64,000 nucleotides of DNA, from the NCBI RefSeq assembly GCF_003850565.1, contig NZ_CP027706.1, forward strand, positions 6,200,001 to 6,264,000, written 5' to 3'. Position numbers and translations under genes: made by a program. This document shows, one piece after another, positions 1-64,000 of the stretch (position 1 is its first letter; every line of letters begins with the position of its first letter). Below the pieces are notes generated by a model, which had not been told where the DNA came from, did not search any database, and was given only the letters and a program-made list of their open reading frames with translations. Source of the stretch: Pseudomonas sessilinigenes. Its GTDB lineage: Bacteria; Pseudomonadota; Gammaproteobacteria; Pseudomonadales; Pseudomonadaceae.

Positions 1-353
1 CGCGGCGTCCCCTGGTGGAACAGCATCTGCCAGCGCCCTTCGCGACAGCGCCACAGCGAACTGCGCCAGGCACTGCTGGCCACTCGTCCGGGCGCTGCGG
101 CGTTATGGCACAGGTAGGTGGCCTGGGCCAGGTCGGCTGCCAGCCACTGAACGGCAAACTGCTCGATGTGCCGCTCGATAAACGACTCCTGCACCAGGCT
201 GGCGAGCACCTGGGCCTTGTTCCAGCGCCCGCCGCTGGCGCCGAACTCGAGGAACTCATCAGCCAGCAAGGCATCCAGTGCCTGGCGATCGCCCCGTACG
301 TCGGCTTCCTGCAACCGACGCTCGAGCAGCAACAAGTGTTCGGACAGATTCAT
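1..353 (-). CDS. DUF4440 / SnoaL-like (NTF2-fold) protein, 3' end cut by window edge
   Basis: The reverse strand reads from an ATG at 353-351, preceded by a purine-rich GGGGGAAAG ribosome site, to the window edge without a stop; about 117 residues are visible. The start (MNLSEHLLLLERRLQEADV) and the pattern 'LLADEFLEFGASGRWNKAQVL ... WRSSLWRCREGRWQMLFHQGTP' resemble the NTF2-like DUF4440 family, small cone-shaped domains of about 120-130 residues with varied or unknown functions. Only the last few residues should be missing. It is divergent from the LysR gene that follows. The specific function is unknown. Confidence 0.75.
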   Translation of the reverse strand, partial: MNLSEHLLLLERRLQEADVRGDRQALDALLADEFLEFGASGGRWNKAQVLASLVQESFIERHIEQFAVQWLAADLAQATYLCHNAAAPGRVASSAWRSSLWRCREGRWQMLFHQGTP

Positions 354-556
354 CTTTCCCCCGGGTATTGGCCATGCCTGGACAGCGCACTCTAGCACCT
401 GCGCCGTACTGCGGCCGGTGCCTGCACGGTATGCAAAGATCCCGGGCTTTGGTTAGGCTTGCAGCGCCCTGCCCGGGCCTGATTGCCCCACCACACACAA
501 AAGCGCCACCCCAGGCCACCTCCTCCAGGCCGGGTAAGGCGCTGACGGAGCCCGCC

Positions 557-1516
557 ATGAAGTTCAGCACCCAGTCCATCGCCCGCAAGCTCAAGTTCCA
601 CCAATTGGTGGTCTTCGAACAAGTGTTACAAAGCGGCTCGCTGGTCCGCGCCTCCCAGGCCCTGAACCTGACCCAACCGGCGGTGACCAAGATCATCCAT
701 GAGCTGGAATCCTACTTCGAAGCGCCGCTACTGATCCGGAGCAACCGGGGGGTGAGCGCCACCGAACTGGGGCAGGTGGTGGTGCAGCGTGCCAAGTCGC
801 TTCTTGCGGAGTTGCGGGCCCTGACCGATGAGGTCAACGCCTTCCAGGAGGGCACCTCGGGGCACGTGATGGTGGGCACCCTGATCTCGGCCTCCACCTC
901 GTTGCTGCCCCGGGCCATTCAATTGCTCAAGCAACAAGCCCCTGGCGTGCTGGTATCGCTGCGGGTGGGGCAAATGGACCAGTTGTTCCCGGCGCTCGCG
1001 GTAGGTGATGTCGACCTGGTGGTAGGCCGGGTCCCAGACGACTGGCAATGGCGCAGCGAAGCCCTGGAAGTCGAAGTGTTGTACCGCGAGGACCTGAGCA
1101 TCGTCGCCGGTGCCCGGCACCCGATGCATCGCCAGGCGCCGGTCAGCCTCCAGCAATTGCACGCTTACCCCTGGGTGCTGCCGACTCGCGACTCACTGCT
1201 ACGCCGCACCTGCGATCGATTGTTTGCCGATAACGGACTGCCGACCCCGGACAACGTCGCCGAGTCGCTGTCGATCCTGACCAACATCACCCTGATGCAG
1301 GACCAGCGCACCGTCGCACTGATGCCATTCGAAGCCTCCCGACAGTTCATCCAGGCCGGCATGCTCAAGGCCTTCGACCTGGGAACCGCGCTGCAATTCG
1401 GCGACATCGGCTGCTTCAGCTCCGCCCAGCGCAAGCTGGGACCCGCCGCCCGCTTGTTTCGCCAATGCCTGGACCAGGCCCGAAACCAATCCATCACCGA
1501 AAAGCACCCAGCCTGA
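557..1516 (+). CDS. LysR-type regulator, probable regulator of the 3-hydroxyanthranilate operon
   Basis: 319 residues, the usual LysR length. The N-terminal winged helix-turn-helix (about residues 15-75: 'FEQVLQSGSLVRASQALN', 'LTQPAVTKIIHELE') is followed by a periplasmic-binding-type effector domain from about residue 100. The ATG at 557 has GGAG seven bases upstream; the open frame extends further 5' but has no comparable ribosome site. Effector-domain wording resembles the PcaQ/GbpR branch that controls aromatic catabolic operons. It lies 101 bp upstream of, and co-oriented with, the catabolic operon, and the gap carries repeated CACTAATA-like boxes. The effector is not evident from sequence; a 3-hydroxyanthranilate pathway intermediate is the natural guess. 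Confidence 0.88.
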   Translation: MKFSTQSIARKLKFHQLVVFEQVLQSGSLVRASQALNLTQPAVTKIIHELESYFEAPLLIRSNRGVSATELGQVVVQRAKSLLAELRALTDEVNAFQEGTSGHVMVGTLISASTSLLPRAIQLLKQQAPGVLVSLRVGQMDQLFPALAVGDVDLVVGRVPDDWQWRSEALEVEVLYREDLSIVAGARHPMHRQAPVSLQQLHAYPWVLPTRDSLLRRTCDRLFADNGLPTPDNVAESLSILTNITLMQDQRTVALMPFEASRQFIQAGMLKAFDLGTALQFGDIGCFSSAQRKLGPAARLFRQCLDQARNQSITEKHPA

Positions 1517-1530
1517 TCCAGTATTCCAAA

Positions 1531-1570
1531 CACTAATATCCAACCACTTAATATTGATTATTCACTAATA
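1531..1570 (+). promoter_or_regulatory. Repeated CACTAATA boxes, candidate LysR-regulator site
   Basis: In the A/T-rich gap between the LysR gene and the catabolic operon, CACTAATA occurs at 1531-1538 and 1563-1570, exactly 32 bp apart (about three helical turns), with a related CACTTAATA at 1545-1553. Same-face spacing next to a regulated operon fits activator binding. Assignment to the adjacent LysR protein is inference. Confidence 0.45.
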
Positions 1571-1617
1571 CCGGGTCTTCCTACACTCGCCCCGAAACCC
1601 ACGTTTCGGAGGCTCAA

Positions 1618-3078
1618 GTGTCCACTCCCCTGCTGCGTCATTTCATCGACGGCGAGTTTGTCGCCAGCACCAAGACCTTTGCCAATATCTCCCCTGTAGA
1701 CGGTCGCTTGCTGGGGCAGGTCTGCGAGGCCGACCGGCCCCTGGTCGAACGCGCGGTAGCCGCGGCCAAGGCCGCGCAATCGGGCCCCTGGGCCCACTAC
1801 AGCGCCAGCCAGCGCGCCGATCTGTTGCTGGACATCGCCAACGGTATCCAGCGCCGCTTCGAGGCATTCGTCGCGGCCGAAGTCGCCGACACCGGGCGCC
1901 CGGTGCAGCAGGCCCGGACCCTGGACGTGGCCCGGGCAGTACAGAACTTTCGCACCTTCGCCGAACTGCTGCGCCAGTCCGGTAGCGAGCTCTTCGAAAT
2001 GCGCAGCGCCGATGGCAACGACGTCTTCAGCTACAGCGTGCGCAAGCCCCATGGCGTGGTAGCGATCATTTCCCCCTGGAACCTGCCGCTGTTGCTGCTG
2101 ACCTGGAAAGTCGCCCCGGCCCTGGCCTGCGGCAACTCGGTGGTGATCAAGCCTTCGGAAGAAACCCCATCCACGGCCACCTTGCTGGCCGAGGTGATGC
2201 AGGAGGCCGGAGTACCGGCCGGGGCCTTCAACCTGGTACACGGCTTCGGCCCGAACTCGGCCGGAGAATTCCTCACCACCCACCCAGACGTCGACGCGAT
2301 CACCTTCACCGGCGAATCGCGCACCGGTGCCACCATCATGAAAGCCGCCGCCGAGGGCGTGCGCGAGGTGTCCTTCGAACTGGGAGGCAAGAACGCCGCA
2401 GTGGTGTTCGCCGACTGCGATTTCGACGCCGCGGTCGCCGGAGTGTTGCGCTCCAGCTTCACCAACTCCGGCCAGGTGTGCCTGTGCTCGGAGCGGGTCT
2501 ACGTCGAACGGCCGATCTATGAGCGCTTCGTCGCCGCCCTCAAGGCTGGGGCCGAGCAATTGAAGATCGGCTACCCCGACGAAGACGGGGTGAACATGGG
2601 CTCGCTGATTTCCCACAAGCACCGGGACAAGGTCCTGGGCTACTTCCAGCTGGCCCTGGAGGAAGGCGCGACCCTGGTCAGCGGCGGCGCTGTCCCACAT
2701 TTTGGCGATGCCCGGGACCAGGGCGCCTACGTCCAGCCCACCCTCTGGACCGACCTGCCGGATCACGCTCGTTGCCTGCGTGAAGAGATATTCGGCCCGG
2801 TCTGTCACATCGCCCCGTTCGACAGCGAGGAAGAAGTGCTGCGCCGGGTCAACGATTCGGCCTACGGCCTGGCCACGGCCCTCTGGACCCGCGACCTGAA
2901 GCGCGCCCACCAGCTGTCACGGCGTTTCCGCGTCGGCATGGTCTGGGTCAACACCTGGTTCCTGCGCGACCTGCGTACCCCCTTCGGCGGCACCCGGCTC
3001 TCGGGCCTGGGTCGCGAAGGCGGCCGCCACTCCCTGGATTTCTACTCCGAGATCACCACCATCTGCGTCAACCCCTGA
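1618..3078 (+). CDS. nbaE: 2-aminomuconate 6-semialdehyde dehydrogenase
   Basis: 486-residue NAD-dependent aldehyde dehydrogenase that should oxidise 2-aminomuconate semialdehyde to 2-aminomuconate. The start is a GTG with CGGAGG upstream. Family motifs are present: ISPWNLP with Asn155, FELGGKN with Glu254, and the nucleophile Cys288 in NSGQVCLC. Two substrate-binding arginines expected for this branch are also in place: Arg106 in VARAVQNF and Arg450 in WFLRDLRTP. From memory, the P. fluorescens AMSDH residues Arg120, Asn169, Glu268, Cys302 and Arg464 are all offset by 14 here, which favours this over a generic 2-hydroxymuconic semialdehyde dehydrogenase. It is the first gene of the operon, 10 bp before the hydratase gene. 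Confidence 0.9.
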
Positions 3079-3088
3079 GGGCCTCAAC

Positions 3089-3901
3089 ATGCATGCAGAC
3101 CTGATCGAAGCGGCACACCGCTTGCGCCAGGCCCAACTCGACGGCCAACCCTGCGCCCCGGTACGCGAGCTGATCGCCCGGGCCGCCGCGCAACAGCCGC
3201 AGTCCGCCCTGATCGACCTGGCCTACCAGGTACAGCGCTACAACAACAGCGCGGCCGTCGATGCCGGGCGTCGTCCGGTGGGCCACAAGATCGGCCTGAC
3301 CTCCCGTGCCGTGCAAAAACAACTGGGGGTGGACCAGCCGGACTTTGGCCAGCTGTTCGCCGACATGGCGCGCGGCGACGGCCAACCCATCGCCTGGAGC
3401 GATACCTGCCAACCCAAGGTCGAGGCCGAAGTCGCCCTGGTCCTGGAGCGCGACCTGCCCCATGAGCGCCATACCCTGGCCGACCTGATCCGCGCCACCG
3501 CCTTCGCCCTGCCGGCCATCGAGATCGTCGGCAGTCGCATTGCCCAGTGGGATATCCAATTGAGCGACACCATCGCCGACAACGCCTCCAGTGGGCTGTT
3601 CGTCCTCGGCAGTTGCCCTGTATCCCTGGACCGCCTCGACCTGGTGCGTTGCGGCATGAGCATGACCCAAGGCGGCGAACCCGTCTCGGTGGGCGTCGGC
3701 GCCGCATGCCTGGACAACCCCTTGAATGCCGCCCTGTGGCTGGCCGACACGCTGGTCCGTCTGGGCACGCCTCTGCGTGCTGGCGACATCCTGCTTACCG
3801 GCGCCCTCGGCCCCATGGTGGCGGCCAAGCCAGGGCAGCGCTTCACCGCCCATATCCAGGGCCTGGGCAGCGTCAGCGCCGCCTTCGCCAGTGCCCAATA
3901 G
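3089..3901 (+). CDS. nbaH: 2-oxopent-4-enoate (2-hydroxypenta-2,4-dienoate) hydratase
   Basis: 270-residue member of the MhpD/DmpE fumarylacetoacetase-like family. It adds water to 2-hydroxypenta-2,4-dienoate to give 4-hydroxy-2-oxovalerate. Family signatures are visible: [17 protein letters not shown] (about residues 70-87), [10 protein letters not shown] with metal-binding acidic residues, and [12 protein letters not shown] paralogue with the decarboxylase signature lies three genes downstream, so hydratase versus decarboxylase roles were split by which DmpE/DmpH wording each carries. Second gene of the operon; GAGGG precedes the ATG. Confidence 0.87.
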
Positions 3902-3914
3902 ACCGGAGCCCATC

Positions 3915-4853
3915 ATGACCACAACCCTCAAGGCCGCGATCATCGGCTCGGGCAATATCGGCACCGACCTGATGCTGAAGATCCTGCGCCAGGCCCGGCA
4001 CCTGCAACTGACCGCCATGGTCGGCATCGACCCCGCCTCCGATGGCCTGGAGCGGGCCCGGCGTCTGGGCGTAGCCACTACCCACGAAGGCGTCGAAGGG
4101 CTGCTGCGCATGCCCGAGTTCAGCGCCATCGACATCGTCTTCGACGCCACCTCGGCCGCCGCCCACCAGCACCACGAGGCCGTACTGCGCCAGGCCAAAC
4201 CCAGCATCCGCCTGATCGACCTGACCCCGGCGGCGATCGGCCCCTATTGCATCCCGGTGGTCAACCTGGAGCAGCACCTGGACAGCCTTAACCTGAACAT
4301 GGTGACCTGCGGCGGCCAGGCCACCATTCCCATGGTGGCTGCAATCTCCCGGGTCGCCCCCGTGCACTACGCCGAGATCGTCGCCTCGATTGCCAGCAAG
4401 TCCGCCGGCCCCGGCACCCGGGCCAATATCGACGAGTTCACCGAAACCACCCGCCACGCCATCGAAACCATCGGTGGTGCCGCCAGGGGCAAGGCCATCA
4501 TCGTCATGAACCCGGCCGAACCACCCCTGATCATGCGCGACACGGTGCTGGTGCTATCGGCCGCCGCCGATCAGCAGGAGGTCGCCGCCTCCATCGCCGC
4601 CATGGCCGAAGCCGTGCAGGCCTATGTGCCCGGCTACCGACTCAAGCAGCAGGTGCAATTCGACCCGGTCCCACCCTCTGCGCCGCTGCTGATCCCTGGC
4701 CTTGGGCACTTCAGCGGACTCAAGACCTCGGTGTTCCTGGAGGTCGAGGGTGCCGCCCACTACTTGCCCGCCTACGCCGGCAACCTCGACATCATGACCT
4801 GCGCCGCGCTGGCCACCGCCGAGCGCATGGCCCAGTCCATGCTCAATCGCTGA
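3915..4853 (+). CDS. nbaJ: Acetaldehyde dehydrogenase (acylating)
   Basis: 312 residues, the standard length for DmpF/MhpF. It converts acetaldehyde, CoA and NAD+ to acetyl-CoA, and normally forms a channelling complex with the aldolase encoded next. The Rossmann motif [14 protein letters not shown] is at residues 9-22, the nucleophilic cysteine lies in [13 protein letters not shown] (about residue 132), and [17 protein letters not shown] is typical of the family. The ATG at 3915 follows CGGAGCC; the frame is open further upstream inside the hydratase gene, but that would be a spurious extension. Third gene of the operon. Confidence 0.95.
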
Positions 4854-4865
4854 AGGAGCTTCGCC

Positions 4866-5896
4866 ATGACCTCAACCCCCGGCAACAAGCTCTACATCTC
4901 GGATGTGACCCTGCGTGACGGCATGCACGCCATCCGCCACCAGTACAGCCTGGATCAGGTCCAGGCCATCGCCCGGGCCCTGGATGCCGCTCGGGTCGAC
5001 AGCATCGAGGTGGCCCACGGCGATGGCCTGCAGGGCTCCAGCTTCAACTACGGTTTCGGCGCCCATACCGACCTGGAATGGATCGAAGCCGCCGCCGACG
5101 TCCTGCATCACGCCCGCATCGCCACCCTGCTGCTGCCCGGCATCGGCACCGTGCATGACCTCAAGGCGGCCTATCGCGCCGGTGCCCGGGTGGTGCGGGT
5201 GGCCACCCATTGCACCGAGGCCGATGTCTCGCGCCAGCACATCGAATGTGCCCGGGAACTGGGCATGGACACTGTGGGCTTCCTCATGATGAGCCACATG
5301 ACCAGCCCGGAGAACCTCGCGCTCCAAGCCCGGAAAATGGAAAGCTACGGCGCCACCTGCATCTACGTGGTGGACTCCGGCGGCGCCATGAACATGCAGG
5401 ACATCCGCCTGCGCTTTCGCGCCCTCAAGGCCACGCTCAAGCCGGACACCGCCACCGGCATGCACGCCCACCACAACCTCGGCCTGGGCGTGGCCAACTC
5501 CCTGGTGGCCGTGGAGGAAGGCTGCCAGCGCATCGACGCCAGCCTCGCCGGCATGGGGGCCGGGGCGGGCAATGCGCCGCTGGAGGTGTTCATTGCCGCC
5601 GCCGACAAGCTGGGCTGGAACCATGGCACCGACCTGTATCGCCTGATGGACGCCGCCGATGACCTGGTACGGCCGCTGCAGGATCGTCCGGTGCGGGTCG
5701 ATCGCGAAACCCTGGCCCTGGGCTACGCCGGGGTCTATTCCAGCTTCCTGCGCCATGCCGAAGTGGCCGCCCGCAAATACCAGCTCAAAACCGTCGACAT
5801 CCTGGTGGAGCTCGGCCGCCGCCGCATGGTCGGCGGCCAGGAAGACATGATCGTCGACGTTGCCCTCGACCTGCTCGCTGCCCGGGAGTCCCGCCC

Positions 5897-5900
<4 letters not shown>
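4866..5900 (+). CDS. nbaI: 4-hydroxy-2-oxovalerate aldolase
   Basis: 344-residue HMGL-like class II aldolase (DmpG/MhpE family), splitting 4-hydroxy-2-oxovalerate into pyruvate and acetaldehyde. The N-terminal [17 protein letters not shown] carries the metal-binding Asp and catalytic Arg/His. [16 protein letters not shown] has the metal-binding histidines, and [18 protein letters not shown] is a family signature. AAGGAG precedes the ATG. It partners the acylating acetaldehyde dehydrogenase just upstream and overlaps the next gene by four bases (ATGA), implying translational coupling. Confidence 0.95.
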
Positions 5901-8680
<2,780 letters not shown>

Positions 8681-8930
8681 CTCCGCGCCCCTCTCATTCC
8701 CGGCAGCACCTGCGCTACCCAGGAAGCCGGCACCAACAGCCCTTCAACAGTGGCCCAGGAACCCGCCAGGGCCAAGGGGCTGGCCATGGTCGAAAACCGG
8801 GTTGGCCGCAAGCCGGAGCCTGTCGTGGTGAGAGGGCTGCCTTAAAAAATGCCCAAAAGCCCCATCCGGCGGTTCCCAGAGTCCGGGTTGGCGAGTGCTG
8901 CGCCCAGAACACCAACAATAAGGAGCCACC

Positions 8931-10274
8931 ATGCACCAGCGTACGCAAAACCCTTGCGAGATCATCGATCGCAGCCCGGTTTCTGCTCTGCAGATACGGG
9001 TGTTGCTGTTGTGTTTCCTGATCCTTGTGATGGACGGTTTCGACACCGCGGCCATCGGCTATATCGCCCCGGAACTGATCCGGAACTGGGGCATCGAACG
9101 GGCGCAACTGGCCCCGGCCTTCGGTGCCGGATTGTTCGGCATGCTGTTGGGCAGCTTCTGCTTCGGGCCCCTGGCCGACCGCCTTGGGCGCAAGAGCGTG
9201 CTGCTGATCTGCGTGCTGATCTTTGCACTGGGCACCCTGGCTTCGGCCCTGTCGCCGTCGATCGAGGTACTGGCCGGCCTGCGCTGCATCACAGGCATCG
9301 GCCTGGGCGGCGTGCTGCCCAATTGCATCACCCTGAGTTCGGAATATTCCCCGGCGCGACGCCGCATGCTGCTGGTGACCCTGAGCTATTCCGGCTTCAC
9401 CCTGGGCCTGGCCCTGGGGGGTGGCGTGGCCGGGGCACTGCTGCCCACGGTGGGCTGGCAGGGCCTGCTGGTCATCGGTGGCATCGCCCCTTTGCTGTTG
9501 TGGCCCGTGTTGTATTTTGCCCTGCCGGAATCGGTGTGCTTCATGGCCAACAACCCGCGCCATGCCGTGGCCCTGCGCCGCATCGTCGAGCGGATCAGCG
9601 GTGAAACCGACTGGCAGCAGGTGCGCTTTGCCGGGGACGCTCCGGCCAGCCTAGGGCGCTCGCCATTATCGGCCCTGTTCAGCCAGGGCCAGATGACCCG
9701 CACCCTGCTGCTCTGGCTGACCTTCTTCTGCTGCCTGCTGGTGTTCTACCTGCTGACCAGCTGGCTGCCCACGGTATTGCACGCCAGCGGCTATAACACC
9801 GCCAATGCAGCCCGGATCAGCGCGATGATCCCTTTTGGCGGGGTGCTGGGCGGTATTGCCATGGCGCTGCTGATGGATCGCATCGGCGCCCTGCGCATCC
9901 TGCCCTGGCTGTGCCTGGGCGCGGCGGCGGCCCTGGCCCTGACCGGCAGTCAACTGCACGGCGCTGTCGGCACCCTGGTCATCGTCTTCCTCGCCGGTTT
10001 CAGCCTCACCGGCACCCTGAACAATCTCAGCGTGGTGGCCGCTACCCTCTACCCCACTGCCTCCCGGGCCACAGGCGTGGCCTGGGCCCTGGCGGCCGGG
10101 CGTGCGGGCTCGATTACCGGCTCGATGCTGGGGGGCTGGATCTTCAGCAATGCCGGGAGCCTGGAGCACTTCTTCCTGTGGATTGCCACCCCGGCCCTGC
10201 TGGCTGGGCTGGCGTTGGGGCTGATGAACCGCATTCGGCAAAAGCCACAAGCCGAGATCGAGCCCACGGCTTGA
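8931..10274 (+). CDS. MFS aromatic acid:H+ symporter (AAHS family)
   Basis: 447 residues with 12 predicted membrane helices. The motif LVMDGFDTAAIGYIAPEL in the first helix is the AAHS family signature (PcaK, BenK, MhpT), and GPLADRLGRKSVLL is the MFS loop 2-3 motif. AAGGAG precedes the ATG. Position directly behind the 3-hydroxyanthranilate operon suggests uptake of 3-hydroxyanthranilate or a related aromatic acid; substrate is inferred only from context. Confidence 0.85.
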   Translation: MHQRTQNPCEIIDRSPVSALQIRVLLLCFLILVMDGFDTAAIGYIAPELIRNWGIERAQLAPAFGAGLFGMLLGSFCFGPLADRLGRKSVLLICVLIFALGTLASALSPSIEVLAGLRCITGIGLGGVLPNCITLSSEYSPARRRMLLVTLSYSGFTLGLALGGGVAGALLPTVGWQGLLVIGGIAPLLLWPVLYFALPESVCFMANNPRHAVALRRIVERISGETDWQQVRFAGDAPASLGRSPLSALFSQGQMTRTLLLWLTFFCCLLVFYLLTSWLPTVLHASGYNTANAARISAMIPFGGVLGGIAMALLMDRIGALRILPWLCLGAAAALALTGSQLHGAVGTLVIVFLAGFSLTGTLNNLSVVAATLYPTASRATGVAWALAAGRAGSITGSMLGGWIFSNAGSLEHFFLWIATPALLAGLALGLMNRIRQKPQAEIEPTA

Positions 10275-10376
10275 ACCAGGCTCCAGCGGCCTCCTGGCCA
10301 GCGCCGCGATCAAGCCCGGCCAATGCTCGTAGCCTGTTTCAGCCATCGGCGCCCTGATAGCAAGATCCAGGGCTGG

Positions 10377-10409
10377 TGCTGCGCGCAGAAATAGCAATAC
10401 TGCGCAGCA
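10377..10409. repeat. Inverted repeat TGCTGCGC ... GCGCAGCA
   Basis: Perfect 8-bp arms at 10377-10384 and 10402-10409 separated by 17 bases, 59 bp upstream of the next coding region. There is no U-run, so it is more likely an operator or RNA structure than an intrinsic terminator. Function is unknown. Confidence 0.4.
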
Positions 10410-10467
10410 GCATCACGGTCCGAGCAGCGACAAGCCGCTCGATCAACGACTAAAAAGGGCCTGGGCC

Positions 10468-10875
10468 ATGAGCACTAGACAAACAATCGCCGGCGACATC
10501 GTGCTGATCCCTCTCAGCGAGGGGTTCCGGCCGGCGAAGGTGCTGTACGTTTCACACCGCTACAAGGACACGATCCTGCTGGGCCTGTATGCCAACTGCG
10601 TCAGCACCCGGCAACTGCCCGACGAACTGGCGGACACATTCGCACTACGGCTCTACACCTCGAAGGCAGCGGTGCGAAAGCAGCGCTGGCACTGGGTGGG
10701 CCATGAAGCGCTGCGAGCATCGCAAACCGGACTCGACCTGAGAATCGTGGCGGGGGAGCTCTGGCAAGGTGACCAGCATCTGGGCCTGGCCTCGCCAGAG
10801 CAGCGCAAGGACCTGCCCGAGATGTTGGTCATGGGTGCCGCGCTCGTCGAGAAAAAAGCCGCGGCAATCCCCTAG
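10468..10875 (+). CDS. Hypothetical protein, weak Imm26-like resemblance
   Basis: 135 residues, ATG with AAAAAGGG upstream. The opening 'AGDIVLIPLSEGFRPAKVLYVS' resembles the start of Imm26-type immunity proteins (G-D-x-x-x-I-P-L-x-x-G), which neutralise polymorphic toxins; the rest is not recognised. No signal peptide or membrane helix is apparent. No toxin, Rhs or contact-dependent-inhibition gene adjoins it. It sits between the aromatic transporter and the convergent OprD gene, so it may be an orphan immunity-like gene or simply an unrelated cytosolic protein. Confidence 0.45.
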   Translation: MSTRQTIAGDIVLIPLSEGFRPAKVLYVSHRYKDTILLGLYANCVSTRQLPDELADTFALRLYTSKAAVRKQRWHWVGHEALRASQTGLDLRIVAGELWQGDQHLGLASPEQRKDLPEMLVMGAALVEKKAAAIP

Positions 10876-10958
10876 GCCCTCGCTGCGGCATCGACTCCAG
10901 GAGCCGACAATGCCGCGCCCCTCGCGAGGCGACGGCAGCGGGCGTTTCAGGTGTGTCT

Positions 10959-12281
10959 TCAGAAGATATCGATCGGGTAGTCGGTGATCAGCCGGAACTC
11001 ATCCATATTGCCCTCGCCCTGGGCCACATTCGCCCGGTGCCAGGTCTGGCGCAGGCGCAGGCTCAGGTCCTTCCAGGGGCCGCTCTGCACCACATAGCGT
11101 GCCTCGACGTTGATCTCCCGGTGCACCCCATCCTTGCCATACATCCCGGCGTAGGCGCTGCCGGCCGGGGTGTGCGTGCCGTCGATCCCGGAGCCCCGCA
11201 GGTAACGGGTCATCAGGTTCAAGCCCGGCACGCCATAACTGGCCAGGGACAGGTCGTAGCGCAGTTGCCAGGAGCGTTCGTTGGGCCCGTTGAAGTCCGA
11301 GTACTGCACCGAGTTGGGCAGGTAGATCGAGGCGCCCTGATCGCGACCGTTGCGACCGTTGCGATCCAGGTCACCGACCCCCAGGTAGTCGAACGGGGTG
11401 TTGCCATCGACGTTCTGCAAGGCAAGGGTCATACGGTGAGCGCCCAGGCCATAGAACACCGCAGCGCCCAGCGTGGTGTTGTCGATGGCCCCGGCCTTGG
11501 AGCGGCCAGTGTCGAGGGTGCGATACAGGTTGAGGTCGAAGCCGGCCTGCTGCCCTTCCCCCAAGTCGGTGCGGCCGTTGAGGTTGGCGTAGTACTGGTT
11601 CCAGATGTCCTGGAAGCGCGCAACGTAGAGGCTGGCACCCAGGTCCCGGGTGAACTGGTACTGGCCACCGGCGTAGTCCACCGAAGGGGTGGTGACACCG
11701 CTATAGAACGCCCACAGATCACCACTGCTGTTGGTGGTGACATGACCGGTGGCCGATGTGAAGTGCCCGGCCTGCAGCTTGAGCCGGTCCAGTTCCTGGC
11801 TATCCAGGGCAAAGCCGGTGGCGGTTTGCGGGATCAAGCGATTGTGACCGATAGCGAACACCGGGGTATCCACCGATTGCTCGCCATAGCGCAGCACACT
11901 GTTGGAGACCTTGATCTTGAGCGCGGCACCGGCTTTGGAGTATTCGTCTGCCGGCTTGCCGTTGTCGTGGATCGGCAAATTGTAGGTGCCGGTCTTGCCG
12001 CCGGAGGCATCCAGCTTGAGTCCCAGAAAGGCAAAGGCATCCACGCCCACGCCAACGGAGCCCTGGGTGAACCCCGAACTGAAGCGACCGATAAAACCCT
12101 GGGTCCAATCCTTGCGATCCGCGCGACCATCCTGAATGCTGCGATTGAAATAGTAGTTGCGGGCCAGCACGCTCAGGTGACTGTCCTCGATGAATCCCGA
12201 CTCGGCAGCCTGGGTTGTCCAGGGCAAGCAGCCCAATAGCGGCAACAGCAATGGCGATAGAGAACGCGAGACATGGGGCAT
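10959..12281 (-). CDS. OprD-family outer-membrane porin
   Basis: 440 residues with a signal peptide (cleavage near TQA-AESGF, about residue 26) and the OprD hallmarks GFIEDSHLSVLARNYYFN near the mature N-terminus, KDWTQGFIGRFSSGFTQG, and a C-terminal DYPIDIF ending in Phe. OprD porins are 18-stranded channels for small carboxylates and basic amino acids. It is the last gene of the leftward block with kynureninase and a permease, so an aromatic amino-acid or kynurenine-type substrate is a reasonable inference. Confidence 0.92.
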   Translation of the reverse strand: MPHVSRSLSPLLLPLLGCLPWTTQAAESGFIEDSHLSVLARNYYFNRSIQDGRADRKDWTQGFIGRFSSGFTQGSVGVGVDAFAFLGLKLDASGGKTGTYNLPIHDNGKPADEYSKAGAALKIKVSNSVLRYGEQSVDTPVFAIGHNRLIPQTATGFALDSQELDRLKLQAGHFTSATGHVTTNSSGDLWAFYSGVTTPSVDYAGGQYQFTRDLGASLYVARFQDIWNQYYANLNGRTDLGEGQQAGFDLNLYRTLDTGRSKAGAIDNTTLGAAVFYGLGAHRMTLALQNVDGNTPFDYLGVGDLDRNGRNGRDQGASIYLPNSVQYSDFNGPNERSWQLRYDLSLASYGVPGLNLMTRYLRGSGIDGTHTPAGSAYAGMYGKDGVHREINVEARYVVQSGPWKDLSLRLRQTWHRANVAQGEGNMDEFRLITDYPIDIF

Positions 12282-12494
12282 GGCAAAACCTCTGGTGATT
12301 TATTGTTTTTGTCGTGGGTGATGCAGTGCAGCCGCGCGGCTCCCTTGGTGGGCATGGAGCCACCGGAACCGAGCGATCCAGGAAGTGATGCCAGCGCGCT
12401 CGTCCAGCCGCTGCCCCTGGCCGTGTACGACTCGCAGGGCAACGGTGCTTTACGGCCTTCGCAGGTTCGCTGGCATCTACAGGGGCAGTACCGC

Positions 12495-13913
12495 TCAGGG
12501 TTGTCGCAGCGGCAGCGGCTTGGGGGCTTGGGCGTCAAGGGCCCGCTTGCCGCGAAAACGCAGGTAGTAGATCGACAGGATCAGCCCCAGGAAGGGCAAC
12601 CCGCAGACCAGGGTCAGGAAGAACGGTTCGGTGAACAACGTCGTGACCATCACCGCCAACATCAGCAACAGGCCACCGAGGCTGGTCCAGGGGTAGCCCC
12701 AGAGCTTGAAGGCCAGGGGTTCGCTGCCCTGCTGGCGACGGAAGCACAAGTGAGTGAGGAAGATCCCGGCCCAGGTGAACATGGCCCCGAACATCGCGAT
12801 CGACATCATCAGCGTGAAGGCTTGCTCGGCATAGGCCAGGTACAACAAGGTGGCCAGGGCAATGCCCAGGGATGACAGCAACAGCGCCGCCAGTGGCACG
12901 CCATTGCGGCTCAGGCGACCAAACATCGCTGGTGCCTGGCCAGCCCGGGACAGGCTGAACATCAGCCGGGTGGTGATGTACAGCTGGCTGTTCATCGCCG
13001 ACAGCGCCGCCACCAGGATCACTGCATTGATCACCCCACCGGCATAAGGGATGCCGCTGGCCGCCATGACCATGACGAAGGGGCTTTCTCCGCCGGTATT
13101 GCGCGCCCAGGGCACGATGGCCAAGACCAGGGCGATGGTCAGCAGGTAGAACACCACCAGGCGCACCACGGTAATGCGAAACGCCCGCGTCACAGCGCGT
13201 TCGGGGTCCTTGGCCTCGCCCGCCGCTACCGCGATCATTTCGATGCTCAGGTAGCTGAAGAAGGCCACGATCACTGCGACCCAGGTGCCCCAGACGCCAT
13301 TGGGAAAGAAGCCCCGGTCATTACTGTAGTTGGCCAGGCCGATACCCGACTCCATGGGCGCGTCATACACCACCCAGGCCCCCAACAGGATGAAGGCAAC
13401 AATGGCGCACAGCTTGAGCAGCGAGAACAGGTACTCGATGCTGCCGAATACCTTGACGCTGAAGGCGTTGGCCAGGATCAGCGCCAGGGAGAAGCCCAGC
13501 ATCCAATAGCCTCCCGGCACATCCGGATACCAGAACTTCATGTACATCGCCGCGGCGGTGATTTCCGTGCCCACGGCGAACACGATGGAAGCCCAGTAGG
13601 CGTAACGCATGGCGAAGCCGAACCAGGGCGCCACATAAAACTCGGCAAACGAACCGAAAGACCCGGAAGTCGGGTGGCGCACGGTCATTTCCGCCAGGCA
13701 CCCCATCAACAACAGCGCGATCACCGCGCCGATGCCATAGCTCACCAGCACGCTGGGCCCGGCGAAACCGATGGCAAAACTGCTACCCAGGAACAGCCCG
13801 GTACCGATGGCCCCGCCAATGGCGATCATCGACAATTGGCCGCTGCTCAAGGTTTGCTTGAGGCCTTTCTCACGGTCTGCCACTTGTTTGAAGGTGTGTG
13901 TTGTTTTTGTCAT
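12495..13913 (-). CDS. APC-superfamily amino-acid permease, next to kynureninase
   Basis: 472 residues, 12 predicted membrane helices. The N-terminal LSMIAIGGAIGTGLFLGS is the AAT/APC signature of bacterial amino-acid permeases (AroP, GabP, ProY), and the mid-protein IEMIAVAAGEAKDPERAV is another conserved loop. It starts 31 bp after the kynU stop on the same strand and is probably co-transcribed. By context it is a candidate kynurenine, tryptophan or 3-hydroxykynurenine importer; sequence alone does not fix the substrate. Confidence 0.88.
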   Translation of the reverse strand: MTKTTHTFKQVADREKGLKQTLSSGQLSMIAIGGAIGTGLFLGSSFAIGFAGPSVLVSYGIGAVIALLLMGCLAEMTVRHPTSGSFGSFAEFYVAPWFGFAMRYAYWASIVFAVGTEITAAAMYMKFWYPDVPGGYWMLGFSLALILANAFSVKVFGSIEYLFSLLKLCAIVAFILLGAWVVYDAPMESGIGLANYSNDRGFFPNGVWGTWVAVIVAFFSYLSIEMIAVAAGEAKDPERAVTRAFRITVVRLVVFYLLTIALVLAIVPWARNTGGESPFVMVMAASGIPYAGGVINAVILVAALSAMNSQLYITTRLMFSLSRAGQAPAMFGRLSRNGVPLAALLLSSLGIALATLLYLAYAEQAFTLMMSIAMFGAMFTWAGIFLTHLCFRRQQGSEPLAFKLWGYPWTSLGGLLLMLAVMVTTLFTEPFFLTLVCGLPFLGLILSIYYLRFRGKRALDAQAPKPLPLRQP

Positions 13914-13944
13914 GACACGCTTGCTCCAAGGCTAGGCACTGGGG

Positions 13945-15189
13945 TCAGGTCACCGATTTACGGGCCAGGAACTGCGGCTGGTTCCACTCGCCGCTCACGA
14001 GGATTTCCCGCAGTGCCCCCACGCACTCCCATACCTCTTGGTAACGGTTGTACAGCGGTGCAAAACCAAAACGCAGGATGTCCGGTGCACGGAAGTCACC
14101 GACGATGCCCCGGGCAATCAGGGCCTGCATGACCGGATAGGCCTGGGGGTGGCTCAGGGAGACCTGGCTGCCGCGCTGTTCGGCCTGCCTGGGCGTGCAC
14201 AGCGTTACACCGAGGCCCTGCAACTGCTGGTCGCAGAGAGTGATGAACAATTCGGTCAAGGCCTCGCTCTTGGCTCGCAGTACCTGCAGGTCGACCCCAT
14301 CGAACGCTTCCAGGGCCGCTTCCAGGGCCAGCACTCCCAACTGTGGCGCAGTGCCCACCAGCATCCGGTCCAGGCTCGGATGCGGTTGGTATTCATGGGT
14401 GAAGTCGAAGGGTTTGGCGTGGCCATGCCAACCTGTGAGCGGCTGGCGCAAATGAGGGATATGGCGCTCGGCAACAAAGACGAAAGCCGGAGCCCCGGGT
14501 CCGCCATTGAGGTACTTGTAGCCGCAGCCTACGGCAAAGTCGGCGCCCGCCGCATTCAGGCGGACCGGCATGGCCCCGGCGGAATGACACAGGTCCCAGA
14601 CCACCAGGACCCCCAACTCATGGGCACGGGCGGTAATGGCCGCCATATCGTAGCGGCGGCCGGACTTGAAGTTGACATGGGTCAGCGAGAGCACCGCCAC
14701 CTCTTCACTCAGGGCCTCCATCACCTGCTCGGGATCGACGCACTGCAACTGGCACCCCGTCAATTCCGAAACCCCCTGGGCGATGTAGACATCGGTGGGG
14801 AAATTGCCGTTTTCCGCCAGGATCACCCGACGTTGCGGCTGCATGCGCAACGCGGCCACCAGCACCTTGAACAGGTTGATCGAGGTCGAGTCGGCAACGA
14901 TCACTTCATGCGCCTGGGCACCGACCAGATGCGCAATGCGCGCTCCGGTGCGTTGCGGTGCCGGATACCAGTCGGCATCGTTCCAGGAGTTGATCAGCCC
15001 CTGGGCCCATTCCTCCTTGAGGACTTGCTCGATTCGCGCGGGCACATGGGCCGGCATCGCCCCCAGGGAGTTACCGTCCAGGTAGATCTTGTGTTGCGGC
15101 AGGGCAAAGCGCTGGCGACAAAAGGCCAGTGGATCGGACTCATCCAGTTGTTGGACCTGGTCCAGGCGACAGGGCGTGGAACTGCTCAT
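13945..15189 (-). CDS. kynU: Kynureninase
   Basis: 414-residue PLP enzyme hydrolysing kynurenine (or 3-hydroxykynurenine) to alanine and anthranilate (or 3-hydroxyanthranilate). The internal aldimine lysine is Lys225 in GCGYKYLNGGPGAP, the PLP-nitrogen partner is Asp199 in VVWDLCHSAGAM, and the substrate loop YLDGNSLGAMP is at the N-terminus. ATG at 15189 has GAGGGA upstream; an open frame further 5' is spurious. It provides the link to the oppositely oriented 3-hydroxyanthranilate operon. No kynR (Lrp-type) or kynB is adjacent, unlike P. aeruginosa. Confidence 0.96.
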   Translation of the reverse strand: MSSSTPCRLDQVQQLDESDPLAFCRQRFALPQHKIYLDGNSLGAMPAHVPARIEQVLKEEWAQGLINSWNDADWYPAPQRTGARIAHLVGAQAHEVIVADSTSINLFKVLVAALRMQPQRRVILAENGNFPTDVYIAQGVSELTGCQLQCVDPEQVMEALSEEVAVLSLTHVNFKSGRRYDMAAITARAHELGVLVVWDLCHSAGAMPVRLNAAGADFAVGCGYKYLNGGPGAPAFVFVAERHIPHLRQPLTGWHGHAKPFDFTHEYQPHPSLDRMLVGTAPQLGVLALEAALEAFDGVDLQVLRAKSEALTELFITLCDQQLQGLGVTLCTPRQAEQRGSQVSLSHPQAYPVMQALIARGIVGDFRAPDILRFGFAPLYNRYQEVWECVGALREILVSGEWNQPQFLARKSVT

Positions 15190-15446
15190 GACTATCCCTC
15201 GGCATTTATTGTTGTGGCGCCTGGACGGCGACAACGGCCGCCAGGCTGTCCAGATCCTAGCCAGGGTTGTCATTACTGGATAATAGAAAAGAAGCCGCCG
15301 TGTATTCCGTAAGGTAATGGCCAACCCACTGCGACTATCCGTTCCGGGTGATGCTTTATCGAGGCATTTACGGCGGGTTATGCCATGGCTGGCTTGTCGA
15401 CTGGCGCGGGCAATGACCAGGCACCGACCGTTTGAGAACGGGGCGC

Positions 15447-15472
15447 AAAAAAAAGCCGCCCGATCGGGCGGC
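15447..15472 (-). terminator. Rho-independent terminator of the autotransporter gene
   Basis: Perfect 18-bp palindrome GCCGCCCGATCGGGCGGC (15455-15472) followed on the minus strand by eight U residues (A-run 15447-15454). It lies 18 bp beyond the autotransporter stop codon and also insulates kynU from it. Confidence 0.92.
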
Positions 15473-15490
15473 TGCAATCCCTGACCAGCG

Positions 15491-18400
15491 TTAGAAATCG
15501 AGGGAGAAGTTGAGCGTCATGGCATGGTCCTTGGTCTGCCCGGACAGCTGCCCCGAGTAGCCGATACCCAATTTGCCAGCCGGCGTGACCTGATAGTCCA
15601 GGCCGGCCTCGACCAGCGCGCTGTCCTTGGCGATCGGCACGCCCTGGGTCGTGAACGAGGTGCCGCCATCGATGAAGCTCAGGTCGGCATCCGGCTTGGT
15701 ATCGCCATAGGCATGGCGCCAGCCCAGGCCCAGTCGAGGGGTGAGCTGCTGGCCGTTGCTCAAGGTAATGCGCTTGCCCGCGCGCAGGCCAACGGTGGAG
15801 AACGTCACGTCCTGGCTGGCCTTGGCCTTGAGTGCCGCAGCGCCGCCCTTCTCCTTGCCGGTGTCGCTGTCGTAGTTGACATAGGACAGCCCGACGAAAG
15901 GTTCCAGCGCCACGCCCGCGGCGTCCATGGCATAACCGACCTCACCGAAGACCTGGGCACTGCGGGCGTTGTAGTCGGCCTTCAGGCGATCGCTGTAGCT
16001 GCCGACGGCGACGTCACGCTTGGTCTCGATCTTGTGCCAGCTGTAGGCCGCCCCCAGGCGCACCGCAACGGCATCGAACTGGGAATTGAGGTAGGCCCCA
16101 AGGTGGGTGGTGTTGACCGTGGCTTCCGACTGCCGCTGACTGGCCTTCAGGTCGCTGCGGGTATAACCCACGGCCGCACCGGCTCGCCAGGTGTCATCCA
16201 GCTGGCGGTCGCTGCCCAGCACGAAGCCCGACAGGTTGCGATCCAGCTTGGCGGTATTGCTGTTGCCGGACATGTCGCCCCAGGTACCCAACACACGCAT
16301 CCAGCCCACCATCTCGCCCTGGCAACCGCTGCTGCTCAAGCGATTTTCACGGCTGGCCAGCACTTGCCGAGGGTCGTCCTGGCTACTGTTGCAGCCAGGC
16401 TGGCGCATGCGGTCGTTGAGGGCATCGCGCATGTAGCGCGAATCCTCCAGCAAGGCGCTGACCGTACTGGCATGGATTTCCCCGGACAGGCTATTGAACG
16501 CATTCTGTGCCCCGGCCCGGTCCAGGCCGAGGATCTGATCGTTCAACTGATCGGCCGGATCGTCGTCATCTCCCGAATAGGCGCCCAGTGCCGCCGCCAC
16601 TCCGCGCTGGTTGCGGGTCTGGGCGACGTCGACGAAGGCGGTCTGGTTGCGGCTGACATTCAGGTTCACCTGGTTGGCGCTGTAGGCCAGCGAGGTGTCG
16701 AGGAACACCAGTTGCGGCAGGTTGCTGCTGCTGAAAGTACCGGTGATGCCGCCACCGGCGTTGATCAGCGAGTAGCTGGTGGTGCCGCCACCGTAGTTCA
16801 GGCCGGTGACCTGCAGATTGCCCGCCAGGTTGGCGGTGCCACCCACTTGCAACGCCGGGCTCGTGGCCGAGGTCGGTGTCAGTTGCAGGGTCCCGGTGCT
16901 GCCGTTGCTGAAGTTGCCGGTGACCGCCAGCTTGCCGATCGGCCCGCCGGAACTCACCAGGCCATTGTTGACCAGCCCCCCGACGCTGCCGTTGCCTTGC
17001 AACGCGGCGCCATTGCTGACCACCACCTGCCCAGCCAGGGAAGCCGGGGCGTCGCCGATCTGTACAGTGCCCTGCTCCACCGCCAGGGTGCCGCTGAAGG
17101 GCTGGTTGCCATTGAGCTGCAGCAAACCAGCGCCCTGCTTGACCACCGTACCAGTACCACTGAGCAGGCCGTTGAACACGCCATTGCTGTTCTGCGCGAA
17201 CAACATCCGGGCGTTGACCAGCATCCGTCCCTGCAAGCTGGTGGTGTTGCCCGCCAGGGTGCCGCCACTGACCGTGGTGCCGCCGGTGTAGGTGTTGGCA
17301 CCCGTGAGCAGCAAGACCCCGGCATCGGTTTTCTCGATACCGCCGCTGCCCACCAGCGGTGCATCGATCTGGGTTACCACTCCACCATTGATCCGTACCT
17401 TGGCCAGGCTGCCATCGCTGCCATTGGTAGGGCTCAGGCTGCCATTGCTGCCGGCGACGAAGTTATAGCCGCTGTCGAGCACCTGCATGCCGGTGAAGCT
17501 CTGGTTACCGGCCACGGTCACGGTGCCGCCCTGCCCGCCGAAGATCACGAACTGGTTGCCCGCACCCTGGGTCTGGGTACCGGTGGGGTCGGTCCAGTTG
17601 GTGGACGAGCCCCAGGTGCCGCTGCCACCACCGATGCTGCCGTTGGCCGTGGTCTGGCCGCCGTTCCAGAACTGCACCTGGCCTGGCGCGCCCTGTACCA
17701 GCAGGTTGACCTGGTTGGCCAGGGCGGTCTGCAGGCTCAGGGAGCCCGGCAGCACGCCACCAGGCAGCGTGCCGTAGTTCAGGCCGTTGTTGGTCAAGGT
17801 GCCGCCGTAGCGGAACAGTTGGTAGACGCCTACGCCGAAGTTTCCGGCATCGGTGATGTTCAAGGTGCCGTCCAGGGTGAGGTTGCCGGCCACGTTGACC
17901 GCCGTGGTGGAGCTGGTGGCCTGGCCCAGGCTGAAGTCCAGGTTGGTGCCGGAAGACAGCACCAGGCCGCCCACGGACAACGGCGTGGCACTGCCGCCGG
18001 CCTTGAGGCTGGCGCCATCGCCCAGCTGTACGGTACCGGTGAGCTGGCCGCTACCGCCAATGCTGGCGCCATTGGCCACCTGCACATTGCCGCTGGCCAG
18101 GCTGCCGTTGACCAGCAACGAGCCGTCCTGCACCTGGGTGGTGCCGGTAAAGCTGTTGTTGCCGGTCAGTAACAGCGTGCCGCTGCCTTGCTTGATCAAG
18201 GTGCCGTTGCCGCTGAGGTTGCCGGCATAGGTGCCATTGGCGTTCTGCTGGAACATCAGCGCGGCATTGTTGAGGATCGAGCCCTGCAAGCTGCTGGCAT
18301 CGCCGCGGGTGGTGCCTGCGTTGAGCGTGGTACCGCCGCTGTAGGTATTGGCGCCGCTGAGCAGCAAATCGCCGCTGCCATTCTTCACCAACGAGCCATT

Positions 18401-21400
18401 GCCACTGATCGCGCCGCTGAGGGTCAGGGCCTGCTGGTTGGCCAGGTTCAACTGCGCGCCAAGGGTAATGGCATTGGCCAACTGCAGCGCCACCGGACTG
18501 TCGAGCTGGGCGTTGCCGCCCACCGTCAGGGCCCCACTGCCCAAGGCGTTGTCGTTGCCCAGGACCAATTGCCCGGCCTTGAGCAAGGTACCGCCCTGGT
18601 AGGTATTGACGCCGTTCAAGGTCAGGCTGGCGTTGCCATTCTTCACCAGGCCGCCGGTGCCACCGACCACACCGCCCAGGGTCAGGGCATTGGAACCGCC
18701 GATGTTCAATGCACCAGCCAGGTTCAGTCCATTGCCCAGGGACACCGCCGTGTTGCTGTCCAGGGTGGTGCCATTGGCGGTGCTCAGGGCACCGCTGCCC
18801 AGGGCGCTGTCATTGCCCACCACCAGGGTGCCGCCCTGCAGCGAGGTGCCGCCGCTGTAGCTGTTGTTGCCATTGAGCACCAGGGTGCCGCTGTCGAGCT
18901 TGGCCAGGGTGCCGCTGCCGGTGAGCGTCACGCCGAGGGTGGCGGTGGCGTTCGGATCGACCCGAATCGCCGTGTTGCCGGTACCGCCATTGACCAGGTT
19001 CAGAGCCCCGCCCACGCCGCCTACCAGGTTGTAGCCGTCGGTGACGAACTGCATGCCGGTGAGGCTTTGCGTGCCGTTCACGGTCACGGTGCCGGCATTG
19101 CCCTGGAACACCGCGAAGCTGCCGCCCCAGGCCTGGTTCGAGCTGCCATCGACCGACGTCCAGTTGCTGGTGCCACTGCCCCAGGTACCGGAGCCGCCGT
19201 CGATCACGCCGTTGCCCGTGGTCTGCGAGCCATCCCAGAACAGCACGGTGGTGTTGGGGGCACTCACCAGCAGGTTGACCTGGTTGCCCACGGCGGTTTG
19301 CAGCTGCAGGTCGCCTGGCACCACGCTGCCGGGCAGGGTGCCGAAGTTGAGGCCGTTGTCGGTCAGCGCCCCGGTGTAGTTGATCAGGCGATAGACGCCG
19401 GTGCCGAAGCCGCCGATGTCGCTCACGTTCAAGGTGCCGTCCAGGGTCAGGTTGCCACCGACGTTGACCAGGGCATTGCCACCACCGTTGACCGGCGCGC
19501 CGAGCCCCACGTCCAGGTTGGAGTTGGCGCCCAGTACCAATGAGCCTGCCGACAGGGTGTTGCCGGAACTCAGCGCCAGGTGCCCGCCATCGGCCACGGT
19601 GAGGGCACCGCCCAGGCTGCCGTTGCCGGTCAGGGTCGCGCCGCTGTTGACCGTGACCGCGGCGCTGGCCAGCGAGCCGCTGAGGTTCAGCGTGCCGCCG
19701 TTGACCTGGGTGTTGCCGCTCAGGGTACTGGTGCCGCTGAGATTGAGCGTGCCGGTACCGGCCTTGATCAGTTGCCCGCTGCCGTCCAGGCTGCCGCCGA
19801 ACGTGCTGCCCTGGTTACCGCTGCCCAAGGTCAGGGTATTGCCGCTGCCGATGGCCACCGCACCGCTGCCGCTCAGGCTGCCCAGGCTGGCCGAGGCTCC
19901 GAGGTTGAGGTTGCTGCCAGCGGCCAGGTTGACGCCGGCGCTATTGCCCAGGGCACCGCTGCTCTGGGTGGTCAGGCTGCCGGCCAGCACGTTGATGGGG
20001 CCACTGAAACTGTTGTTGCCACTCAGGGTCAGGTTGGCCGCGCCGTTCTTGGTCAAGGTCCCGCTGCCAGCGATCACGCCACCCAGGGTCAGGTCGTTGG
20101 CCCCGGCCAGGGTCAGCCCGGCATTGACGTTAAGGTCGTTGGTCAGCACCAGCGGCGCACTGTTGGCCAGGGTCGCGGTGCCGCCCACGGTCAGCGCGCC
20201 GCTGCCCAGGGCCGTGGCCTGGGCCAGGGTCAGGGTGCCGGCGTTGAGCAGGGTACCGCCCTGGTAGTTGTTGACCCCGCCCAGGGTCAGGTTGCCGGCG
20301 CCGTTCTTGATCAGCTGGCCGGCACCGCCGATGACTCCACCCAGGGTCAGGTCGTTACTGCCGGCAAGGGTCAGGTTGGCATTGAGGGTCAGGGCATTGG
20401 CCAGGCTCAGGGCACTGCTGGCGTCCAGGGTCGCGGCACCGCCCACGGTCAGGCCACCGGTGCCCAGGGCGCCGTTGTTGCCCAGGGTCAGGGTCCCGGC
20501 GTTGAGCAAGGTGCCGCCGGTGAAGCCATTGTTAGCGTTCAGGGTCAGATTGGCCGCACCATTCTTGGTCAGGCCGCCTGCTCCATTGATCATCCCGCCC
20601 AGGGTCAGGTCGGCGGTACCGCCGATACCCAGGTTGCCGGCCAGGTTGAGCACATTGGTGAGGCTGACCGCCGTGCTGGCGTCCAGGCTGGTGCCAGCGG
20701 CCGCATTCAGCGCACCGCCGCCCAGGGCGGTGTTGCTGGCCAGGATCAGGCCGCCCGCGTTCAACGCGGTAGGCCCCAGGTAGGTATTGTTGCCGCCCAA
20801 GGTCAAGTTGGCGCTGCCGTTCTTGACCAGGCTACCGCTGCCACCGATCACCCCACCCAGGGTCAGGGCGTTGGAACCGGCGATATTCAGTGCGCCGGCC
20901 AGGGTCACGGCATTGCCCAGGGTGACCGCGGTGTTGCTGTCCAGGGTGGTGCCATTGGCGGTGCTCAAGGCACCTGTACCCAGGGCGCTGTTGTTGCCCA
21001 CCACCAGGGTACCGCCCTGCAGCGAAGTGCCGCCGCTATAGCTGTTGTTGCCATTGAGCACCAGGGTGCCGCTGTCGAGCTTGGCCAGGGTGCCGCTGCC
21101 GTTGATCGCCACGCCGAGAGTGGCGGTGGCGTTCGGGTCGACGCGGATCGAGGTATTGCCACCGCTGCCGTTGACCGCCGTCAGCGAACCACCGGGGGCC
21201 CCCACCAGGTTGTAGCCGTCGGTGACGAACTGCATGCCGGTGAAACTCTGCGCCCCGGCCACGTTGACCGTACCCGCAGTGCCCTGGAAGACCGCAAAAC
21301 CGTTACCCCAGGTCTGGTTGAGGGTGCCATTGACCGAGGTCCAGTTGCTGTTCAGCGAGTCCCAGGTGCCGCTGCCACCATCGACCGCGCCATTGGGCAC

Positions 21401-24400
21401 TGTCTGGCTGCCGTCCCAGAAGCGAATGTTGGTCCCCCCCGATACCAGCAGGTTGACCTGGTTGCCGACGCTGGTCTGCACCACCAGGTCGCCAAGGTTG
21501 AAGCCCAGCGGTACGCTGGCCACGTTCAGCCCCAGGTCCACCAGGCTGCCGGTGTAGTTGATCAGGCGATAGACGCCCACGCCGAAACCACCGGCATCGC
21601 TGACGTTGAGTTGGCCGCCCAGGGTCAGGTTGCCGCCGACATTGAGCAGCGAAGTGGTGGACGGCGCGCCAAGGTTGGCGTCCAGGTTGGCGCCGCTGTT
21701 GAGCACCAGCGAGCCCACCGACAGGGTATTGCCCGAATTCAGCGCCAGATGGCCACCGGACGCCACATCCAGGGCGCCCAGCAACGAACCGGAGCCGGTC
21801 AGGGTCCCGCCGCTGGCGACGTTGACCGTGCCGCTGGCCAGGGAACCGTCGACCTTCAGGGTGCCGCCGCTGACCAGGCTGTTGCCGGTCAGGCCATTGA
21901 TGCCGCCCAGGGTCAGGGTGCCGCTGCCGACCTTGGTCAACTGCCCGCTGCCACTGAGGTCGCCGTTGAACACCGAGCTGGCGTTACTTCCACCGACACT
22001 CAGCGCCACCCCGGGGCTGAGTTGCACCGAGCCGCTGCCGGTCAACCCGCCAAGGCTGGCATTGGCGCCCAGGTTGAGGCTGGCGCCCGCGCTGATATTG
22101 GCCCCGGAACTGTTGCCCAGGGCGCCGCTGGAGAGCGTGGTCACACTGCCGGCCAGCACGTTCAAGGGTCCGCTGAACGTGTTGTTGCCACTCAGGGACA
22201 GGTCCGCCAGGCCGTCCTTGATCAACCCGGAACTGCCGCCGATCACCCCAGCCAGGATCAGGTTGTTGTTGCCGGCCAGGGTCAGGTCGGCATTGAGGGT
22301 CAGGTTGTTGCCCAGGGCCATTGGCGTGCTGTTGTCCAGGGTCGCGGCGCCGCCAACAGTCAGGGCGCCGGTGCCCAGGGCCCCGCTGTTGCCCAGGGTC
22401 AGGGTCCCGGCATTGAGCGCGGTGCCACCCTGGTAGGTGTTGATGCCGTTGAGCGTCAGGTTGGTCGTGCCGTTCTTGATCAATTGCCCCGTACCACCGA
22501 TGACCCCGCCCAGGGTCAGGTCGTTGCTGCCGGGCAGGGTCAGGTTGGCATTGAGGGTCAGGTTGTTGTTCAGGCTGATACCTGGTGCGCTGTCCAGGTT
22601 TGCCGCGCCAGCCACGGTCAACACTCCGTTGCCCAGGGCGCCATTGTTGCCCAGGGTCAGGGTCCCGGCGTTGAGCGTGGTGCCGCCCTGGTAGGTGTTG
22701 GCGCCGTTCAGGGTCAAGTTGGCGTTGCCGTTCTTGATCAAACTGCCGATCCCGCCGACCACCCCGGCCAGGGTCAGGTCGGCGCCGCCACCGATAGTGA
22801 CCCCGCCGCCGAGATTCACCTGGTTACCCAGGCTCACCACCGTGTTGCTGTCCAGGGTAGTGCCTGCGGCCGCATTCAACGCACCGCCGCCCAGGGCATT
22901 GGCGTTACCGACGATCAACCGGCCAGCATTGAGGGTGGTATTGCCCAGGTAGGCGTTGGCACCGTTGAGGATCAGGTCGGCGCTGCCATTCTTGATCAGG
23001 CCGCCGATCCCGCCGATCACGCCACCCAAGGTCAGAGCATTGCTGCCGGCGATCGTCAGGTTGCCGCCCAGGTTCAGCCCATTGCCGATGCTGACCGCGG
23101 TACTGGCGTCCAGGCTGGTGCCGTTGGCAGCATTCAGCGTGCCATTGCCCAGGGCGCCGTTGGCGCCCAGGATCAGCGTGCCGCCGTTGAGGGCGGTATT
23201 GCCCTGGTAGGTATTGGTACCGCTGAGGGTCAGGCTGGAACTGCCACTCTTGATCAGCCCGGCGCTGCCGCCGATGGTGCCGCCCAGGGTCAGGGCATTG
23301 CTACCGCCCACCGTCAGGTTGGCGTTGAGGTTGATGGCATTGCCCACGCTCAGGGCGCTGCCGGCACTCAGCGAACTGGCGCCGCCCACGGTCAGCGCAC
23401 CGCTGCCCAGGGCCGTGGCGCTACCCAGGGTCAGGTTGCCGGCATTGAGCAAGGTGCCGCCCTGGTAGCTGTTGTTGCCATTGAGGGTGAGGTTGGCGCC
23501 ACCGTTCTTGACCAGTCCATAGGCGCCGCTGACGTCGCCATCCAGGATCAGCGGATTGAGCCCGTCCAGGGTCAGGTCGGCGTTGAGCACTATGTCATTG
23601 AGCAGGTCCAGGCTGGTGCTGCCGGCGAGGTTCGCCGCGCCGCCCACGGTCAAGGCGCCGCTGCCCAGGGCGCCGCTGTTGCCCAGGGTCAGGGTGCCGC
23701 CGTTGAGCAAGGTTCCGCCCTGGTAGGTGTTGCTGCCATTGAGGGTCAGCCCCGCCGTGCCGTTCTTGGTCAGGCCACCGGTGCCGGTGATCAGCCCGCC
23801 CAGGGTCAGCGCGTTGCTGCCGGCCAGGTTGAGGTTGCCGGCCAGGTTCAGGGTATTGCCCAGGGACACCGAGGTGCTGCTGTCCAGGGTAGTGCCGGCG
23901 GCGGTATTGAGCACGCCCAGGCCCAGGGCCAGGTTGCTGCCGACGATCAACGACCCGCTGTTGAGGTTGGTGTTGCCCAGGAAGCCGTTATTGCCGGACA
24001 GGGTCAGGCTTGCCGTGCCGTTCTTGTTCAGCCCACCGGCACCGTTGATCTGCCCGGACAGCCCCAGGTTCTGGGTGCCGCCAATGGTCAGGGCGCCGGC
24101 CAGGTTGACGTTGTTGCCCAGGCTCAAGGCGGTGTTGGCATCCAGCGTCGTACCGGCCGCCGCGTTGAGGGTGCCGGTGCTCAGGGCGCCGGCATTGCCG
24201 ACGATCAAGCGCCCGGTATTCAGGGCGGTGTTGCCCAGGTAGGCATTGGCCGAATTGAGCGTCAGGTCGGCGCTGCCGTTCTTGATCAGGCCACCGGCAC
24301 CGCTGACCAGGCCGCCCAGGGTCAGGGCATTGCTGCCGCCCAGGGTCAGGTTGCCGGCCAGGGCCAGGGCGTTGCCCAGGCTGATGGCGGTGTTGGTATC

Positions 24401-26020
24401 CAGGGTGGTGCCACCGGCCGTGCTTAACAAGCCACTGCCCAAGGCATTGTTGTTGCCCAGGATCAGGCTGCCGGTATTGAGGTTGGTGGTGCCGCTGAAG
24501 CCAGTGTTGTTGCCGCTCAGGGTCAGGCTGCCAGTGCCGCCCTTGTTCAGCGCGGCGCTGCCGCTGAGGACGCCGGACAGGGTCAGCGCGCCGACACCGC
24601 TGGTACTCAAGGCGTTGTTGAGCACCAAGCTATTGCCCAGGTTGACGGTGCCTGGCGCGCTCAAGGTGGCCGCGCCGCCCAGGGTCACGGTGGAAGTGCT
24701 GAAGGCCTGGTTGTTGCCCACCTGCACCGTGCCGCCATTGAGCGTGGTACTGCCGGTGTAGGTGTTGGCGCCATTGAGGGTCAGTTGCCCGGCGCCGGAC
24801 TTGACCAGCCCGCCGCCACCGGAAATCACCCCGGCCAGGGTGGTGTCGTTGCTGCCTTGCAGGGTCAGGCCGCCAGCGCCCAGGCTGATCAGGTTGTTCA
24901 AGGTCAGGCCGGCGGTACTGGCTTGCAGCACACCACCATTGGAGGTCAGCAGGCCGCTGCCGAAGGTGGCGCTGTTGTTGTACAGGGCCACCCCGCCATT
25001 GAGCGTGGTATTGCCGCTGACCACCGGCCCCTGCAGTGTCCAGGTGCCGCTGTTGAGGGTCAGGTTGTTGAAGTTGACGTAGTTGGCACTGGAAACCGTG
25101 CCACTGCCGGTGGTGCCGCCACCCACGCCCAGGGTGTTTTGCAACAACAGGGTGTTGGAACCGCCAGCGCCACCGTCGATCTGCCCCGTAGGAGCAAATG
25201 TCAGGTCGACCCCCAGCAGGCCGCCCAGGGCGATGCCGATCCCGCCGCCACTGCTGACCGAGGAGCCGGTCACCGCGGTGAAGCTGTTGGTACTGCCAGC
25301 GCCCAGGGACACGCCTCCGGTGATCTGCCCGGTGTTGGTGAAGTTGTTGCCAGCCGTCGAGGATTGGAACGCCACCCGGCCTACCAGGGTGCCGTTGTTG
25401 GTCATGTTGACCTGGGAGCCCCCACGCACCGCCACCACCGGCGCATCGGCAGAGAGCAGGGTCAGGCCCAGCAATGCCGAGGAACCGATGCTGCCGTTGT
25501 TGACGATGGTGGTGCTGCCGCCCGCGCCGTTGTTGATGTTCAGCGCCATGCCGTTGAGCGTGCCCAGGTTCAGGCCGAGGATGCCTGACGTACCGTTCAG
25601 CGTACCGGTGGCGCTGTTGTTGACGTTGACCACCCCGGCGGAACCGTTGCCGATCACCACGCCATTGCTGAGCAGGGTCACCAGCCCGAGCAGGGCCGGA
25701 TCGACGGTTCCGTTGTTGTTGAAGGTAATGCCGTTGCCGGTGAGGCTGATCGCCGTGCCGCCGAGCAATGAGTTGAACGTCGCACCACTGCCGACGTTGA
25801 CCGTCAGGTTATCGGCAGAGCTGGCGAAGGCGTTGGTCAGGATCGCTGTGGCATTGCCAGTGCAGTTGACGGTGTCGTTGGCCACCGGGTTGGCTGGCGA
25901 ACAGGCTGCCATGGCAGCTGGGCTGGCCAGGCTCCAGAGCAGGCCGGCTATTCCAAGGCGGATGGCCATGGACAGAGGAGACAGATTGACAAACACATCC
26001 CTGGCATGACGAACGTTCAC
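15491..26020 (-). CDS. Giant type V autotransporter adhesin with beta-strand repeats
   Basis: 3509 residues. GTG start with AAAGGAG seven bases upstream, then a signal peptide ending near SPAAMA-ACSP (about residue 38). The passenger is a very long Gly/Asn/Leu/Thr-rich beta-helix of more than twenty copies of an about 86-residue (258-bp) module around 'LTLNGANTYQGGT', 'LTLGNNGALGNG' and 'GGLIKNG', matching autotransporter-associated beta-strand repeats (PATR). A distinct FWDGSQT-type module recurs three times (near 21.4, 19.2 and 17.7 kb). The last about 270 residues (from GEMVGWMRVLGTWGD) are an autotransporter beta-barrel ending in the sorting motif FSLDF. Cysteines are almost absent. Expected to be surface-exposed and to act in adhesion or biofilm. 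No protease or lipase motif was seen in the passenger. Confidence 0.95.
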   Translation of the reverse strand: MNVRHARDVFVNLSPLSMAIRLGIAGLLWSLASPAAMAACSPANPVANDTVNCTGNATAILTNAFASSADNLTVNVGSGATFNSLLGGTAISLTGNGITFNNNGTVDPALLGLVTLLSNGVVIGNGSAGVVNVNNSATGTLNGTSGILGLNLGTLNGMALNINNGAGGSTTIVNNGSIGSSALLGLTLLSADAPVVAVRGGSQVNMTNNGTLVGRVAFQSSTAGNNFTNTGQITGGVSLGAGSTNSFTAVTGSSVSSGGGIGIALGGLLGVDLTFAPTGQIDGGAGGSNTLLLQNTLGVGGGTTGSGTVSSANYVNFNNLTLNSGTWTLQGPVVSGNTTLNGGVALYNNSATFGSGLLTSNGGVLQASTAGLTLNNLISLGAGGLTLQGSNDTTLAGVISGGGGLVKSGAGQLTLNGANTYTGSTTLNGGTVQVGNNQAFSTSTVTLGGAATLSAPGTVNLGNSLVLNNALSTSGVGALTLSGVLSGSAALNKGGTGSLTLSGNNTGFSGTTNLNTGSLILGNNNALGSGLLSTAGGTTLDTNTAISLGNALALAGNLTLGGSNALTLGGLVSGAGGLIKNGSADLTLNSANAYLGNTALNTGRLIVGNAGALSTGTLNAAAGTTLDANTALSLGNNVNLAGALTIGGTQNLGLSGQINGAGGLNKNGTASLTLSGNNGFLGNTNLNSGSLIVGSNLALGLGVLNTAAGTTLDSSTSVSLGNTLNLAGNLNLAGSNALTLGGLITGTGGLTKNGTAGLTLNGSNTYQGGTLLNGGTLTLGNSGALGSGALTVGGAANLAGSTSLDLLNDIVLNADLTLDGLNPLILDGDVSGAYGLVKNGGANLTLNGNNSYQGGTLLNAGNLTLGSATALGSGALTVGGASSLSAGSALSVGNAINLNANLTVGGSNALTLGGTIGGSAGLIKSGSSSLTLSGTNTYQGNTALNGGTLILGANGALGNGTLNAANGTSLDASTAVSIGNGLNLGGNLTIAGSNALTLGGVIGGIGGLIKNGSADLILNGANAYLGNTTLNAGRLIVGNANALGGGALNAAAGTTLDSNTVVSLGNQVNLGGGVTIGGGADLTLAGVVGGIGSLIKNGNANLTLNGANTYQGGTTLNAGTLTLGNNGALGNGVLTVAGAANLDSAPGISLNNNLTLNANLTLPGSNDLTLGGVIGGTGQLIKNGTTNLTLNGINTYQGGTALNAGTLTLGNSGALGTGALTVGGAATLDNSTPMALGNNLTLNADLTLAGNNNLILAGVIGGSSGLIKDGLADLSLSGNNTFSGPLNVLAGSVTTLSSGALGNSSGANISAGASLNLGANASLGGLTGSGSVQLSPGVALSVGGSNASSVFNGDLSGSGQLTKVGSGTLTLGGINGLTGNSLVSGGTLKVDGSLASGTVNVASGGTLTGSGSLLGALDVASGGHLALNSGNTLSVGSLVLNSGANLDANLGAPSTTSLLNVGGNLTLGGQLNVSDAGGFGVGVYRLINYTGSLVDLGLNVASVPLGFNLGDLVVQTSVGNQVNLLVSGGTNIRFWDGSQTVPNGAVDGGSGTWDSLNSNWTSVNGTLNQTWGNGFAVFQGTAGTVNVAGAQSFTGMQFVTDGYNLVGAPGGSLTAVNGSGGNTSIRVDPNATATLGVAINGSGTLAKLDSGTLVLNGNNSYSGGTSLQGGTLVVGNNSALGTGALSTANGTTLDSNTAVTLGNAVTLAGALNIAGSNALTLGGVIGGSGSLVKNGSANLTLGGNNTYLGPTALNAGGLILASNTALGGGALNAAAGTSLDASTAVSLTNVLNLAGNLGIGGTADLTLGGMINGAGGLTKNGAANLTLNANNGFTGGTLLNAGTLTLGNNGALGTGGLTVGGAATLDASSALSLANALTLNANLTLAGSNDLTLGGVIGGAGQLIKNGAGNLTLGGVNNYQGGTLLNAGTLTLAQATALGSGALTVGGTATLANSAPLVLTNDLNVNAGLTLAGANDLTLGGVIAGSGTLTKNGAANLTLSGNNSFSGPINVLAGSLTTQSSGALGNSAGVNLAAGSNLNLGASASLGSLSGSGAVAIGSGNTLTLGSGNQGSTFGGSLDGSGQLIKAGTGTLNLSGTSTLSGNTQVNGGTLNLSGSLASAAVTVNSGATLTGNGSLGGALTVADGGHLALSSGNTLSAGSLVLGANSNLDVGLGAPVNGGGNALVNVGGNLTLDGTLNVSDIGGFGTGVYRLINYTGALTDNGLNFGTLPGSVVPGDLQLQTAVGNQVNLLVSAPNTTVLFWDGSQTTGNGVIDGGSGTWGSGTSNWTSVDGSSNQAWGGSFAVFQGNAGTVTVNGTQSLTGMQFVTDGYNLVGGVGGALNLVNGGTGNTAIRVDPNATATLGVTLTGSGTLAKLDSGTLVLNGNNSYSGGTSLQGGTLVVGNDSALGSGALSTANGTTLDSNTAVSLGNGLNLAGALNIGGSNALTLGGVVGGTGGLVKNGNASLTLNGVNTYQGGTLLKAGQLVLGNDNALGSGALTVGGNAQLDSPVALQLANAITLGAQLNLANQQALTLSGAISGNGSLVKNGSGDLLLSGANTYSGGTTLNAGTTRGDASSLQGSILNNAALMFQQNANGTYAGNLSGNGTLIKQGSGTLLLTGNNSFTGTTQVQDGSLLVNGSLASGNVQVANGASIGGSGQLTGTVQLGDGASLKAGGSATPLSVGGLVLSSGTNLDFSLGQATSSTTAVNVAGNLTLDGTLNITDAGNFGVGVYQLFRYGGTLTNNGLNYGTLPGGVLPGSLSLQTALANQVNLLVQGAPGQVQFWNGGQTTANGSIGGGSGTWGSSTNWTDPTGTQTQGAGNQFVIFGGQGGTVTVAGNQSFTGMQVLDSGYNFVAGSNGSLSPTNGSDGSLAKVRINGGVVTQIDAPLVGSGGIEKTDAGVLLLTGANTYTGGTTVSGGTLAGNTTSLQGRMLVNARMLFAQNSNGVFNGLLSGTGTVVKQGAGLLQLNGNQPFSGTLAVEQGTVQIGDAPASLAGQVVVSNGAALQGNGSVGGLVNNGLVSSGGPIGKLAVTGNFSNGSTGTLQLTPTSATSPALQVGGTANLAGNLQVTGLNYGGGTTSYSLINAGGGITGTFSSSNLPQLVFLDTSLAYSANQVNLNVSRNQTAFVDVAQTRNQRGVAAALGAYSGDDDDPADQLNDQILGLDRAGAQNAFNSLSGEIHASTVSALLEDSRYMRDALNDRMRQPGCNSSQDDPRQVLASRENRLSSSGCQGEMVGWMRVLGTWGDMSGNSNTAKLDRNLSGFVLGSDRQLDDTWRAGAAVGYTRSDLKASQRQSEATVNTTHLGAYLNSQFDAVAVRLGAAYSWHKIETKRDVAVGSYSDRLKADYNARSAQVFGEVGYAMDAAGVALEPFVGLSYVNYDSDTGKEKGGAAALKAKASQDVTFSTVGLRAGKRITLSNGQQLTPRLGLGWRHAYGDTKPDADLSFIDGGTSFTTQGVPIAKDSALVEAGLDYQVTPAGKLGIGYSGQLSGQTKDHAMTLNFSLDF
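16900..24800 (-). repeat. Tandem about 258-bp repeats within the autotransporter passenger
   Basis: Segments such as 'CCCAGGGTCAGG', 'GCCACCCTGGTAGGTGTT' and 'TTCTTGATCA' recur at multiples of 258 bp, with phase visible at about 22437, 22695, 22953, 23211 and 23469. They encode 86-residue PATR modules. DNA identity is high enough that copy number could change by recombination or misassemble from short reads. Outer limits are approximate. Confidence 0.8.
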
Positions 26021-26022
26021 GA

Positions 26023-26521
26023 GCGACTCCTTTCGTGAGCAGGCTTTTCATCCGTAAAAATGCGTACTTCTCACAGGGTGCTTAGCCCTCTACTACTCGC
26101 ATCGACGCCTGAAACCTGACCATTGGTAAAATTCCTTGGACAGAAACCTAGACGACGCCATGACAGCTGCCTAATGGCCATGCACCATCAAATAGCATTA
26201 ATACTTTGGAAGTATGTGGGCGCCTTTAGCGGCAAAAATTCATAAATATCCGATAAATATCAATGAGTTAAAGAAATAACCTCCTACTCTTCGGCAAGTC
26301 TCGGGGTGCAACGACCGCCCTATTTCAGTGCAATTATTCCCTCTTTCAAACTCATTCCCCTTCATGGCCGCCGCCGCCCTGCCCTGGGCTCGAAGACCTG
26401 CTCCAGACCTGGCCAATGCAAGTTGGTACGACACATGCAAACGTTTGCGCACCTGGGAATCCAGGCTATTCGCCGATGATTGCCCAAACCTGATCCCATC
26501 CCGCACGAACAAGGATTTTCA
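26023..26521. other. Divergent intergenic region between the autotransporter and tsx
   Basis: About 500 bp without a convincing gene. The centre (26160-26290) is markedly A/T-rich for this genome and contains two direct ATAAATATC copies at about 26241-26261, plausibly a promoter or nucleoid-protein region for the autotransporter. The tsx-proximal part contains the LacI/PurR-type palindrome at 26437-26448. A small frame reading leftward from 26512 has no ribosome site and was not accepted. Confidence 0.6.
26437..26448 (+). promoter_or_regulatory. LacI/PurR-type operator upstream of tsx
   Basis: Perfect palindrome GCAAACGTTTGC, extended to TGCAAACGTTTGCGCA, 73 bp before the tsx start. It matches the core of PurR-type LacI-family operators. 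With tsx and a purine nucleoside permease downstream, control by a nucleoside- or purine-responsive LacI-family repressor is likely; the repressor gene is not in the window. Confidence 0.7.
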
Positions 26522-27478
26522 ATGCATGCCACTTCCAGGCCCACCGCGCGCTCGTACCCACGCAGCGTTTCCCTGCTACTGGGCATCGTTACCGGACTAC
26601 TCAGCCCTGCCCTGTTGGCCCAACCCGCCACCCAGGACGAATCGGCCCAGGGCGAAGGCCTGAGCAAGGACGTGCAACCGGCCAAACCCGGTGCCTACCT
26701 TTCCGACTGGTACAACCAGGACCTGATGCTGATCGGCAGCAAGGACATCAGCTTCGGCCCCCGTCCGGCGGACGACGTCTACCTGGAATACGAATACTTC
26801 GGACGCAAGGGGCCATTCGAGCTGTATGGCTACATCGACCTGCCGAAGATCCTCAATATCGGCAACAGCCACGACAAGGGCGTCTGGGACCATGGCTCGC
26901 CGCTGTTCATGGAACACGAACCGCGCATCTCCATCGACTACCTGGCCGGCCGCAGCCTGGCCATCGGCCCGATCAAGGAGTGGTATGTAGCCTTCGACTG
27001 GATCTACGACCACGGCAGCCGCACCGCCAACCGCGCCAACACCCTGTACAGCGGCCTGGGCACCGACATCGACACCCATTCGCGGGTCAACCTGTCCGCC
27101 AACTTCTACGGTCGCTACCAGTGGGAAAACTATGGCGCCAGCAATGAGTACTCCTGGGACGGCTACCGCGCCCAGCTCAAGTACATCGTGCCCATCGACA
27201 AATTCAGCAACGGCGCGTCGCTGACCTACATCGGCTTTACCAACTTCGACTTTGGCTCCGACCTGCACAAGGACAACCCGGCCCGCACGGCCAACGCCAC
27301 GGTGGCCACCAACGTGCTGCTGTACTCCTTCACCCACTTGCGCTTTACCCTGGTGGGCCGCTATTTCCACAACGGCGGCAACTGGGAGGACGGCAGCGTG
27401 CTGAATTTTGGCGACGGTGAGTTCCGCGCCCGCTCAAACGGCTGGGGCTACTACGCCGGGGTCGGCTACCAGTTCTAG
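26522..27478 (+). CDS. tsx: Nucleoside-specific outer-membrane channel Tsx
   Basis: 318 residues. ATG with AAGGA upstream, signal peptide to about residue 34 (LLSPALLA-QPAT). The mature protein opens with LSDWYNQDLMLIGSKDISFGP, shows DDVYLEYEYFGRKGPFELYGYID typical of Tsx, and ends in an aromatic strand (GWGYYAGVGYQF) with C-terminal Phe for BAM recognition. Tsx is a 12-stranded barrel for nucleosides. It is followed after 99 bp by a purine nucleoside permease-like gene on the same strand. Confidence 0.92.
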   Translation: MHATSRPTARSYPRSVSLLLGIVTGLLSPALLAQPATQDESAQGEGLSKDVQPAKPGAYLSDWYNQDLMLIGSKDISFGPRPADDVYLEYEYFGRKGPFELYGYIDLPKILNIGNSHDKGVWDHGSPLFMEHEPRISIDYLAGRSLAIGPIKEWYVAFDWIYDHGSRTANRANTLYSGLGTDIDTHSRVNLSANFYGRYQWENYGASNEYSWDGYRAQLKYIVPIDKFSNGASLTYIGFTNFDFGSDLHKDNPARTANATVATNVLLYSFTHLRFTLVGRYFHNGGNWEDGSVLNFGDGEFRARSNGWGYYAGVGYQF

Positions 27479-27577
27479 CGACAGCGGCACATATCGAGCA
27501 ACAAGCGGCAAGACAACAACAGTTGCAACCTGGATCGATCAGGATCAGCGCCGGTCAACGGCAATCATGGAGGTGTT

Positions 27578-28606
27578 ATGCGCGGCATTCAGAAAGTTTC
27601 GTGGATAGTGGGCCTGGGCGCGGTGCTGGCCACCGGGGCCTGGGCCAATGAGGCGCCGATCAAGCCCAAGGTGGTGCTGATCAGCATGTTCGCTCCGGAA
27701 GCGCAGAACTGGATCGAGCGCCTGGAACTCAAGCACAAGGTACGGGTACCGGGGTTGGCGGGAGAATATCCGGATATCAGCTGCAGCAACGACCAGCAGG
27801 TGTGCCTGCTGACCACCGGCATGGGCCAGACCAACGCCGCGGCCTCGACCCTGGCCCTGGCGATGTCGCCGAAGTTCGACCTGCGCAAGAGTTACTTCCT
27901 GATTGCCGGGATTGCCGGCATCAGCCCGCATCAAGGCACCATCGGCACCGCGGCCTGGGCCCATTACCTGGTGGAGTTCGGCACCCAGTGGGAGCTCGAC
28001 TCCCGTGATGCACCCAAGGAGTGGCCGACCGGCTACCTGGGGATCAACACCAAGGGCCCCAATGAGAAGCCGCCCCTGGACTACAAGACCGAAGTGTTCG
28101 AGCTCAACCCGAAACTCCAGGCCAAGGCGTTTGCCCTGAGCCAGAAGGTGACCTTGAGCGAAAGCAAGGAATCAGCGGCCTGGCGCCTCAAGTACCCCCA
28201 GGCTCCGGCCAACCAGCCGCCGGTAGTCACCCGCTGCGACACCCTGGCCGGCAATACCTGGTTCTCCGGTACGCGCTTGAGCGAACGGGCCGAGGTCTGG
28301 ACCCGCTTGCTCACCGACAACAAGGGCGTTTACTGCACCACCCAGCAGGAAGACAACTCCACCTACGAGGCGCTGCTGCGGGCCAGTCGCGAAGGCCTGG
28401 TGGACGTCCAGCGCCTGGCGGTACTGCGCGCCGGCTCGGACTTCGACCGCCCAGCCCCCGGTGCCAGCGAAGTGGACAACCTGCTCAAGTACGCCGACCA
28501 GGGCGGTTTCGTGCCGGCGCTGGAAAACCTCTACCGGGCCGGCAACCCACTGGTGCAAGACATCCTCAAGAACTGGTCGAGCTGGGAACACGGCGTCCCG
28601 CAGTGA
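27578..28606 (+). CDS. Purine nucleoside permease (NUP) family periplasmic protein
   Basis: 342 residues with a signal peptide (cleavage near GAWA-NEAP, residue 24). PF06516-type features include PKVVLISMFAPEAQNWI, LLTTGMGQTNAAAS and YFLIAGIAGISPHQGTIGTAAWA, which recall nucleoside phosphorylase folds. In fungi NUP proteins take part in nucleoside uptake; in Gram-negatives the exported protein may bind or cleave nucleosides entering through Tsx. GGAGG lies just before the ATG. It is probably co-transcribed with tsx under the PurR-type operator. Confidence 0.88.
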   Translation: MRGIQKVSWIVGLGAVLATGAWANEAPIKPKVVLISMFAPEAQNWIERLELKHKVRVPGLAGEYPDISCSNDQQVCLLTTGMGQTNAAASTLALAMSPKFDLRKSYFLIAGIAGISPHQGTIGTAAWAHYLVEFGTQWELDSRDAPKEWPTGYLGINTKGPNEKPPLDYKTEVFELNPKLQAKAFALSQKVTLSESKESAAWRLKYPQAPANQPPVVTRCDTLAGNTWFSGTRLSERAEVWTRLLTDNKGVYCTTQQEDNSTYEALLRASREGLVDVQRLAVLRAGSDFDRPAPGASEVDNLLKYADQGGFVPALENLYRAGNPLVQDILKNWSSWEHGVPQ

Positions 28607-28678
28607 TCCCGTGATCGGCCCTACCCCTACCTGTGGCCACAGCCGGACCTCTGAAACTGCGCCGACCCTGCAGGTCGT

Positions 28679-28769
28679 GCGCAGCCTGCGGCAGCGGCTA
28701 CACAAGCAAACCCTGTAGCCGATGCTGTACCCGCGAAGCTGCGCCAAGGCCCGCAGGGCCTTCAACGCC
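28679..28769. repeat. Inverted pair of Pseudomonas intergenic repeat elements
   Basis: A copy of the GCAGCCTGCGGCAGCGGCTA element (28681-28700) faces a second unit beginning CTGTAGCCGATGCTG (28713) and ending in the hairpin AAGGCCC-GCA-GGGCCTT (28746-28762). It lies between the convergent NUP and MDR genes and may double as a weak bidirectional terminator. Confidence 0.7.
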
Positions 28770-28786
28770 CCCCGGCGCTGCCCGCC

Positions 28787-29743
28787 TCAAGGAATCAGGA
28801 TCACCTTGTCGCCGCCGCCCTGATTGACCTCGGCATAGCGCTCCAGCCCCTGCTCCAGTGGCGATTCAAGCAATCCCTCGGGCAGCGGCAACAAACCTTC
28901 ATCGAAATAGCGACCGAACTGCTCCAGCATCGCCGCGCATTCCTCGACGCCATACAGCAACGAATTGATCCCCACTACCGAGCCGCCCTTGCGATACAGG
29001 GCCAGCGCCGGCAACTGCACATGGCCATCCACCGGCGCGGCGATGATGGCGATCCGGCCGAACGTGGCCAAGGCCGGCACCGCTGCCGGCAACCAGAAGC
29101 CAGTGGTGTCGAAGATCACCTCGGCGCCACCGGCATAATGCTCGCCCACCTGGATCGCGAGGTTCTCCGGCTGCGCCAGTTGCAGCGCCGGATAACCCTG
29201 GGCCTGCAATGCCTGCACTTGCTCCGGTCGACGCGCCGCCGCCAGCACCTGGGCGCCACGAACCTTGGCCAGGGCCAGGGCCGCAGTGGCCACGGCGCCG
29301 CCGCCGATCACCAACAGCCGGGTACCGGCCACCACACCGCTACGCTCCAGGGCATCCCAGGCGGTGGTATAGGGCACACCGAGGCTCGCGGCCTGGGCAA
29401 AGCTCAGGTGCCGGGGCTTGAGCGCCACGCCCCTGGCCGACAACACCACGTACTGGGCATGACTGCCGTCGGCGAAAAAACCCAGGTCCCTGCCGGTGCC
29501 CCAGACTTCCTGGCCGATCAAGTCGTCCGGCCCCTGCTCCACCACCCCGGCGAAATCCCGTCCGGGAATCCGTGGCAACGTGGTGTAGGGAAAACGCCCG
29601 AGGACGTTCTTCACATCGCTGGGATTCAGGCCCGCTGCCTTGATCCGTACCAGCACCTGGCCAGGGCCGGCCACCGGGGTCGGGAGCTCCACCAGTTGCA
29701 AGGATGCGAGGTCGCCGGTGGCGGAAAATTGCAATGCTTTCAT
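28787..29743 (-). CDS. MDR-superfamily zinc-independent quinone oxidoreductase
   Basis: 318 residues, a typical length for NADPH quinone reductase-like medium-chain dehydrogenases. An N-terminal GroES-like domain (KAAGLNPSDVKNVLGRFP; IPGRDFAGVVEQG) precedes a Rossmann domain with LLVIGGGAVATAALALAK. The catalytic-zinc cysteines and histidines of true alcohol dehydrogenases are missing. ATG at 29743 is chosen because GGAG lies six bases upstream; an ATG four codons earlier has no ribosome site. Substrate unknown. Just downstream of the small XapX gene on the same strand. Confidence 0.85.
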   Translation of the reverse strand: MKALQFSATGDLASLQLVELPTPVAGPGQVLVRIKAAGLNPSDVKNVLGRFPYTTLPRIPGRDFAGVVEQGPDDLIGQEVWGTGRDLGFFADGSHAQYVVLSARGVALKPRHLSFAQAASLGVPYTTAWDALERSGVVAGTRLLVIGGGAVATAALALAKVRGAQVLAAARRPEQVQALQAQGYPALQLAQPENLAIQVGEHYAGGAEVIFDTTGFWLPAAVPALATFGRIAIIAAPVDGHVQLPALALYRKGGSVVGINSLLYGVEECAAMLEQFGRYFDEGLLPLPEGLLESPLEQGLERYAEVNQGGGDKVILIP

Positions 29744-29783
29744 CAAAGGCTCCATAGGTCGGGAAAGAGTCGAAAATCAGCGC

Positions 29784-29957
29784 TCAGGACCACCACTGGC
29801 TGAACAGTTGGCGGCCCAGGGGCCACAGTTGTTCGCCACCGAGCATGCCCAGCAGCCCCACCAGGGCGATGGCCGGCGGTGCCGGGGAACGCACCTGCAA
29901 GGCACCGTAGAGCAGCCCGACCAACAGGCCGGCTGCCAGGGACATCAGGTAATTCAT
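29784..29957 (-). CDS. XapX-domain small membrane protein
   Basis: 57-residue gene on the minus strand, ATG 29957-29955, stop TGA 29786-29784, with GGGAGTG upstream. The protein (MNYLMSLAAGLLVGLLYGAL ... QVRSPAPPAIALVGLLGMLGG, ending in GRQLFSQWW) matches the XapX / DUF1427 family: two hydrophobic helices joined by an R-S-P-A-P-P loop. Function of the family is unknown. It sits 40 bp upstream of the oxidoreductase gene and is probably co-transcribed with it. Confidence 0.85.
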   Translation of the reverse strand: MNYLMSLAAGLLVGLLYGALQVRSPAPPAIALVGLLGMLGGEQLWPLGRQLFSQWWS

Positions 29958-30017
29958 GGTTCACTCCCAAAAGGCCGTGGTGCATGGGCTCGGCTACAAC
30001 CACCGCGTCGTTTCATG

Positions 30018-30106
30018 CAGCCGCTGCCGCAGGCTGCGCATGGCCCGCAGGGCCACGGTCCTGCGTCCCTGAACGCAGCCTCGCAGGCTCGGTAGCGGCT
30101 ACAGGT
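30018..30106. repeat. Inverted pair of Pseudomonas intergenic repeat elements
   Basis: Begins CAGCCGCTGCCGCAGGCTGC (30018), includes the hairpin TGGCCC-GCA-GGGCCA (30041-30055) and ends in the mirror unit GGTAGCGGCTACAGG (30091-30105). Same family as the copy at 28679-28769. It fills most of the gap between the XapX gene and the AraC regulator. Confidence 0.7.
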
Positions 30107-30184
30107 ATGGGGTGGATTCTAGAGGCAAGGAGGCAGTGGCATCGGCCAAGTACTTCAGGCTATCGGCCAAAGCATCGCGGTGTC

Positions 30185-30961
30185 TCAGGCCGAGGGCTGG
30201 CCAGCGACGTACTGCGAGGGGGCGACACCCAGCTCGCGGCGGAACATGTCGCTGAAACTGCTGGGGGAGTAACCCAGCTCCCGGGCGATCCGGCTGACCG
30301 GCACGCCCTGGATCAGCTCCGCCGCCGCCGTGGCCAATTGCACCTGGCGCCGCCATTCGGCAAAGCCCAGGCCCAGGCGTTCCTTGAACAGCCGCGCCAG
30401 GGTGCGCACGCTGGCCCCGACGGCCTCGGCATGCTGCTCGAAGGAAATCTCCAGGGACGGCGCCGCCATCACCGCCTGGCACAGGCTGCACAGGCGCCGG
30501 TCGGCGGCATCGGGCAAGACGATCTTCAACTCCGAGCGCCGGGCCCGTTGCAGCTCCAACAGGGCCAGGCCCACCAGGGCCTCGTAGTAGTCAGGCTGGG
30601 GCGGTTCGAGCTCCACCAGGCGCACGATCAACTCCCGCAGCAAGGTATCCACTTGCAGCACCTGGACCCTGGCATCCAGGGTCGCCGCCAGGGACGGGCG
30701 CAGGTAGATGTTGCGCATCTGCAGGTCGCTGACCACGCGGATGCCATGGACCACACCCGGCGGCAACCAGACCGCCCGTTGCGGCGGCACCACCAGGGCC
30801 TCCTGGGGCGTCTCGACCCACATCACCCCGCTCATGGCATACAGCAACTGGCCCCAGTCGTGCTCGTGGGGCTCGACGAACAGCCCGCGCGGGTAGGTGC
30901 GCGCCAGGGGTTGTACGGGAATCGCGGTATCCGAAAGATCGGGAGGTGCGGCTAGGGCCAT
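30185..30961 (-). CDS. AraC-family regulator with cupin sensor domain
   Basis: 258 residues. N-terminal cupin (EPHEHDWGQLLYAMSGVMWV ... WLPPGVVHGI) and C-terminal double helix-turn-helix (about residues 160-255: ASVRTLARLFKERLGLGFAEW; VSRIARELGYSPSSFSDMFR). The ATG at 30961 gives the expected length for this AraC_binding_2 architecture; an upstream open extension is unlikely. It is upstream of, and co-oriented with, the XapX/oxidoreductase pair and may control them. Confidence 0.88.
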   Translation of the reverse strand: MALAAPPDLSDTAIPVQPLARTYPRGLFVEPHEHDWGQLLYAMSGVMWVETPQEALVVPPQRAVWLPPGVVHGIRVVSDLQMRNIYLRPSLAATLDARVQVLQVDTLLRELIVRLVELEPPQPDYYEALVGLALLELQRARRSELKIVLPDAADRRLCSLCQAVMAAPSLEISFEQHAEAVGASVRTLARLFKERLGLGFAEWRRQVQLATAAAELIQGVPVSRIARELGYSPSSFSDMFRRELGVAPSQYVAGQPSA

Positions 30962-31189
30962 GGCAAGGTCGTGCTGGATCGGCGGGAGCCCATGGTAACC
31001 AGCCGCCCCAGGCGCCGCCAGCATCGCCCGCCCCCCCCGCATTCGATCCGATACGTCGGGACATGCAGCCCATGCATTGGGATAGCACCTGCGGCACAGC
31101 AACCGTTGGTAGCCCGGGCGGGCAATCGGAATGAATTTTTCCGTTCCCACAGAATCACTTCAAGGATCACAGGGAGGAATCAACGCTTT

Positions 31190-31417
31190 ATGAACAACGC
31201 AAAGCTCTTCGTCATCGAGTACACCCTCCATGGCAACCCCAAGTCCTTCATCATCCGCCAGGAGAAGATGGACAATGCCGAGGCCTGGCACTGGGCCAGT
31301 TGCGACGCCGGAGTCGGCCGCATCGGCCGGTTCGGGCGTGAGCAAGTGAAGAAGACCAGCCGCCCCATGGCGGAAAAGTTCGGTATCGAGAACGTCACCT
31401 GGCGTCCTTCGGTCTAG
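31190..31417 (+). CDS. Small conserved Pseudomonas protein, DUF6555-like
   Basis: 75 residues, ATG with a strong AGGGAGGA site. The sequence MNNAKLFVIEYTLHGNPKSF ... RQEKMDNAEAWHWASCDAGVG contains no known catalytic motif; it resembles short uncharacterised Pseudomonas proteins (DUF6555 by recollection). Basic C-terminal part, no signal or membrane segment. It stands alone, divergent from the AraC gene and convergent with glcC. Function unknown. Confidence 0.7.
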   Translation: MNNAKLFVIEYTLHGNPKSFIIRQEKMDNAEAWHWASCDAGVGRIGRFGREQVKKTSRPMAEKFGIENVTWRPSV

Positions 31418-31451
31418 CCGGGCGTACGGAGGGAGCCGCCCGGCCCCCTCC
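31417..31451. terminator. Possible bidirectional hairpin between convergent genes
   Basis: GCCGGGCG (31417-31424) pairs with CGCCCGGC (31437-31444); an alternative inner pairing GGAGGG/CCCTCC overlaps it. No U-run follows, so it is only a weak candidate for ending the DUF6555-like and glcC transcripts. Confidence 0.35.
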
Positions 31452-31466
31452 GCGCTTACCTGCGAT

Positions 31467-32234
31467 TCAATCCCAGCCTTGCAGGCGCAAGGTCGCCCGC
31501 ACCAAGCGCTGCTCCTCGTCTTCGATCTCCTTGAGGCTCTGGGCAATGCCCTGGATATGGGCCTGCGCGGCCTTGCGCGCCTGTTCCGGCAAGCGACCGG
31601 TGACCGCGTGGTACAAGCGCGCATGCTGGCGGTCGATCTGGCGCTTGTGCAATGGCCGGTGAAAGAGGTTGTTGACCGAGGCGAACACCGAATTGAGCAA
31701 CAGGCCATTGAGCGAGCCCAGGGTCTGCACCAGCACCGGATTGTGCGAAGCCTCGCAGATGGCCAGGTGGAAGGCGTGGTCCAGGCGCGCCTGGGCAGCG
31801 GGTTCCAGGGCCTGCTCATGGGCCTCCAGCATTGCCTGGTAGCTGCGACCGATGAGCACGAAATCCGCCTCGGTGCCACGCAAGGCCGCCAGCCGCGCCG
31901 ACTCTCCCTCCAGCAGCGCGCGAACCTCCAGCAGGTCGTAGAGGGTCCGTGGCTGGGAGCTGAACAGGTGCAGCAACGGCGAGCCCGCCGCCGGGGCCGA
32001 CAGTTGAGCCACCTGCGAGCCACGGCCTTGCACTGTGTCGATGATGCCCCGGGCCCGCAGCAGCTTCAGGCCCTCGCGCAGGGCCGTGCGCGAGACCCCG
32101 AGCTTGGCGCTCAGGCGCCGCTCGGAGGGCAACCGCTGGCCGGTCTTGAATACGCCGTCGACGATCAGTCGCTCGATCCGCCCACAGACCACATCGGCCA
32201 CCTGCAAGCGTGGCCCTGCTGGCTTGTCCTGCAT
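31467..32234 (-). CDS. glcC: GntR/FadR-family regulator of glycolate oxidase
   Basis: 255 residues. N-terminal winged helix (LPSERRLSAKLGVSRTALRE) and C-terminal FCD effector domain (ARLDHAFHLAICEASHNPVL with metal-binding Asp/His positions; RQHARLYHAV). The ATG at 32234 has GGGGGA five bases upstream, while a GTG four codons earlier lacks a site. It is divergent from glcDEFG, as GlcC is in E. coli, where it activates glc genes with glycolate. Two TGGT-N3-ACCA operators lie in the shared promoter region, one just upstream of its own start. Confidence 0.92.
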   Translation of the reverse strand: MQDKPAGPRLQVADVVCGRIERLIVDGVFKTGQRLPSERRLSAKLGVSRTALREGLKLLRARGIIDTVQGRGSQVAQLSAPAAGSPLLHLFSSQPRTLYDLLEVRALLEGESARLAALRGTEADFVLIGRSYQAMLEAHEQALEPAAQARLDHAFHLAICEASHNPVLVQTLGSLNGLLLNSVFASVNNLFHRPLHKRQIDRQHARLYHAVTGRLPEQARKAAQAHIQGIAQSLKEIEDEEQRLVRATLRLQGWD

Positions 32235-32244
32235 CTCGTCCCCC

Positions 32245-32259
32245 ACTGGTATGACCAGT
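32245..32259 (+). promoter_or_regulatory. GlcC-type operator 1
   Basis: Perfect palindrome ACTGGT-ATG-ACCAGT starting 11 bp upstream of the glcC start codon. It matches the TGGT-N3-ACCA pattern of FadR-subfamily GntR regulators and should allow autoregulation. Confidence 0.8.
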
Positions 32260-32353
32260 CATCTAGCGGTTCGCGGCCCGCTCTAGGTTCACTTGCAAGC
32301 TGTTGAAGTTACTTGGGTTTATCGAAAACCCGGGACAGCGGCGAACAATAAAG

Positions 32354-32364
32354 TGGTTCGACCA
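32354..32364 (+). promoter_or_regulatory. GlcC-type operator 2
   Basis: TGGT-TCG-ACCA, 102 bp upstream of the glcD start. Same pattern as operator 1, with 107 bp from start to start. Placement suits activation of the glcDEFG promoter. Confidence 0.75.
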
Positions 32365-32466
32365 TTGCCGGCGCACATGGACACTAAGGCGCCCCGGGCC
32401 AATGATGCAAGGCATGCGTGATGCAGTCGCGACCTGATAACAACGACACAAGGTCATTCGCCAGCC

Positions 32467-33966
32467 ATGACGATTCTCTACGATGAACGCCTCGACGGCG
32501 CCCTGCCCGAGGTCGACCGCCAGGCCTTGATCCACGCCCTGCGCAGCCAGCTGCCGGACCTGGAACTGCTGGACCGCCAGGAGCAGCTCAAGCCCTACGA
32601 ATGCGACGGCCTGAGCGCCTACCGCAGCACCCCGCTGCTGGTGGCCCTGCCCCGGCGCCTGGAGCAAGTGCAGCAGATCCTCAAGATCTGCCACCAGCAA
32701 CGGGTACCGGTGGTGGCCCGGGGCGCCGGTACCGGCCTGTCCGGCGGCGCCCTGCCCCTGGAAAAGGGCCTGCTGCTGGTGATGGCGCGGTTCAAGGACA
32801 TCCTCAAGATCGACCCCGCCGCGCGCTGCGCGCGCCTGCAACCCGGGGTGCGCAACCTGGCGATCTCCCAGGCCGCGGCGCCCTACGAGCTGTACTACGC
32901 CCCCGACCCGTCGTCGCAGATCGCCTGCTCCATCGGTGGCAATGTCGCGGAAAACGCCGGTGGCGTGCACTGCCTGAAATACGGCCTGACCGTGCACAAC
33001 CTGCTCCAGGTGCGGATGCTCACCGTCGAAGGCCAACCCCTGACCCTGGGCAGCGAGGCCCTGGACTCACCGGGCTTCGACCTGCTGGCGCTGTTCACCG
33101 GTTCCGAGGGGCTGCTGGGGGTGATCACCGAAGTCACGGTCAAGCTGCTGCCCAAACCGCAGATCGCCAAGGTGCTGCTGGCGGCCTTCGACTCGGTGGA
33201 GAACGCCGGCCAGGCGGTGGCAGCGATCATCGCCGCAGGCATCATCCCCGGCGGCCTGGAGATGATGGACAACCTGGCGATCCGCGCCGCCGAAGACTTC
33301 ATCCACGCCGGCTACCCGGTGGACGCCCAGGCCATGCTGCTGTGCGAGCTGGATGGGGTCGAGGCCGATGTCCACGACGACTGCGAGCGGGTGCGCCAAC
33401 TGCTGCAACAGGCCGGCGCCAGCGAAGTACGCCTGGCCCGGGACGAGGCCGAGCGCGCGCGGTTCTGGGCCGGGCGCAAGAATGCCTTCCCGGCGGTGGG
33501 CCGCTTGTCGCCGGACTACTACTGCATGGACGGCACCATTCCCCGGCGCCAACTGCCCGCCGTGCTGCACGGCATCGCCCGACTGGCCGCCGAGCACCGG
33601 CTGCGGGTGGCCAACGTGTTCCATGCCGGCGACGGCAACATGCACCCGTTGATCCTGTTCGATGCCAACCAGAGCGGGGAACTTGAACGGGCGGAAACCC
33701 TGGGCGGCAAGATCCTCGAGCTGTGCGTGGCCGTGGGCGGCACCATCACCGGCGAGCACGGCGTGGGCCGGGAGAAGATCAACCAGATGTGCGTGCAGTT
33801 CAGCAGCGACGAGCTGAGTCTGTTCCACGGCATCAAGCGCGCCTTCGATCCCCTGGGCCTGCTCAACCCCGGCAAGAACATCCCGACCCTGCACCGCTGC
33901 GCCGAGGCCGGGGCCATGCATATCCACCATGGACAACTGCCCTTTCCCGAACTGGAGCGATTCTGA
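32467..33966 (+). CDS. glcD: Glycolate oxidase FAD-linked subunit GlcD
   Basis: 499 residues. FAD_binding_4 domain (about 55-190: VVARGAGTGLSGGALPLEKG; SSQIACSIGGNVAENAGGVH) and FAD-oxidase C domain with the conserved FHAGDGNMHPLIL and ITGEHGVGREK motifs. With GlcE and GlcF it forms the membrane-linked glycolate dehydrogenase that oxidises glycolate to glyoxylate and passes electrons to quinone. First gene of glcDEFG; its stop overlaps the glcE start by one base (TGATG). Confidence 0.96.
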   Translation: MTILYDERLDGALPEVDRQALIHALRSQLPDLELLDRQEQLKPYECDGLSAYRSTPLLVALPRRLEQVQQILKICHQQRVPVVARGAGTGLSGGALPLEKGLLLVMARFKDILKIDPAARCARLQPGVRNLAISQAAAPYELYYAPDPSSQIACSIGGNVAENAGGVHCLKYGLTVHNLLQVRMLTVEGQPLTLGSEALDSPGFDLLALFTGSEGLLGVITEVTVKLLPKPQIAKVLLAAFDSVENAGQAVAAIIAAGIIPGGLEMMDNLAIRAAEDFIHAGYPVDAQAMLLCELDGVEADVHDDCERVRQLLQQAGASEVRLARDEAERARFWAGRKNAFPAVGRLSPDYYCMDGTIPRRQLPAVLHGIARLAAEHRLRVANVFHAGDGNMHPLILFDANQSGELERAETLGGKILELCVAVGGTITGEHGVGREKINQMCVQFSSDELSLFHGIKRAFDPLGLLNPGKNIPTLHRCAEAGAMHIHHGQLPFPELERF

Positions 33967-35030
33967 TGGCCGCCCCCACCGATTGCGACGCCAGCGAAGC
34001 CCTGCTGGAGCAGGTACGCGACGCTCTGGACAACGCCACCCCGCTACGCATCCAGGGCTCTAACAGCAAGGCCTTCCTGGGTCGCGACAGCGCTGGCGAA
34101 ATCCTCGATACCCGGGTCCATCGCGGCATCGTCAGCTACGACCCCACCGAACTGGTGATCAGTGCCCGGGCCGGGACGCCGCTTAGCGAGTTGCAGGCGG
34201 TACTGGATGCCGCCGGGCAGATGCTGCCCTGCGAGCCGCCGGCGTTCGGTACCGGCGCCACCCTGGGCGGCATGCTCGCCAGTGGCCTGTCCGGGCCTCG
34301 TCGGCCCTGGGCCGGGGCGGTGCGTGACTTCGTCCTTGGCACCCGGATCATCAGCGGCCTGGGCCAGCACCTGCGTTTTGGTGGCGAGGTGATGAAGAAC
34401 GTTGCCGGCTACGACCTGTCGCGGCTGATGGCCGGCAGCTACGGCTGCCTGGCTCTGGTGACCGAAGTCTCGCTGAAGGTGCTGCCCAAGCCCCGCCACT
34501 GCCTGAGCCTGAGCCTGGAACTGCCTGCCGGGCAAGCCCTGGCCAGGCTCGCGCAATGGGGCCAGCAGCCGTTGCCCATCAGTGCCGCCTGCCACGATGG
34601 CAGCCGCCTGCACCTGCGCCTGGAAGGGGGCGAAGGCTCGGTGGCCGCGGCCCGCGATCGGCTCGGCGGCGAGCCCCTGGACAGCCGCTACTGGAACCGA
34701 CTCAACGAGCAGCAACTGCCCTTCTTCGACCCCGGCCTGCCGCTCTGGCGCCTGTCGTTGCCGCACAACACCCCGGAGCTTGCGTTGCCCGGCCTCCAAT
34801 TACTGGACTGGGGCGGCGCCCAGCGCTGGCTCAGGTCCGATGCTCCGGCCGAGCGCATCCGCGCCGTGGCCAGCGCCGCCGGTGGCCATGCCAGTTGCTA
34901 CAGCCATGGCCTGCTGGACAGCCCCTTCCAGCCCCTGGAACCGACCCTGCTGCACTATCACCAACGCCTCAAGGCGCAGCTCGATCCCCAGGGCATCTTC
35001 AACCCCGGCCGACTCTACGCGGAGCTCTGA
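33966..35030 (+). CDS. glcE: Glycolate oxidase FAD-binding subunit GlcE
   Basis: 354 residues. A second FAD_binding_4 protein (PLRIQGSNSKAFLGR; EPPAFGTGATLGGMLASGLS; MKNVAGYDLSRLMAGSYG) that is shorter than GlcD and ends with the typical LDPQGIFNPGRLYAEL. It pairs with GlcD in the flavin part of glycolate dehydrogenase. Start codon overlaps the glcD stop; glcF begins 3 bp after its stop. Confidence 0.95.
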   Translation: MAAPTDCDASEALLEQVRDALDNATPLRIQGSNSKAFLGRDSAGEILDTRVHRGIVSYDPTELVISARAGTPLSELQAVLDAAGQMLPCEPPAFGTGATLGGMLASGLSGPRRPWAGAVRDFVLGTRIISGLGQHLRFGGEVMKNVAGYDLSRLMAGSYGCLALVTEVSLKVLPKPRHCLSLSLELPAGQALARLAQWGQQPLPISAACHDGSRLHLRLEGGEGSVAAARDRLGGEPLDSRYWNRLNEQQLPFFDPGLPLWRLSLPHNTPELALPGLQLLDWGGAQRWLRSDAPAERIRAVASAAGGHASCYSHGLLDSPFQPLEPTLLHYHQRLKAQLDPQGIFNPGRLYAEL

Positions 35031-35033
35031 CCC

Positions 35034-36254
35034 ATGCAGACCACCCTCAGCCCCGAGGCCCGGCAGTTGCCACGGGCCGCCGAAGCCGAACGCATCCTGC
35101 GCAGCTGCGTGCATTGCGGGTTCTGCAACGCCACCTGCCCCACCTACCAGGTGCAGGGCGACGAGCTGGACGGGCCGCGCGGCCGCATCTACCTGATCAA
35201 GCAGGTACTGGAGGGCGCCGCGGTCACCCATCAGGCGCAGTTGCACCTGGACCGCTGCCTGTCATGTCGCAACTGCGAGACCACCTGCCCATCGGGCGTC
35301 GAGTACCACAACCTGCTGGACATCGGCCGGGCAGTGGTGGACGCCGCCCTGCCCCGGCCCGCCGGCCAGCGCCTGCTGCGCCAGGGCTTGCGGGCCCTGG
35401 CGGGCAACCCGCAGCTGTTCAAGACACTGGTGCTGGGCGGCAGCCGCTTGCGCCCACTGCTGCCCCAGGCCCTGCAAGACAAACTGCCGCGCCAGGTACC
35501 CGCCGCCGGCGTGCGCCCGGACAGGGTCCACGCACGGCGCGTGCTGCTGCTCGAAGGCTGCGTGCAGCCGGGGCTGTCGCCCAATACCAACGCAGCCGCG
35601 AGCCGGGTCCTGGATCGCCTGGGCATCAGCGTGCAGCCGGTGGCCGAGGCTGCGTGCTGCGGCGCCGTGGACTACCACCTGGATGCCCAGGAGCGCGGCC
35701 GCCAACGGGCCCGGCACAACATCGATGCCTGGTGGCCGCACCTGCAACAAGGTGCCGAGGCCATCGTCCAGACCGCCAGCGGCTGCGGCGCCTTCGTCAA
35801 GGACTACGGGCACCTGCTGGCCGACGACCCGGCCTATGCCGCCAAGGCGCAGCAAGTCAGCGCCCTGGCCCGGGACCTGGTGGAGGTGGTGCGGGCCGAA
35901 CCTCTGGCAGCGCTGCAAGTACGCAGTGGACAGCGCCTGGCCGTCCATTGCCCCTGCACCCTGCAACATGCCCAGCAACTGGGCGGCGCCGTGGAAAGCC
36001 TGCTGCAACGCCTGGGTTTCAACCTGACTTCAGTGCCCGACGGCCACCTGTGCTGCGGCTCGGCCGGCACCTATTCGCTAACCCAGCCCGCCCTGGCCCG
36101 GCAACTGCGCGACGACAAGCTGCGGGCCCTGGAAAGCGGCAGCCCGGACGTGATCGCTACGGCCAACATCGGCTGCCAGAGCCACCTGGATGGCGCCGGG
36201 CGCACCCCGGTACGCCACTGGATCGAACTGCTGGACGCCGCCCTCAACCCTTGA
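35034..36254 (+). CDS. glcF: Glycolate oxidase iron-sulfur subunit GlcF
   Basis: 406 residues. Two ferredoxin-type clusters near the N-terminus (CVHCGFCNATCP and CLSCRNCETTCP) bind 4Fe-4S centres; two CCG (cysteine-rich) domains follow, with AACCGAVDYHL and HLCCGSAGTYSL, which contact heterodisulfide-type or quinone-linked cofactors. Carries electrons from GlcD/GlcE towards the membrane quinone pool. Tightly packed in glcDEFG. Confidence 0.96.
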   Translation: MQTTLSPEARQLPRAAEAERILRSCVHCGFCNATCPTYQVQGDELDGPRGRIYLIKQVLEGAAVTHQAQLHLDRCLSCRNCETTCPSGVEYHNLLDIGRAVVDAALPRPAGQRLLRQGLRALAGNPQLFKTLVLGGSRLRPLLPQALQDKLPRQVPAAGVRPDRVHARRVLLLEGCVQPGLSPNTNAAASRVLDRLGISVQPVAEAACCGAVDYHLDAQERGRQRARHNIDAWWPHLQQGAEAIVQTASGCGAFVKDYGHLLADDPAYAAKAQQVSALARDLVEVVRAEPLAALQVRSGQRLAVHCPCTLQHAQQLGGAVESLLQRLGFNLTSVPDGHLCCGSAGTYSLTQPALARQLRDDKLRALESGSPDVIATANIGCQSHLDGAGRTPVRHWIELLDAALNP

Positions 36255-36271
36255 ACCCCCTGGAGCCTGCC

Positions 36272-36679
36272 ATGCACCACAAAGCCGTGTTATGCCAAGA
36301 CGACGTCAGCCGCATCCTCGCCGCCGCCCGCACCGAGGCCCACCGCCAGCAGTGGCCGGTGAGCATCGCCGTGGTCGATGATGGCGGCCATCCCCTGGCC
36401 CTGGAGCGCCTGGACGGCTGCGCACCGATCAGTGCCTACATCGCCTTAGAGAAAGCCCGCACCGCCGCCCTGGGCCGGCGTGAGTCCAAGGCCTACGAAG
36501 ACATGGTCAATGCCGGGCGCAGCGCCTTTCTCTCAGCGCCGCTGCTGACCTCCCTGGAAGGCGGCGTGCCGATTCGCGTGGATGGCCAAGTGGTCGGCGC
36601 GGTGGGCGTGTCCGGCGTCCGCTCCGGCGAAGATGCCCAGGTGGCGCAAGTGGCCGCCAACTGCCTGGAAGGCTCCTGA
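36272..36679 (+). CDS. glcG: GlcG / HbpS-family protein
   Basis: 135 residues (MHHKAVLCQDDVSRILAAAR; VVDDGGHPLALERLDG; EGGVPIRVDGQVVGAVGVSG), full length for the HbpS-like GlcG family. Family members bind haem or cobalamin-type ligands in some species; the role in glycolate metabolism is not established. 17 bp after glcF, completing glcDEFG. Confidence 0.92.
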   Translation: MHHKAVLCQDDVSRILAAARTEAHRQQWPVSIAVVDDGGHPLALERLDGCAPISAYIALEKARTAALGRRESKAYEDMVNAGRSAFLSAPLLTSLEGGVPIRVDGQVVGAVGVSGVRSGEDAQVAQVAANCLEGS

Positions 36680-36683
36680 GCCC

Positions 36684-37136
36684 TCAGCTACGGCGCAGGC
36701 TGCTGCGGTACATGAACAGCAAGGCCAGGGCCAGGCACAGCATCGCCAGGATACGGTTGCCGGAGAGTGCCATGGCCGGGTTGCCGAACCAGCCGAAGTG
36801 GTCGATCAACATGCCCATGCCCAACTGCCCGAGGATCACCGCCACCGTCGCCACGGCAGTCCCGACCCGGGGCACCGCGCCGACCATCACCAGCATGTAC
36901 ACCACGCCGAACAGCGCGCCGCTGAGCTGCCACTTGGGCGCCTGCAACAGGCCCATGGCCTGGGGCGGCTGGAAGAACACGATCAGCAGCGAGGTGACCA
37001 GGGCACCGACGGCGAAGGTCAGCAGGCTGCTGCGCAGCACCCCCACGCTCTGCCCCAGGCGGCCGTTGATCGCCGCCTGCACACTGAGCACCGCACCTGC
37101 GGCCACCACGACCACCAGCAATAGAATCAGGTTCAT
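36684..37136 (-). CDS. DUF606 (YdcZ) small DMT transporter, partner B
   Basis: 150 residues, about five hydrophobic helices (MNLILLLVVVVAAGAVLSVQ; SSLLTFAVGALVTSLLIVFF) and the family motif LGQLGMGMLIDHFGWFG. DUF606 proteins are half-size DMT transporters that often occur in pairs and probably form heterodimers. Its start is 2 bp after the stop of the paired upstream gene. Substrate unknown. Confidence 0.85.
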   Translation of the reverse strand: MNLILLLVVVVAAGAVLSVQAAINGRLGQSVGVLRSSLLTFAVGALVTSLLIVFFQPPQAMGLLQAPKWQLSGALFGVVYMLVMVGAVPRVGTAVATVAVILGQLGMGMLIDHFGWFGNPAMALSGNRILAMLCLALALLFMYRSSLRRS

Positions 37137-37138
37137 GT

Positions 37139-37642
37139 TCAACCTCGGGCAATCAGGATCAGGGCGCCGACGATCAGCACCAGGGCCAGCCAACGCTCGG
37201 CGTTGACCGGTTTGCGGGCACTGCCGAACCAGCCGAAGTGGTCGATCAGCACGCTCTTGCCGACCTGGCCGGAAAGAATCGCGATCATGGTCATGGCAAT
37301 GCCGATATGGGGCGTGGCCAGGGTCAACACCACCACGTAGATCGGCCCCAGCACTCCGCCCAGCAACTGCCAGCGCGGCAGCTGGCTCAAGGCCGGCCCC
37401 GGCTGCGGGCCACTGAACAGCAACAGCAAGGCCAGCAACGCCGCGCCGACGCCGAAGATGCTCAGGGTCGCCCACAGGTGGCCGACCTGGGCTCCCAGGG
37501 GGCCGAGCAAGCCGGCCTCCACCGACAGGCCCATGCCGGCCAGGATCACCAGCGGCAGCAGGGCCAGGCGTTGCCAGCCGGCAGTGGATACAGCGCTGGC
37601 CACTGGCGGTGGCAGCGTTGGGTCAAGGGTTTCGCAAGACAT
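37139..37642 (-). CDS. DUF606 (YdcZ) small DMT transporter, partner A
   Basis: 167 residues, five hydrophobic helices after a short polar N-terminus, with LSGQVGKSVLIDHFGWFG in the same position as the motif in partner B. Together the two would make a ten-helix DMT unit. Divergent from a LysR gene 112 bp away, which is the likely regulator. Confidence 0.85.
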   Translation of the reverse strand: MSCETLDPTLPPPVASAVSTAGWQRLALLPLVILAGMGLSVEAGLLGPLGAQVGHLWATLSIFGVGAALLALLLLFSGPQPGPALSQLPRWQLLGGVLGPIYVVVLTLATPHIGIAMTMIAILSGQVGKSVLIDHFGWFGSARKPVNAERWLALVLIVGALILIARG

Positions 37643-37754
37643 GGGGCACCTGTTCGGTTCATGGAATGGCGAACATTATTGGTTGCCCGTGCTTTGCGAT
37701 AAATGGGAGCATGCCGACAACACCTTTGCATAAAGCGCACAGCAAGGACTCCCC

Positions 37755-38687
37755 ATGCAAGGCTTCAACGACCTGGGTTTCAAGGCCCTGCGGCTGTTCA
37801 TCGCGGTGCTCGACCAGGGCAGTTTCTCTGCCGTGGCCCGGCGCGAGGGGCTAGCGCCCTCCTCCATTTCGCGGCAGATCCAGCTGATGGAACAGGCCCT
37901 GGGCCAACAGTTGCTGTATCGCCATACCCGGGCGGTCAGCCCCACCGAAGCCGGGCGCCTGTTGGGGCACCATGCCCGGCGGGTGCTGGCGCAATGGGAA
38001 GAAGCCGAGCAGGCCCTGCAAGAACAGCAGGACGAGCCGACCGGGCTGGTGCGGATCAATGCGCCGGTGGTGTTCGGCCAGCGGCATATCTCGCCCTGGC
38101 TGGGCGAACTGCACCGGCGCTACCCCAAGCTGCAACTGGATATCCAGCAGACCGACAGCTACATCGACCCGTTGCAGGACGGCACCGACCTGCTGTTTCG
38201 CATCGGCGTGCTGGGAGACTCCTCGATGCAGGCCCGGCTACTGGCACCCCAACGCTACCGGGTCGCCGCCAGCCCGGGCTACCTGGCCCGTCACGGCCAC
38301 CCCCAGCACCCCGACCAGCTGCACCAGCACCAATGCCTGGCCTACAAGGGCGAAAGCGGCCAGCAACGCTGGTTCTTCCGCCAGGGCCAGGAGCCCTGGA
38401 CGCCCTACAGCGTCACGGGCCCACTGACCGGCAACCACGCCGACACCCTGACCCAGGCCGCCGAACAAGGCCTGGGGCTGGTGATGTTTCCTTCCTGGCT
38501 GATCGGCGAGGCCCTGCACCAGGGCCGGCTGGTGGCGCTGTTCGAGGATTTCGAAGTGGCCACCAGCCTCGAACCGCAACAGATCGCCGCCCTGTGGCCG
38601 GGCAGCCGGCGCCTGTCGGTGAAGGTCCGCACGGTGATCGACTTCTTCGTCGAGACATTCGGGCCAATACCGTATTGGGATCGCTAG
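37755..38687 (+). CDS. LysR-type regulator, divergent from the DUF606 pair
   Basis: 310 residues. The N-terminal HTH FIAVLDQGSFSAVARREGLA / SSISRQIQLMEQALG and the long C-terminal effector domain place it in the CrgA/AaeR-like branch (SYIDPLQDGTDLLFRIG; VKVRTVIDFFVETFG at the end). The divergent position suggests control of the paired DUF606 transporter. Confidence 0.88.
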   Translation: MQGFNDLGFKALRLFIAVLDQGSFSAVARREGLAPSSISRQIQLMEQALGQQLLYRHTRAVSPTEAGRLLGHHARRVLAQWEEAEQALQEQQDEPTGLVRINAPVVFGQRHISPWLGELHRRYPKLQLDIQQTDSYIDPLQDGTDLLFRIGVLGDSSMQARLLAPQRYRVAASPGYLARHGHPQHPDQLHQHQCLAYKGESGQQRWFFRQGQEPWTPYSVTGPLTGNHADTLTQAAEQGLGLVMFPSWLIGEALHQGRLVALFEDFEVATSLEPQQIAALWPGSRRLSVKVRTVIDFFVETFGPIPYWDR

Positions 38688-38714
38688 CGCGATCAGCTTC
38701 AAGCTGCAAGCTGC

Positions 38715-38851
<137 letters not shown>

Positions 38852-38855
<4 letters not shown>

Positions 38856-40165
38856 AGGCTAGCTATGAGCCAGGCATTGGCTGCGCTGATCACGGCGAAC
38901 AGGCTCCAGGCCAGCCAGCGGGTCGGCCAGCGGTTGACGAAGACGCCCATCAGGCGCGGGTCGTTGGTCATGCGGATCAACGGGTACAGGGCGAACGGCA
39001 ATTGCAGGCTGAGCACCACCTGGCTCAGCACCAGCAGCTTGCCCACGGCGCCGTCGCCCAGCAGCCAGACGCCGATGAACGCCGGGATCAACGCCAGGCC
39101 GCGGGTGATCAGGCGGCGCTGCCAGCAGGGAATCCGCAGGTTCAGGTAACCCTCCATGATCACCTGGCCGGCGATGGTCCCGGTGAAGGTCGAGCTCTGC
39201 CCGGAGGCCAGCAGTGCCACGCCGAACAGCACGCTGGCCAGGGCCCCGCCCACCAGCGGATCGAGCAGGTGGTAGGCATCCTGGATCTCCACCACGTCGC
39301 TGTGCCCGGTGTTGTGGAAGGCCGCGGCGGCGAGGATCAGGATCGCCGCGTTCACCAGCAGCGCCAGGGCCAGGGAGCCGATGGTATCGATGCGCGCCAG
39401 GCGGATCGCATCGCTGCGGCTGGCAAGGTCCTTGCCCACTAGCCGGGTCTGGACCACCGAGGTATGCAGGTACAGGTTGTGCGGCATCACCGTGGCACCG
39501 AGGATGCCGATTGCCAGGTACAGCGGCGCGGCATCGCTGATGGCCGCCAGCGACGGGGTGAAGCCCCGGGCCACGTCCGGCCAGTGGGGCTTGATCAGCA
39601 ACAATTCGATGAAGAAGCACACGCCGATGGTCGCCACCAGCGCCAGCATGATCGCTTCCAACCGGCGAAAACCACGGTTCTGCAAAGCCAGTACCAGCAA
39701 GGTATCGAAGGCGGTAATGACGATCCCCGTACTCAACGAGACTCCCAGCAAGAGGTGGAAAGCCAGGGCGCAGCCCAGCACTTCGGCCAGGTCGGTGGCG
39801 ATGATCGAGACCTCTGCCAGCAACCACTGGACCCGCGCCGAACGTGGGCTGTAGCGCTCGCGGCAGAGCTGCGCCAGGTCACGTCCGGTGGCGATGCCCA
39901 GGCGCGAACACAGGCACTGCACCACCATGCCTGCCAGGCTCGCCAGCAGCACCACGAACAGCAGGCTGTAGCCATAGCGCGAACCGGCCTCGATGGCCGT
40001 GGCCCAGTTGCCCGGGTCCATGTAGCCGATGGAAATCAGCAACCCGGGACCGGCAAAACGCAGCAGGCGCTTGAACAGCGAGGCACGGGGGTCGACGGTG
40101 ACGGAACCGGCCACTTCCGGCGGACAGAAAGGAGCGGTGGCGATTTTCGGCAGGCTGAATTTCAC
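38852..40165 (-). CDS. mntH: Nramp-family Mn2+/H+ transporter
   Basis: 437 residues from a GTG start at 40165, close to the usual MntH length; the longer open frame to 40333 would add an implausible Arg-rich tail. About 11 helices. Metal-site motif DPGN in ISIGYMDPGNWATAIEAG (helix 1) and the helix 6 MPHNLYLHTSVVQTR motif are intact. Imports Mn2+ (and Fe2+) with protons. Divergent from the DCC gene; no clear MntR or Fur box was recognised in the 149-bp gap. Confidence 0.92.
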
Positions 40166-40314
40166 AAGGGGGATTCCACGGCGGCTTGAAGCAGGTGCCC
40201 AGCTTAGAGGTTTCGCCGCGACCGCCCAAGCCTGAAATTCATCGGCCAAGGCGAGTATGCTGCGCAGGTTCCGGCCCGGGCCGGACGTCGTTCCACCCTT
40301 GCAAGGTTTTCTCC

Positions 40315-40776
40315 GTGGCTGACTCCGCAACAACTCGGGCAGGCGATGCCCTGCCGCCCTTCCTGCAACCTGGCGAGCGAGTGCTGCTGTTCGATGGCGT
40401 GTGCAAGCTGTGCAACGCCTCGGTGCGCTTCGTCATCGCCCATGACACCGAACGGCGGATCCGCCTGGCCTCGGTGCAGTCGCCCCAGGGCCAGGCCCTG
40501 CTGGCGTGGGCCGGGTTGTCCACCGAACAGTTCGACAGCGTGGTGCTGATCGAGGGTCGACGCCTGTCACTGCGCTCCGACGCCTTTATCCGGCTGATGG
40601 CCCAACTACCTCGACCCTGGCGCTGGCTGCGCCTGCTGCACTGGGTTCCCCGCCCCCTGCGCGACTGGAGCTACAGCTACATCGCCCGCCACCGCTATCG
40701 CTGGTTCGGCCGCTACGACGTCTGCCTGCTGCCCAGCCCCGACCACCGCGGGCGCTTTCTCGACGATACGCCTTGA
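40315..40776 (+). CDS. DCC-family thiol-disulfide oxidoreductase-like protein (DUF393)
   Basis: 153 residues from a GTG with AAGG upstream. The defining motif LLFDGVCKLCNASVRFVIAH (about residues 25-44, Cys-x-x-Cys) is followed by ASVQSPQGQALL and RSDAFIRL as in DUF393/YuxK proteins. Predicted thioredoxin-like fold, probable redox role, otherwise uncharacterised. Confidence 0.87.
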   Translation: MADSATTRAGDALPPFLQPGERVLLFDGVCKLCNASVRFVIAHDTERRIRLASVQSPQGQALLAWAGLSTEQFDSVVLIEGRRLSLRSDAFIRLMAQLPRPWRWLRLLHWVPRPLRDWSYSYIARHRYRWFGRYDVCLLPSPDHRGRFLDDTP

Positions 40777-40795
40777 CCTGCCACGCCAGCGCTTC

Positions 40796-40908
40796 GTGTA
40801 GCCGCTGCCGCAGGCTCGGCACGAGTCGCCAAACCTGCATCCGTGATATGCCTGCCAGAACCCGTCTTCCGCTTGCGGGCGCTGCCTAGCCAGATCAGCA
40901 GCGGCTAC
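40796..40908. repeat. Composite dispersed intergenic repeat, copy 1
   Basis: Runs from GTGTAGCCGCTGCCGCAGG to AGCAGCGGCTAC, so the ends are inverted copies. The interior GGCACGAGTCGCCAAACCTG and the following CATCCG closely match a second copy at 49820-49947. It spans most of the DCC-membrane protein gap. Confidence 0.75.
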
Positions 40909-40946
40909 CTGATTGAACTGCGCCAGGGCGTTCGGAAAGTGCTAGC

Positions 40947-41762
40947 GTGGAGCCCCCTCACCTGCCGAGCGTGTCCATGCTGCTGTTGAAACTGCTCACG
41001 GTTCCCGCCTTCCTGCTGCTGATCTCCCTGGCCAGCCGGCGCTGGGGGCCGAATGTCGCGGGCTGGCTGGCAGGCTTTCCGGTGGTGGTGGGCCCTATCC
41101 TGCTGTTCCTGGCCCTGGAACAAGGCCAGGCGTTCGCCACCCAGGCCGCCGTGGCTGCACTGTCAGCCGTGTTCGCCATGATCGCCTTCAGCGTGGCCTA
41201 TACCCACGCCGCCCGCACGCTGGCCTGGCCCGGGGCCTTGTGCATCGCCACCCTGGTCTGGCTGATTCTGGCAACGCTCATCGCCCAGGTGCCGGCCTCC
41301 CTGGGGTTCTCCCTCTTGTGCTCTATCAGTGCCCTGGTGTTGGCCCCTTGGGTGTTCCCCAGGGTACGGAGCGTGCCAGCCCCGGCCGCAGGCAAGTCCG
41401 ACAGGCTGGTGTATCGCATGCTGGCGGGCGCCCTGCTGACCTTGGCCGTCACCCTGATGGCCAGCACCGTCGGGGAACGCTGGAGCGGCATGCTGGCCGT
41501 ATTCCCGGTGCTGGGCAGCGTACTGGCGGTGTTCTCCCATCAAAGCCACGGGGCAGCCTTCACCACCGTGCTGCTGCGCTCGTTGAGCACCGGCTTGTAT
41601 GCCTTCGCGGCATTCTGCCTGGTGCTGGCGACCACCCTGCCTGACCTGGGGCTCTGGGCATTCGTGCTGGGCGTGGTGGTGTCGATGCTGGTGCTGGCAT
41701 TCAGCAAGAGATTACTGGCACTCAACACGAAGGAGCGCAAGCCTGCGAACTCCACTGAGTAA
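40947..41762 (+). CDS. Integral membrane protein of unknown function
   Basis: 271 residues from the GTG at 40947 (GGAAAG seven bases upstream); an ATG at 40977 (MLLLKLLTVP) is an alternative start and begins directly with the first helix. About eight hydrophobic segments, with polar loops such as RRWGPNVAGWLAGFPVVVGP and VGERWSGMLAVFPVLGSVLAVFSHQ. The repeated G-W/M-L-A-x-F-P-V-x-x-G-x-x-L pattern suggests two homologous halves. No recognised family. Confidence 0.7.
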   Translation: MEPPHLPSVSMLLLKLLTVPAFLLLISLASRRWGPNVAGWLAGFPVVVGPILLFLALEQGQAFATQAAVAALSAVFAMIAFSVAYTHAARTLAWPGALCIATLVWLILATLIAQVPASLGFSLLCSISALVLAPWVFPRVRSVPAPAAGKSDRLVYRMLAGALLTLAVTLMASTVGERWSGMLAVFPVLGSVLAVFSHQSHGAAFTTVLLRSLSTGLYAFAAFCLVLATTLPDLGLWAFVLGVVVSMLVLAFSKRLLALNTKERKPANSTE

Positions 41763-41856
41763 CACAGGAAAATACCCATAGACTCCACTGCCTGGAGACT
41801 GGCATCGCGCTCATTCCCTCATGCATCATGCCTACCTTGTCTTATGGAAGAGCCTA

Positions 41857-42663
41857 ATGAGCAATACGGATATACAAAAGGCTGCACTGGCCTTGCGATC
41901 TTATTCGGGTCAGGTCGAACTGCATGATCACGACTACCATCAGATAGTCCTGCCTCAGTCTGGTTCGATGGAAATTGAAGTCGACGGAAGAGGTGGCAAG
42001 GTTGATTGGAGCCAGGGAGTGATTATTCCGGCCGGCACTCCTCATGCCTTTTCTTCCAATACTTGCAACACCTTCCTGGTTCTAGATGTACCGCTTCCCT
42101 CTAGTTACACACAAAAAAGCGAAGCAGAAACCATCAAGAGACTGAACGAGAAAAGCTTCTTCCCGGTAAGACCGGAAATTCGTCACTTGCTAGACTACGC
42201 GTCCCGTAGTGTCCCCCTACTGACTAGCTCATCAGAAGTGTCTCAAGCTTGGAGCACATTGCTGATGTCATCTCTGGTGCAACCTCACAGTAGTGTCCCC
42301 GACCATGGGCAGTTCACCCTGGCCAGGGCATTGACGCATATAGAGAACCATCTCGATAGTCATTTGACCGCTTCGGAAATCGCCCGAGCTTCAGGAACCA
42401 GTGAACGGCGCTTATATGTGTTATTCGAACAACACCTGAGAACTACACCATTTGCCCACGTGACACGACTACGCTTGAATCTGGCCATGGATCTGCTGCG
42501 CGACACTCAGTTATCAATTACTGAGATTGCTCACCGAGTAGGCTACGCCGACCAGAGTGCATTGAATCATGCGTTGAAAAAAAGCCATGACTTGACGCCT
42601 GCACTCGCTCGAAAGAACTCCAGGGCCAATAACATGCAGACTGGAACAAATAACCAGCAGTAG
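41857..42663 (+). CDS. AraC-family regulator with cupin sensor, island regulator
   Basis: 268 residues. ATG at 41857 has GGAAGAG five bases upstream; an ATG at 41821 lacks one. The N-terminal cupin (VELHDHDYHQIVLPQSGSME; GVIIPAGTPHAFSSN) and the C-terminal AraC domain (HLTASEIARASGTSERRLYV; SITEIAHRVGYADQSALNHA) are intact. First gene of the low-G+C island; likely senses the island product or substrate and regulates the two genes behind it. Confidence 0.88.
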   Translation: MSNTDIQKAALALRSYSGQVELHDHDYHQIVLPQSGSMEIEVDGRGGKVDWSQGVIIPAGTPHAFSSNTCNTFLVLDVPLPSSYTQKSEAETIKRLNEKSFFPVRPEIRHLLDYASRSVPLLTSSSEVSQAWSTLLMSSLVQPHSSVPDHGQFTLARALTHIENHLDSHLTASEIARASGTSERRLYVLFEQHLRTTPFAHVTRLRLNLAMDLLRDTQLSITEIAHRVGYADQSALNHALKKSHDLTPALARKNSRANNMQTGTNNQQ

Positions 42664-42697
42664 AAGCCAAGACCGTCTCCAATCACCTTTTTATCAT

Positions 42698-42726
42698 CCC
42701 CGCTCCGAAACACTTACTGGGCGGGG
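42698..42726 (+). promoter_or_regulatory. Hairpin masking the ribosome site of the EamA gene
   Basis: CCCCGC (42698-42703) can pair with GCGGGG (42721-42726), which is the only purine-rich ribosome-site candidate before the ATG at 42730. Could restrain translation of the exporter; speculative. Confidence 0.35.
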
Positions 42727-42729
42727 CGC

Positions 42730-43641
42730 ATGACAGAAAGTACAACCTCTTCGAAAACCAGCGACAGTCGAACAACCACTTCAGCGACCGCCATTGGCGT
42801 CATTGCCGTATTTCTCTGGTCATGCTTGGCCTTACTCACCACCTTCACCGCCGGCATACCACCTTTTGAACTGTTGGCGCTGAGTTTTGCCGTAGCGTTT
42901 CTGGCAAGCTTGGTGATTCTCGGATTGCGCGGTTCGAACGGATTCGCTGGTTGGCGCCAGCCCTGGCAAGTCTGGGTAACAGGGTTCCTGGGAATCTTCG
43001 CCTATCACGCCCTGTATTTTTTTGCTCTCAAAGTTGCACCTCCCGCCGAAGCCAGCCTGATTGCCTACCTTTGGCCGCTACTTATCGTATTGCTCGCGAG
43101 CATTGCTGGCGGTCAAACACTACGCCAGCGACAGCTGCTGGGTGCGCTCTTGGGGCTCGCCGGTACGGCATTCATCATGCAACAACGGTCACAAAACAGT
43201 ATCGCCGACATGCCGCTGGCAGGTTATACAGCCGCGTTGCTCTGCGCCTTGGTATGGTCAAGCTACTCGGTGATCAACCGTCGCTTCAACAATGTCCCCA
43301 GTAGCATCATTGGCGGGATCTGCGGCTTAGTGGCCGTGGCAGGCCTGCTATGCCACCTGGCGCTTGAAGTCACAGTCCACCCCAACTTCAGCCAATGGGC
43401 TGCGATCATCGCACTTGGGTTAGGCCCGGTCGGCCTGGCTTTCTTTGCCTGGGACCACGCCACCAAGCACGGCAACCTGGCAAGCCTCGGGGCATTGTCC
43501 TATCTCGCACCACTGTTCTCGACGTTACTGCTGATATTGATTGGCCAAGTCCATGCCAAACCGATCCTGCTGATTCCAGCAGCACTCATTATCGCTGGCG
43601 CAGTAGTAGCCACCTCTCGCCAGCCCACGCCACGCCCTTGA
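42730..43641 (+). CDS. EamA/DMT-family exporter (YddG-like)
   Basis: 303 residues with ten predicted helices in two EamA repeats after a Ser/Thr-rich N-terminal tail of about 20 residues. Features such as LGIFAYHALYFFALKVAPPAEASLIAYLWPLLIVLL and GPVGLAFFAWDHATKHGNL resemble the YddG aromatic amino-acid exporter group. Between the AraC regulator and the radical SAM gene, it is a natural candidate to export the product of that enzyme or provide self-protection. Low G+C, like its neighbours. Confidence 0.85.
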   Translation: MTESTTSSKTSDSRTTTSATAIGVIAVFLWSCLALLTTFTAGIPPFELLALSFAVAFLASLVILGLRGSNGFAGWRQPWQVWVTGFLGIFAYHALYFFALKVAPPAEASLIAYLWPLLIVLLASIAGGQTLRQRQLLGALLGLAGTAFIMQQRSQNSIADMPLAGYTAALLCALVWSSYSVINRRFNNVPSSIIGGICGLVAVAGLLCHLALEVTVHPNFSQWAAIIALGLGPVGLAFFAWDHATKHGNLASLGALSYLAPLFSTLLLILIGQVHAKPILLIPAALIIAGAVVATSRQPTPRP

Positions 43642-43671
43642 ATCTCTCTACCTGAAAGGAATCCTAGAAAA

Positions 43672-45474
43672 ATGCACCTGATTGCTTCCGAGGGGATAGC
43701 AAGGTTTGATCGCGCCACTCCAAGTTTTTCGGTGGCTCCTACAAGAGCGCCTCTCCAATTAACAGGAGGTCCCTCACGCACGGCCAGCCATAGCGCTATT
43801 CAACGACGGGCTCATGGAGAAGCCCCAAGAGTGCTGTTATTCGTGCCGCCCTACACACGCTTGGTCGAACCGGCCCCTGCAAATAGCGCCTTTACCGACA
43901 TTGGCATCCATTCCTTTGAAGTAATGAAACGTGCTGGCACTCCTATAGGCTTGTTGCGTATCGCTACAGTAGCCAAACGTGCTGGTTACGATGTGCAGAT
44001 TATCGACTCCCCTTTCGCCGGCTGGGAGCAGGAATCACGCTTGGTAGATTTGGATCAAGGCCACCTGCTGCGCTACGGACTGACTGACGAGCAGATACGT
44101 AAAATCATCGAAACAGCCCAACCTGACATTATTGGTATCCAGTGCAACTACACAGTGCAATGGGGCAACGCTAGAGCGTTGGCTGACCTCGCCAAATCCA
44201 TCGATCCAAACCTGATACTAGTAACAGGAGGTGCCCACTCCAGTGGCGACTGGCAAAACGCCCTGCTGGATTCGGTATTCGACTTTGTCCTTATCAATGA
44301 AGCCGATCGTGCCTTCACTTTGTTACTCGACGCCCTGAGTCATCCCGGAGCCGATGTCTGTGGTGTTCCCGGGGTGGCCTACCGGGGTTCGCAGAACCAA
44401 CTGATCCGACCATCACGCAAGTCCAGTTATTTGAGCATCGTGCCCAACCGCCAGGAACTGAGTGAGCGACTGGGTGTGATGCCGTTACCGGACTTTACCT
44501 TCCTGGACATGAATCACTACCTGCAGCCTTATCACTCTTCAGGAGCACGGGTACGCAAACACGGAGCCTGGGCCCAGATTTTTTCCACCATCGGCTGTAA
44601 CGTGAACTGCAACTTCTGCTACATCCCTAAAGTCAATGGCCCATGGCGAGCGCTGGGCCTGGATTGGTTTGACCTGCATTTAACAGACCTAGTCAACCAG
44701 GGTGTCACCGAAGTACTGATTGAAGACGATCATCTGATGCACGATCCCTTGTATGCAATGGAAGTGGGACGTTTGTTGAAGAAACATGACTTGCCCTGGG
44801 TCGAGGAAGGCGGGTTAAGTCTGTTCAACCTGATACTCCTGCATCAAGGAGAACGCTTCCTCGCAGAACTAGATGACAAGGAGTTGAAAAGCCCTCAGTA
44901 CCGTAATGTGATCGCGGCAATCAAAGGCGGTCTGACCGCTCGAGAGTTCATTCGCTCGATTGCTGAAAACGGCTGTTACAGCGTCTACCTGGCGGTAGAA
45001 AGTGCTAACGAAGATAGCTTGGTCAACTCCAACAAATCACGTTTCAACGCGATACAGCATGCCACCTTCGAAATCATCGAGATATTCACCGAACATGGCA
45101 TCCAGGTAACCGGAGGGTTCATGCTGGGGTTCGTGAACCCACCAACCGTACCTGGCGCCAAGCCGTTCATAGAAAGCCTGGAGTTGATCGAAAGAACCAC
45201 CGACTATGCAGTCAGATTGATGGGAGCTGGCATGGCATACGCCAACCCATTTATCGTCACGCCTATTCCTGGCACCGAGATGTGGGAATACCAGCAGCAA
45301 TTTGTAGTGCGCCACTATGACAATGGCTGGTCTCACGAAAAAGCCACCATGGCTACCGAACAATGGAGTGCCGAGGACATCGAAAAAGCCAGGCTGGAGC
45401 TTTTGGTCCGGGCCAACGGCGCAAATCGGGTGAGAGAGATGGTCCGCCGCGGCACCTGGCCAGTAGACGCATAA
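43672..45474 (+). CDS. Cobalamin-binding-type radical SAM enzyme, function unknown
   Basis: 600 residues. An N-terminal extension of about 50 residues with no recognised motif precedes a B12-binding-like Rossmann domain (about 53-225: PRVLLFVPPY, GLLRIATVAKRAGYDVQIID, PDIIGIQCNYTVQWGNARAL, VTGGAHSSGDW, FVLINEADRAF). The radical SAM core follows from about residue 300 with the 4Fe-4S motif CNVNCNFC (Cys309, Cys313, Cys316). This is the class B, cobalamin-dependent layout seen in methyltransferases, cyclases and ring-contracting enzymes. The classical DxHxxG cobalamin ligand is absent, as in many of these. Ends with a C-terminal region of unclear fold (GANRVREMVRRGTWPVDA). The AATG start has AAGGA rather far upstream. 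Substrate unknown. Confidence 0.85.
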   Translation: MHLIASEGIARFDRATPSFSVAPTRAPLQLTGGPSRTASHSAIQRRAHGEAPRVLLFVPPYTRLVEPAPANSAFTDIGIHSFEVMKRAGTPIGLLRIATVAKRAGYDVQIIDSPFAGWEQESRLVDLDQGHLLRYGLTDEQIRKIIETAQPDIIGIQCNYTVQWGNARALADLAKSIDPNLILVTGGAHSSGDWQNALLDSVFDFVLINEADRAFTLLLDALSHPGADVCGVPGVAYRGSQNQLIRPSRKSSYLSIVPNRQELSERLGVMPLPDFTFLDMNHYLQPYHSSGARVRKHGAWAQIFSTIGCNVNCNFCYIPKVNGPWRALGLDWFDLHLTDLVNQGVTEVLIEDDHLMHDPLYAMEVGRLLKKHDLPWVEEGGLSLFNLILLHQGERFLAELDDKELKSPQYRNVIAAIKGGLTAREFIRSIAENGCYSVYLAVESANEDSLVNSNKSRFNAIQHATFEIIEIFTEHGIQVTGGFMLGFVNPPTVPGAKPFIESLELIERTTDYAVRLMGAGMAYANPFIVTPIPGTEMWEYQQQFVVRHYDNGWSHEKATMATEQWSAEDIEKARLELLVRANGANRVREMVRRGTWPVDA

Positions 45475-45582
45475 GCACAACACCCTCTGCCCCACTGATC
45501 CGACAAGAAAAATCCCTCTGGAGCAGCCTGTAACCGGCATGGGATGATGCGCGCCTTCAATCCTGATGCCCGGAGGTTGTGC

Positions 45583-46161
45583 ATGTCATCCCTAGCTAGA
45601 AAAGCCCTGGTCCTGGTGTTTGCCGCCGTGGCAAGCCTCGGTACGCTGAATGCCGTGGCCGCGGGCAAATCCACGGCCAAGCAGGCTGCGGGCGAAAAAG
45701 TCGCCTTGCTCGACGGCAAGCTGGCCTTCAGCCTGCCCAAGGGCTTCAGCGCCGCGACCCTGCCGGTGGGCGATGAAGCCAAGGGCACCGGTGGCGCCAG
45801 CGGTACGCTGTACGCCAATGACACAACCCGCACCGTGGTGATCGCGGCGCAGAACCGCATTCCCAACGGAGCCCAGGTCAAGGACAACGACACGGCGTTC
45901 CTGGATGACGCGGTCAGCGGTTTTCTCTCGCAGCAAGCCCAGGCCTTGCCGGATTTCAGCAAGCAGGCGGAAAAGAGCATGACCCTCAAGGGACTCGGGG
46001 TACGCCAGATCGACAGTACCGCGACCCAGGGCGGGGGGCTGACCCTGAACTCGACCCTGATTGCCGGTTCCGGCTCGCGCATGGCGGTGATCCAGGTCAT
46101 TTCCCGGGCCGCCGACAAGGCCGGTCATGCGGCCTTGATGAAGCAGATTCTTGGTCAATGA
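45583..46161 (+). CDS. Exported protein of unknown function
   Basis: 192 residues. The ATG at 45583 has GGAGG seven bases upstream, and a signal peptide ends near NAVAA-GKST (about residue 27). The mature protein (VALLDGKLAFSLPKGFSAAT; TVVIAAQNRIPNGAQVKDND) is vaguely like DcrB/PsbP-type periplasmic proteins, but no family can be asserted. High G+C returns here, marking the end of the low-G+C island. Confidence 0.75.
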   Translation: MSSLARKALVLVFAAVASLGTLNAVAAGKSTAKQAAGEKVALLDGKLAFSLPKGFSAATLPVGDEAKGTGGASGTLYANDTTRTVVIAAQNRIPNGAQVKDNDTAFLDDAVSGFLSQQAQALPDFSKQAEKSMTLKGLGVRQIDSTATQGGGLTLNSTLIAGSGSRMAVIQVISRAADKAGHAALMKQILGQ

Positions 46162-46167
46162 CCCAGC

Positions 46168-46884
46168 TTAGGGGGTCAGCCCCCGCAACCAGCGGTCCAG
46201 GTCCTGGATCTCCACTTCGCTGATGCTGTGCCCCATCCCCGGATAGGCATGGAACTGCGGCTCCAGCGCCAACCCCTGCAACAGGCGGTTGGCCTCGGCC
46301 CCATCGCTGTAGGGCAAGCGCTGGTCATTGGTGCCATGGCCGATGAAGATCCCCAGGCGTTGCAGCTGCGCACTGCCTTTGAGCTGTGAAGCCAGTTGCG
46401 GCAGGATCTTCCCGCTCAGGGCCGCGATACCGCGTACCGATTGCGGGTGGCGCAACCCGACCTCATAAGCCATCACGGCTCCCTGGCTGAACCCCACCAG
46501 CACCACCTTCCCAGGTTCGGTGTGGTACTTGGCCGCTGCCGCACGAACAAATTGCTCGATCAACCCGGCGCTGCTGGCCAGGTCTTCGCTGACGCCGTCA
46601 TAAGGGCCCTGCCCCTTGCGCCGGAACCATTGGAAGCTGTCCTCATCGAGGGTCTGCGGCGCGCGGGCGGAGAGATAGGTGTAGGTCGCCGGCAGGCGCT
46701 CGTACAACCCGAACAGGTCGGCCTCGTTGCTGCCATAGCCATGCAGGAAGATCACCAACGGCTGATCATGGGTGCCTGCCGGGGTCTGCTCCAGATAGCG
46801 CAGTGGCAAGTCATCGTGCAACGCCGTATCGGCCTGCACAAAAGGCGCGGCCAACAGGGCCAGCAACGCCAGACAACGAATCAT
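46168..46884 (-). CDS. Phospholipase/carboxylesterase-family alpha/beta hydrolase, exported
   Basis: 238 residues from an ATG with AAGGAG upstream and a short signal peptide (LLALLAAPFVQA-DTAL). The GxSxG nucleophile is GFSQG (KVVLVGFSQGAVMAYE), the oxyanion strand is LVIFLHGYGSNEADLF, and the Asp and His lie in GHGTNDQRLPY and YPGMGHSIS. Belongs to the family that includes acyl-protein thioesterases and small carboxylesterases, here apparently periplasmic. Convergent with the exported protein, 6 bp between stops. Confidence 0.88.
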   Translation of the reverse strand: MIRCLALLALLAAPFVQADTALHDDLPLRYLEQTPAGTHDQPLVIFLHGYGSNEADLFGLYERLPATYTYLSARAPQTLDEDSFQWFRRKGQGPYDGVSEDLASSAGLIEQFVRAAAAKYHTEPGKVVLVGFSQGAVMAYEVGLRHPQSVRGIAALSGKILPQLASQLKGSAQLQRLGIFIGHGTNDQRLPYSDGAEANRLLQGLALEPQFHAYPGMGHSISEVEIQDLDRWLRGLTP

Positions 46885-47010
46885 GGACGGCTCCTTGCTT
46901 GAAAAAATCAACGGCCAGAGCCTAGCACTGCCCGTCTGGCGGCAGCAGCCCCGCAGGCCCGGGATGAACCCCGGGATTGGACATCCCTTGCCAGGCAGGC
47001 CCGCCCCGCT

Positions 47011-47418
47011 TCAGTGATGCAAGCGCCAGAACCTGGCCTGCCAGGTGTCGGCCAGCCCACGCCAAGCCAGCGGCGCAAGCAGCAGCACCAGCACCAGGAA
47101 CCCCACCTGGGACAGGTAGAAACTCGCCAGCCACTGGTCGTGTGCGGCGACATAGACGCTGTTGTGCAGGACGTCCAGCACGATGATCGCCAGGGTCAGC
47201 GCCAGCCCCCAGCGTGGGCGCAACCACAACAGCAGTACCGCCAGCGGATCGAACAGCGTCAGCGACCCCCAGAAGGCCCGGCTGGCCAGGGGCGTATCGC
47301 TGCCGTAGCCATAGTCCCAAAGCAGGCCGTGGGCGAAGGCCGCGTGCAGATGATTGAAGGTCGCCGCCAACAGGCACAGGGTGAACAACAGGCGGATGCA
47401 CAGGGACAATCGAAACAT
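47011..47418 (-). CDS. Small integral membrane protein, unknown function
   Basis: 135 residues with four predicted helices (LCIRLLFTLCLLAATFNHLH; LFDPLAVLLLWL; LALTLAIIVLDVLHNSVYVA; LVLVLLLAPLAWRGLADTW). Start MFRLSL is chosen because it gives a clean first helix; an upstream in-frame extension is not supported. Downstream of the aotO-like gene on the same strand. No recognised family. Confidence 0.65.
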   Translation of the reverse strand: MFRLSLCIRLLFTLCLLAATFNHLHAAFAHGLLWDYGYGSDTPLASRAFWGSLTLFDPLAVLLLWLRPRWGLALTLAIIVLDVLHNSVYVAAHDQWLASFYLSQVGFLVLVLLLAPLAWRGLADTWQARFWRLHH

Positions 47419-47510
47419 GGCGCAAGCCTTGTGGGCCGCAAGAACCGGCCGGTGGGTGAAAGGCCCACGGCAAGATCGGCAGTGGGCGCTTCGCGGTGGG
47501 CAATGCCGGG

Positions 47511-48623
47511 TCAGTCGTTGACCAGCTTGCCATGGCGAATGGGTTCGCGGCCGGCGACCTTGGCCAGCCAGATCCCGGGCTGGGTGTAGCGCCCACGATC
47601 CAGGGCGAACAGCACGCCGCTGGTGCCGGCCCGGACAATACTGGCCTGGTCGCTCAACGGATCCACCACCTCGAACAAGGCGTCGCCGCGCTCGACCCAC
47701 TCCCCGGCTTCACGCAGGAAGCTGACTACGCCATGGTGCGGGGCGAACAGGTACTCGGTGCCCTCGAACGACATGCCCTCGCAGCAGTCCTGCGGCGCCG
47801 TCGGCCAGTCGCCATCGATCAGCCCCTGTTCGGCGAGAAAGCCCAGGATGGCTTCGCAATTGGCCCGGGCCTGCGGCACCCGGGTGTCGCCCATGCTGCC
47901 CAGTTCCAGGGTGGTCGCCAGGTTGGCCGGGGGAATGGCTGCCCGAGGGTAGTCCCGAGCCAGGCGCAGCCAGGGCGATGAGCAGGACTCATCGAACGAG
48001 CTGCCGCCGGAGTCTTCGCACAACAGCGCTACGCCGGCCTTGAGCCGCGCGGCCAGGGAGCGCCACTGGGGCCAGTGCTGGGGCAAGGCGTAGAGGTGGA
48101 TCGCCGCTTCGAAATCACAGTGCAAATCAAGGGTGATATCGGCATCGCAGGCGTGGCGCAGCAACAGGCGATGCAGGGCCTCCAGCTGCGAGGCCGGGGC
48201 GGGCAGCTCGTCCAGCACCTGGACCATGGCGCGACGGATCAGGACGATGTTGGCTTCGGCATCGTCTCCCAGTTGCTTGCCGACCAGGTCGCCCACCGGA
48301 CCACTGAGTTCGACGAAGGCTCGGTTGAAGTTCTTGCCGCTGCCCAGCTCGAAGCGCCCCAGGTGACTGCCCTGCACCTGCTGGTCGAGGCCGATGGGGT
48401 TGGCCACGGGCACCAGCTCGACGGTGCATTGCAGGCGGCCATCACGCTCCAGCTCGCCCAGGCGCTGCTTGAGTTCCCAGGCGGTGCGCATGCCGGGCAG
48501 CTCATCGGCATGCAGGCTGGCCTGGATGTACACCTTGCGCGGGCCGCTGCCGAAGCGAAAGACGCTGAGCTGGCGCGACGTGCCCAAGTGACCCCAGGGC
48601 AGGGAGTGGTCGATGCGTTGCAT
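47511..48623 (-). CDS. AotO-like succinylglutamate desuccinylase/aspartoacylase-family protein
   Basis: 370 residues, ATG with GGAG six bases upstream. Zinc-site motif HADE (His38, Glu41) and LDLHCDFEAAIHLY typical of M14-type AstE/ASPA deacylases; ends with a C-terminal beta domain (LFEVVDPLSDQASIVRAGTS). In P. aeruginosa an equivalent gene, aotO, lies in the arginine/ornithine uptake operon aotJQMOP. Here it sits 98 bp behind an aotJ-like gene, but the permease and ATPase genes are missing. Likely hydrolyses an N-acyl amino acid. Confidence 0.85.
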   Translation of the reverse strand: MQRIDHSLPWGHLGTSRQLSVFRFGSGPRKVYIQASLHADELPGMRTAWELKQRLGELERDGRLQCTVELVPVANPIGLDQQVQGSHLGRFELGSGKNFNRAFVELSGPVGDLVGKQLGDDAEANIVLIRRAMVQVLDELPAPASQLEALHRLLLRHACDADITLDLHCDFEAAIHLYALPQHWPQWRSLAARLKAGVALLCEDSGGSSFDESCSSPWLRLARDYPRAAIPPANLATTLELGSMGDTRVPQARANCEAILGFLAEQGLIDGDWPTAPQDCCEGMSFEGTEYLFAPHHGVVSFLREAGEWVERGDALFEVVDPLSDQASIVRAGTSGVLFALDRGRYTQPGIWLAKVAGREPIRHGKLVND

Positions 48624-48670
48624 GATGGCTCCGGAAAAAAGGCGTGGCGCAGGATAAAACAGTGGTGCAT

Positions 48671-48709
48671 AAAAAAGGTGGCGACCGGAATCCGGTCGCC
48701 ACCTTTTTT
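48671..48709. terminator. Strong bidirectional intrinsic terminator
   Basis: Perfect 12-bp stem: GGTGGCGACCGG (48677-48688), loop AAT, then CCGGTCGCCACC (48692-48703), with an A6 tract on one side and T6 on the other. It lies just behind the aotJ-like stop, so most transcripts should stop before aotO-like, or it attenuates read-through. Confidence 0.93.
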
Positions 48710-48721
48710 CATGCCAGCGGA

Positions 48722-49501
48722 TTATTCGCCGTAGACGTCGAAATCGAAGTACTTGTCCTGCACCTCTTTGTACTTGCCGTTGGCGCGGATCTCGGTGATG
48801 GCGGTGTTGAATTTCTCCGCCAGCTCCTTGTCGCCCTTGCGCACGGCGATGCCGGCGCCGCCACCGAAGTACTTCGGATCGTTGTACTCAGGCCCGACGA
48901 AGGCGAAGCCCTTGCCGGCGTCGGTCTTGAGGAAACCGTCGTCGAGGTTGACCGAGTCCGCCAGCAATGCGTCGACGCGACCGGACACCATGTCCAGGTT
49001 GGCCTCCTGCTGGGAGCCGTAGCGCACCAGGTCGATCCCGGCCGGCATCAGGACTTCGGTCGCGAAACGGTCGTGGGTACTGGCACGCAGCACGCCGACC
49101 TTCTTGCCCTTGAGCTCGGTCAGCGGGTCCTTGATGGTGGTACCGGCCTTCATCACGAAGCGGGCCGGGGTGTGGTAGTACTTGATGGTGAAATCGACGT
49201 TCTTCTTGCGATCGTCGGTGATGGTCATGGACGACAGGATGGCGTCGATCTTCTTCACCTTCAACGCCGGGATCAGGCCGTCGAACTCCTGCTCGACCCA
49301 GGTGCACTTGGCTTTCATCTGCTCGCACAGGGCGTTGCCCAGGTCCACGTCGAAACCGGTGAGCTTGCCGTCGGGGGTCTTCATCGAGAAGGGTGGGTAA
49401 CCGGCTTCGATACCGATGCGGATCGGCTTGGCCTCGTCGGCCGAAGCGGTGAAGGAAAACAGCGACAGTGCCAGGGCACCGAACAGCACAAACTTGTTCA
49501 T
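48722..49501 (-). CDS. aotJ: ABC transporter solute-binding protein for basic amino acids (AotJ/ArgT-like)
   Basis: 259 residues. The signal peptide ends [11 protein letters not shown] (about residue 21); the mature start [20 protein letters not shown] and [20 protein letters not shown] are the SBP_bac_3 signature shared by HisJ, ArgT and Aot[20 protein letters not shown] is a ligand-contact region. Binds arginine, ornithine or lysine in the periplasm. Preceded by two tandem ArgR-type half-sites on its own strand. No membrane or ATPase subunits follow. Confidence 0.9.
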
Positions 49502-49591
49502 TTATAACTCCAGGGGGTGGAGGTTTCTTGTTGGCAGAATTCGATTGTGGGCAAATCGAAGTGGCCAGCAGTCTAGAGTGGCTCCCGGGAT

Positions 49592-49633
49592 GCAAATTGT
49601 GTTTATGCGACAAATACTTACATAAATAACGCA
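49592..49633 (-). promoter_or_regulatory. Tandem ArgR-type half-sites upstream of the aotJ-like gene
   Basis: Read on the minus strand, 49612-49597 is TGTCGC-N8-AA, the P. aeruginosa ArgR half-site consensus. Immediately upstream, 49633-49618 is TGCGTT-N8-AA, and the two are joined by N5, giving the expected 21-bp direct repeat. Arginine-responsive control of the binding-protein gene is the natural inference. Confidence 0.7.
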
Positions 49634-49819
49634 GCCTTGATCCAGGTCGGTTTTCCCTGCCCCAGGGTGGTGCGCCGATCTGTGCAACGCTGCATATCCG
49701 CCCGTAAACGATGCATCTGCCTGGCCGCGAATGCAGGGCCGACACCCGCCAGCCAACCTGCCTCCACGGTGAACGTGAAGCCCCACGTCGCCCTTTTTCG
49801 CGGGCGAGCCTCTTCGCCT

Positions 49820-49947
49820 CGTGTCGCCGCTGCCGCAGGCTGCGCACGGCTCGGCACGAGCCGCCAAACCTGCATCCGCGGTGCGCCTGCCAGAGCCCGT
49901 CGTCCGGTTTCACGGGCGCTGCCTCGCCCGCTCGGCAGCGGCTACAA
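49820..49947. repeat. Composite dispersed intergenic repeat, copy 2
   Basis: GTGTCGCCGCTGCCGCAGGC ... GGCAGCGGCTACAA. It shares the interior GGCACGAGCCGCCAAACCTG, CATCCG and GCCTGCCAGAGCCCGTC with the copy at 40796-40908, with a few substitutions. Occupies the space in front of the cobF stop. Confidence 0.75.
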
Positions 49948-49988
49948 CAGGCGGTACGAGCCGCACGCGATAGACCTGAGGCTGCAGC

Positions 49989-50750
49989 TCAGTCCTCGGG
50001 CTTGCGCAGCAGGTAGGTGTCCATGATCCAGCCGTGGGCCTGGCGGGCTTCGAGGCGGACCCGGCGGATCTCATCGGCCACATCGTCGAGACGACCGCTG
50101 ATGAGGATTTCATCCGCCGTCCCCAGGTAGGCCCCCCAATAGATGTCCAGGTCCTGGCTGCGCAGTTGCCGATAGGAATCCTCGGCATCGAGCATCACCA
50201 CCTGGGTATCGGCATCCCCGCCCTGCCCTGCGGCCAGGCGGCGTCCGGTGGTGATTTCCAGTGAACGGCCGATGCGGTTCAACGGCACCTTGTGCTGCGC
50301 GGCCAGGGCCTGGACGCTGGTGATCCCGGGGATGACCTGGTATTCGAAGTGCGCCGCGCCGCTGGCCAGGATCTGCTGCAGGATGCGCAAGGTGCTGTCG
50401 TACAGCGCCGGATCGCCCCAGGCCAGGAATGCCCCGGTTTGCCCCTCTGCCAGTTCCTGGTTGATCAGGCGTTCGAAGACCTGCTGCTTGTCGCGATTGA
50501 GGGCCTGGACACTGGCCTGGTAGTCCACATCGCCACGCTGGCGCTCCGGGGTCTGGGCTTCGACGAAACGATAAGGCCGCTCGGTGATATAGCGCTCGCA
50601 CAACTGGCGGCGCAGATCGATCAGCGAGTCCTTGCTCGGCCCCTTGTCCATCAGGAACACCACATCGCAACGGTTCAGTGCCTTGATCGCCTGGATCGTG
50701 ATGTAGTCAGGGTTGCCGGCGCCGATGCCGATCACCAGGAGGGTTTTCAT
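49989..50750 (-). CDS. cobF: Precorrin-6A synthase (deacetylating)
   Basis: 253 residues, SAM-dependent tetrapyrrole methylase fold. It methylates C-1 of precorrin-5 and releases acetate in aerobic cobalamin synthesis. KTLLVIGIGAGNPDYITIQA at the N-terminus and GAFLAWGDPALYDSTLRIL and YQVIPGITSVQALAA are family signatures. Placed outside any large cob cluster in this window; a divergent histidine phosphatase-like gene that may belong to the same pathway adjoins. Confidence 0.93.
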   Translation of the reverse strand: MKTLLVIGIGAGNPDYITIQAIKALNRCDVVFLMDKGPSKDSLIDLRRQLCERYITERPYRFVEAQTPERQRGDVDYQASVQALNRDKQQVFERLINQELAEGQTGAFLAWGDPALYDSTLRILQQILASGAAHFEYQVIPGITSVQALAAQHKVPLNRIGRSLEITTGRRLAAGQGGDADTQVVMLDAEDSYRQLRSQDLDIYWGAYLGTADEILISGRLDDVADEIRRVRLEARQAHGWIMDTYLLRKPED

Positions 50751-50829
50751 CTGAGGGAGCTCTCGCTGCTGTGCCAATGGGCAAGTATGGGCTGCCTGGA
50801 CATCATGGGAAATGCCGGCAGGCGAATCG

Positions 50830-51393
50830 TCACGACCGGCGATCCAGGCGCAGGCGCCAGCGCCCGGCGTGGCTCAGGTCGAGCCGCGACAGCGGTTCGA
50901 CATCGATCAGGTTGAAACTGCACAAGGGCGCCTGCAGGACGGTGAGCAACACCGCGCGCAACACCAGCGGATGGGTTACGGCCAGCCAGCGCCCGGGGCG
51001 TTGTGCCATGTCCTCCAGCCAATGCGCCGTGCGCTGGCACAACTGGGCCACCGACTCGCCGCCGGGCGGTGCCCATTGCGGGTCTGCCAGCCAGGCCTGC
51101 AAGGCCTCTGGCTGCTGCGCCTGCACCTCATCGATCGACAGGCCCTGCCAGGCGCCACAGGCGCAATCGCGCAAGGCCTGCTCGACCACGCAGTCGGCAC
51201 TGAACAACGCGGCGCTCTGCCGGGTGCGCAGTTCCGGGCCGCACAGCACCCGGGTACCCGGCCCGATCTCGGCCGCCCGGCTCAGCGCCTGGGCTTGCCA
51301 ATCCAGCTCCAAGGGCTCGTCCACGGGAAAACGCGCCAGCTTCTGTGCAACGGTGCGGGCATGGCAGATCAGGGTCAGACGGGTAGCCTGCAC
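50830..51393 (-). CDS. Histidine phosphatase-superfamily protein, variant active site
   Basis: 187 residues from a GTG with GGAG eight bases upstream. The usual RHG motif is replaced by CHA (LTLICHARTV: catalytic His11 kept, preceding Arg replaced by Cys), while the second histidine region VTHPLVLRAVLL is kept. The pattern LRDCACGAWQGLSIDE is like CobC (alpha-ribazole phosphatase), which would fit cobF next door, but the altered phosphate-binding position makes catalysis uncertain. Confidence 0.8.
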   Translation of the reverse strand: MQATRLTLICHARTVAQKLARFPVDEPLELDWQAQALSRAAEIGPGTRVLCGPELRTRQSAALFSADCVVEQALRDCACGAWQGLSIDEVQAQQPEALQAWLADPQWAPPGGESVAQLCQRTAHWLEDMAQRPGRWLAVTHPLVLRAVLLTVLQAPLCSFNLIDVEPLSRLDLSHAGRWRLRLDRRS

Positions 51394-51472
51394 GGCAAGC
51401 GCTCCAGTGTTGAAGAGGGCAGATCCTACACCAGCCGGCACCACAAGACGCTCGGCTGGCAAAGGCCCCCGG

Positions 51473-52264
51473 TCAGCGGAAGAACTCCCCCGGGGTCGTG
51501 TCGAATTGCTGGCGAAACGCAGCAATGAAGGCCGAAGTCGAATCGTAGCCGCAAGCCAGCGCGACATCGGTGACCCGCTCGCCCTGCTCCAGCGGCGTCA
51601 GGGCGCTCAGCAAGCGCAGGCGCTGGCGCCAGGCGCGAAAGGTCAGCCCGGTATCCTTGAGGAACAATCGACTGAGGGTCTTCTCGGTCACCCCAAGCTT
51701 CTCGCCCCACTGCCCCAGGGTGGTCTGTTGCTCCGGATGGGCCTGCAGGCTGCGGTAGATCGAGCGCAAGCGCACGTCATGGGGCAATGGCAGCATCAGG
51801 TCCAGCTGCGGTGCGGCGGCCAGTTGATCCAGCAGCACCTGGACCAGGCGACCGTCGGCGCTGTCCCGGACGTACTCCACCGGCAACTCGCTGAAGGCAC
51901 GGATCAGCTCGCGCAGCAGGTCGCTGACCGCCAGCACCTGGCAACTCTCGGTGGCAGCCCAGGTGGTGACGCTGCAATCCAGGTACAGGCTGCGCATTTC
52001 GGTGCTCGGCGAACTGAACACCCGGTGCGGCACTCCAGCGGGAATCCACACGGCCCGCTGCGGCGGTGCGATGAAACGCCCGCCGCTGGTCTGGATCTCC
52101 AGCACCCCGGCAATCGCATAGGACAACTGCACCCAGGGATGGCTATGGCGCCGGGTCAGGGCCCGATTGGGCAGGGATTCGGTACGCCCGTACACCGGTC
52201 GCGGCAAGCTCGGAAGACCGGGAATACTGCGCCGTACGATCTTTTCATGTCCTTTAGGCGGCAT
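51473..52264 (-). CDS. AraC-family regulator with cupin sensor
   Basis: 263 residues. N-terminal cupin (TRRHSHPWVQLSYAIAGVLE; WIPAGVPHRVFSS) and C-terminal AraC HTH pair (LGVTEKTLSRLFLKDTG; VTDVALACGYDSTSAFIAAF). The ATG at 52264 has no strong ribosome site; a shorter start is possible. Divergent from the BASS-type transporter gene 75 bp away and probably its regulator. Confidence 0.86.
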   Translation of the reverse strand: MPPKGHEKIVRRSIPGLPSLPRPVYGRTESLPNRALTRRHSHPWVQLSYAIAGVLEIQTSGGRFIAPPQRAVWIPAGVPHRVFSSPSTEMRSLYLDCSVTTWAATESCQVLAVSDLLRELIRAFSELPVEYVRDSADGRLVQVLLDQLAAAPQLDLMLPLPHDVRLRSIYRSLQAHPEQQTTLGQWGEKLGVTEKTLSRLFLKDTGLTFRAWRQRLRLLSALTPLEQGERVTDVALACGYDSTSAFIAAFRQQFDTTPGEFFR

Positions 52265-52339
52265 TAACTGGCTCGTTGGCGTTAGTCGGTAGATGGCAGT
52301 CACGTTAGAGTCGCCCCATCGCTCTTGGCAACCCCCCGG

Positions 52340-53350
52340 ATGATCACGCTCATGACCCGCTCTCGTCTTTTGCCCGACAACTTTACCCTGACCCTGATCG
52401 GCGTGGTTCTGCTGGCCAGCTTCCTGCCTGCCAGCGGCCAGGTGGCAGTGGGCTTCGGTTGGCTGACCAACATCGCCATTGGCCTGTTGTTCTTTCTTCA
52501 CGGCGCCAAGCTGTCGCGCGAGGCGATCATCGCCGGAGCCGGCCACTGGCGCCTGCACTTGCTGGTTTTCGGCCTGACCTTCGTACTGTTCCCGTTGCTG
52601 GGGCTGGCCCTCAAGCCGTTGCTGTCACCCCTGGTGGGCAAGGATTTGTACCTGGGCATGCTCTACCTGTGCGCCCTGCCGGCCACGGTGCAATCGGCGA
52701 TCGCCTTCACCTCCCTGGCCCGGGGCAATATCCCGGCGGCCATCTGCAGCGCCGCGGCCTCGAGCCTGTTCGGGATCTTCCTCACCCCACTGCTGGTGAC
52801 CCTGCTGCTCAACGTGCATGGCGATAGTGGCTCGACCCTGGACGCGATCATCAAGATCAGCGTGCAACTGCTGCTGCCGTTCATTGCCGGGCAGGTCGCC
52901 CGGCGCTGGATCGGTGCCTGGGTAGGACGCAACAAGAACTGGCTGAAGTTCGTCGACCAGGGCTCGATCCTGCTGGTGGTCTACGGTGCATTCAGCGAGG
53001 CGGTGAACGAAGGCATCTGGCAGCAGATACCGCTATGGGACCTGGCCGGCCTGGTAGTGGCCTGCTGCATCCTGCTGGGCCTGGTATTGCTGGCCTCCAG
53101 CTTCCTGGGCAAGCTGCTGGGCTTCGACCAGCCAGACCGCATCACCATCTTGTTCTGCGGCTCGAAGAAGAGCCTGGCCACCGGCGTGCCCATGGCCCAG
53201 GTGCTGTTCGCCGGCAGTACCATGGGCGTGTTGATCCTGCCGTTGATGCTGTTCCATCAGATCCAGTTGATGGTCTGTGCGGTACTGGCCCAGCGCTACG
53301 CCAAGCGCCCGGAGTCGGTGGTCGAACTGATGGGCCAGGTCGACCCGTAG
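52340..53350 (+). CDS. Bile acid:sodium symporter-like (BASS/SBF) transporter
   Basis: 336 residues, about ten hydrophobic helices. The SBF-like motifs GLLFFLHGAKLSREAI and FCGSKKSLATGVPMAQVLF, the latter at the substrate-binding crossover, are typical of the BASS/DUF4137 group. ATG codons at 52340 and 52352 are both possible; neither has a strong site. Substrate unknown; organic anion or drug transport is the usual role. Divergent from an AraC regulator. Confidence 0.84.
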   Translation: MITLMTRSRLLPDNFTLTLIGVVLLASFLPASGQVAVGFGWLTNIAIGLLFFLHGAKLSREAIIAGAGHWRLHLLVFGLTFVLFPLLGLALKPLLSPLVGKDLYLGMLYLCALPATVQSAIAFTSLARGNIPAAICSAAASSLFGIFLTPLLVTLLLNVHGDSGSTLDAIIKISVQLLLPFIAGQVARRWIGAWVGRNKNWLKFVDQGSILLVVYGAFSEAVNEGIWQQIPLWDLAGLVVACCILLGLVLLASSFLGKLLGFDQPDRITILFCGSKKSLATGVPMAQVLFAGSTMGVLILPLMLFHQIQLMVCAVLAQRYAKRPESVVELMGQVDP

Positions 53351-53454
53351 CCCGCGCTGCAAGGCGGCTCGGCAACGGGCTGGGGCTGCACGTGCGTGGC
53401 GGTGAAGATCACGCAATGGCATGATGCGGCGGCGAAAATCACCAAGGACCGCTG

Positions 53455-54483
53455 ATGTTTCCCCATCGAGTCAAGGCGCCAACCCAGGCTAACCTGCGCC
53501 TGCAGGTCGGTGCCCGACTGGAGGCCGATCCGCGAGTCCGGGTCATCATCCAGTGGCACAGCGTCGAACAATACGATTGCCAACTGCTGGAACAGATCGA
53601 TGCCCTCTGCGCACGTTATGGCGAGCGCATCACCGTGCGTTTCTACAACCACTATTCGAGCAGAGGTTTTGATGGCCGGACCTTGCTCGCCCTGCCCAAC
53701 GTCCACTCATTGAGCCTGGACGGCCTCGAAACCCTGGACCATTTCCAGGCCATTGGCAGCCTGCACCAACTCAGGGAGCTTGCCCTGGAAGTCTTCCGGG
53801 CCGATATGCCCGGGCTTCTGGCCCTGCCCAACCTCGAACGCCTGCACAGCCTGCGGCTCTCCCTGGAGCAGGGTCCAGCCATCGATCTGGCGCCGATTGC
53901 CCGTATGCTCGAATTGCACTGTCTGCACATCAACCCAAAGGGTCATGGTCTGGAGATTCTGCGCCAGTGTCCGAGCATCAGCGCCCTGAGCCTGCATCGC
54001 CTGCCGGCCAAGACAACCCTGGGGATGGTCGCCGACATGAGCGGCCTGCGCAGTCTGTCGGTGGCCTTCAGCAGCCGTGAGCAGATGCCCGAGCTGCATA
54101 GTCCCTACGTCAGGGAGCTGGAGATCAGGCGCGTGCGTGGCCTCAACCGTCTGGACCTGGACAGTTTTCCACAGCTTGACGTGCTGAAGATCGAGGATCA
54201 GGCGCAGTTGAGCCGGCTGGACCTTGGCGGGGCACCGCAGTTGCGCAAGATGAGCCTGATCAACCTCAAGACCCTGGGAGAACTCAGCGGCCTGAAAACC
54301 TCGAACATCACTGACCTGCGCATCATCAGGACGCCAGAGCTGGATGTACTGACACTGATCGACAACCAATTGCCGCCCGGCATGCAGTACCTCAATCTGC
54401 TCAGTGGCAAACACACCGTGGACAAACAGATCGAAGCCCGGCAACTGCAACTGGGCATCCCGCAACCCGGCGGCCCGTTTTGA
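53455..54483 (+). CDS. Cytosolic leucine-rich-repeat protein
   Basis: 342 residues with no signal peptide. An N-terminal globular part (about residues 1-75: RVRVIIQWHSVEQYDCQLLE; RITVRFYNHYSSRGFDG) precedes about ten irregular LRR units of 20-24 residues (LPNVHSLSLDGLETL; LPNLERLHSLRLSL; LPAKTTLGMVADMSGLRSLS; FPQLDVLKIEDQAQL). Resembles intracellular bacterial LRR proteins sometimes found as immunity or effector-binding partners. AAGGA precedes the ATG. It is 152 bp upstream of the nuclease-like gene on the same strand. Confidence 0.75.
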   Translation: MFPHRVKAPTQANLRLQVGARLEADPRVRVIIQWHSVEQYDCQLLEQIDALCARYGERITVRFYNHYSSRGFDGRTLLALPNVHSLSLDGLETLDHFQAIGSLHQLRELALEVFRADMPGLLALPNLERLHSLRLSLEQGPAIDLAPIARMLELHCLHINPKGHGLEILRQCPSISALSLHRLPAKTTLGMVADMSGLRSLSVAFSSREQMPELHSPYVRELEIRRVRGLNRLDLDSFPQLDVLKIEDQAQLSRLDLGGAPQLRKMSLINLKTLGELSGLKTSNITDLRIIRTPELDVLTLIDNQLPPGMQYLNLLSGKHTVDKQIEARQLQLGIPQPGGPF

Positions 54484-54496
54484 CCGCAGCCCTTTC

Positions 54497-54594
54497 GCAG
54501 GAGCTAGCAGGCTCGCGTAGGGCATCAACGATAGCGCTCACCCACAGGGAGCATGCGGTACTTTGGCAGCATCACGAGCACGCTCGCTCCTACA
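54497..54594. repeat. Pair of inverted REP elements
   Basis: GCAGGAGCTAGCAGGCTCGCG (54497-54517) and CACGAGCACGCTCGCTCCTACA (54573-54594) are head-to-head copies of the Pseudomonas GTAGGAGCGAG...GCTCGCG-type REP, a BIME arrangement. It separates the LRR and nuclease-like genes. Confidence 0.85.
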
Positions 54595-54634
54595 GATCAC
54601 CCTGCCCCCTTTTTGGACCTGATACGGAGATCCC

Positions 54635-55318
54635 ATGTCCTTTGTTCCTCGCTTCACCGAACTGCTGCTGACTCACCTGCAACAGGAAGAACGCCAGCGC
54701 ATCCTCAAATCCATCGTCGTAGCCGTCGCTCCCGAGCTGTGGCTGAGCCTGGAATCGGCGGCGTTGCTGGACATCAATCGCGACCACTTCGGCCTCGGCG
54801 GCCAGTTCGATGAACGCGAAGACTACCGCCCCTGCTCCGACCAACCGCCGCGCAGCAACGTCCCTCGCTGGCTGATCGCCGCCGAGCGACGCAAGGTGGA
54901 TATCTGGGTCGAGGACAGCTACGGCGAACAGCCCTCCACCGCCATCGAATTCAAGGTGATACACAACAACAAGAATGCGTATGACAAGATTCGGCAAATT
55001 CGCGGGGACCTGATCAAGCCAATTCCCCACACCTCCCCTGACGAACACATCGAACGCTGGGGCATTGTGCTGCTGACCTACTCGCGCTTCTACAGCGACC
55101 AACAAGGCAACTATGTCTACGCCGAGTTCGCCAACCGTGAGGCCTTTCTCCAAGCCTTCAGGCATGCACTGAGCGATCACGCTGACCGTTACAAGGGCAC
55201 CCCCGAGCTGGAACTGGCGATGGAGCCGGTTCAGGTCGCCGATCTGGAAGGCGCCCATTACATCGAATCGGGAAAAGAGGCCGGGGTGTATCTGGCACTG
55301 GTCAGGTGCAAGGCCTGA
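54635..55318 (+). CDS. PD-(D/E)XK nuclease-like protein of unknown role
   Basis: 227 residues, ATG with CGGAGA upstream. The central segment KVDIWVED ... TAIEFKVIHNN fits a PD-(D/E)XK core with Asp89, Glu105 and Lys107, followed by a helix with KIRQIRGDL; this suggests metal-dependent nucleic-acid cleavage, but the motif is short and could be coincidental. No DNA-binding or methylase partner adjoins. It may act with the upstream LRR gene. Confidence 0.6.
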   Translation: MSFVPRFTELLLTHLQQEERQRILKSIVVAVAPELWLSLESAALLDINRDHFGLGGQFDEREDYRPCSDQPPRSNVPRWLIAAERRKVDIWVEDSYGEQPSTAIEFKVIHNNKNAYDKIRQIRGDLIKPIPHTSPDEHIERWGIVLLTYSRFYSDQQGNYVYAEFANREAFLQAFRHALSDHADRYKGTPELELAMEPVQVADLEGAHYIESGKEAGVYLALVRCKA

Positions 55319-55427
55319 GGCTCGCTCCAGAGCACCAACGGCAGCGGTCTATCACGGGCACCCCTGGAGCAGATTGACACTCCACGGCTGTGCTAATGTT
55401 CGCCATCCCGTCCCTGAAGCCCTGCCC

Positions 55428-56048
55428 ATGCCCATCACCGAAAATCTCCTGGCCTTCACCCTGGCCGCCACCCTGCTGACCCTGACCCCGGGCCTGGATA
55501 CCGCCCTGGTGCTGCGCACCGCCACGGTGGAAGGCAAGCAACAGGCGCTGCGCGCAGCGTTGGGGATCAATGCCGGCTGCCTGTTGTGGGGCGCGGCGGT
55601 GGCCTTCGGCCTGGGCGCCTTGATTGCGGTGTCGGAGCTGGCCTTCAATCTGCTCAAGTACTGCGGCGCCGCCTACCTGGCCTGGCTGGGGCTGAACATG
55701 CTGCTGCGCCCGCGCCGCACCTTTGCCCCCGCAGGCACCGACGCCAAGCCCGGTGCCAACTGGTTTCTCAAGGGCATGCTGGGCAATGTGCTCAATCCCA
55801 AGGTGGGGATTTTCTATGTGTCCTTTCTGCCGCAGTTCATTCCCCAGGGGCAGCCGCTGGTGGCCTGGACCTTCGCCCTGGTGAGCATCCATGTGATGCT
55901 CGGGCTGATCTGGTCACTGCTGCTGATTGGCGCCACTCGCTCCCTGAGCGGGGTGTTGCGACGGGAAAAGGTGATTCAGTGGATGGATCGCACCACCGGC
56001 ATGATCTTCGTGCTATTCGCAGCTCGCCTGGCCCTGAGCAGGCGCTGA
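55428..56048 (+). CDS. LysE/RhtB-family amino-acid exporter
   Basis: 206 residues with six helices and the N-terminal signature LLTLTPGLDTALVLRTATVE; NVLNPKVGIFYVSFLPQF is the conserved mid-protein motif. Exports amino acids such as threonine, homoserine or lysine; exact substrate unknown. Start at 55428 gives the standard length. Not clearly co-transcribed with neighbours. Confidence 0.9.
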   Translation: MPITENLLAFTLAATLLTLTPGLDTALVLRTATVEGKQQALRAALGINAGCLLWGAAVAFGLGALIAVSELAFNLLKYCGAAYLAWLGLNMLLRPRRTFAPAGTDAKPGANWFLKGMLGNVLNPKVGIFYVSFLPQFIPQGQPLVAWTFALVSIHVMLGLIWSLLLIGATRSLSGVLRREKVIQWMDRTTGMIFVLFAARLALSRR

Positions 56049-56112
56049 GAAACCGCTCCCAGCCACTGCCTGGCGCTCTCGAAACCCACCGCAGGCACGC
56101 CGAGACGGCCGC

Positions 56113-56355
56113 TCAGGCTTGGTTTTCGCGCCGATACTGCTGCCATTGCGCCCAGCAGTCCTCGGCCACCAGATCGCGATAGCCCCGCTCGTTTTCCATG
56201 CTCAGTGCTACCTCCACCGGCAACGCGATACAGGCGGCGCTATCACGAATCTCCAGCACTTCGGCTTCGGTCAGGGGCATGCCCTTGGTGGTCTCGGCAT
56301 TCAGCAGCACCGCCACCAACGCTGGCACGAACACAAGGCAAAGCTGATCGGTCAT
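56113..56355 (-). CDS. Small hypothetical protein
   Basis: 80 residues, ATG with GGAG seven bases upstream (ATCTCC in the plus strand). N-terminal hydrophobic stretch MTDQLCLVFVPALVAVLLNA could be a membrane anchor; then PLTEAEVLEIRDSAACIALP and a basic C-terminus. The codon use and ribosome site support a real gene, and it lies between genes rather than within one. Function unknown. Confidence 0.65.
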   Translation of the reverse strand: MTDQLCLVFVPALVAVLLNAETTKGMPLTEAEVLEIRDSAACIALPVEVALSMENERGYRDLVAEDCWAQWQQYRRENQA

Positions 56356-56442
56356 GACTCATCTCCAGGTGCGAGGCAAAAGGCCGAGAGCCTACACAAA
56401 TCGCACCGACGCAGCCATCGAGCGATGGCCGGACAGGCCCAT

Positions 56443-57321
56443 TTATCCCTCAGCCAGCACGGCCCCCCGCTCCTCCAGCAACTTCACAAAACTGCTCAAG
56501 CTCTGGGACACGGTGCCGCGCCGCCAGACCAGCCAGGTGCGCAGGAAACGAAAGCGCGGGGACAACGGCCAGACACTCACCGTGGCGCAGCCGGGCATGC
56601 TTTCCAGCATGCTGCGGGGCATTAGCGCCAACCCGGCACCGGCACTGACGCACGCCAGCATGCCGTGGTAGGACTCCATCTCGTGGATCTTGCCCGGCAC
56701 CGCAGAGTCCTGGGTGAACCAGCTTTCGAAGTGATGACGATAGGAGCAGTTGGCGCGAAAGGCGTAGATGCTTTCACCGTTGACCTCCTGCGCCCGGGTG
56801 ATGGGCGCATGGCCCAGGGGCGCGATCAGGACCATTTCCTCCTCGAACACCGGCAGCCCTTCCAGGGTCGGATGGCGCACCGGGCCATCGACGAACGCGG
56901 CCACCAATCGGCCGGACAAGACCCCTTCGATCATGGTCCCCGAAGGACCGGTGGACAGGTCCAGTTCGACCTTGGCGTATTGCTGGTTATAGGCCGCCAG
57001 CAGGGCCGGGATGCGCACCGCTGCCGTGCTCTCCAGGGAGCCCAGGGCAAAAGGGCCCTGGGGCTCTTCGCCGGCCACGGTCAGGCGCGCCTCGGCCACC
57101 AGGTCGAGGATGCGCCGGGCATAGTCGAGGAAGTTCCAGCCGGCGGGCGACAGGCGCATCCGGCTCTTTTCGCGGATGAACAGCTCCACGCCCAAATCCT
57201 GCTCCAGCTGCTTGATGCGCGTGGTCAGGTTCGACGGCACCCGATGGATCAACTGCGCCGCAACGCTGATGCTGCCCTGCTCGGCAACGGCCTTGAAAAT
57301 CTCCAGCTGGACCAGGTCCAT
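56443..57321 (-). CDS. ptrR: LysR-type regulator of succinate-semialdehyde dehydrogenase
   Basis: 292 residues. [23 protein letters not shown] / [16 protein letters not shown], then an effector domain. ATG at 57321 has GGAG six bases upstream; the earlier TTG is less likely. Divergent from the sad gene 100 bp away, the same arrangement as yneJ(ptrR)-sad in enterobacteria, where PtrR responds to putrescine catabolism. Confidence 0.85.
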
Positions 57322-57421
57322 TTCATTCTCCAATCGTGAACGACTTGCTCAATATTATTCAGTTTTCAGAAAACAATCAGCCCCGTAACCTGCCGCCATT
57401 CCCACCTTGCAGGACGGTGCC

Positions 57422-58813
57422 ATGACCTCTGTTTCCAGCCATACCCACGCCCTGTCGATCAACCCCGCCACCGGCGAGCAGATCGGCGCCTACCCTTACC
57501 AGTCCGAATCCGAGCTGGATGCCGCCCTGGAGCGCGCCAGCCGCAGCTTCGCTCAATGGAAGCGCCAGGACATCAGCGAGCGTGCCGGGCGCCTGGTTGC
57601 CCTGGCCCAGGTCCTGCGCGACAACAGCGAGGCCCTGGCCCGCATGATCACCCGGGAAATGGGCAAGCCGGTGCCCCAGGCCCGGGGCGAAATCGAGAAA
57701 TGCGCCCAGTTGTGCCTGTGGTACGCCGAGCACGGCCCGGCCATGCTCGCCCCGGAAGCGACCCTGGTGGAGAACGACAAAGCGCGTATCGAGTACCGGC
57801 CGCTGGGGCCGATCCTGGCAGTGATGCCATGGAACTTCCCGATCTGGCAGGTGCTGCGTGGCGCCGTACCGACGCTGCTGGCGGGCAACACCTACGTGCT
57901 CAAGCACGCGCCAAACGTCATGGGCAGTGCCCACCTGTTGCTGGAGGCCATGCACCAGGCCGGCTTTGCTGAAGGCGTCTTCGAGCTGATCAACGTCACC
58001 CCGGACGGCGTATCCCGGGCCACCGCCGATCGCCGTATCGCCGCCGTGACCCTGACCGGCAGCGTGCGCGCCGGCATCGCCATCGGTGCCCAGGCCGGCG
58101 CCGCGCTGAAGAAATGCGTGTTGGAACTGGGCGGTTCCGACCCCTTGATCGTGCTCGACGACGCCGACCTGGACGAAGCGGTCAAGGCGGCGGTAGTCGG
58201 TCGCTACCAGAACACCGGGCAGGTCTGCGCCGCTGCCAAGCGCCTGATCGTCGAGCAAGGCGTGGTGGAGGAATTCACCCGCCGTTTCGTCGAAGCCACC
58301 CGCGCCCTGGTGATGGGCGACCCATTGGCCAACGACACCTATATCGGCCCCATGGCCCGCTTCGACCTGCGCGATGAATTGCACCAGCAGGTCCAGGCGA
58401 CCCTGGCCGAAGGTGCCACCCTGCTGCTGGGGGGTGACAAGCAAGCGGGCGCCGGCAACTATTACCTGCCCACGGTGCTGGCCGACGTTACCGACCAGAT
58501 GACCTCGTTCAAAGAGGAGCTGTTCGGCCCGGTGGCCTCGATCATCACCGCCCGTGACGCCCGGCACGCCCTGGAACTGGCCAACGACAGCGACTTCGGC
58601 CTGACCGCGAGCCTCTTCACCGCCGACCTGGAACGCGCCCGGCAGATGACCGACGAGTTGGAAACCGGCGGCGTGTTCATCAACGGCTACAGCGCCAGCG
58701 ACCCTCGGGTCACCTTCGGCGGCGTGAAGAAAAGCGGCTTCGGTCGTGAACTCTCGCACTTCGGCGTGCGCGAATTCTGCAACGCCCAGACGGTATGGCT
58801 GGATCGTCGCTGA
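57422..58813 (+). CDS. sad: NAD-dependent succinate-semialdehyde dehydrogenase
   Basis: 463 residues, aldehyde dehydrogenase fold. MPWNFPIWQVLRG gives Asn138, LELGGSDP Glu235 and QNTGQVCAAAKR the nucleophile Cys269. The Sad (YneI) form is shorter than GabD and uses NAD+. Converts succinate semialdehyde from putrescine/GABA breakdown to succinate. Divergent from ptrR; followed by a hairpin at 58837-58860. Confidence 0.88.
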   Translation: MTSVSSHTHALSINPATGEQIGAYPYQSESELDAALERASRSFAQWKRQDISERAGRLVALAQVLRDNSEALARMITREMGKPVPQARGEIEKCAQLCLWYAEHGPAMLAPEATLVENDKARIEYRPLGPILAVMPWNFPIWQVLRGAVPTLLAGNTYVLKHAPNVMGSAHLLLEAMHQAGFAEGVFELINVTPDGVSRATADRRIAAVTLTGSVRAGIAIGAQAGAALKKCVLELGGSDPLIVLDDADLDEAVKAAVVGRYQNTGQVCAAAKRLIVEQGVVEEFTRRFVEATRALVMGDPLANDTYIGPMARFDLRDELHQQVQATLAEGATLLLGGDKQAGAGNYYLPTVLADVTDQMTSFKEELFGPVASIITARDARHALELANDSDFGLTASLFTADLERARQMTDELETGGVFINGYSASDPRVTFGGVKKSGFGRELSHFGVREFCNAQTVWLDRR

Positions 58814-58836
58814 GCGCAGCAATAGGCCAGCGACCG

Positions 58837-58860
58837 GAACGGACCTGCCAAGGTCCGTTC
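58837..58860 (+). terminator. Hairpin behind sad, possible terminator
   Basis: GAACGGACCT (58837-58846) and AGGTCCGTTC (58851-58860) form a perfect 10-bp stem with a GCCA loop, 24 bp after the sad stop codon. It lacks a U-tract, so termination would be weak or rho-assisted. Confidence 0.5.
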
Positions 58861-59024
58861 TGCCCAAGGGCGGCTCGGGCACACCTGGTCGGTATCATCG
58901 GCGGAGTGCAGAAAACGCCTTACAGCCCTTCCAGCACAATCCTGCTGTTTTTCAGAATCTTCCTGAATCCCTCCATCCAGGTGCTTTTTTATCATGCGCT
59001 TTTTCCATCGCCTGGAAGCCTGGT

Positions 59025-59267
59025 ATGCGCACCCCCGTACAGAAGTTCATCGTTCGCCTTCCCCACGAACTGCATACGCAACTCAAGCGCATGGCCAAAC
59101 AGCAGAACCGCAGCATGAATCACGAATTGATCGATCGCCTGGAAAAATCGCTGGTCAACGACGATATCCGCAACATCGATGAACAACTGGTGACCCTGCT
59201 GCTGCACAGGATCGAGTTCCTGGAAAAGCGCCTCGAATCCCTGCAAAAGGACCGGCATGAACCATGA
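59025..59267 (+). CDS. Arc-type ribbon-helix-helix DNA-binding protein
   Basis: 80 residues. The short strand and helices fit Arc/MetJ-type repressors: QKFIVRLPHELHTQLKRMAK (strand and first helix), QQNRSMNHELIDRLEKSL (second helix). The C-terminal half (LVTLLLHRIEFLEKRLESLQ) looks like a coiled-coil. Standalone transcriptional regulator or antitoxin-like; no toxin gene adjoins. GGAAG precedes the ATG. Confidence 0.85.
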   Translation: MRTPVQKFIVRLPHELHTQLKRMAKQQNRSMNHELIDRLEKSLVNDDIRNIDEQLVTLLLHRIEFLEKRLESLQKDRHEP

Positions 59268-59497
59268 CGCCGGGCCGCCCCTGGCCGATGCCTGACGTCA
59301 AACCGGCCTCCTGATGCTCTCCCGCCTTTACCCCGGCGCCGCAGCTTGTATGATGGCGCCTGCCTAAAATCACCTGTCGAGTGCCGCCCTGCGCGGGCCC
59401 GATACCCCGTTGTCGCCCCTGTCTGCACCCCACGCATGCCGGTCCCTGGAACTGCCCTGGTATCGCCACCGGACAGGCGCGTGCCCAAGGAATGTCC

Positions 59498-61681
59498 ATG
59501 ACCCCGATCCGCCCCTTAGCCCTGGCGCCAGAACGCACTGCCGGGCCGACCCTCAATCGCCTGGCCCTGGGCCTGCTGCTGGCTGGCACTGCGGGCGCTG
59601 CCAGCGCCGCTACCGAGTTGCCGACCCAGACCGTGAGCGCCCGCCAGGATTACGGCTACCGCAGCGACAGCGCCTCGGTGGCCAGCTTCGACGAGGCACC
59701 GCTGCTGGATACCCCGGCCTCCATCAGCGTGATCAACGAGGACATGATCAAGGACCAACAAGCCCGCCTGCTCAGTGAAGTCCTGCGCAACGATGCCTCG
59801 GTGGGCCAGAGCTACGCCCCCGTGGGCTACTACGAGAATTTCGAGGTGCGTGGCTTCTCGCTGAATGCCGCCAGCAGCTACAAGATCAATGGCCGGACCA
59901 TCACCGGCGAGCAGAACGTGGCCCTGGAAAACAAGCAGCGGGTCGAGGTGCTCAAGGGCCTGTCCGGCTTGCAGAGCGGGGTCAGCGAGCCCGGCGGGCT
60001 GATCAACTACGTGACCAAGCGGCCCACGGATATTCGCTCGGTCACCGTCTCCACCGATGATCGCGGTAGCGGCTACCTGGCCACCGATGTCGGCGGCTGG
60101 TTTGGCAGCGAGCAGCAGTTCGGCCTGCGGGCCAACCTGGCCCACGAAGACCTGCACTCCTATGTCGAACACGCCAATGGCCAACGGGATTTCGCCTCCC
60201 TGGCTTTCGACTGGAACATCAGCCCCAACGCCCTGCTGCAACTGGACATCGAATACCAGAACAAGGAGCAGCGCTCGGCCCCCGGCTACCAGTTGCTGGG
60301 CGGTACGGCCCTGCCGCACCACGCCTCGCCGAAGAAGCTGCTGGCCCACCAGAGCGGCTCGAAGCCGGTGACCAACGAATCGTTGAACATCAGCGGCAAC
60401 TTCGAGTACCGCTTCAACGATGACTGGAAGGGCAACCTGAGCGCCTCGCGTAGCCGGGTGGTGATCGATGACTACAGCTCGTTTGCGTGGGGTGGCTGCA
60501 CCACCGGCTGCATCAATGACAATGGCAACTACTTCAGCCCTGAGGGCAACTACGACATCTACGATTTCCGCAGCCCCGACGACACCCGACGCAACGACGA
60601 AGTGCAGGCAGTGCTCAGTGGTCGCTTCGATGCAGGAGGACTGGGCCATGAGCTGAGTCTGGGCACCAGTGCGTTCAGGCGGGTAGTGAACAATCGCGAT
60701 CAGGTGATGCACCCCATCGGCGATGGCAATATCGATAGCGAACCGGCTGATTTCTCTCGCTACAACGGCCCGCTCGGTGACTCACATCGACGCCTGGACA
60801 GCCGCCAGTATGGGCTCTTCCTCAGTGATCGCATCAGTTTCAACGAGCAATGGCAAACCGTCCTGGGTGGTAGAGAAGTACGCCTGGATGAAAAAGCCTC
60901 CAACACCCTGAGTGGCACGGATCGCCACACCCAGCGCTATATGTTCCTGCCCCAGGCGGCGCTGATCTACAAGCCGATGGCCAACCTGTCGCTCTACACC
61001 CAGTACGGCAAGGGCCTGTCCCTGGGCGGGCAGGCCCCCTGGTTCATTACCACTAATAAATTCGAAATCCTGGCCCCCACCGTGTCACGGCAGATCGAGA
61101 CCGGGATCAAGTACGACTGGCAGCGCATGAGCTTCACCGCCGCGTTGTTCCAGATGCGCCAGGCCTACCAGTACGCACGCCCGGACGGCAATGGCCAGTT
61201 CACCTACATCCAGCAAGGCCAGCAGAAGAACACCGGCCTGGAGCTCTCGGCCAATGGCTGGGCCACCCAGCGCCTGCAGGTCGCCGCCAGCGTCGCGGCG
61301 ATTCGCGCGCGGGTCGAAGGCACCGGCACCCCGGCCTACGAAGGCCACCAGGCCCTCAACGTGCCACGCCTGCGAGCCAGCCTCCAGGGCGACTACGCCC
61401 TGCCCTGGCTCGACGGCCTGGCCCTGCTGGGCGGAATGCAATACAGCGCCAGCAAGTACGCCGACCGCACGGGCAACGTCAGCGCCGGCAGCTACGCGAT
61501 CTTCAACATCGGCAGCCGCTACAGCACCCGCATCGATGGTTACGACACGGTGTTCCGCCTGACCGTGGACAACCTGTTCGACAAGCGCTACTGGCGTGAC
61601 GTCGGCGAATACCTGGGCGACGACTACCTGTTCCAGGGCGCACCGCTGACCGCCCGCCTGAGCGCCTCGATCAACTTCTGA
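59498..61681 (+). CDS. TonB-dependent siderophore receptor
   Basis: 727 residues. Signal peptide ending near GAASA-ATEL (about residue 38). Plug domain (DTPASISVINEDMIKDQQAR; EVRGFSLNAASSYKINGR; KRVEVLKGLSGL-type segment; SEPGGLINYVTKRPTD) and a 22-stranded barrel ending in LSASINF with C-terminal Phe. Lacks an extra N-terminal signalling domain, so it should not couple to an ECF sigma factor. ATG at 59498 chosen because AAGGA sits seven bases upstream; an ATG two codons earlier is too close to that site. No Fur box was evident to the eye. Confidence 0.9.
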   Translation: MTPIRPLALAPERTAGPTLNRLALGLLLAGTAGAASAATELPTQTVSARQDYGYRSDSASVASFDEAPLLDTPASISVINEDMIKDQQARLLSEVLRNDASVGQSYAPVGYYENFEVRGFSLNAASSYKINGRTITGEQNVALENKQRVEVLKGLSGLQSGVSEPGGLINYVTKRPTDIRSVTVSTDDRGSGYLATDVGGWFGSEQQFGLRANLAHEDLHSYVEHANGQRDFASLAFDWNISPNALLQLDIEYQNKEQRSAPGYQLLGGTALPHHASPKKLLAHQSGSKPVTNESLNISGNFEYRFNDDWKGNLSASRSRVVIDDYSSFAWGGCTTGCINDNGNYFSPEGNYDIYDFRSPDDTRRNDEVQAVLSGRFDAGGLGHELSLGTSAFRRVVNNRDQVMHPIGDGNIDSEPADFSRYNGPLGDSHRRLDSRQYGLFLSDRISFNEQWQTVLGGREVRLDEKASNTLSGTDRHTQRYMFLPQAALIYKPMANLSLYTQYGKGLSLGGQAPWFITTNKFEILAPTVSRQIETGIKYDWQRMSFTAALFQMRQAYQYARPDGNGQFTYIQQGQQKNTGLELSANGWATQRLQVAASVAAIRARVEGTGTPAYEGHQALNVPRLRASLQGDYALPWLDGLALLGGMQYSASKYADRTGNVSAGSYAIFNIGSRYSTRIDGYDTVFRLTVDNLFDKRYWRDVGEYLGDDYLFQGAPLTARLSASINF

Positions 61682-61993
61682 CTCCGCGCCTCGTCCCAAA
61701 GCCTGCGCCAGCGGCCACACAAAACACCTGTAGCCGCTGCCGAGCCCGCGAGACTGCGACCGGGCGCGCAGCGCCCGCAAACCCAGGCGACACGATTTAC
61801 CGGCCCTACGCCTCGTCCCGAGGCGTACGCAGCCTGCGCCAGCGCCTACACGAAGCCTTGGCCGCCATCTGCCCTCGCGATAAGGCCATCTCCAATCTGC
61901 ACGACCGGCACCACATTCATGCAGTTAGGATATGGGCAACTCCCCCCACCCTGGCCCAGCCAGCGGTACGAACAATAAACCGGAGATTGCCCG
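61682..61993. other. Repeat-filled intergenic region
   Basis: 312 bp with no supported gene. Contains AAGCCTGCGCCAGCGGCCAC (about 61699), CTGTAGCCGCTGCCGAG (about 61729), the hairpin CGGGCGC-GCA-GCGCCCG (61761-61777) and CGTACGCAGCCTGCGCCAGC (about 61825), another cluster of the repeat family seen at 28.7 and 30.0 kb. The last 110 bp are the upstream region of the FAD-oxidase gene. Confidence 0.65.
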
Positions 61994-63418
61994 ATGCTGC
62001 CCCCTGCCCCCGATAACACCCCACTCCAGCCCCTGCCCACCGACCTGGTGGATGAACTGACCGCTCTGCTGGGCCAGCGCTTCAGCACCGCCGCCAGTGT
62101 TCGCGAGCATCACGGCCGGGACATCTCCGCCCTCGATCCGCTGCCGCCGCAAGGGGTGGCCTTCGTCCATCACCTCGACGAAATCATCGCTGTGCAGCAG
62201 GCCTGCCATCGCCATCGGGTGCCGATCATTCCCTACGGCAGCGGCAGCTCCCTGGAAGGCTGGTTGCATGCGGTCCACGGTGGGGTGTGCATCGATGTAT
62301 CGGCGATGAACCAGATCCTGGAGATCCGCGTCGACGACATGGACGTCACCGTGCAACCTGGGGTAACCCGCAAGCAGCTCAATGCCGCGCTGCACGGCAC
62401 CGGCCTGTTCTTCCCCATCGACCCCGGCGCCGACGCCTCTCTGGGTGGCATGGCGGCGACCCGGGCCTCGGGCACCAACGCCGTGCGCTACGGCACCATG
62501 CGCGAAAATGTCCTGGCCCTGACCGCGGTGCTGGCCGATGGCCGCGTGCTGCACACCGGCGGCCGGGCGCGCAAATCCTCCTCGGGCTACGACCTTACCC
62601 ATCTGCTGGTGGGCTCCGGCGGCACCCTGGCCACGGTGGCCGAGCTGACGGTGAAGTTGCACCCGATCCCCGAGGCAATTTCTGCTGCGGTGTGCAATTT
62701 CCCCAGCGTCGATCAGGCGGTGCAAACCGTGATCCAGGCCATCCAGCTGGGAGTGCCGATTGCCCGTATCGAACTGATCGACGCCCTCACCGTGCGCGCC
62801 CTGAACGCCTACAGCAAAACCCGGTTGAACGAAGCGCCGTCACTGTTCTTCGAACTGCACGGCTCCGAGTCCTCGGTCAAGGAACAGGTGGAAACCATCC
62901 GCCTGCTGGCCGACGAACACGGCGGCCAGGATTTCGAATGGGCGGTGCACCCGGAAGACCGCAGCCGCCTGTGGCAGGCACGGCACGATGGTTACTTCGC
63001 CGCCGTGGCCCTGCGCCCCGGCTGCCGCGCCCTGACCACCGACGCCGTGGTGCCGATCTCGCGCCTGGCCGAATGCATCGAAGCCACCTCCGCCGACCTG
63101 CAACAACAAGGCCTGCTGGCGCCGATCTTCGGCCATGTGGGCGACGGCAATTTCCATGCGGTGATCCTGGTCGACCCCGACGACCCCGAGGAAGTGCAAC
63201 GCGCCGACGGCGTGGCCCAGCGCCTGGCGGAACGGGCCATCGCCCTGCAGGGTTCCTGCACCGGCGAGCACGGCATCGGCCTGACCAAGCAGGCCTATAT
63301 GAGCCTGGAGCACGGGCAGAACGCGGTGGATGCGATGGCGGCGATCAAGGCCGCCCTCGACCCACGGCAACTGATGAACCCGGGCAAGATCTTCCCCCGC
63401 GGCCCGGCCACCGACTAA
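61994..63418 (+). CDS. FAD-linked (D)-2-hydroxyacid oxidase, D-lactate dehydrogenase-like
   Basis: 474 residues. FAD_binding_4 domain (about 55-190: PIIPYGSGSSLEGWLHAVHG; PIDPGADASLGGMAATRASG) and FAD-oxidase C domain with FGHVGDGNFHAVIL and CTGEHGIGLTK, the covalent-FAD/substrate-loop region shared with GlcD. Probably a cytochrome-linked D-lactate or other 2-hydroxyacid dehydrogenase; substrate not determinable. Followed at 24 bp by a LysR regulator on the same strand. Confidence 0.88.
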   Translation: MLPPAPDNTPLQPLPTDLVDELTALLGQRFSTAASVREHHGRDISALDPLPPQGVAFVHHLDEIIAVQQACHRHRVPIIPYGSGSSLEGWLHAVHGGVCIDVSAMNQILEIRVDDMDVTVQPGVTRKQLNAALHGTGLFFPIDPGADASLGGMAATRASGTNAVRYGTMRENVLALTAVLADGRVLHTGGRARKSSSGYDLTHLLVGSGGTLATVAELTVKLHPIPEAISAAVCNFPSVDQAVQTVIQAIQLGVPIARIELIDALTVRALNAYSKTRLNEAPSLFFELHGSESSVKEQVETIRLLADEHGGQDFEWAVHPEDRSRLWQARHDGYFAAVALRPGCRALTTDAVVPISRLAECIEATSADLQQQGLLAPIFGHVGDGNFHAVILVDPDDPEEVQRADGVAQRLAERAIALQGSCTGEHGIGLTKQAYMSLEHGQNAVDAMAAIKAALDPRQLMNPGKIFPRGPATD

Positions 63419-63442
63419 GGCTGCCCCCGCCAAGGAGCCCCC

Positions 63443-64000
63443 ATGGAAATCCGCCAGCTGAAATACTTCGTCGCCGTGGTCGATGCCGGCAGCCTGTCCC
63501 GCGCAGCCCGGGAGGTACACGTGGCGCAATCGGCCCTGAGCAAGCAGATGTCGGCCCTGGAAGCCGACCTCGGCGCCCAGTTGTTCCATCGCAGCAACAG
63601 CGGTATCCGCGTCAACGATGCCGGCAAACTGTTCTACGAATACGCCCAGGGCCTGCTCAAGCACCTGCAGGACGCCCGCGCCGCACTCAGCAGCGAACCC
63701 GGCGCGTTGACCGGTTCCATCGTCGTCGCCCTGCCCCAGAGCGTGGCCAGCACCGTGGCCCTGCCGCTGATCCAGGCCGTGGCCCGCACCTACCCCAAGG
63801 TCGAGCTGCACCTCAATGAAGAACTCACCGGCAACCTGGTGGACCAGCTGGTGCGGGGCCGGGTCGACATCGCCCTGTTCACGCCCATCGGCCTGCCGCC
63901 ACAAGTCAGCTTCAGCCCGCTGCTGGAAGAAGACTTCTACCTGATCCACCGTGCCGACGACCGTCACGCCCCGCCACCGGGCGAGGTGACCCTGGCCGAA
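63443..64000 (+). CDS. LysR-type regulator, 3' end cut by window edge
   Basis: Starts at ATG 63443 with AAGGAG upstream; 186 residues are visible and the rest lies beyond the window. HTH EIRQLKYFVAVVDAGSLSRA / HVAQSALSKQMSALEADLG resembles the Nac/CynR-like branch. It may regulate the 2-hydroxyacid oxidase that it follows by 24 bp, or genes outside the window. Confidence 0.88.
   Translation, partial: MEIRQLKYFVAVVDAGSLSRAAREVHVAQSALSKQMSALEADLGAQLFHRSNSGIRVNDAGKLFYEYAQGLLKHLQDARAALSSEPGALTGSIVVALPQSVASTVALPLIQAVARTYPKVELHLNEELTGNLVDQLVRGRVDIALFTPIGLPPQVSFSPLLEEDFYLIHRADDRHAPPPGEVTLAE

Follow-up and report, generated by a model that had tools for sequence, protein, structure and literature searches.

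In some soil Pseudomonas, a class B radical SAM enzyme of a discrete family is accompanied at all 11 loci by a YddG-type exporter, whereas the exporter often occurs without the enzyme. The best explanation of this one-way dependence is a minimal metabolite operon, in which an AraC regulator would switch on an exporter and an enzyme that together make and expel an amino-acid-like, probably growth-inhibitory compound, and in which non-producers would keep the exporter as protection. We give this explanation an even chance of being correct.

Organization and composition of the locus

The window, which is the whole 64,000-nucleotide stretch of Pseudomonas sessilinigenes DNA that was analysed, contains the following features.

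41821..42663, + strand: AraC-family regulator, with a weak cupin/AraC-binding-like N-terminus and a C-terminal HTH_18
42635..42675, + strand: candidate AraC operator of two direct half-sites, a motif common to the AraC-bearing loci
42692..42697, + strand: TATCAT, candidate -10 box of the eamA-rSAM transcript, read from the sequence
42730..43641, + strand: YddG-type EamA/DMT amino-acid exporter (NF050091, EamA)
43672..45474, + strand: class B (B12-binding) radical SAM enzyme of 600 aa (PF02310 and PF04055)

The three genes are co-oriented and tightly spaced, as the earlier note on this DNA had described: all ORFs are open, and the gene coordinates leave gaps of 66 and 30 bp. The trio is part of a single-contig genome of 6.9 Mb. 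The note had also placed it as a low-G+C segment in a neighbourhood of 65-75%. The first part of this claim was borne out, because the G+C content of araC, eamA and the radical SAM gene was 49.6, 56.8 and 53.1% (GC3 0.52, 0.63 and 0.59) vs 63.2-66.7% (GC3 0.79-0.86) in the five neighbouring genes tested. The second part was overstated: the four 1-kb segments spanning positions 42001-46000 had G+C fractions of 0.515-0.584, and the other 60 had 0.60-0.71, except for one at 0.557.

The low G+C content does not establish the trio as a recent foreign island, because four relatives keep it at the same chromosomal site (up_memb/DcrB). The enzyme gene has a G+C content of 59-61% in the three of these four that were measured, and a recent foreign island was rejected as the sole reading. 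Among named relatives, Pseudomonas sp. Fl4BN1 and P. protegens FD6 are the closest at this locus. In comparisons of the window with three same-site relatives, dS was 1.2-2.7 for the trio, whose GC3 was low, and 0.33-0.97 for the neighbours. The window trio thus looks as if it had been replaced, or were drifting, as one block; with dS near saturation, block-wise replacement and AT-drift could both explain the low values.

The radical SAM enzyme and its relatives

The Pfam matches of the enzyme are PF02310 (B12-binding) at residues 89-218 (59.1 bits, cut-off 32.1) and PF04055 (Radical_SAM) at residues 305-487 (38.3 bits, cut-off 29.5). A B12-binding domain N-terminal to the radical SAM core defines the class B radical SAM superfamily, and the score of this domain predicts that the enzyme probably uses cobalamin. 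In an alignment of 44 members (the window protein and 43 of 86 homologue matches), all three cysteines of the CxxxCxxC cluster motif (C309-x3-C313-x2-C316) are invariant, and the C-terminal GTWPV is found in at least 90%. The mean pLDDT of the AlphaFold2 model is 93.7. When the protein was compared with family models, it matched 18 NCBIfam families at E <= 0.001 and exceeded the cut-off of none. Judged by these comparisons, the enzyme belongs to a discrete family for which no characterised member was found. Constraint on the enzyme is very strong where it is kept, with dN/dS of 0.03-0.07 in ten pairs.

Relatives of the enzyme occur in Pseudomonas, Streptomyces, Kitasatospora, Methylobacterium and archaeal MAGs (the tree comprised 78 rows, with proteins shorter than 500 aa and P0084 left out). 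In six non-Pseudomonas loci of 4.7 to 18 kb each (L011, L012, L025, L026, L027 and L030), neither AraC nor EamA was matched at E <= 1e-5, and the archaeal relatives lack the AraC/exporter pair. By eye, the archaeal loci share a common neighbour ORF (four of five) and, in three, an ORF that we take to be CsaA-like. Plasmids gave no match at E <= 1e-20, and of two pattern matches in viral contigs neither was confirmed.

This different company in archaea, together with the fold that the enzyme shares with MiaB/RimO-type enzymes, is what would be expected if the enzyme modified a macromolecule or a cofactor and its adjacency to the exporter were incidental. However, in all 11 Pseudomonas loci, whose flanks differ, the enzyme gene follows that of the exporter, and repeated loss is unlike a housekeeping modification; we consider this explanation distinctly improbable.

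A separate observation concerns P. proteolytica and a close species (genome G384). Downstream of the trio, both carry genes for PsrA and PhnX, which exceed their NCBIfam cut-offs; between these two lie a LysR gene of the aminoethylphosphonate type and a GlpT/PgtP-like MFS gene, neither of which reaches its cut-off. Such a phosphonate neighbourhood would fit the weak likeness of the enzyme to P-methyltransferases. It was found at one site in two close species and was absent from the other 28 loci scanned, and we take it as a chance neighbourhood.

The exporter

The exporter matches EamA in Pfam (91.6 bits, over cut-off) and exceeds the NCBIfam YddG equivalog NF050091 (326.6 vs a cut-off of 300, residues 15-296), whereas it does not reach the older YddG model NF008676 (82.7 vs 194). 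Residues 16-295 align with structure 5i20 (SnYddG) at E 2.9e-73. The match to the YddG model suggests a putative role in aromatic amino-acid export.

In ten pairs of loci without an intact enzyme, the exporter dN/dS was 0.03-0.14. Four close pairs of loci with and without the enzyme gave 0.31 (L010/L070), 0.72 (L009/L075), 0.18 and 0.05, and at L076 the exporter itself is broken.

Distribution of the trio and repeated loss of the enzyme

In all 11 Pseudomonas loci of the enzyme, AraC and the exporter lie beside it, the exporter being 5' of the enzyme, and these loci represent at least four kinds of genomic neighbourhood. The five other neighbouring genes of the window were not found at the six enzyme loci lying at other sites (flanking ORFs of at least 80-90 aa covered), which bears, as do the short gaps within the trio, on the question of a RiPP precursor.

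We searched 199 Pseudomonas genomes twice, with results that agree for the genomes listed. The exporter was present in 23, an intact enzyme in 3 and a clear enzyme remnant in 2, and neither enzyme nor remnant was detected without the exporter. Among the 23 exporter genomes, 18 had no enzyme by protein search, 2 had only a remnant, and 11 kept the exporter without AraC. The trio is consequently not a fixed unit.

Traces of the enzyme were found 3' of the exporter. At L059, about 52 N-terminal codons are fused to residues ~474-600, and at L075, 9 codons are joined to roughly the last 60. L060 and L076 retain shorter traces; that at L063 is weak (16 nt, in a poorly fitting position). Matches of 16-17 nt at L058, L065, L066 and L074 were not counted, because their position does not fit, and a minus-strand control for the short traces gave no matches. 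L070 and L071 have lost the enzyme with no significant trace, as have the ten AraC-less loci other than L075. Furthermore, several subclades of the exporter tree pair an exporter whose locus has the enzyme with a sister whose locus lacks it, and three chromosomal sites carry the enzyme in only some of the relatives. Since enzyme-positive and enzyme-negative loci mix in this tree, we conclude that the enzyme was lost repeatedly; the exporter mostly remained under purifying selection. This pattern of loss indirectly supports a self-protection role of the exporter.

The same distribution could arise if AraC and EamA were an ordinary "safety valve" for an amino acid, with the enzyme an optional activity on that amino acid that yields no toxic product, so that its loss would be that of a dispensable side activity. 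The exporter is much commoner than the intact enzyme, it is kept even without AraC, and it bears a YddG label, all of which would agree with this. A safety-valve role has been argued for the aromatic exporter AexB, in a study that distinguishes it structurally from YddG (PMC13170310). The strong constraint on the enzyme where it is kept, and the presence of AraC and EamA at all 11 enzyme loci behind a common candidate operator, count against it, and we consider it unlikely, though a serious possibility.

Enzymes that are oxygen-sensitive and consume SAM are an unlikely first choice for detoxification. This general consideration weighs against a role of the enzyme in modifying an amino-acid-like toxin made by neighbours, with AraC sensing the toxin and the exporter removing the modified product, as does the fact that an exporter lacking the enzyme is the most frequent arrangement. 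A ligand-type regulator paired with an exporter would suit such a role, and a patchy distribution with repeated loss would fit a conditional resistance trait; nevertheless, it appears quite improbable.

The AraC regulator and its candidate operator

The AraC protein carries HTH_18 (PF12833) at residues 187-265 (72.0 bits, over cut-off), which identifies the C-terminal double HTH; of its 25 NCBIfam matches, none reaches its cut-off. Its counterparts in the other 10 enzyme-bearing Pseudomonas loci are 60-89% identical. The candidate operator overlaps the 3' end of araC, with half-sites at 42636-42649 and 42657-42670, 21 bp apart, the second being degenerate in the window. All 19 AraC-bearing loci examined have this direct repeat 5' of the exporter, whereas none of the 11 AraC-less loci does; L077, whose AraC is 36% identical and whose score is -15, was left out of the count. 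Leave-one-out matrix scores ranged from 40 to 67 in 18 loci, and the window, at 16.9, was the weakest of the 19. The best score in the 11 AraC-less loci was <= -35 over 1.1 kb. The consensus matched itself at 14/20 positions at offset 21 and at <=10/31 at other offsets. A candidate -10 box lies at about the same distance in the 19 loci (TATTGT in 11, TATCAT in 5, TATTTT in 2 and TAGTGT in 1), and no operator-like score was seen upstream of araC in ten trio loci.

Across the genome, the pattern, which was itself drawn from these sites, had only one exact match. With up to two mismatches there were 9 sites (one, at 4278066-4278090, with a single mismatch) vs 8 for a reversed control pattern, and within the window, with up to three mismatches, 1 match vs 0.9 expected. 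Because the genome scan is near the control level, only the exact site stands out. The direct repeat, with half-sites about two helical turns apart, is a candidate binding site of AraC. This common candidate operator, together with the constant company of AraC and EamA at varied sites, fits the regulator-exporter-catalyst logic that the earlier note had proposed.

Proposed mechanism and significance

In the proposed metabolite operon, AraC would sense a small ligand, bind the 21-bp-spaced direct repeat, which overlaps the -35 region expected for eamA, and turn on eamA-rSAM. The enzyme, with a [4Fe-4S] cluster, SAM and probably cobalamin, would carry out a one-step change of one abundant small metabolite, with a free amino acid, or a close analogue of one, as the most likely substrate and an aromatic amino acid as the likeliest of these. 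Methylation would be the likeliest reaction. The YddG exporter would expel the product, which is probably growth-inhibitory, and would thereby both release it and protect the cell. The exporter is kept in lineages that delete the enzyme, as would be expected of resistant non-producers, and there it may serve protection or ordinary amino-acid export.

Several observations speak against this mechanism. Ordinary amino-acid homeostasis would also explain retention of the exporter, including at the 11 of 23 loci where AraC is missing. The exporter dN/dS of 0.31 and 0.72 in two of the four close pairs and the broken exporter of L076 indicate less constraint than full protection predicts. The operator copy in the window is the weakest, and in the archaeal relatives the enzyme occurs with neither AraC nor the exporter.

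In a bolder form, which we offer tentatively and regard as rather doubtful, a new discrete radical SAM family of soil bacteria and DPANN archaea would convert a core metabolite in a single step into a hitherto undescribed amino-acid antimetabolite. In Pseudomonas, the enzyme would be combined with a YddG exporter and an AraC switch of its own into a one-enzyme toxin/protection operon, producers would be repeatedly replaced by resistant non-producers, and the enzyme would perhaps have passed from archaea to bacteria. If the metabolite operon is real, one enzyme gene and one exporter gene are enough for a cell to produce a new amino-acid-like compound and withstand it, which would make new class B radical SAM chemistry easily accessible. 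Cluster-finding programs could overlook the natural product, since there is hardly a cluster to recognise, and the many losses at the same sites with the exporter kept would be a natural experiment on producer/non-producer turnover.

Comparison with known systems

The literature matches listed contain no description of an AraC-YddG-radical SAM unit, in agreement with the earlier statement that no system of this composition was recognised; the scope of this comparison is open-access papers.

The best two NCBIfam matches of the enzyme are the P-methyltransferases Sden_1168 (NF038361) and PhpK (TIGR04479), with which it has the B12-binding and radical SAM halves in common. Its scores, however, are 69.1 bits vs a cut-off of 575 and 47.6 bits vs 600, and unlike the P-methyltransferase pathways, the trio includes no other pathway gene. 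Neither the tryptophan 2-C-methyltransferase TsrM (TIGR04428, cut-off 500), with which the fold agrees, nor ArsL (NF040542, cut-off 450) is among the 18 families matched. The solved structures of AprD4, MgmA, CysS and TsrM have 14-22% identity to the enzyme. These proteins dehydrate or methylate unlike substrates, and the fold therefore does not tell the reaction of the enzyme. Since AprD4, the closest solved fold by Z, is titled a dehydratase and not a methylase, methylation is not assured.

The ArsM protein is a methyltransferase, and ArsQ functions as a permease. The arsQML arsinothricin operon leads to a non-proteinogenic amino-acid antibiotic with three genes, one of them for a radical SAM enzyme, ArsL (PMC8552651). 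The window unit likewise has three genes including one for a radical SAM enzyme, whereas its other two encode AraC and YddG. The amb cluster of Pseudomonas also yields an amino-acid antimetabolite. The gvg (FVG) cluster of Pseudomonas, which makes an amino-acid antimetabolite, has 12 genes, including LysE-type transporter genes, and the term "radical SAM" is absent from the main text of that paper (PMC8064604). By comparison, the window unit has one catalytic gene and a YddG-type exporter. This exporter resembles YddG itself in both the equivalog score and the alignment to 5i20, and differs from it in standing behind a dedicated AraC and before a radical SAM enzyme.

Organization of the locus and its conservation in Pseudomonas

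The low-G+C row of AraC, EamA and radical SAM genes recognized in the earlier note was borne out as three open genes on one strand.

41821-42663, + strand: AraC regulator (araC), open reading frame
42730-43641, + strand: EamA exporter (eamA), open, passing the NCBIfam YddG cut-off
43672-45474, + strand: B12-binding/radical SAM protein of 600 aa (rSAM), open

The G+C content of the trio was 49.6-56.8%, compared with 63.2-66.7% in the five neighbouring genes tested. The host genome is a single contig of 6.9 Mb, and the nearest named relatives at the locus are Pseudomonas sp. Fl4BN1 and P. protegens FD6. A second dip in G+C (0.557 over 1 kb, window positions 26001-27000, GC skew -0.153) is separate from the trio.

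Against three relatives with the trio at the same site, dS was 1.2-2.7 for the trio genes, a range in which such values are unreliable, versus 0.33-0.97 for the flanks. The change in divergence ends at the trio edges, and GC3 is low in all three genes. On the simple reading, the trio would have been replaced as a unit from a donor of lower G+C, and composition drift could add to the high dS.

The AraC and EamA genes lay upstream of an intact enzyme gene, in the same order, in all 11 distinct Pseudomonas loci with an intact enzyme (the window and compared loci L004-L010, L013, L028 and L057), and all ten enzyme copies outside the window were open over 599-600 codons. Among the nine loci whose surroundings were classed (all but L006 and L008, the latter with less than 1 kb of sequence after the trio), no fewer than four settings occur, marked by up_memb/DcrB, by an alcohol dehydrogenase, by a LysR gene and by a psrA-phnX cluster. 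The five other genes next to the trio in the window are all absent from the six loci at other sites; thus, there is no fourth larger gene common to all trio loci.

In two close species, the psrA-phnX region lies directly 3' of the trio (L007, P. proteolytica, 5902-10361; L028, 5217-9681), with PsrA and PhnX above the NCBIfam cut-off and the intervening LysR and MFS genes below it. In P. flavescens, a REP-associated tyrosine transposase gene lies a short way 3' of the trio (L006:12292-12825).

Loss of the enzyme and retention of the exporter

The tally of gene order proposed in the earlier note held in Pseudomonas when counted from the enzyme (11/11), but most exporter genomes lacked the enzyme. 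Exporter and enzyme searches each covered 199 Pseudomonas genomes, and their listed handles agree. The exporter was found in 23 genomes (E <= 1e-80) and the enzyme in five, three intact and two as remnants, all among those 23. Of these 23 exporters, 12 have an AraC gene beside them, including a distant one at 36% identity, and 11 have none.

Both remnants sit directly behind the exporter: in L059, about 52 enzyme codons are joined to residues ~474-600, and in L075, nine codons are joined to about the last 60. Three more loci hold shorter traces: L060 matches over 23/23 nt at the enzyme's start codon, L076 has a 29-nt piece of the 3' end (93%) and a 17-nt piece farther inward, and L063 has a weak match of 16 nt. 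At three sites, the flanks are common to relatives with and without the enzyme. In the exporter tree, three sister pairs unite an enzyme-bearing with an enzyme-less locus (L009/L075, L010/L070 and L008/L062); one group of seven is mixed, and two others are pure (four with, ten without). Two losses are certain because remnants remain, and there would have been at least eight if gains are disallowed and each distinct junction represents a separate event. Repeated gain of the enzyme at one position after the exporter is a poorer reading, though it may apply to loci without any remnant.

The dN/dS values were 0.03-0.07 for the enzyme and 0.06-0.20 for the exporter in the same ten pairs, and 0.03-0.14 for the exporter in ten pairs of loci without an intact enzyme. 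Four pairs differing in the presence of the enzyme gave exporter values of 0.05, 0.18, 0.31 and 0.72, at a dS of 0.02-0.16. These values, together with a broken exporter in L076, indicate that the exporter is generally retained, although its constraint shows signs of having relaxed where the enzyme was lost recently in some lineages.

A candidate AraC operator

The motif GCAGnCYnGAACA, with a similar half-site 21 bp on, was present upstream of eamA in 19/19 AraC-bearing loci examined. Leave-one-out scores of a 41-bp matrix were 40-67 in 18 AraC-bearing loci and 16.9 in the window; the best score in 11 AraC-less loci, within 1.1 kb around the exporter start, was -35. The consensus matches itself at 14/20 positions at offset 21 and at no more than 10/31 at other offsets; a spacing of two helical turns between direct repeats is typical of AraC operators. 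The candidate operator was intergenic in all eight loci checked against ORF ends (L004-L010 and L028), and it overlaps the end of araC in the window. A TATnnT-like box lies downstream in most loci. The pattern, which was derived from these same sites and first spotted by eye, has a single zero-mismatch site in the whole genome, and the regulator may therefore serve the trio operon alone.

Distribution of the enzyme family

Named members of the family come from Pseudomonas, Streptomyces, Kitasatospora, Methylobacterium currus and Micrarchaeota, 'ainarchaeum' and Nanoarchaeota MAGs. The enzyme is rare: it occurred in 4/398 Pseudomonadaceae genomes, counting the window's own, and in 4/245 genomes of the phylum to which the genome of archaeal locus L012 belongs, again counting that genome. 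A phylum-level search of 398 genomes returned the window's genome and a single weak match at 34% identity. A quick tree built from 78 rows placed the cultured bacteria in late groups within a clade that has Micrarchaeota and metagenome sequences among its early branches. Transfer from archaea to bacteria is only a lead, because the tree has flagged long branches and a midpoint root.

No exporter or AraC match was found in archaeal loci L011, L012, L025, L026 and L030. Another neighbour is shared beside the enzyme in four of the five, and this neighbourhood is perhaps vertically inherited. Similar ORFs of 222-227 aa are the enzyme's direct neighbour in L012 (1229-1897) and L030 (2237-2908) and next but one in L011 (1089-1772) and L025 (172-843). 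The ORF adjoining the enzyme gene in L011, L012 and L025 is presumably CsaA-like.

Two Streptomyces matches, P0055 and P0058, align to only 45 and 40% of the window enzyme's length and have no radical SAM Pfam match; they may be copies that have decayed or been frameshifted, as in Pseudomonas. L027:11220-12743 encodes a distant relative of the class B radical SAM type, which scores 232.8 bits against the Sden_1168 model (cut-off 575) and lies among genes that, judged by eye, resemble a surface-sugar cluster.

Proposed function and comparison with known systems

In the proposed mechanism, AraC would sense a ligand and activate eamA-rSAM, the enzyme would carry out a single-step conversion of a core metabolite, an amino acid being the likeliest, and the exporter would expel the product. 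We give such a production-and-export unit an even chance. In Pseudomonas, LysE-type transporter genes are reported alongside the amino-acid antimetabolite cluster gvg (PMC8064604). A toxic product with a protective exporter predicts that the maker is lost and the exporter kept, which is the pattern found. The main rival, ordinary amino-acid export, likewise predicts exporter retention, and the archaeal loci with neither an exporter nor an AraC match argue against production and export. Transport of tryptophan, tyrosine and phenylalanine by YddG is stated in PMC13170310, hence our guess that the substrate may be aromatic; that the enzyme methylates an aromatic amino acid is a rather unlikely possibility.

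Among the matches listed in open-access literature searches, no description of the enzyme family or of the one-enzyme operon was found. The regulator, the exporter and the enzyme superfamily are of known kinds.
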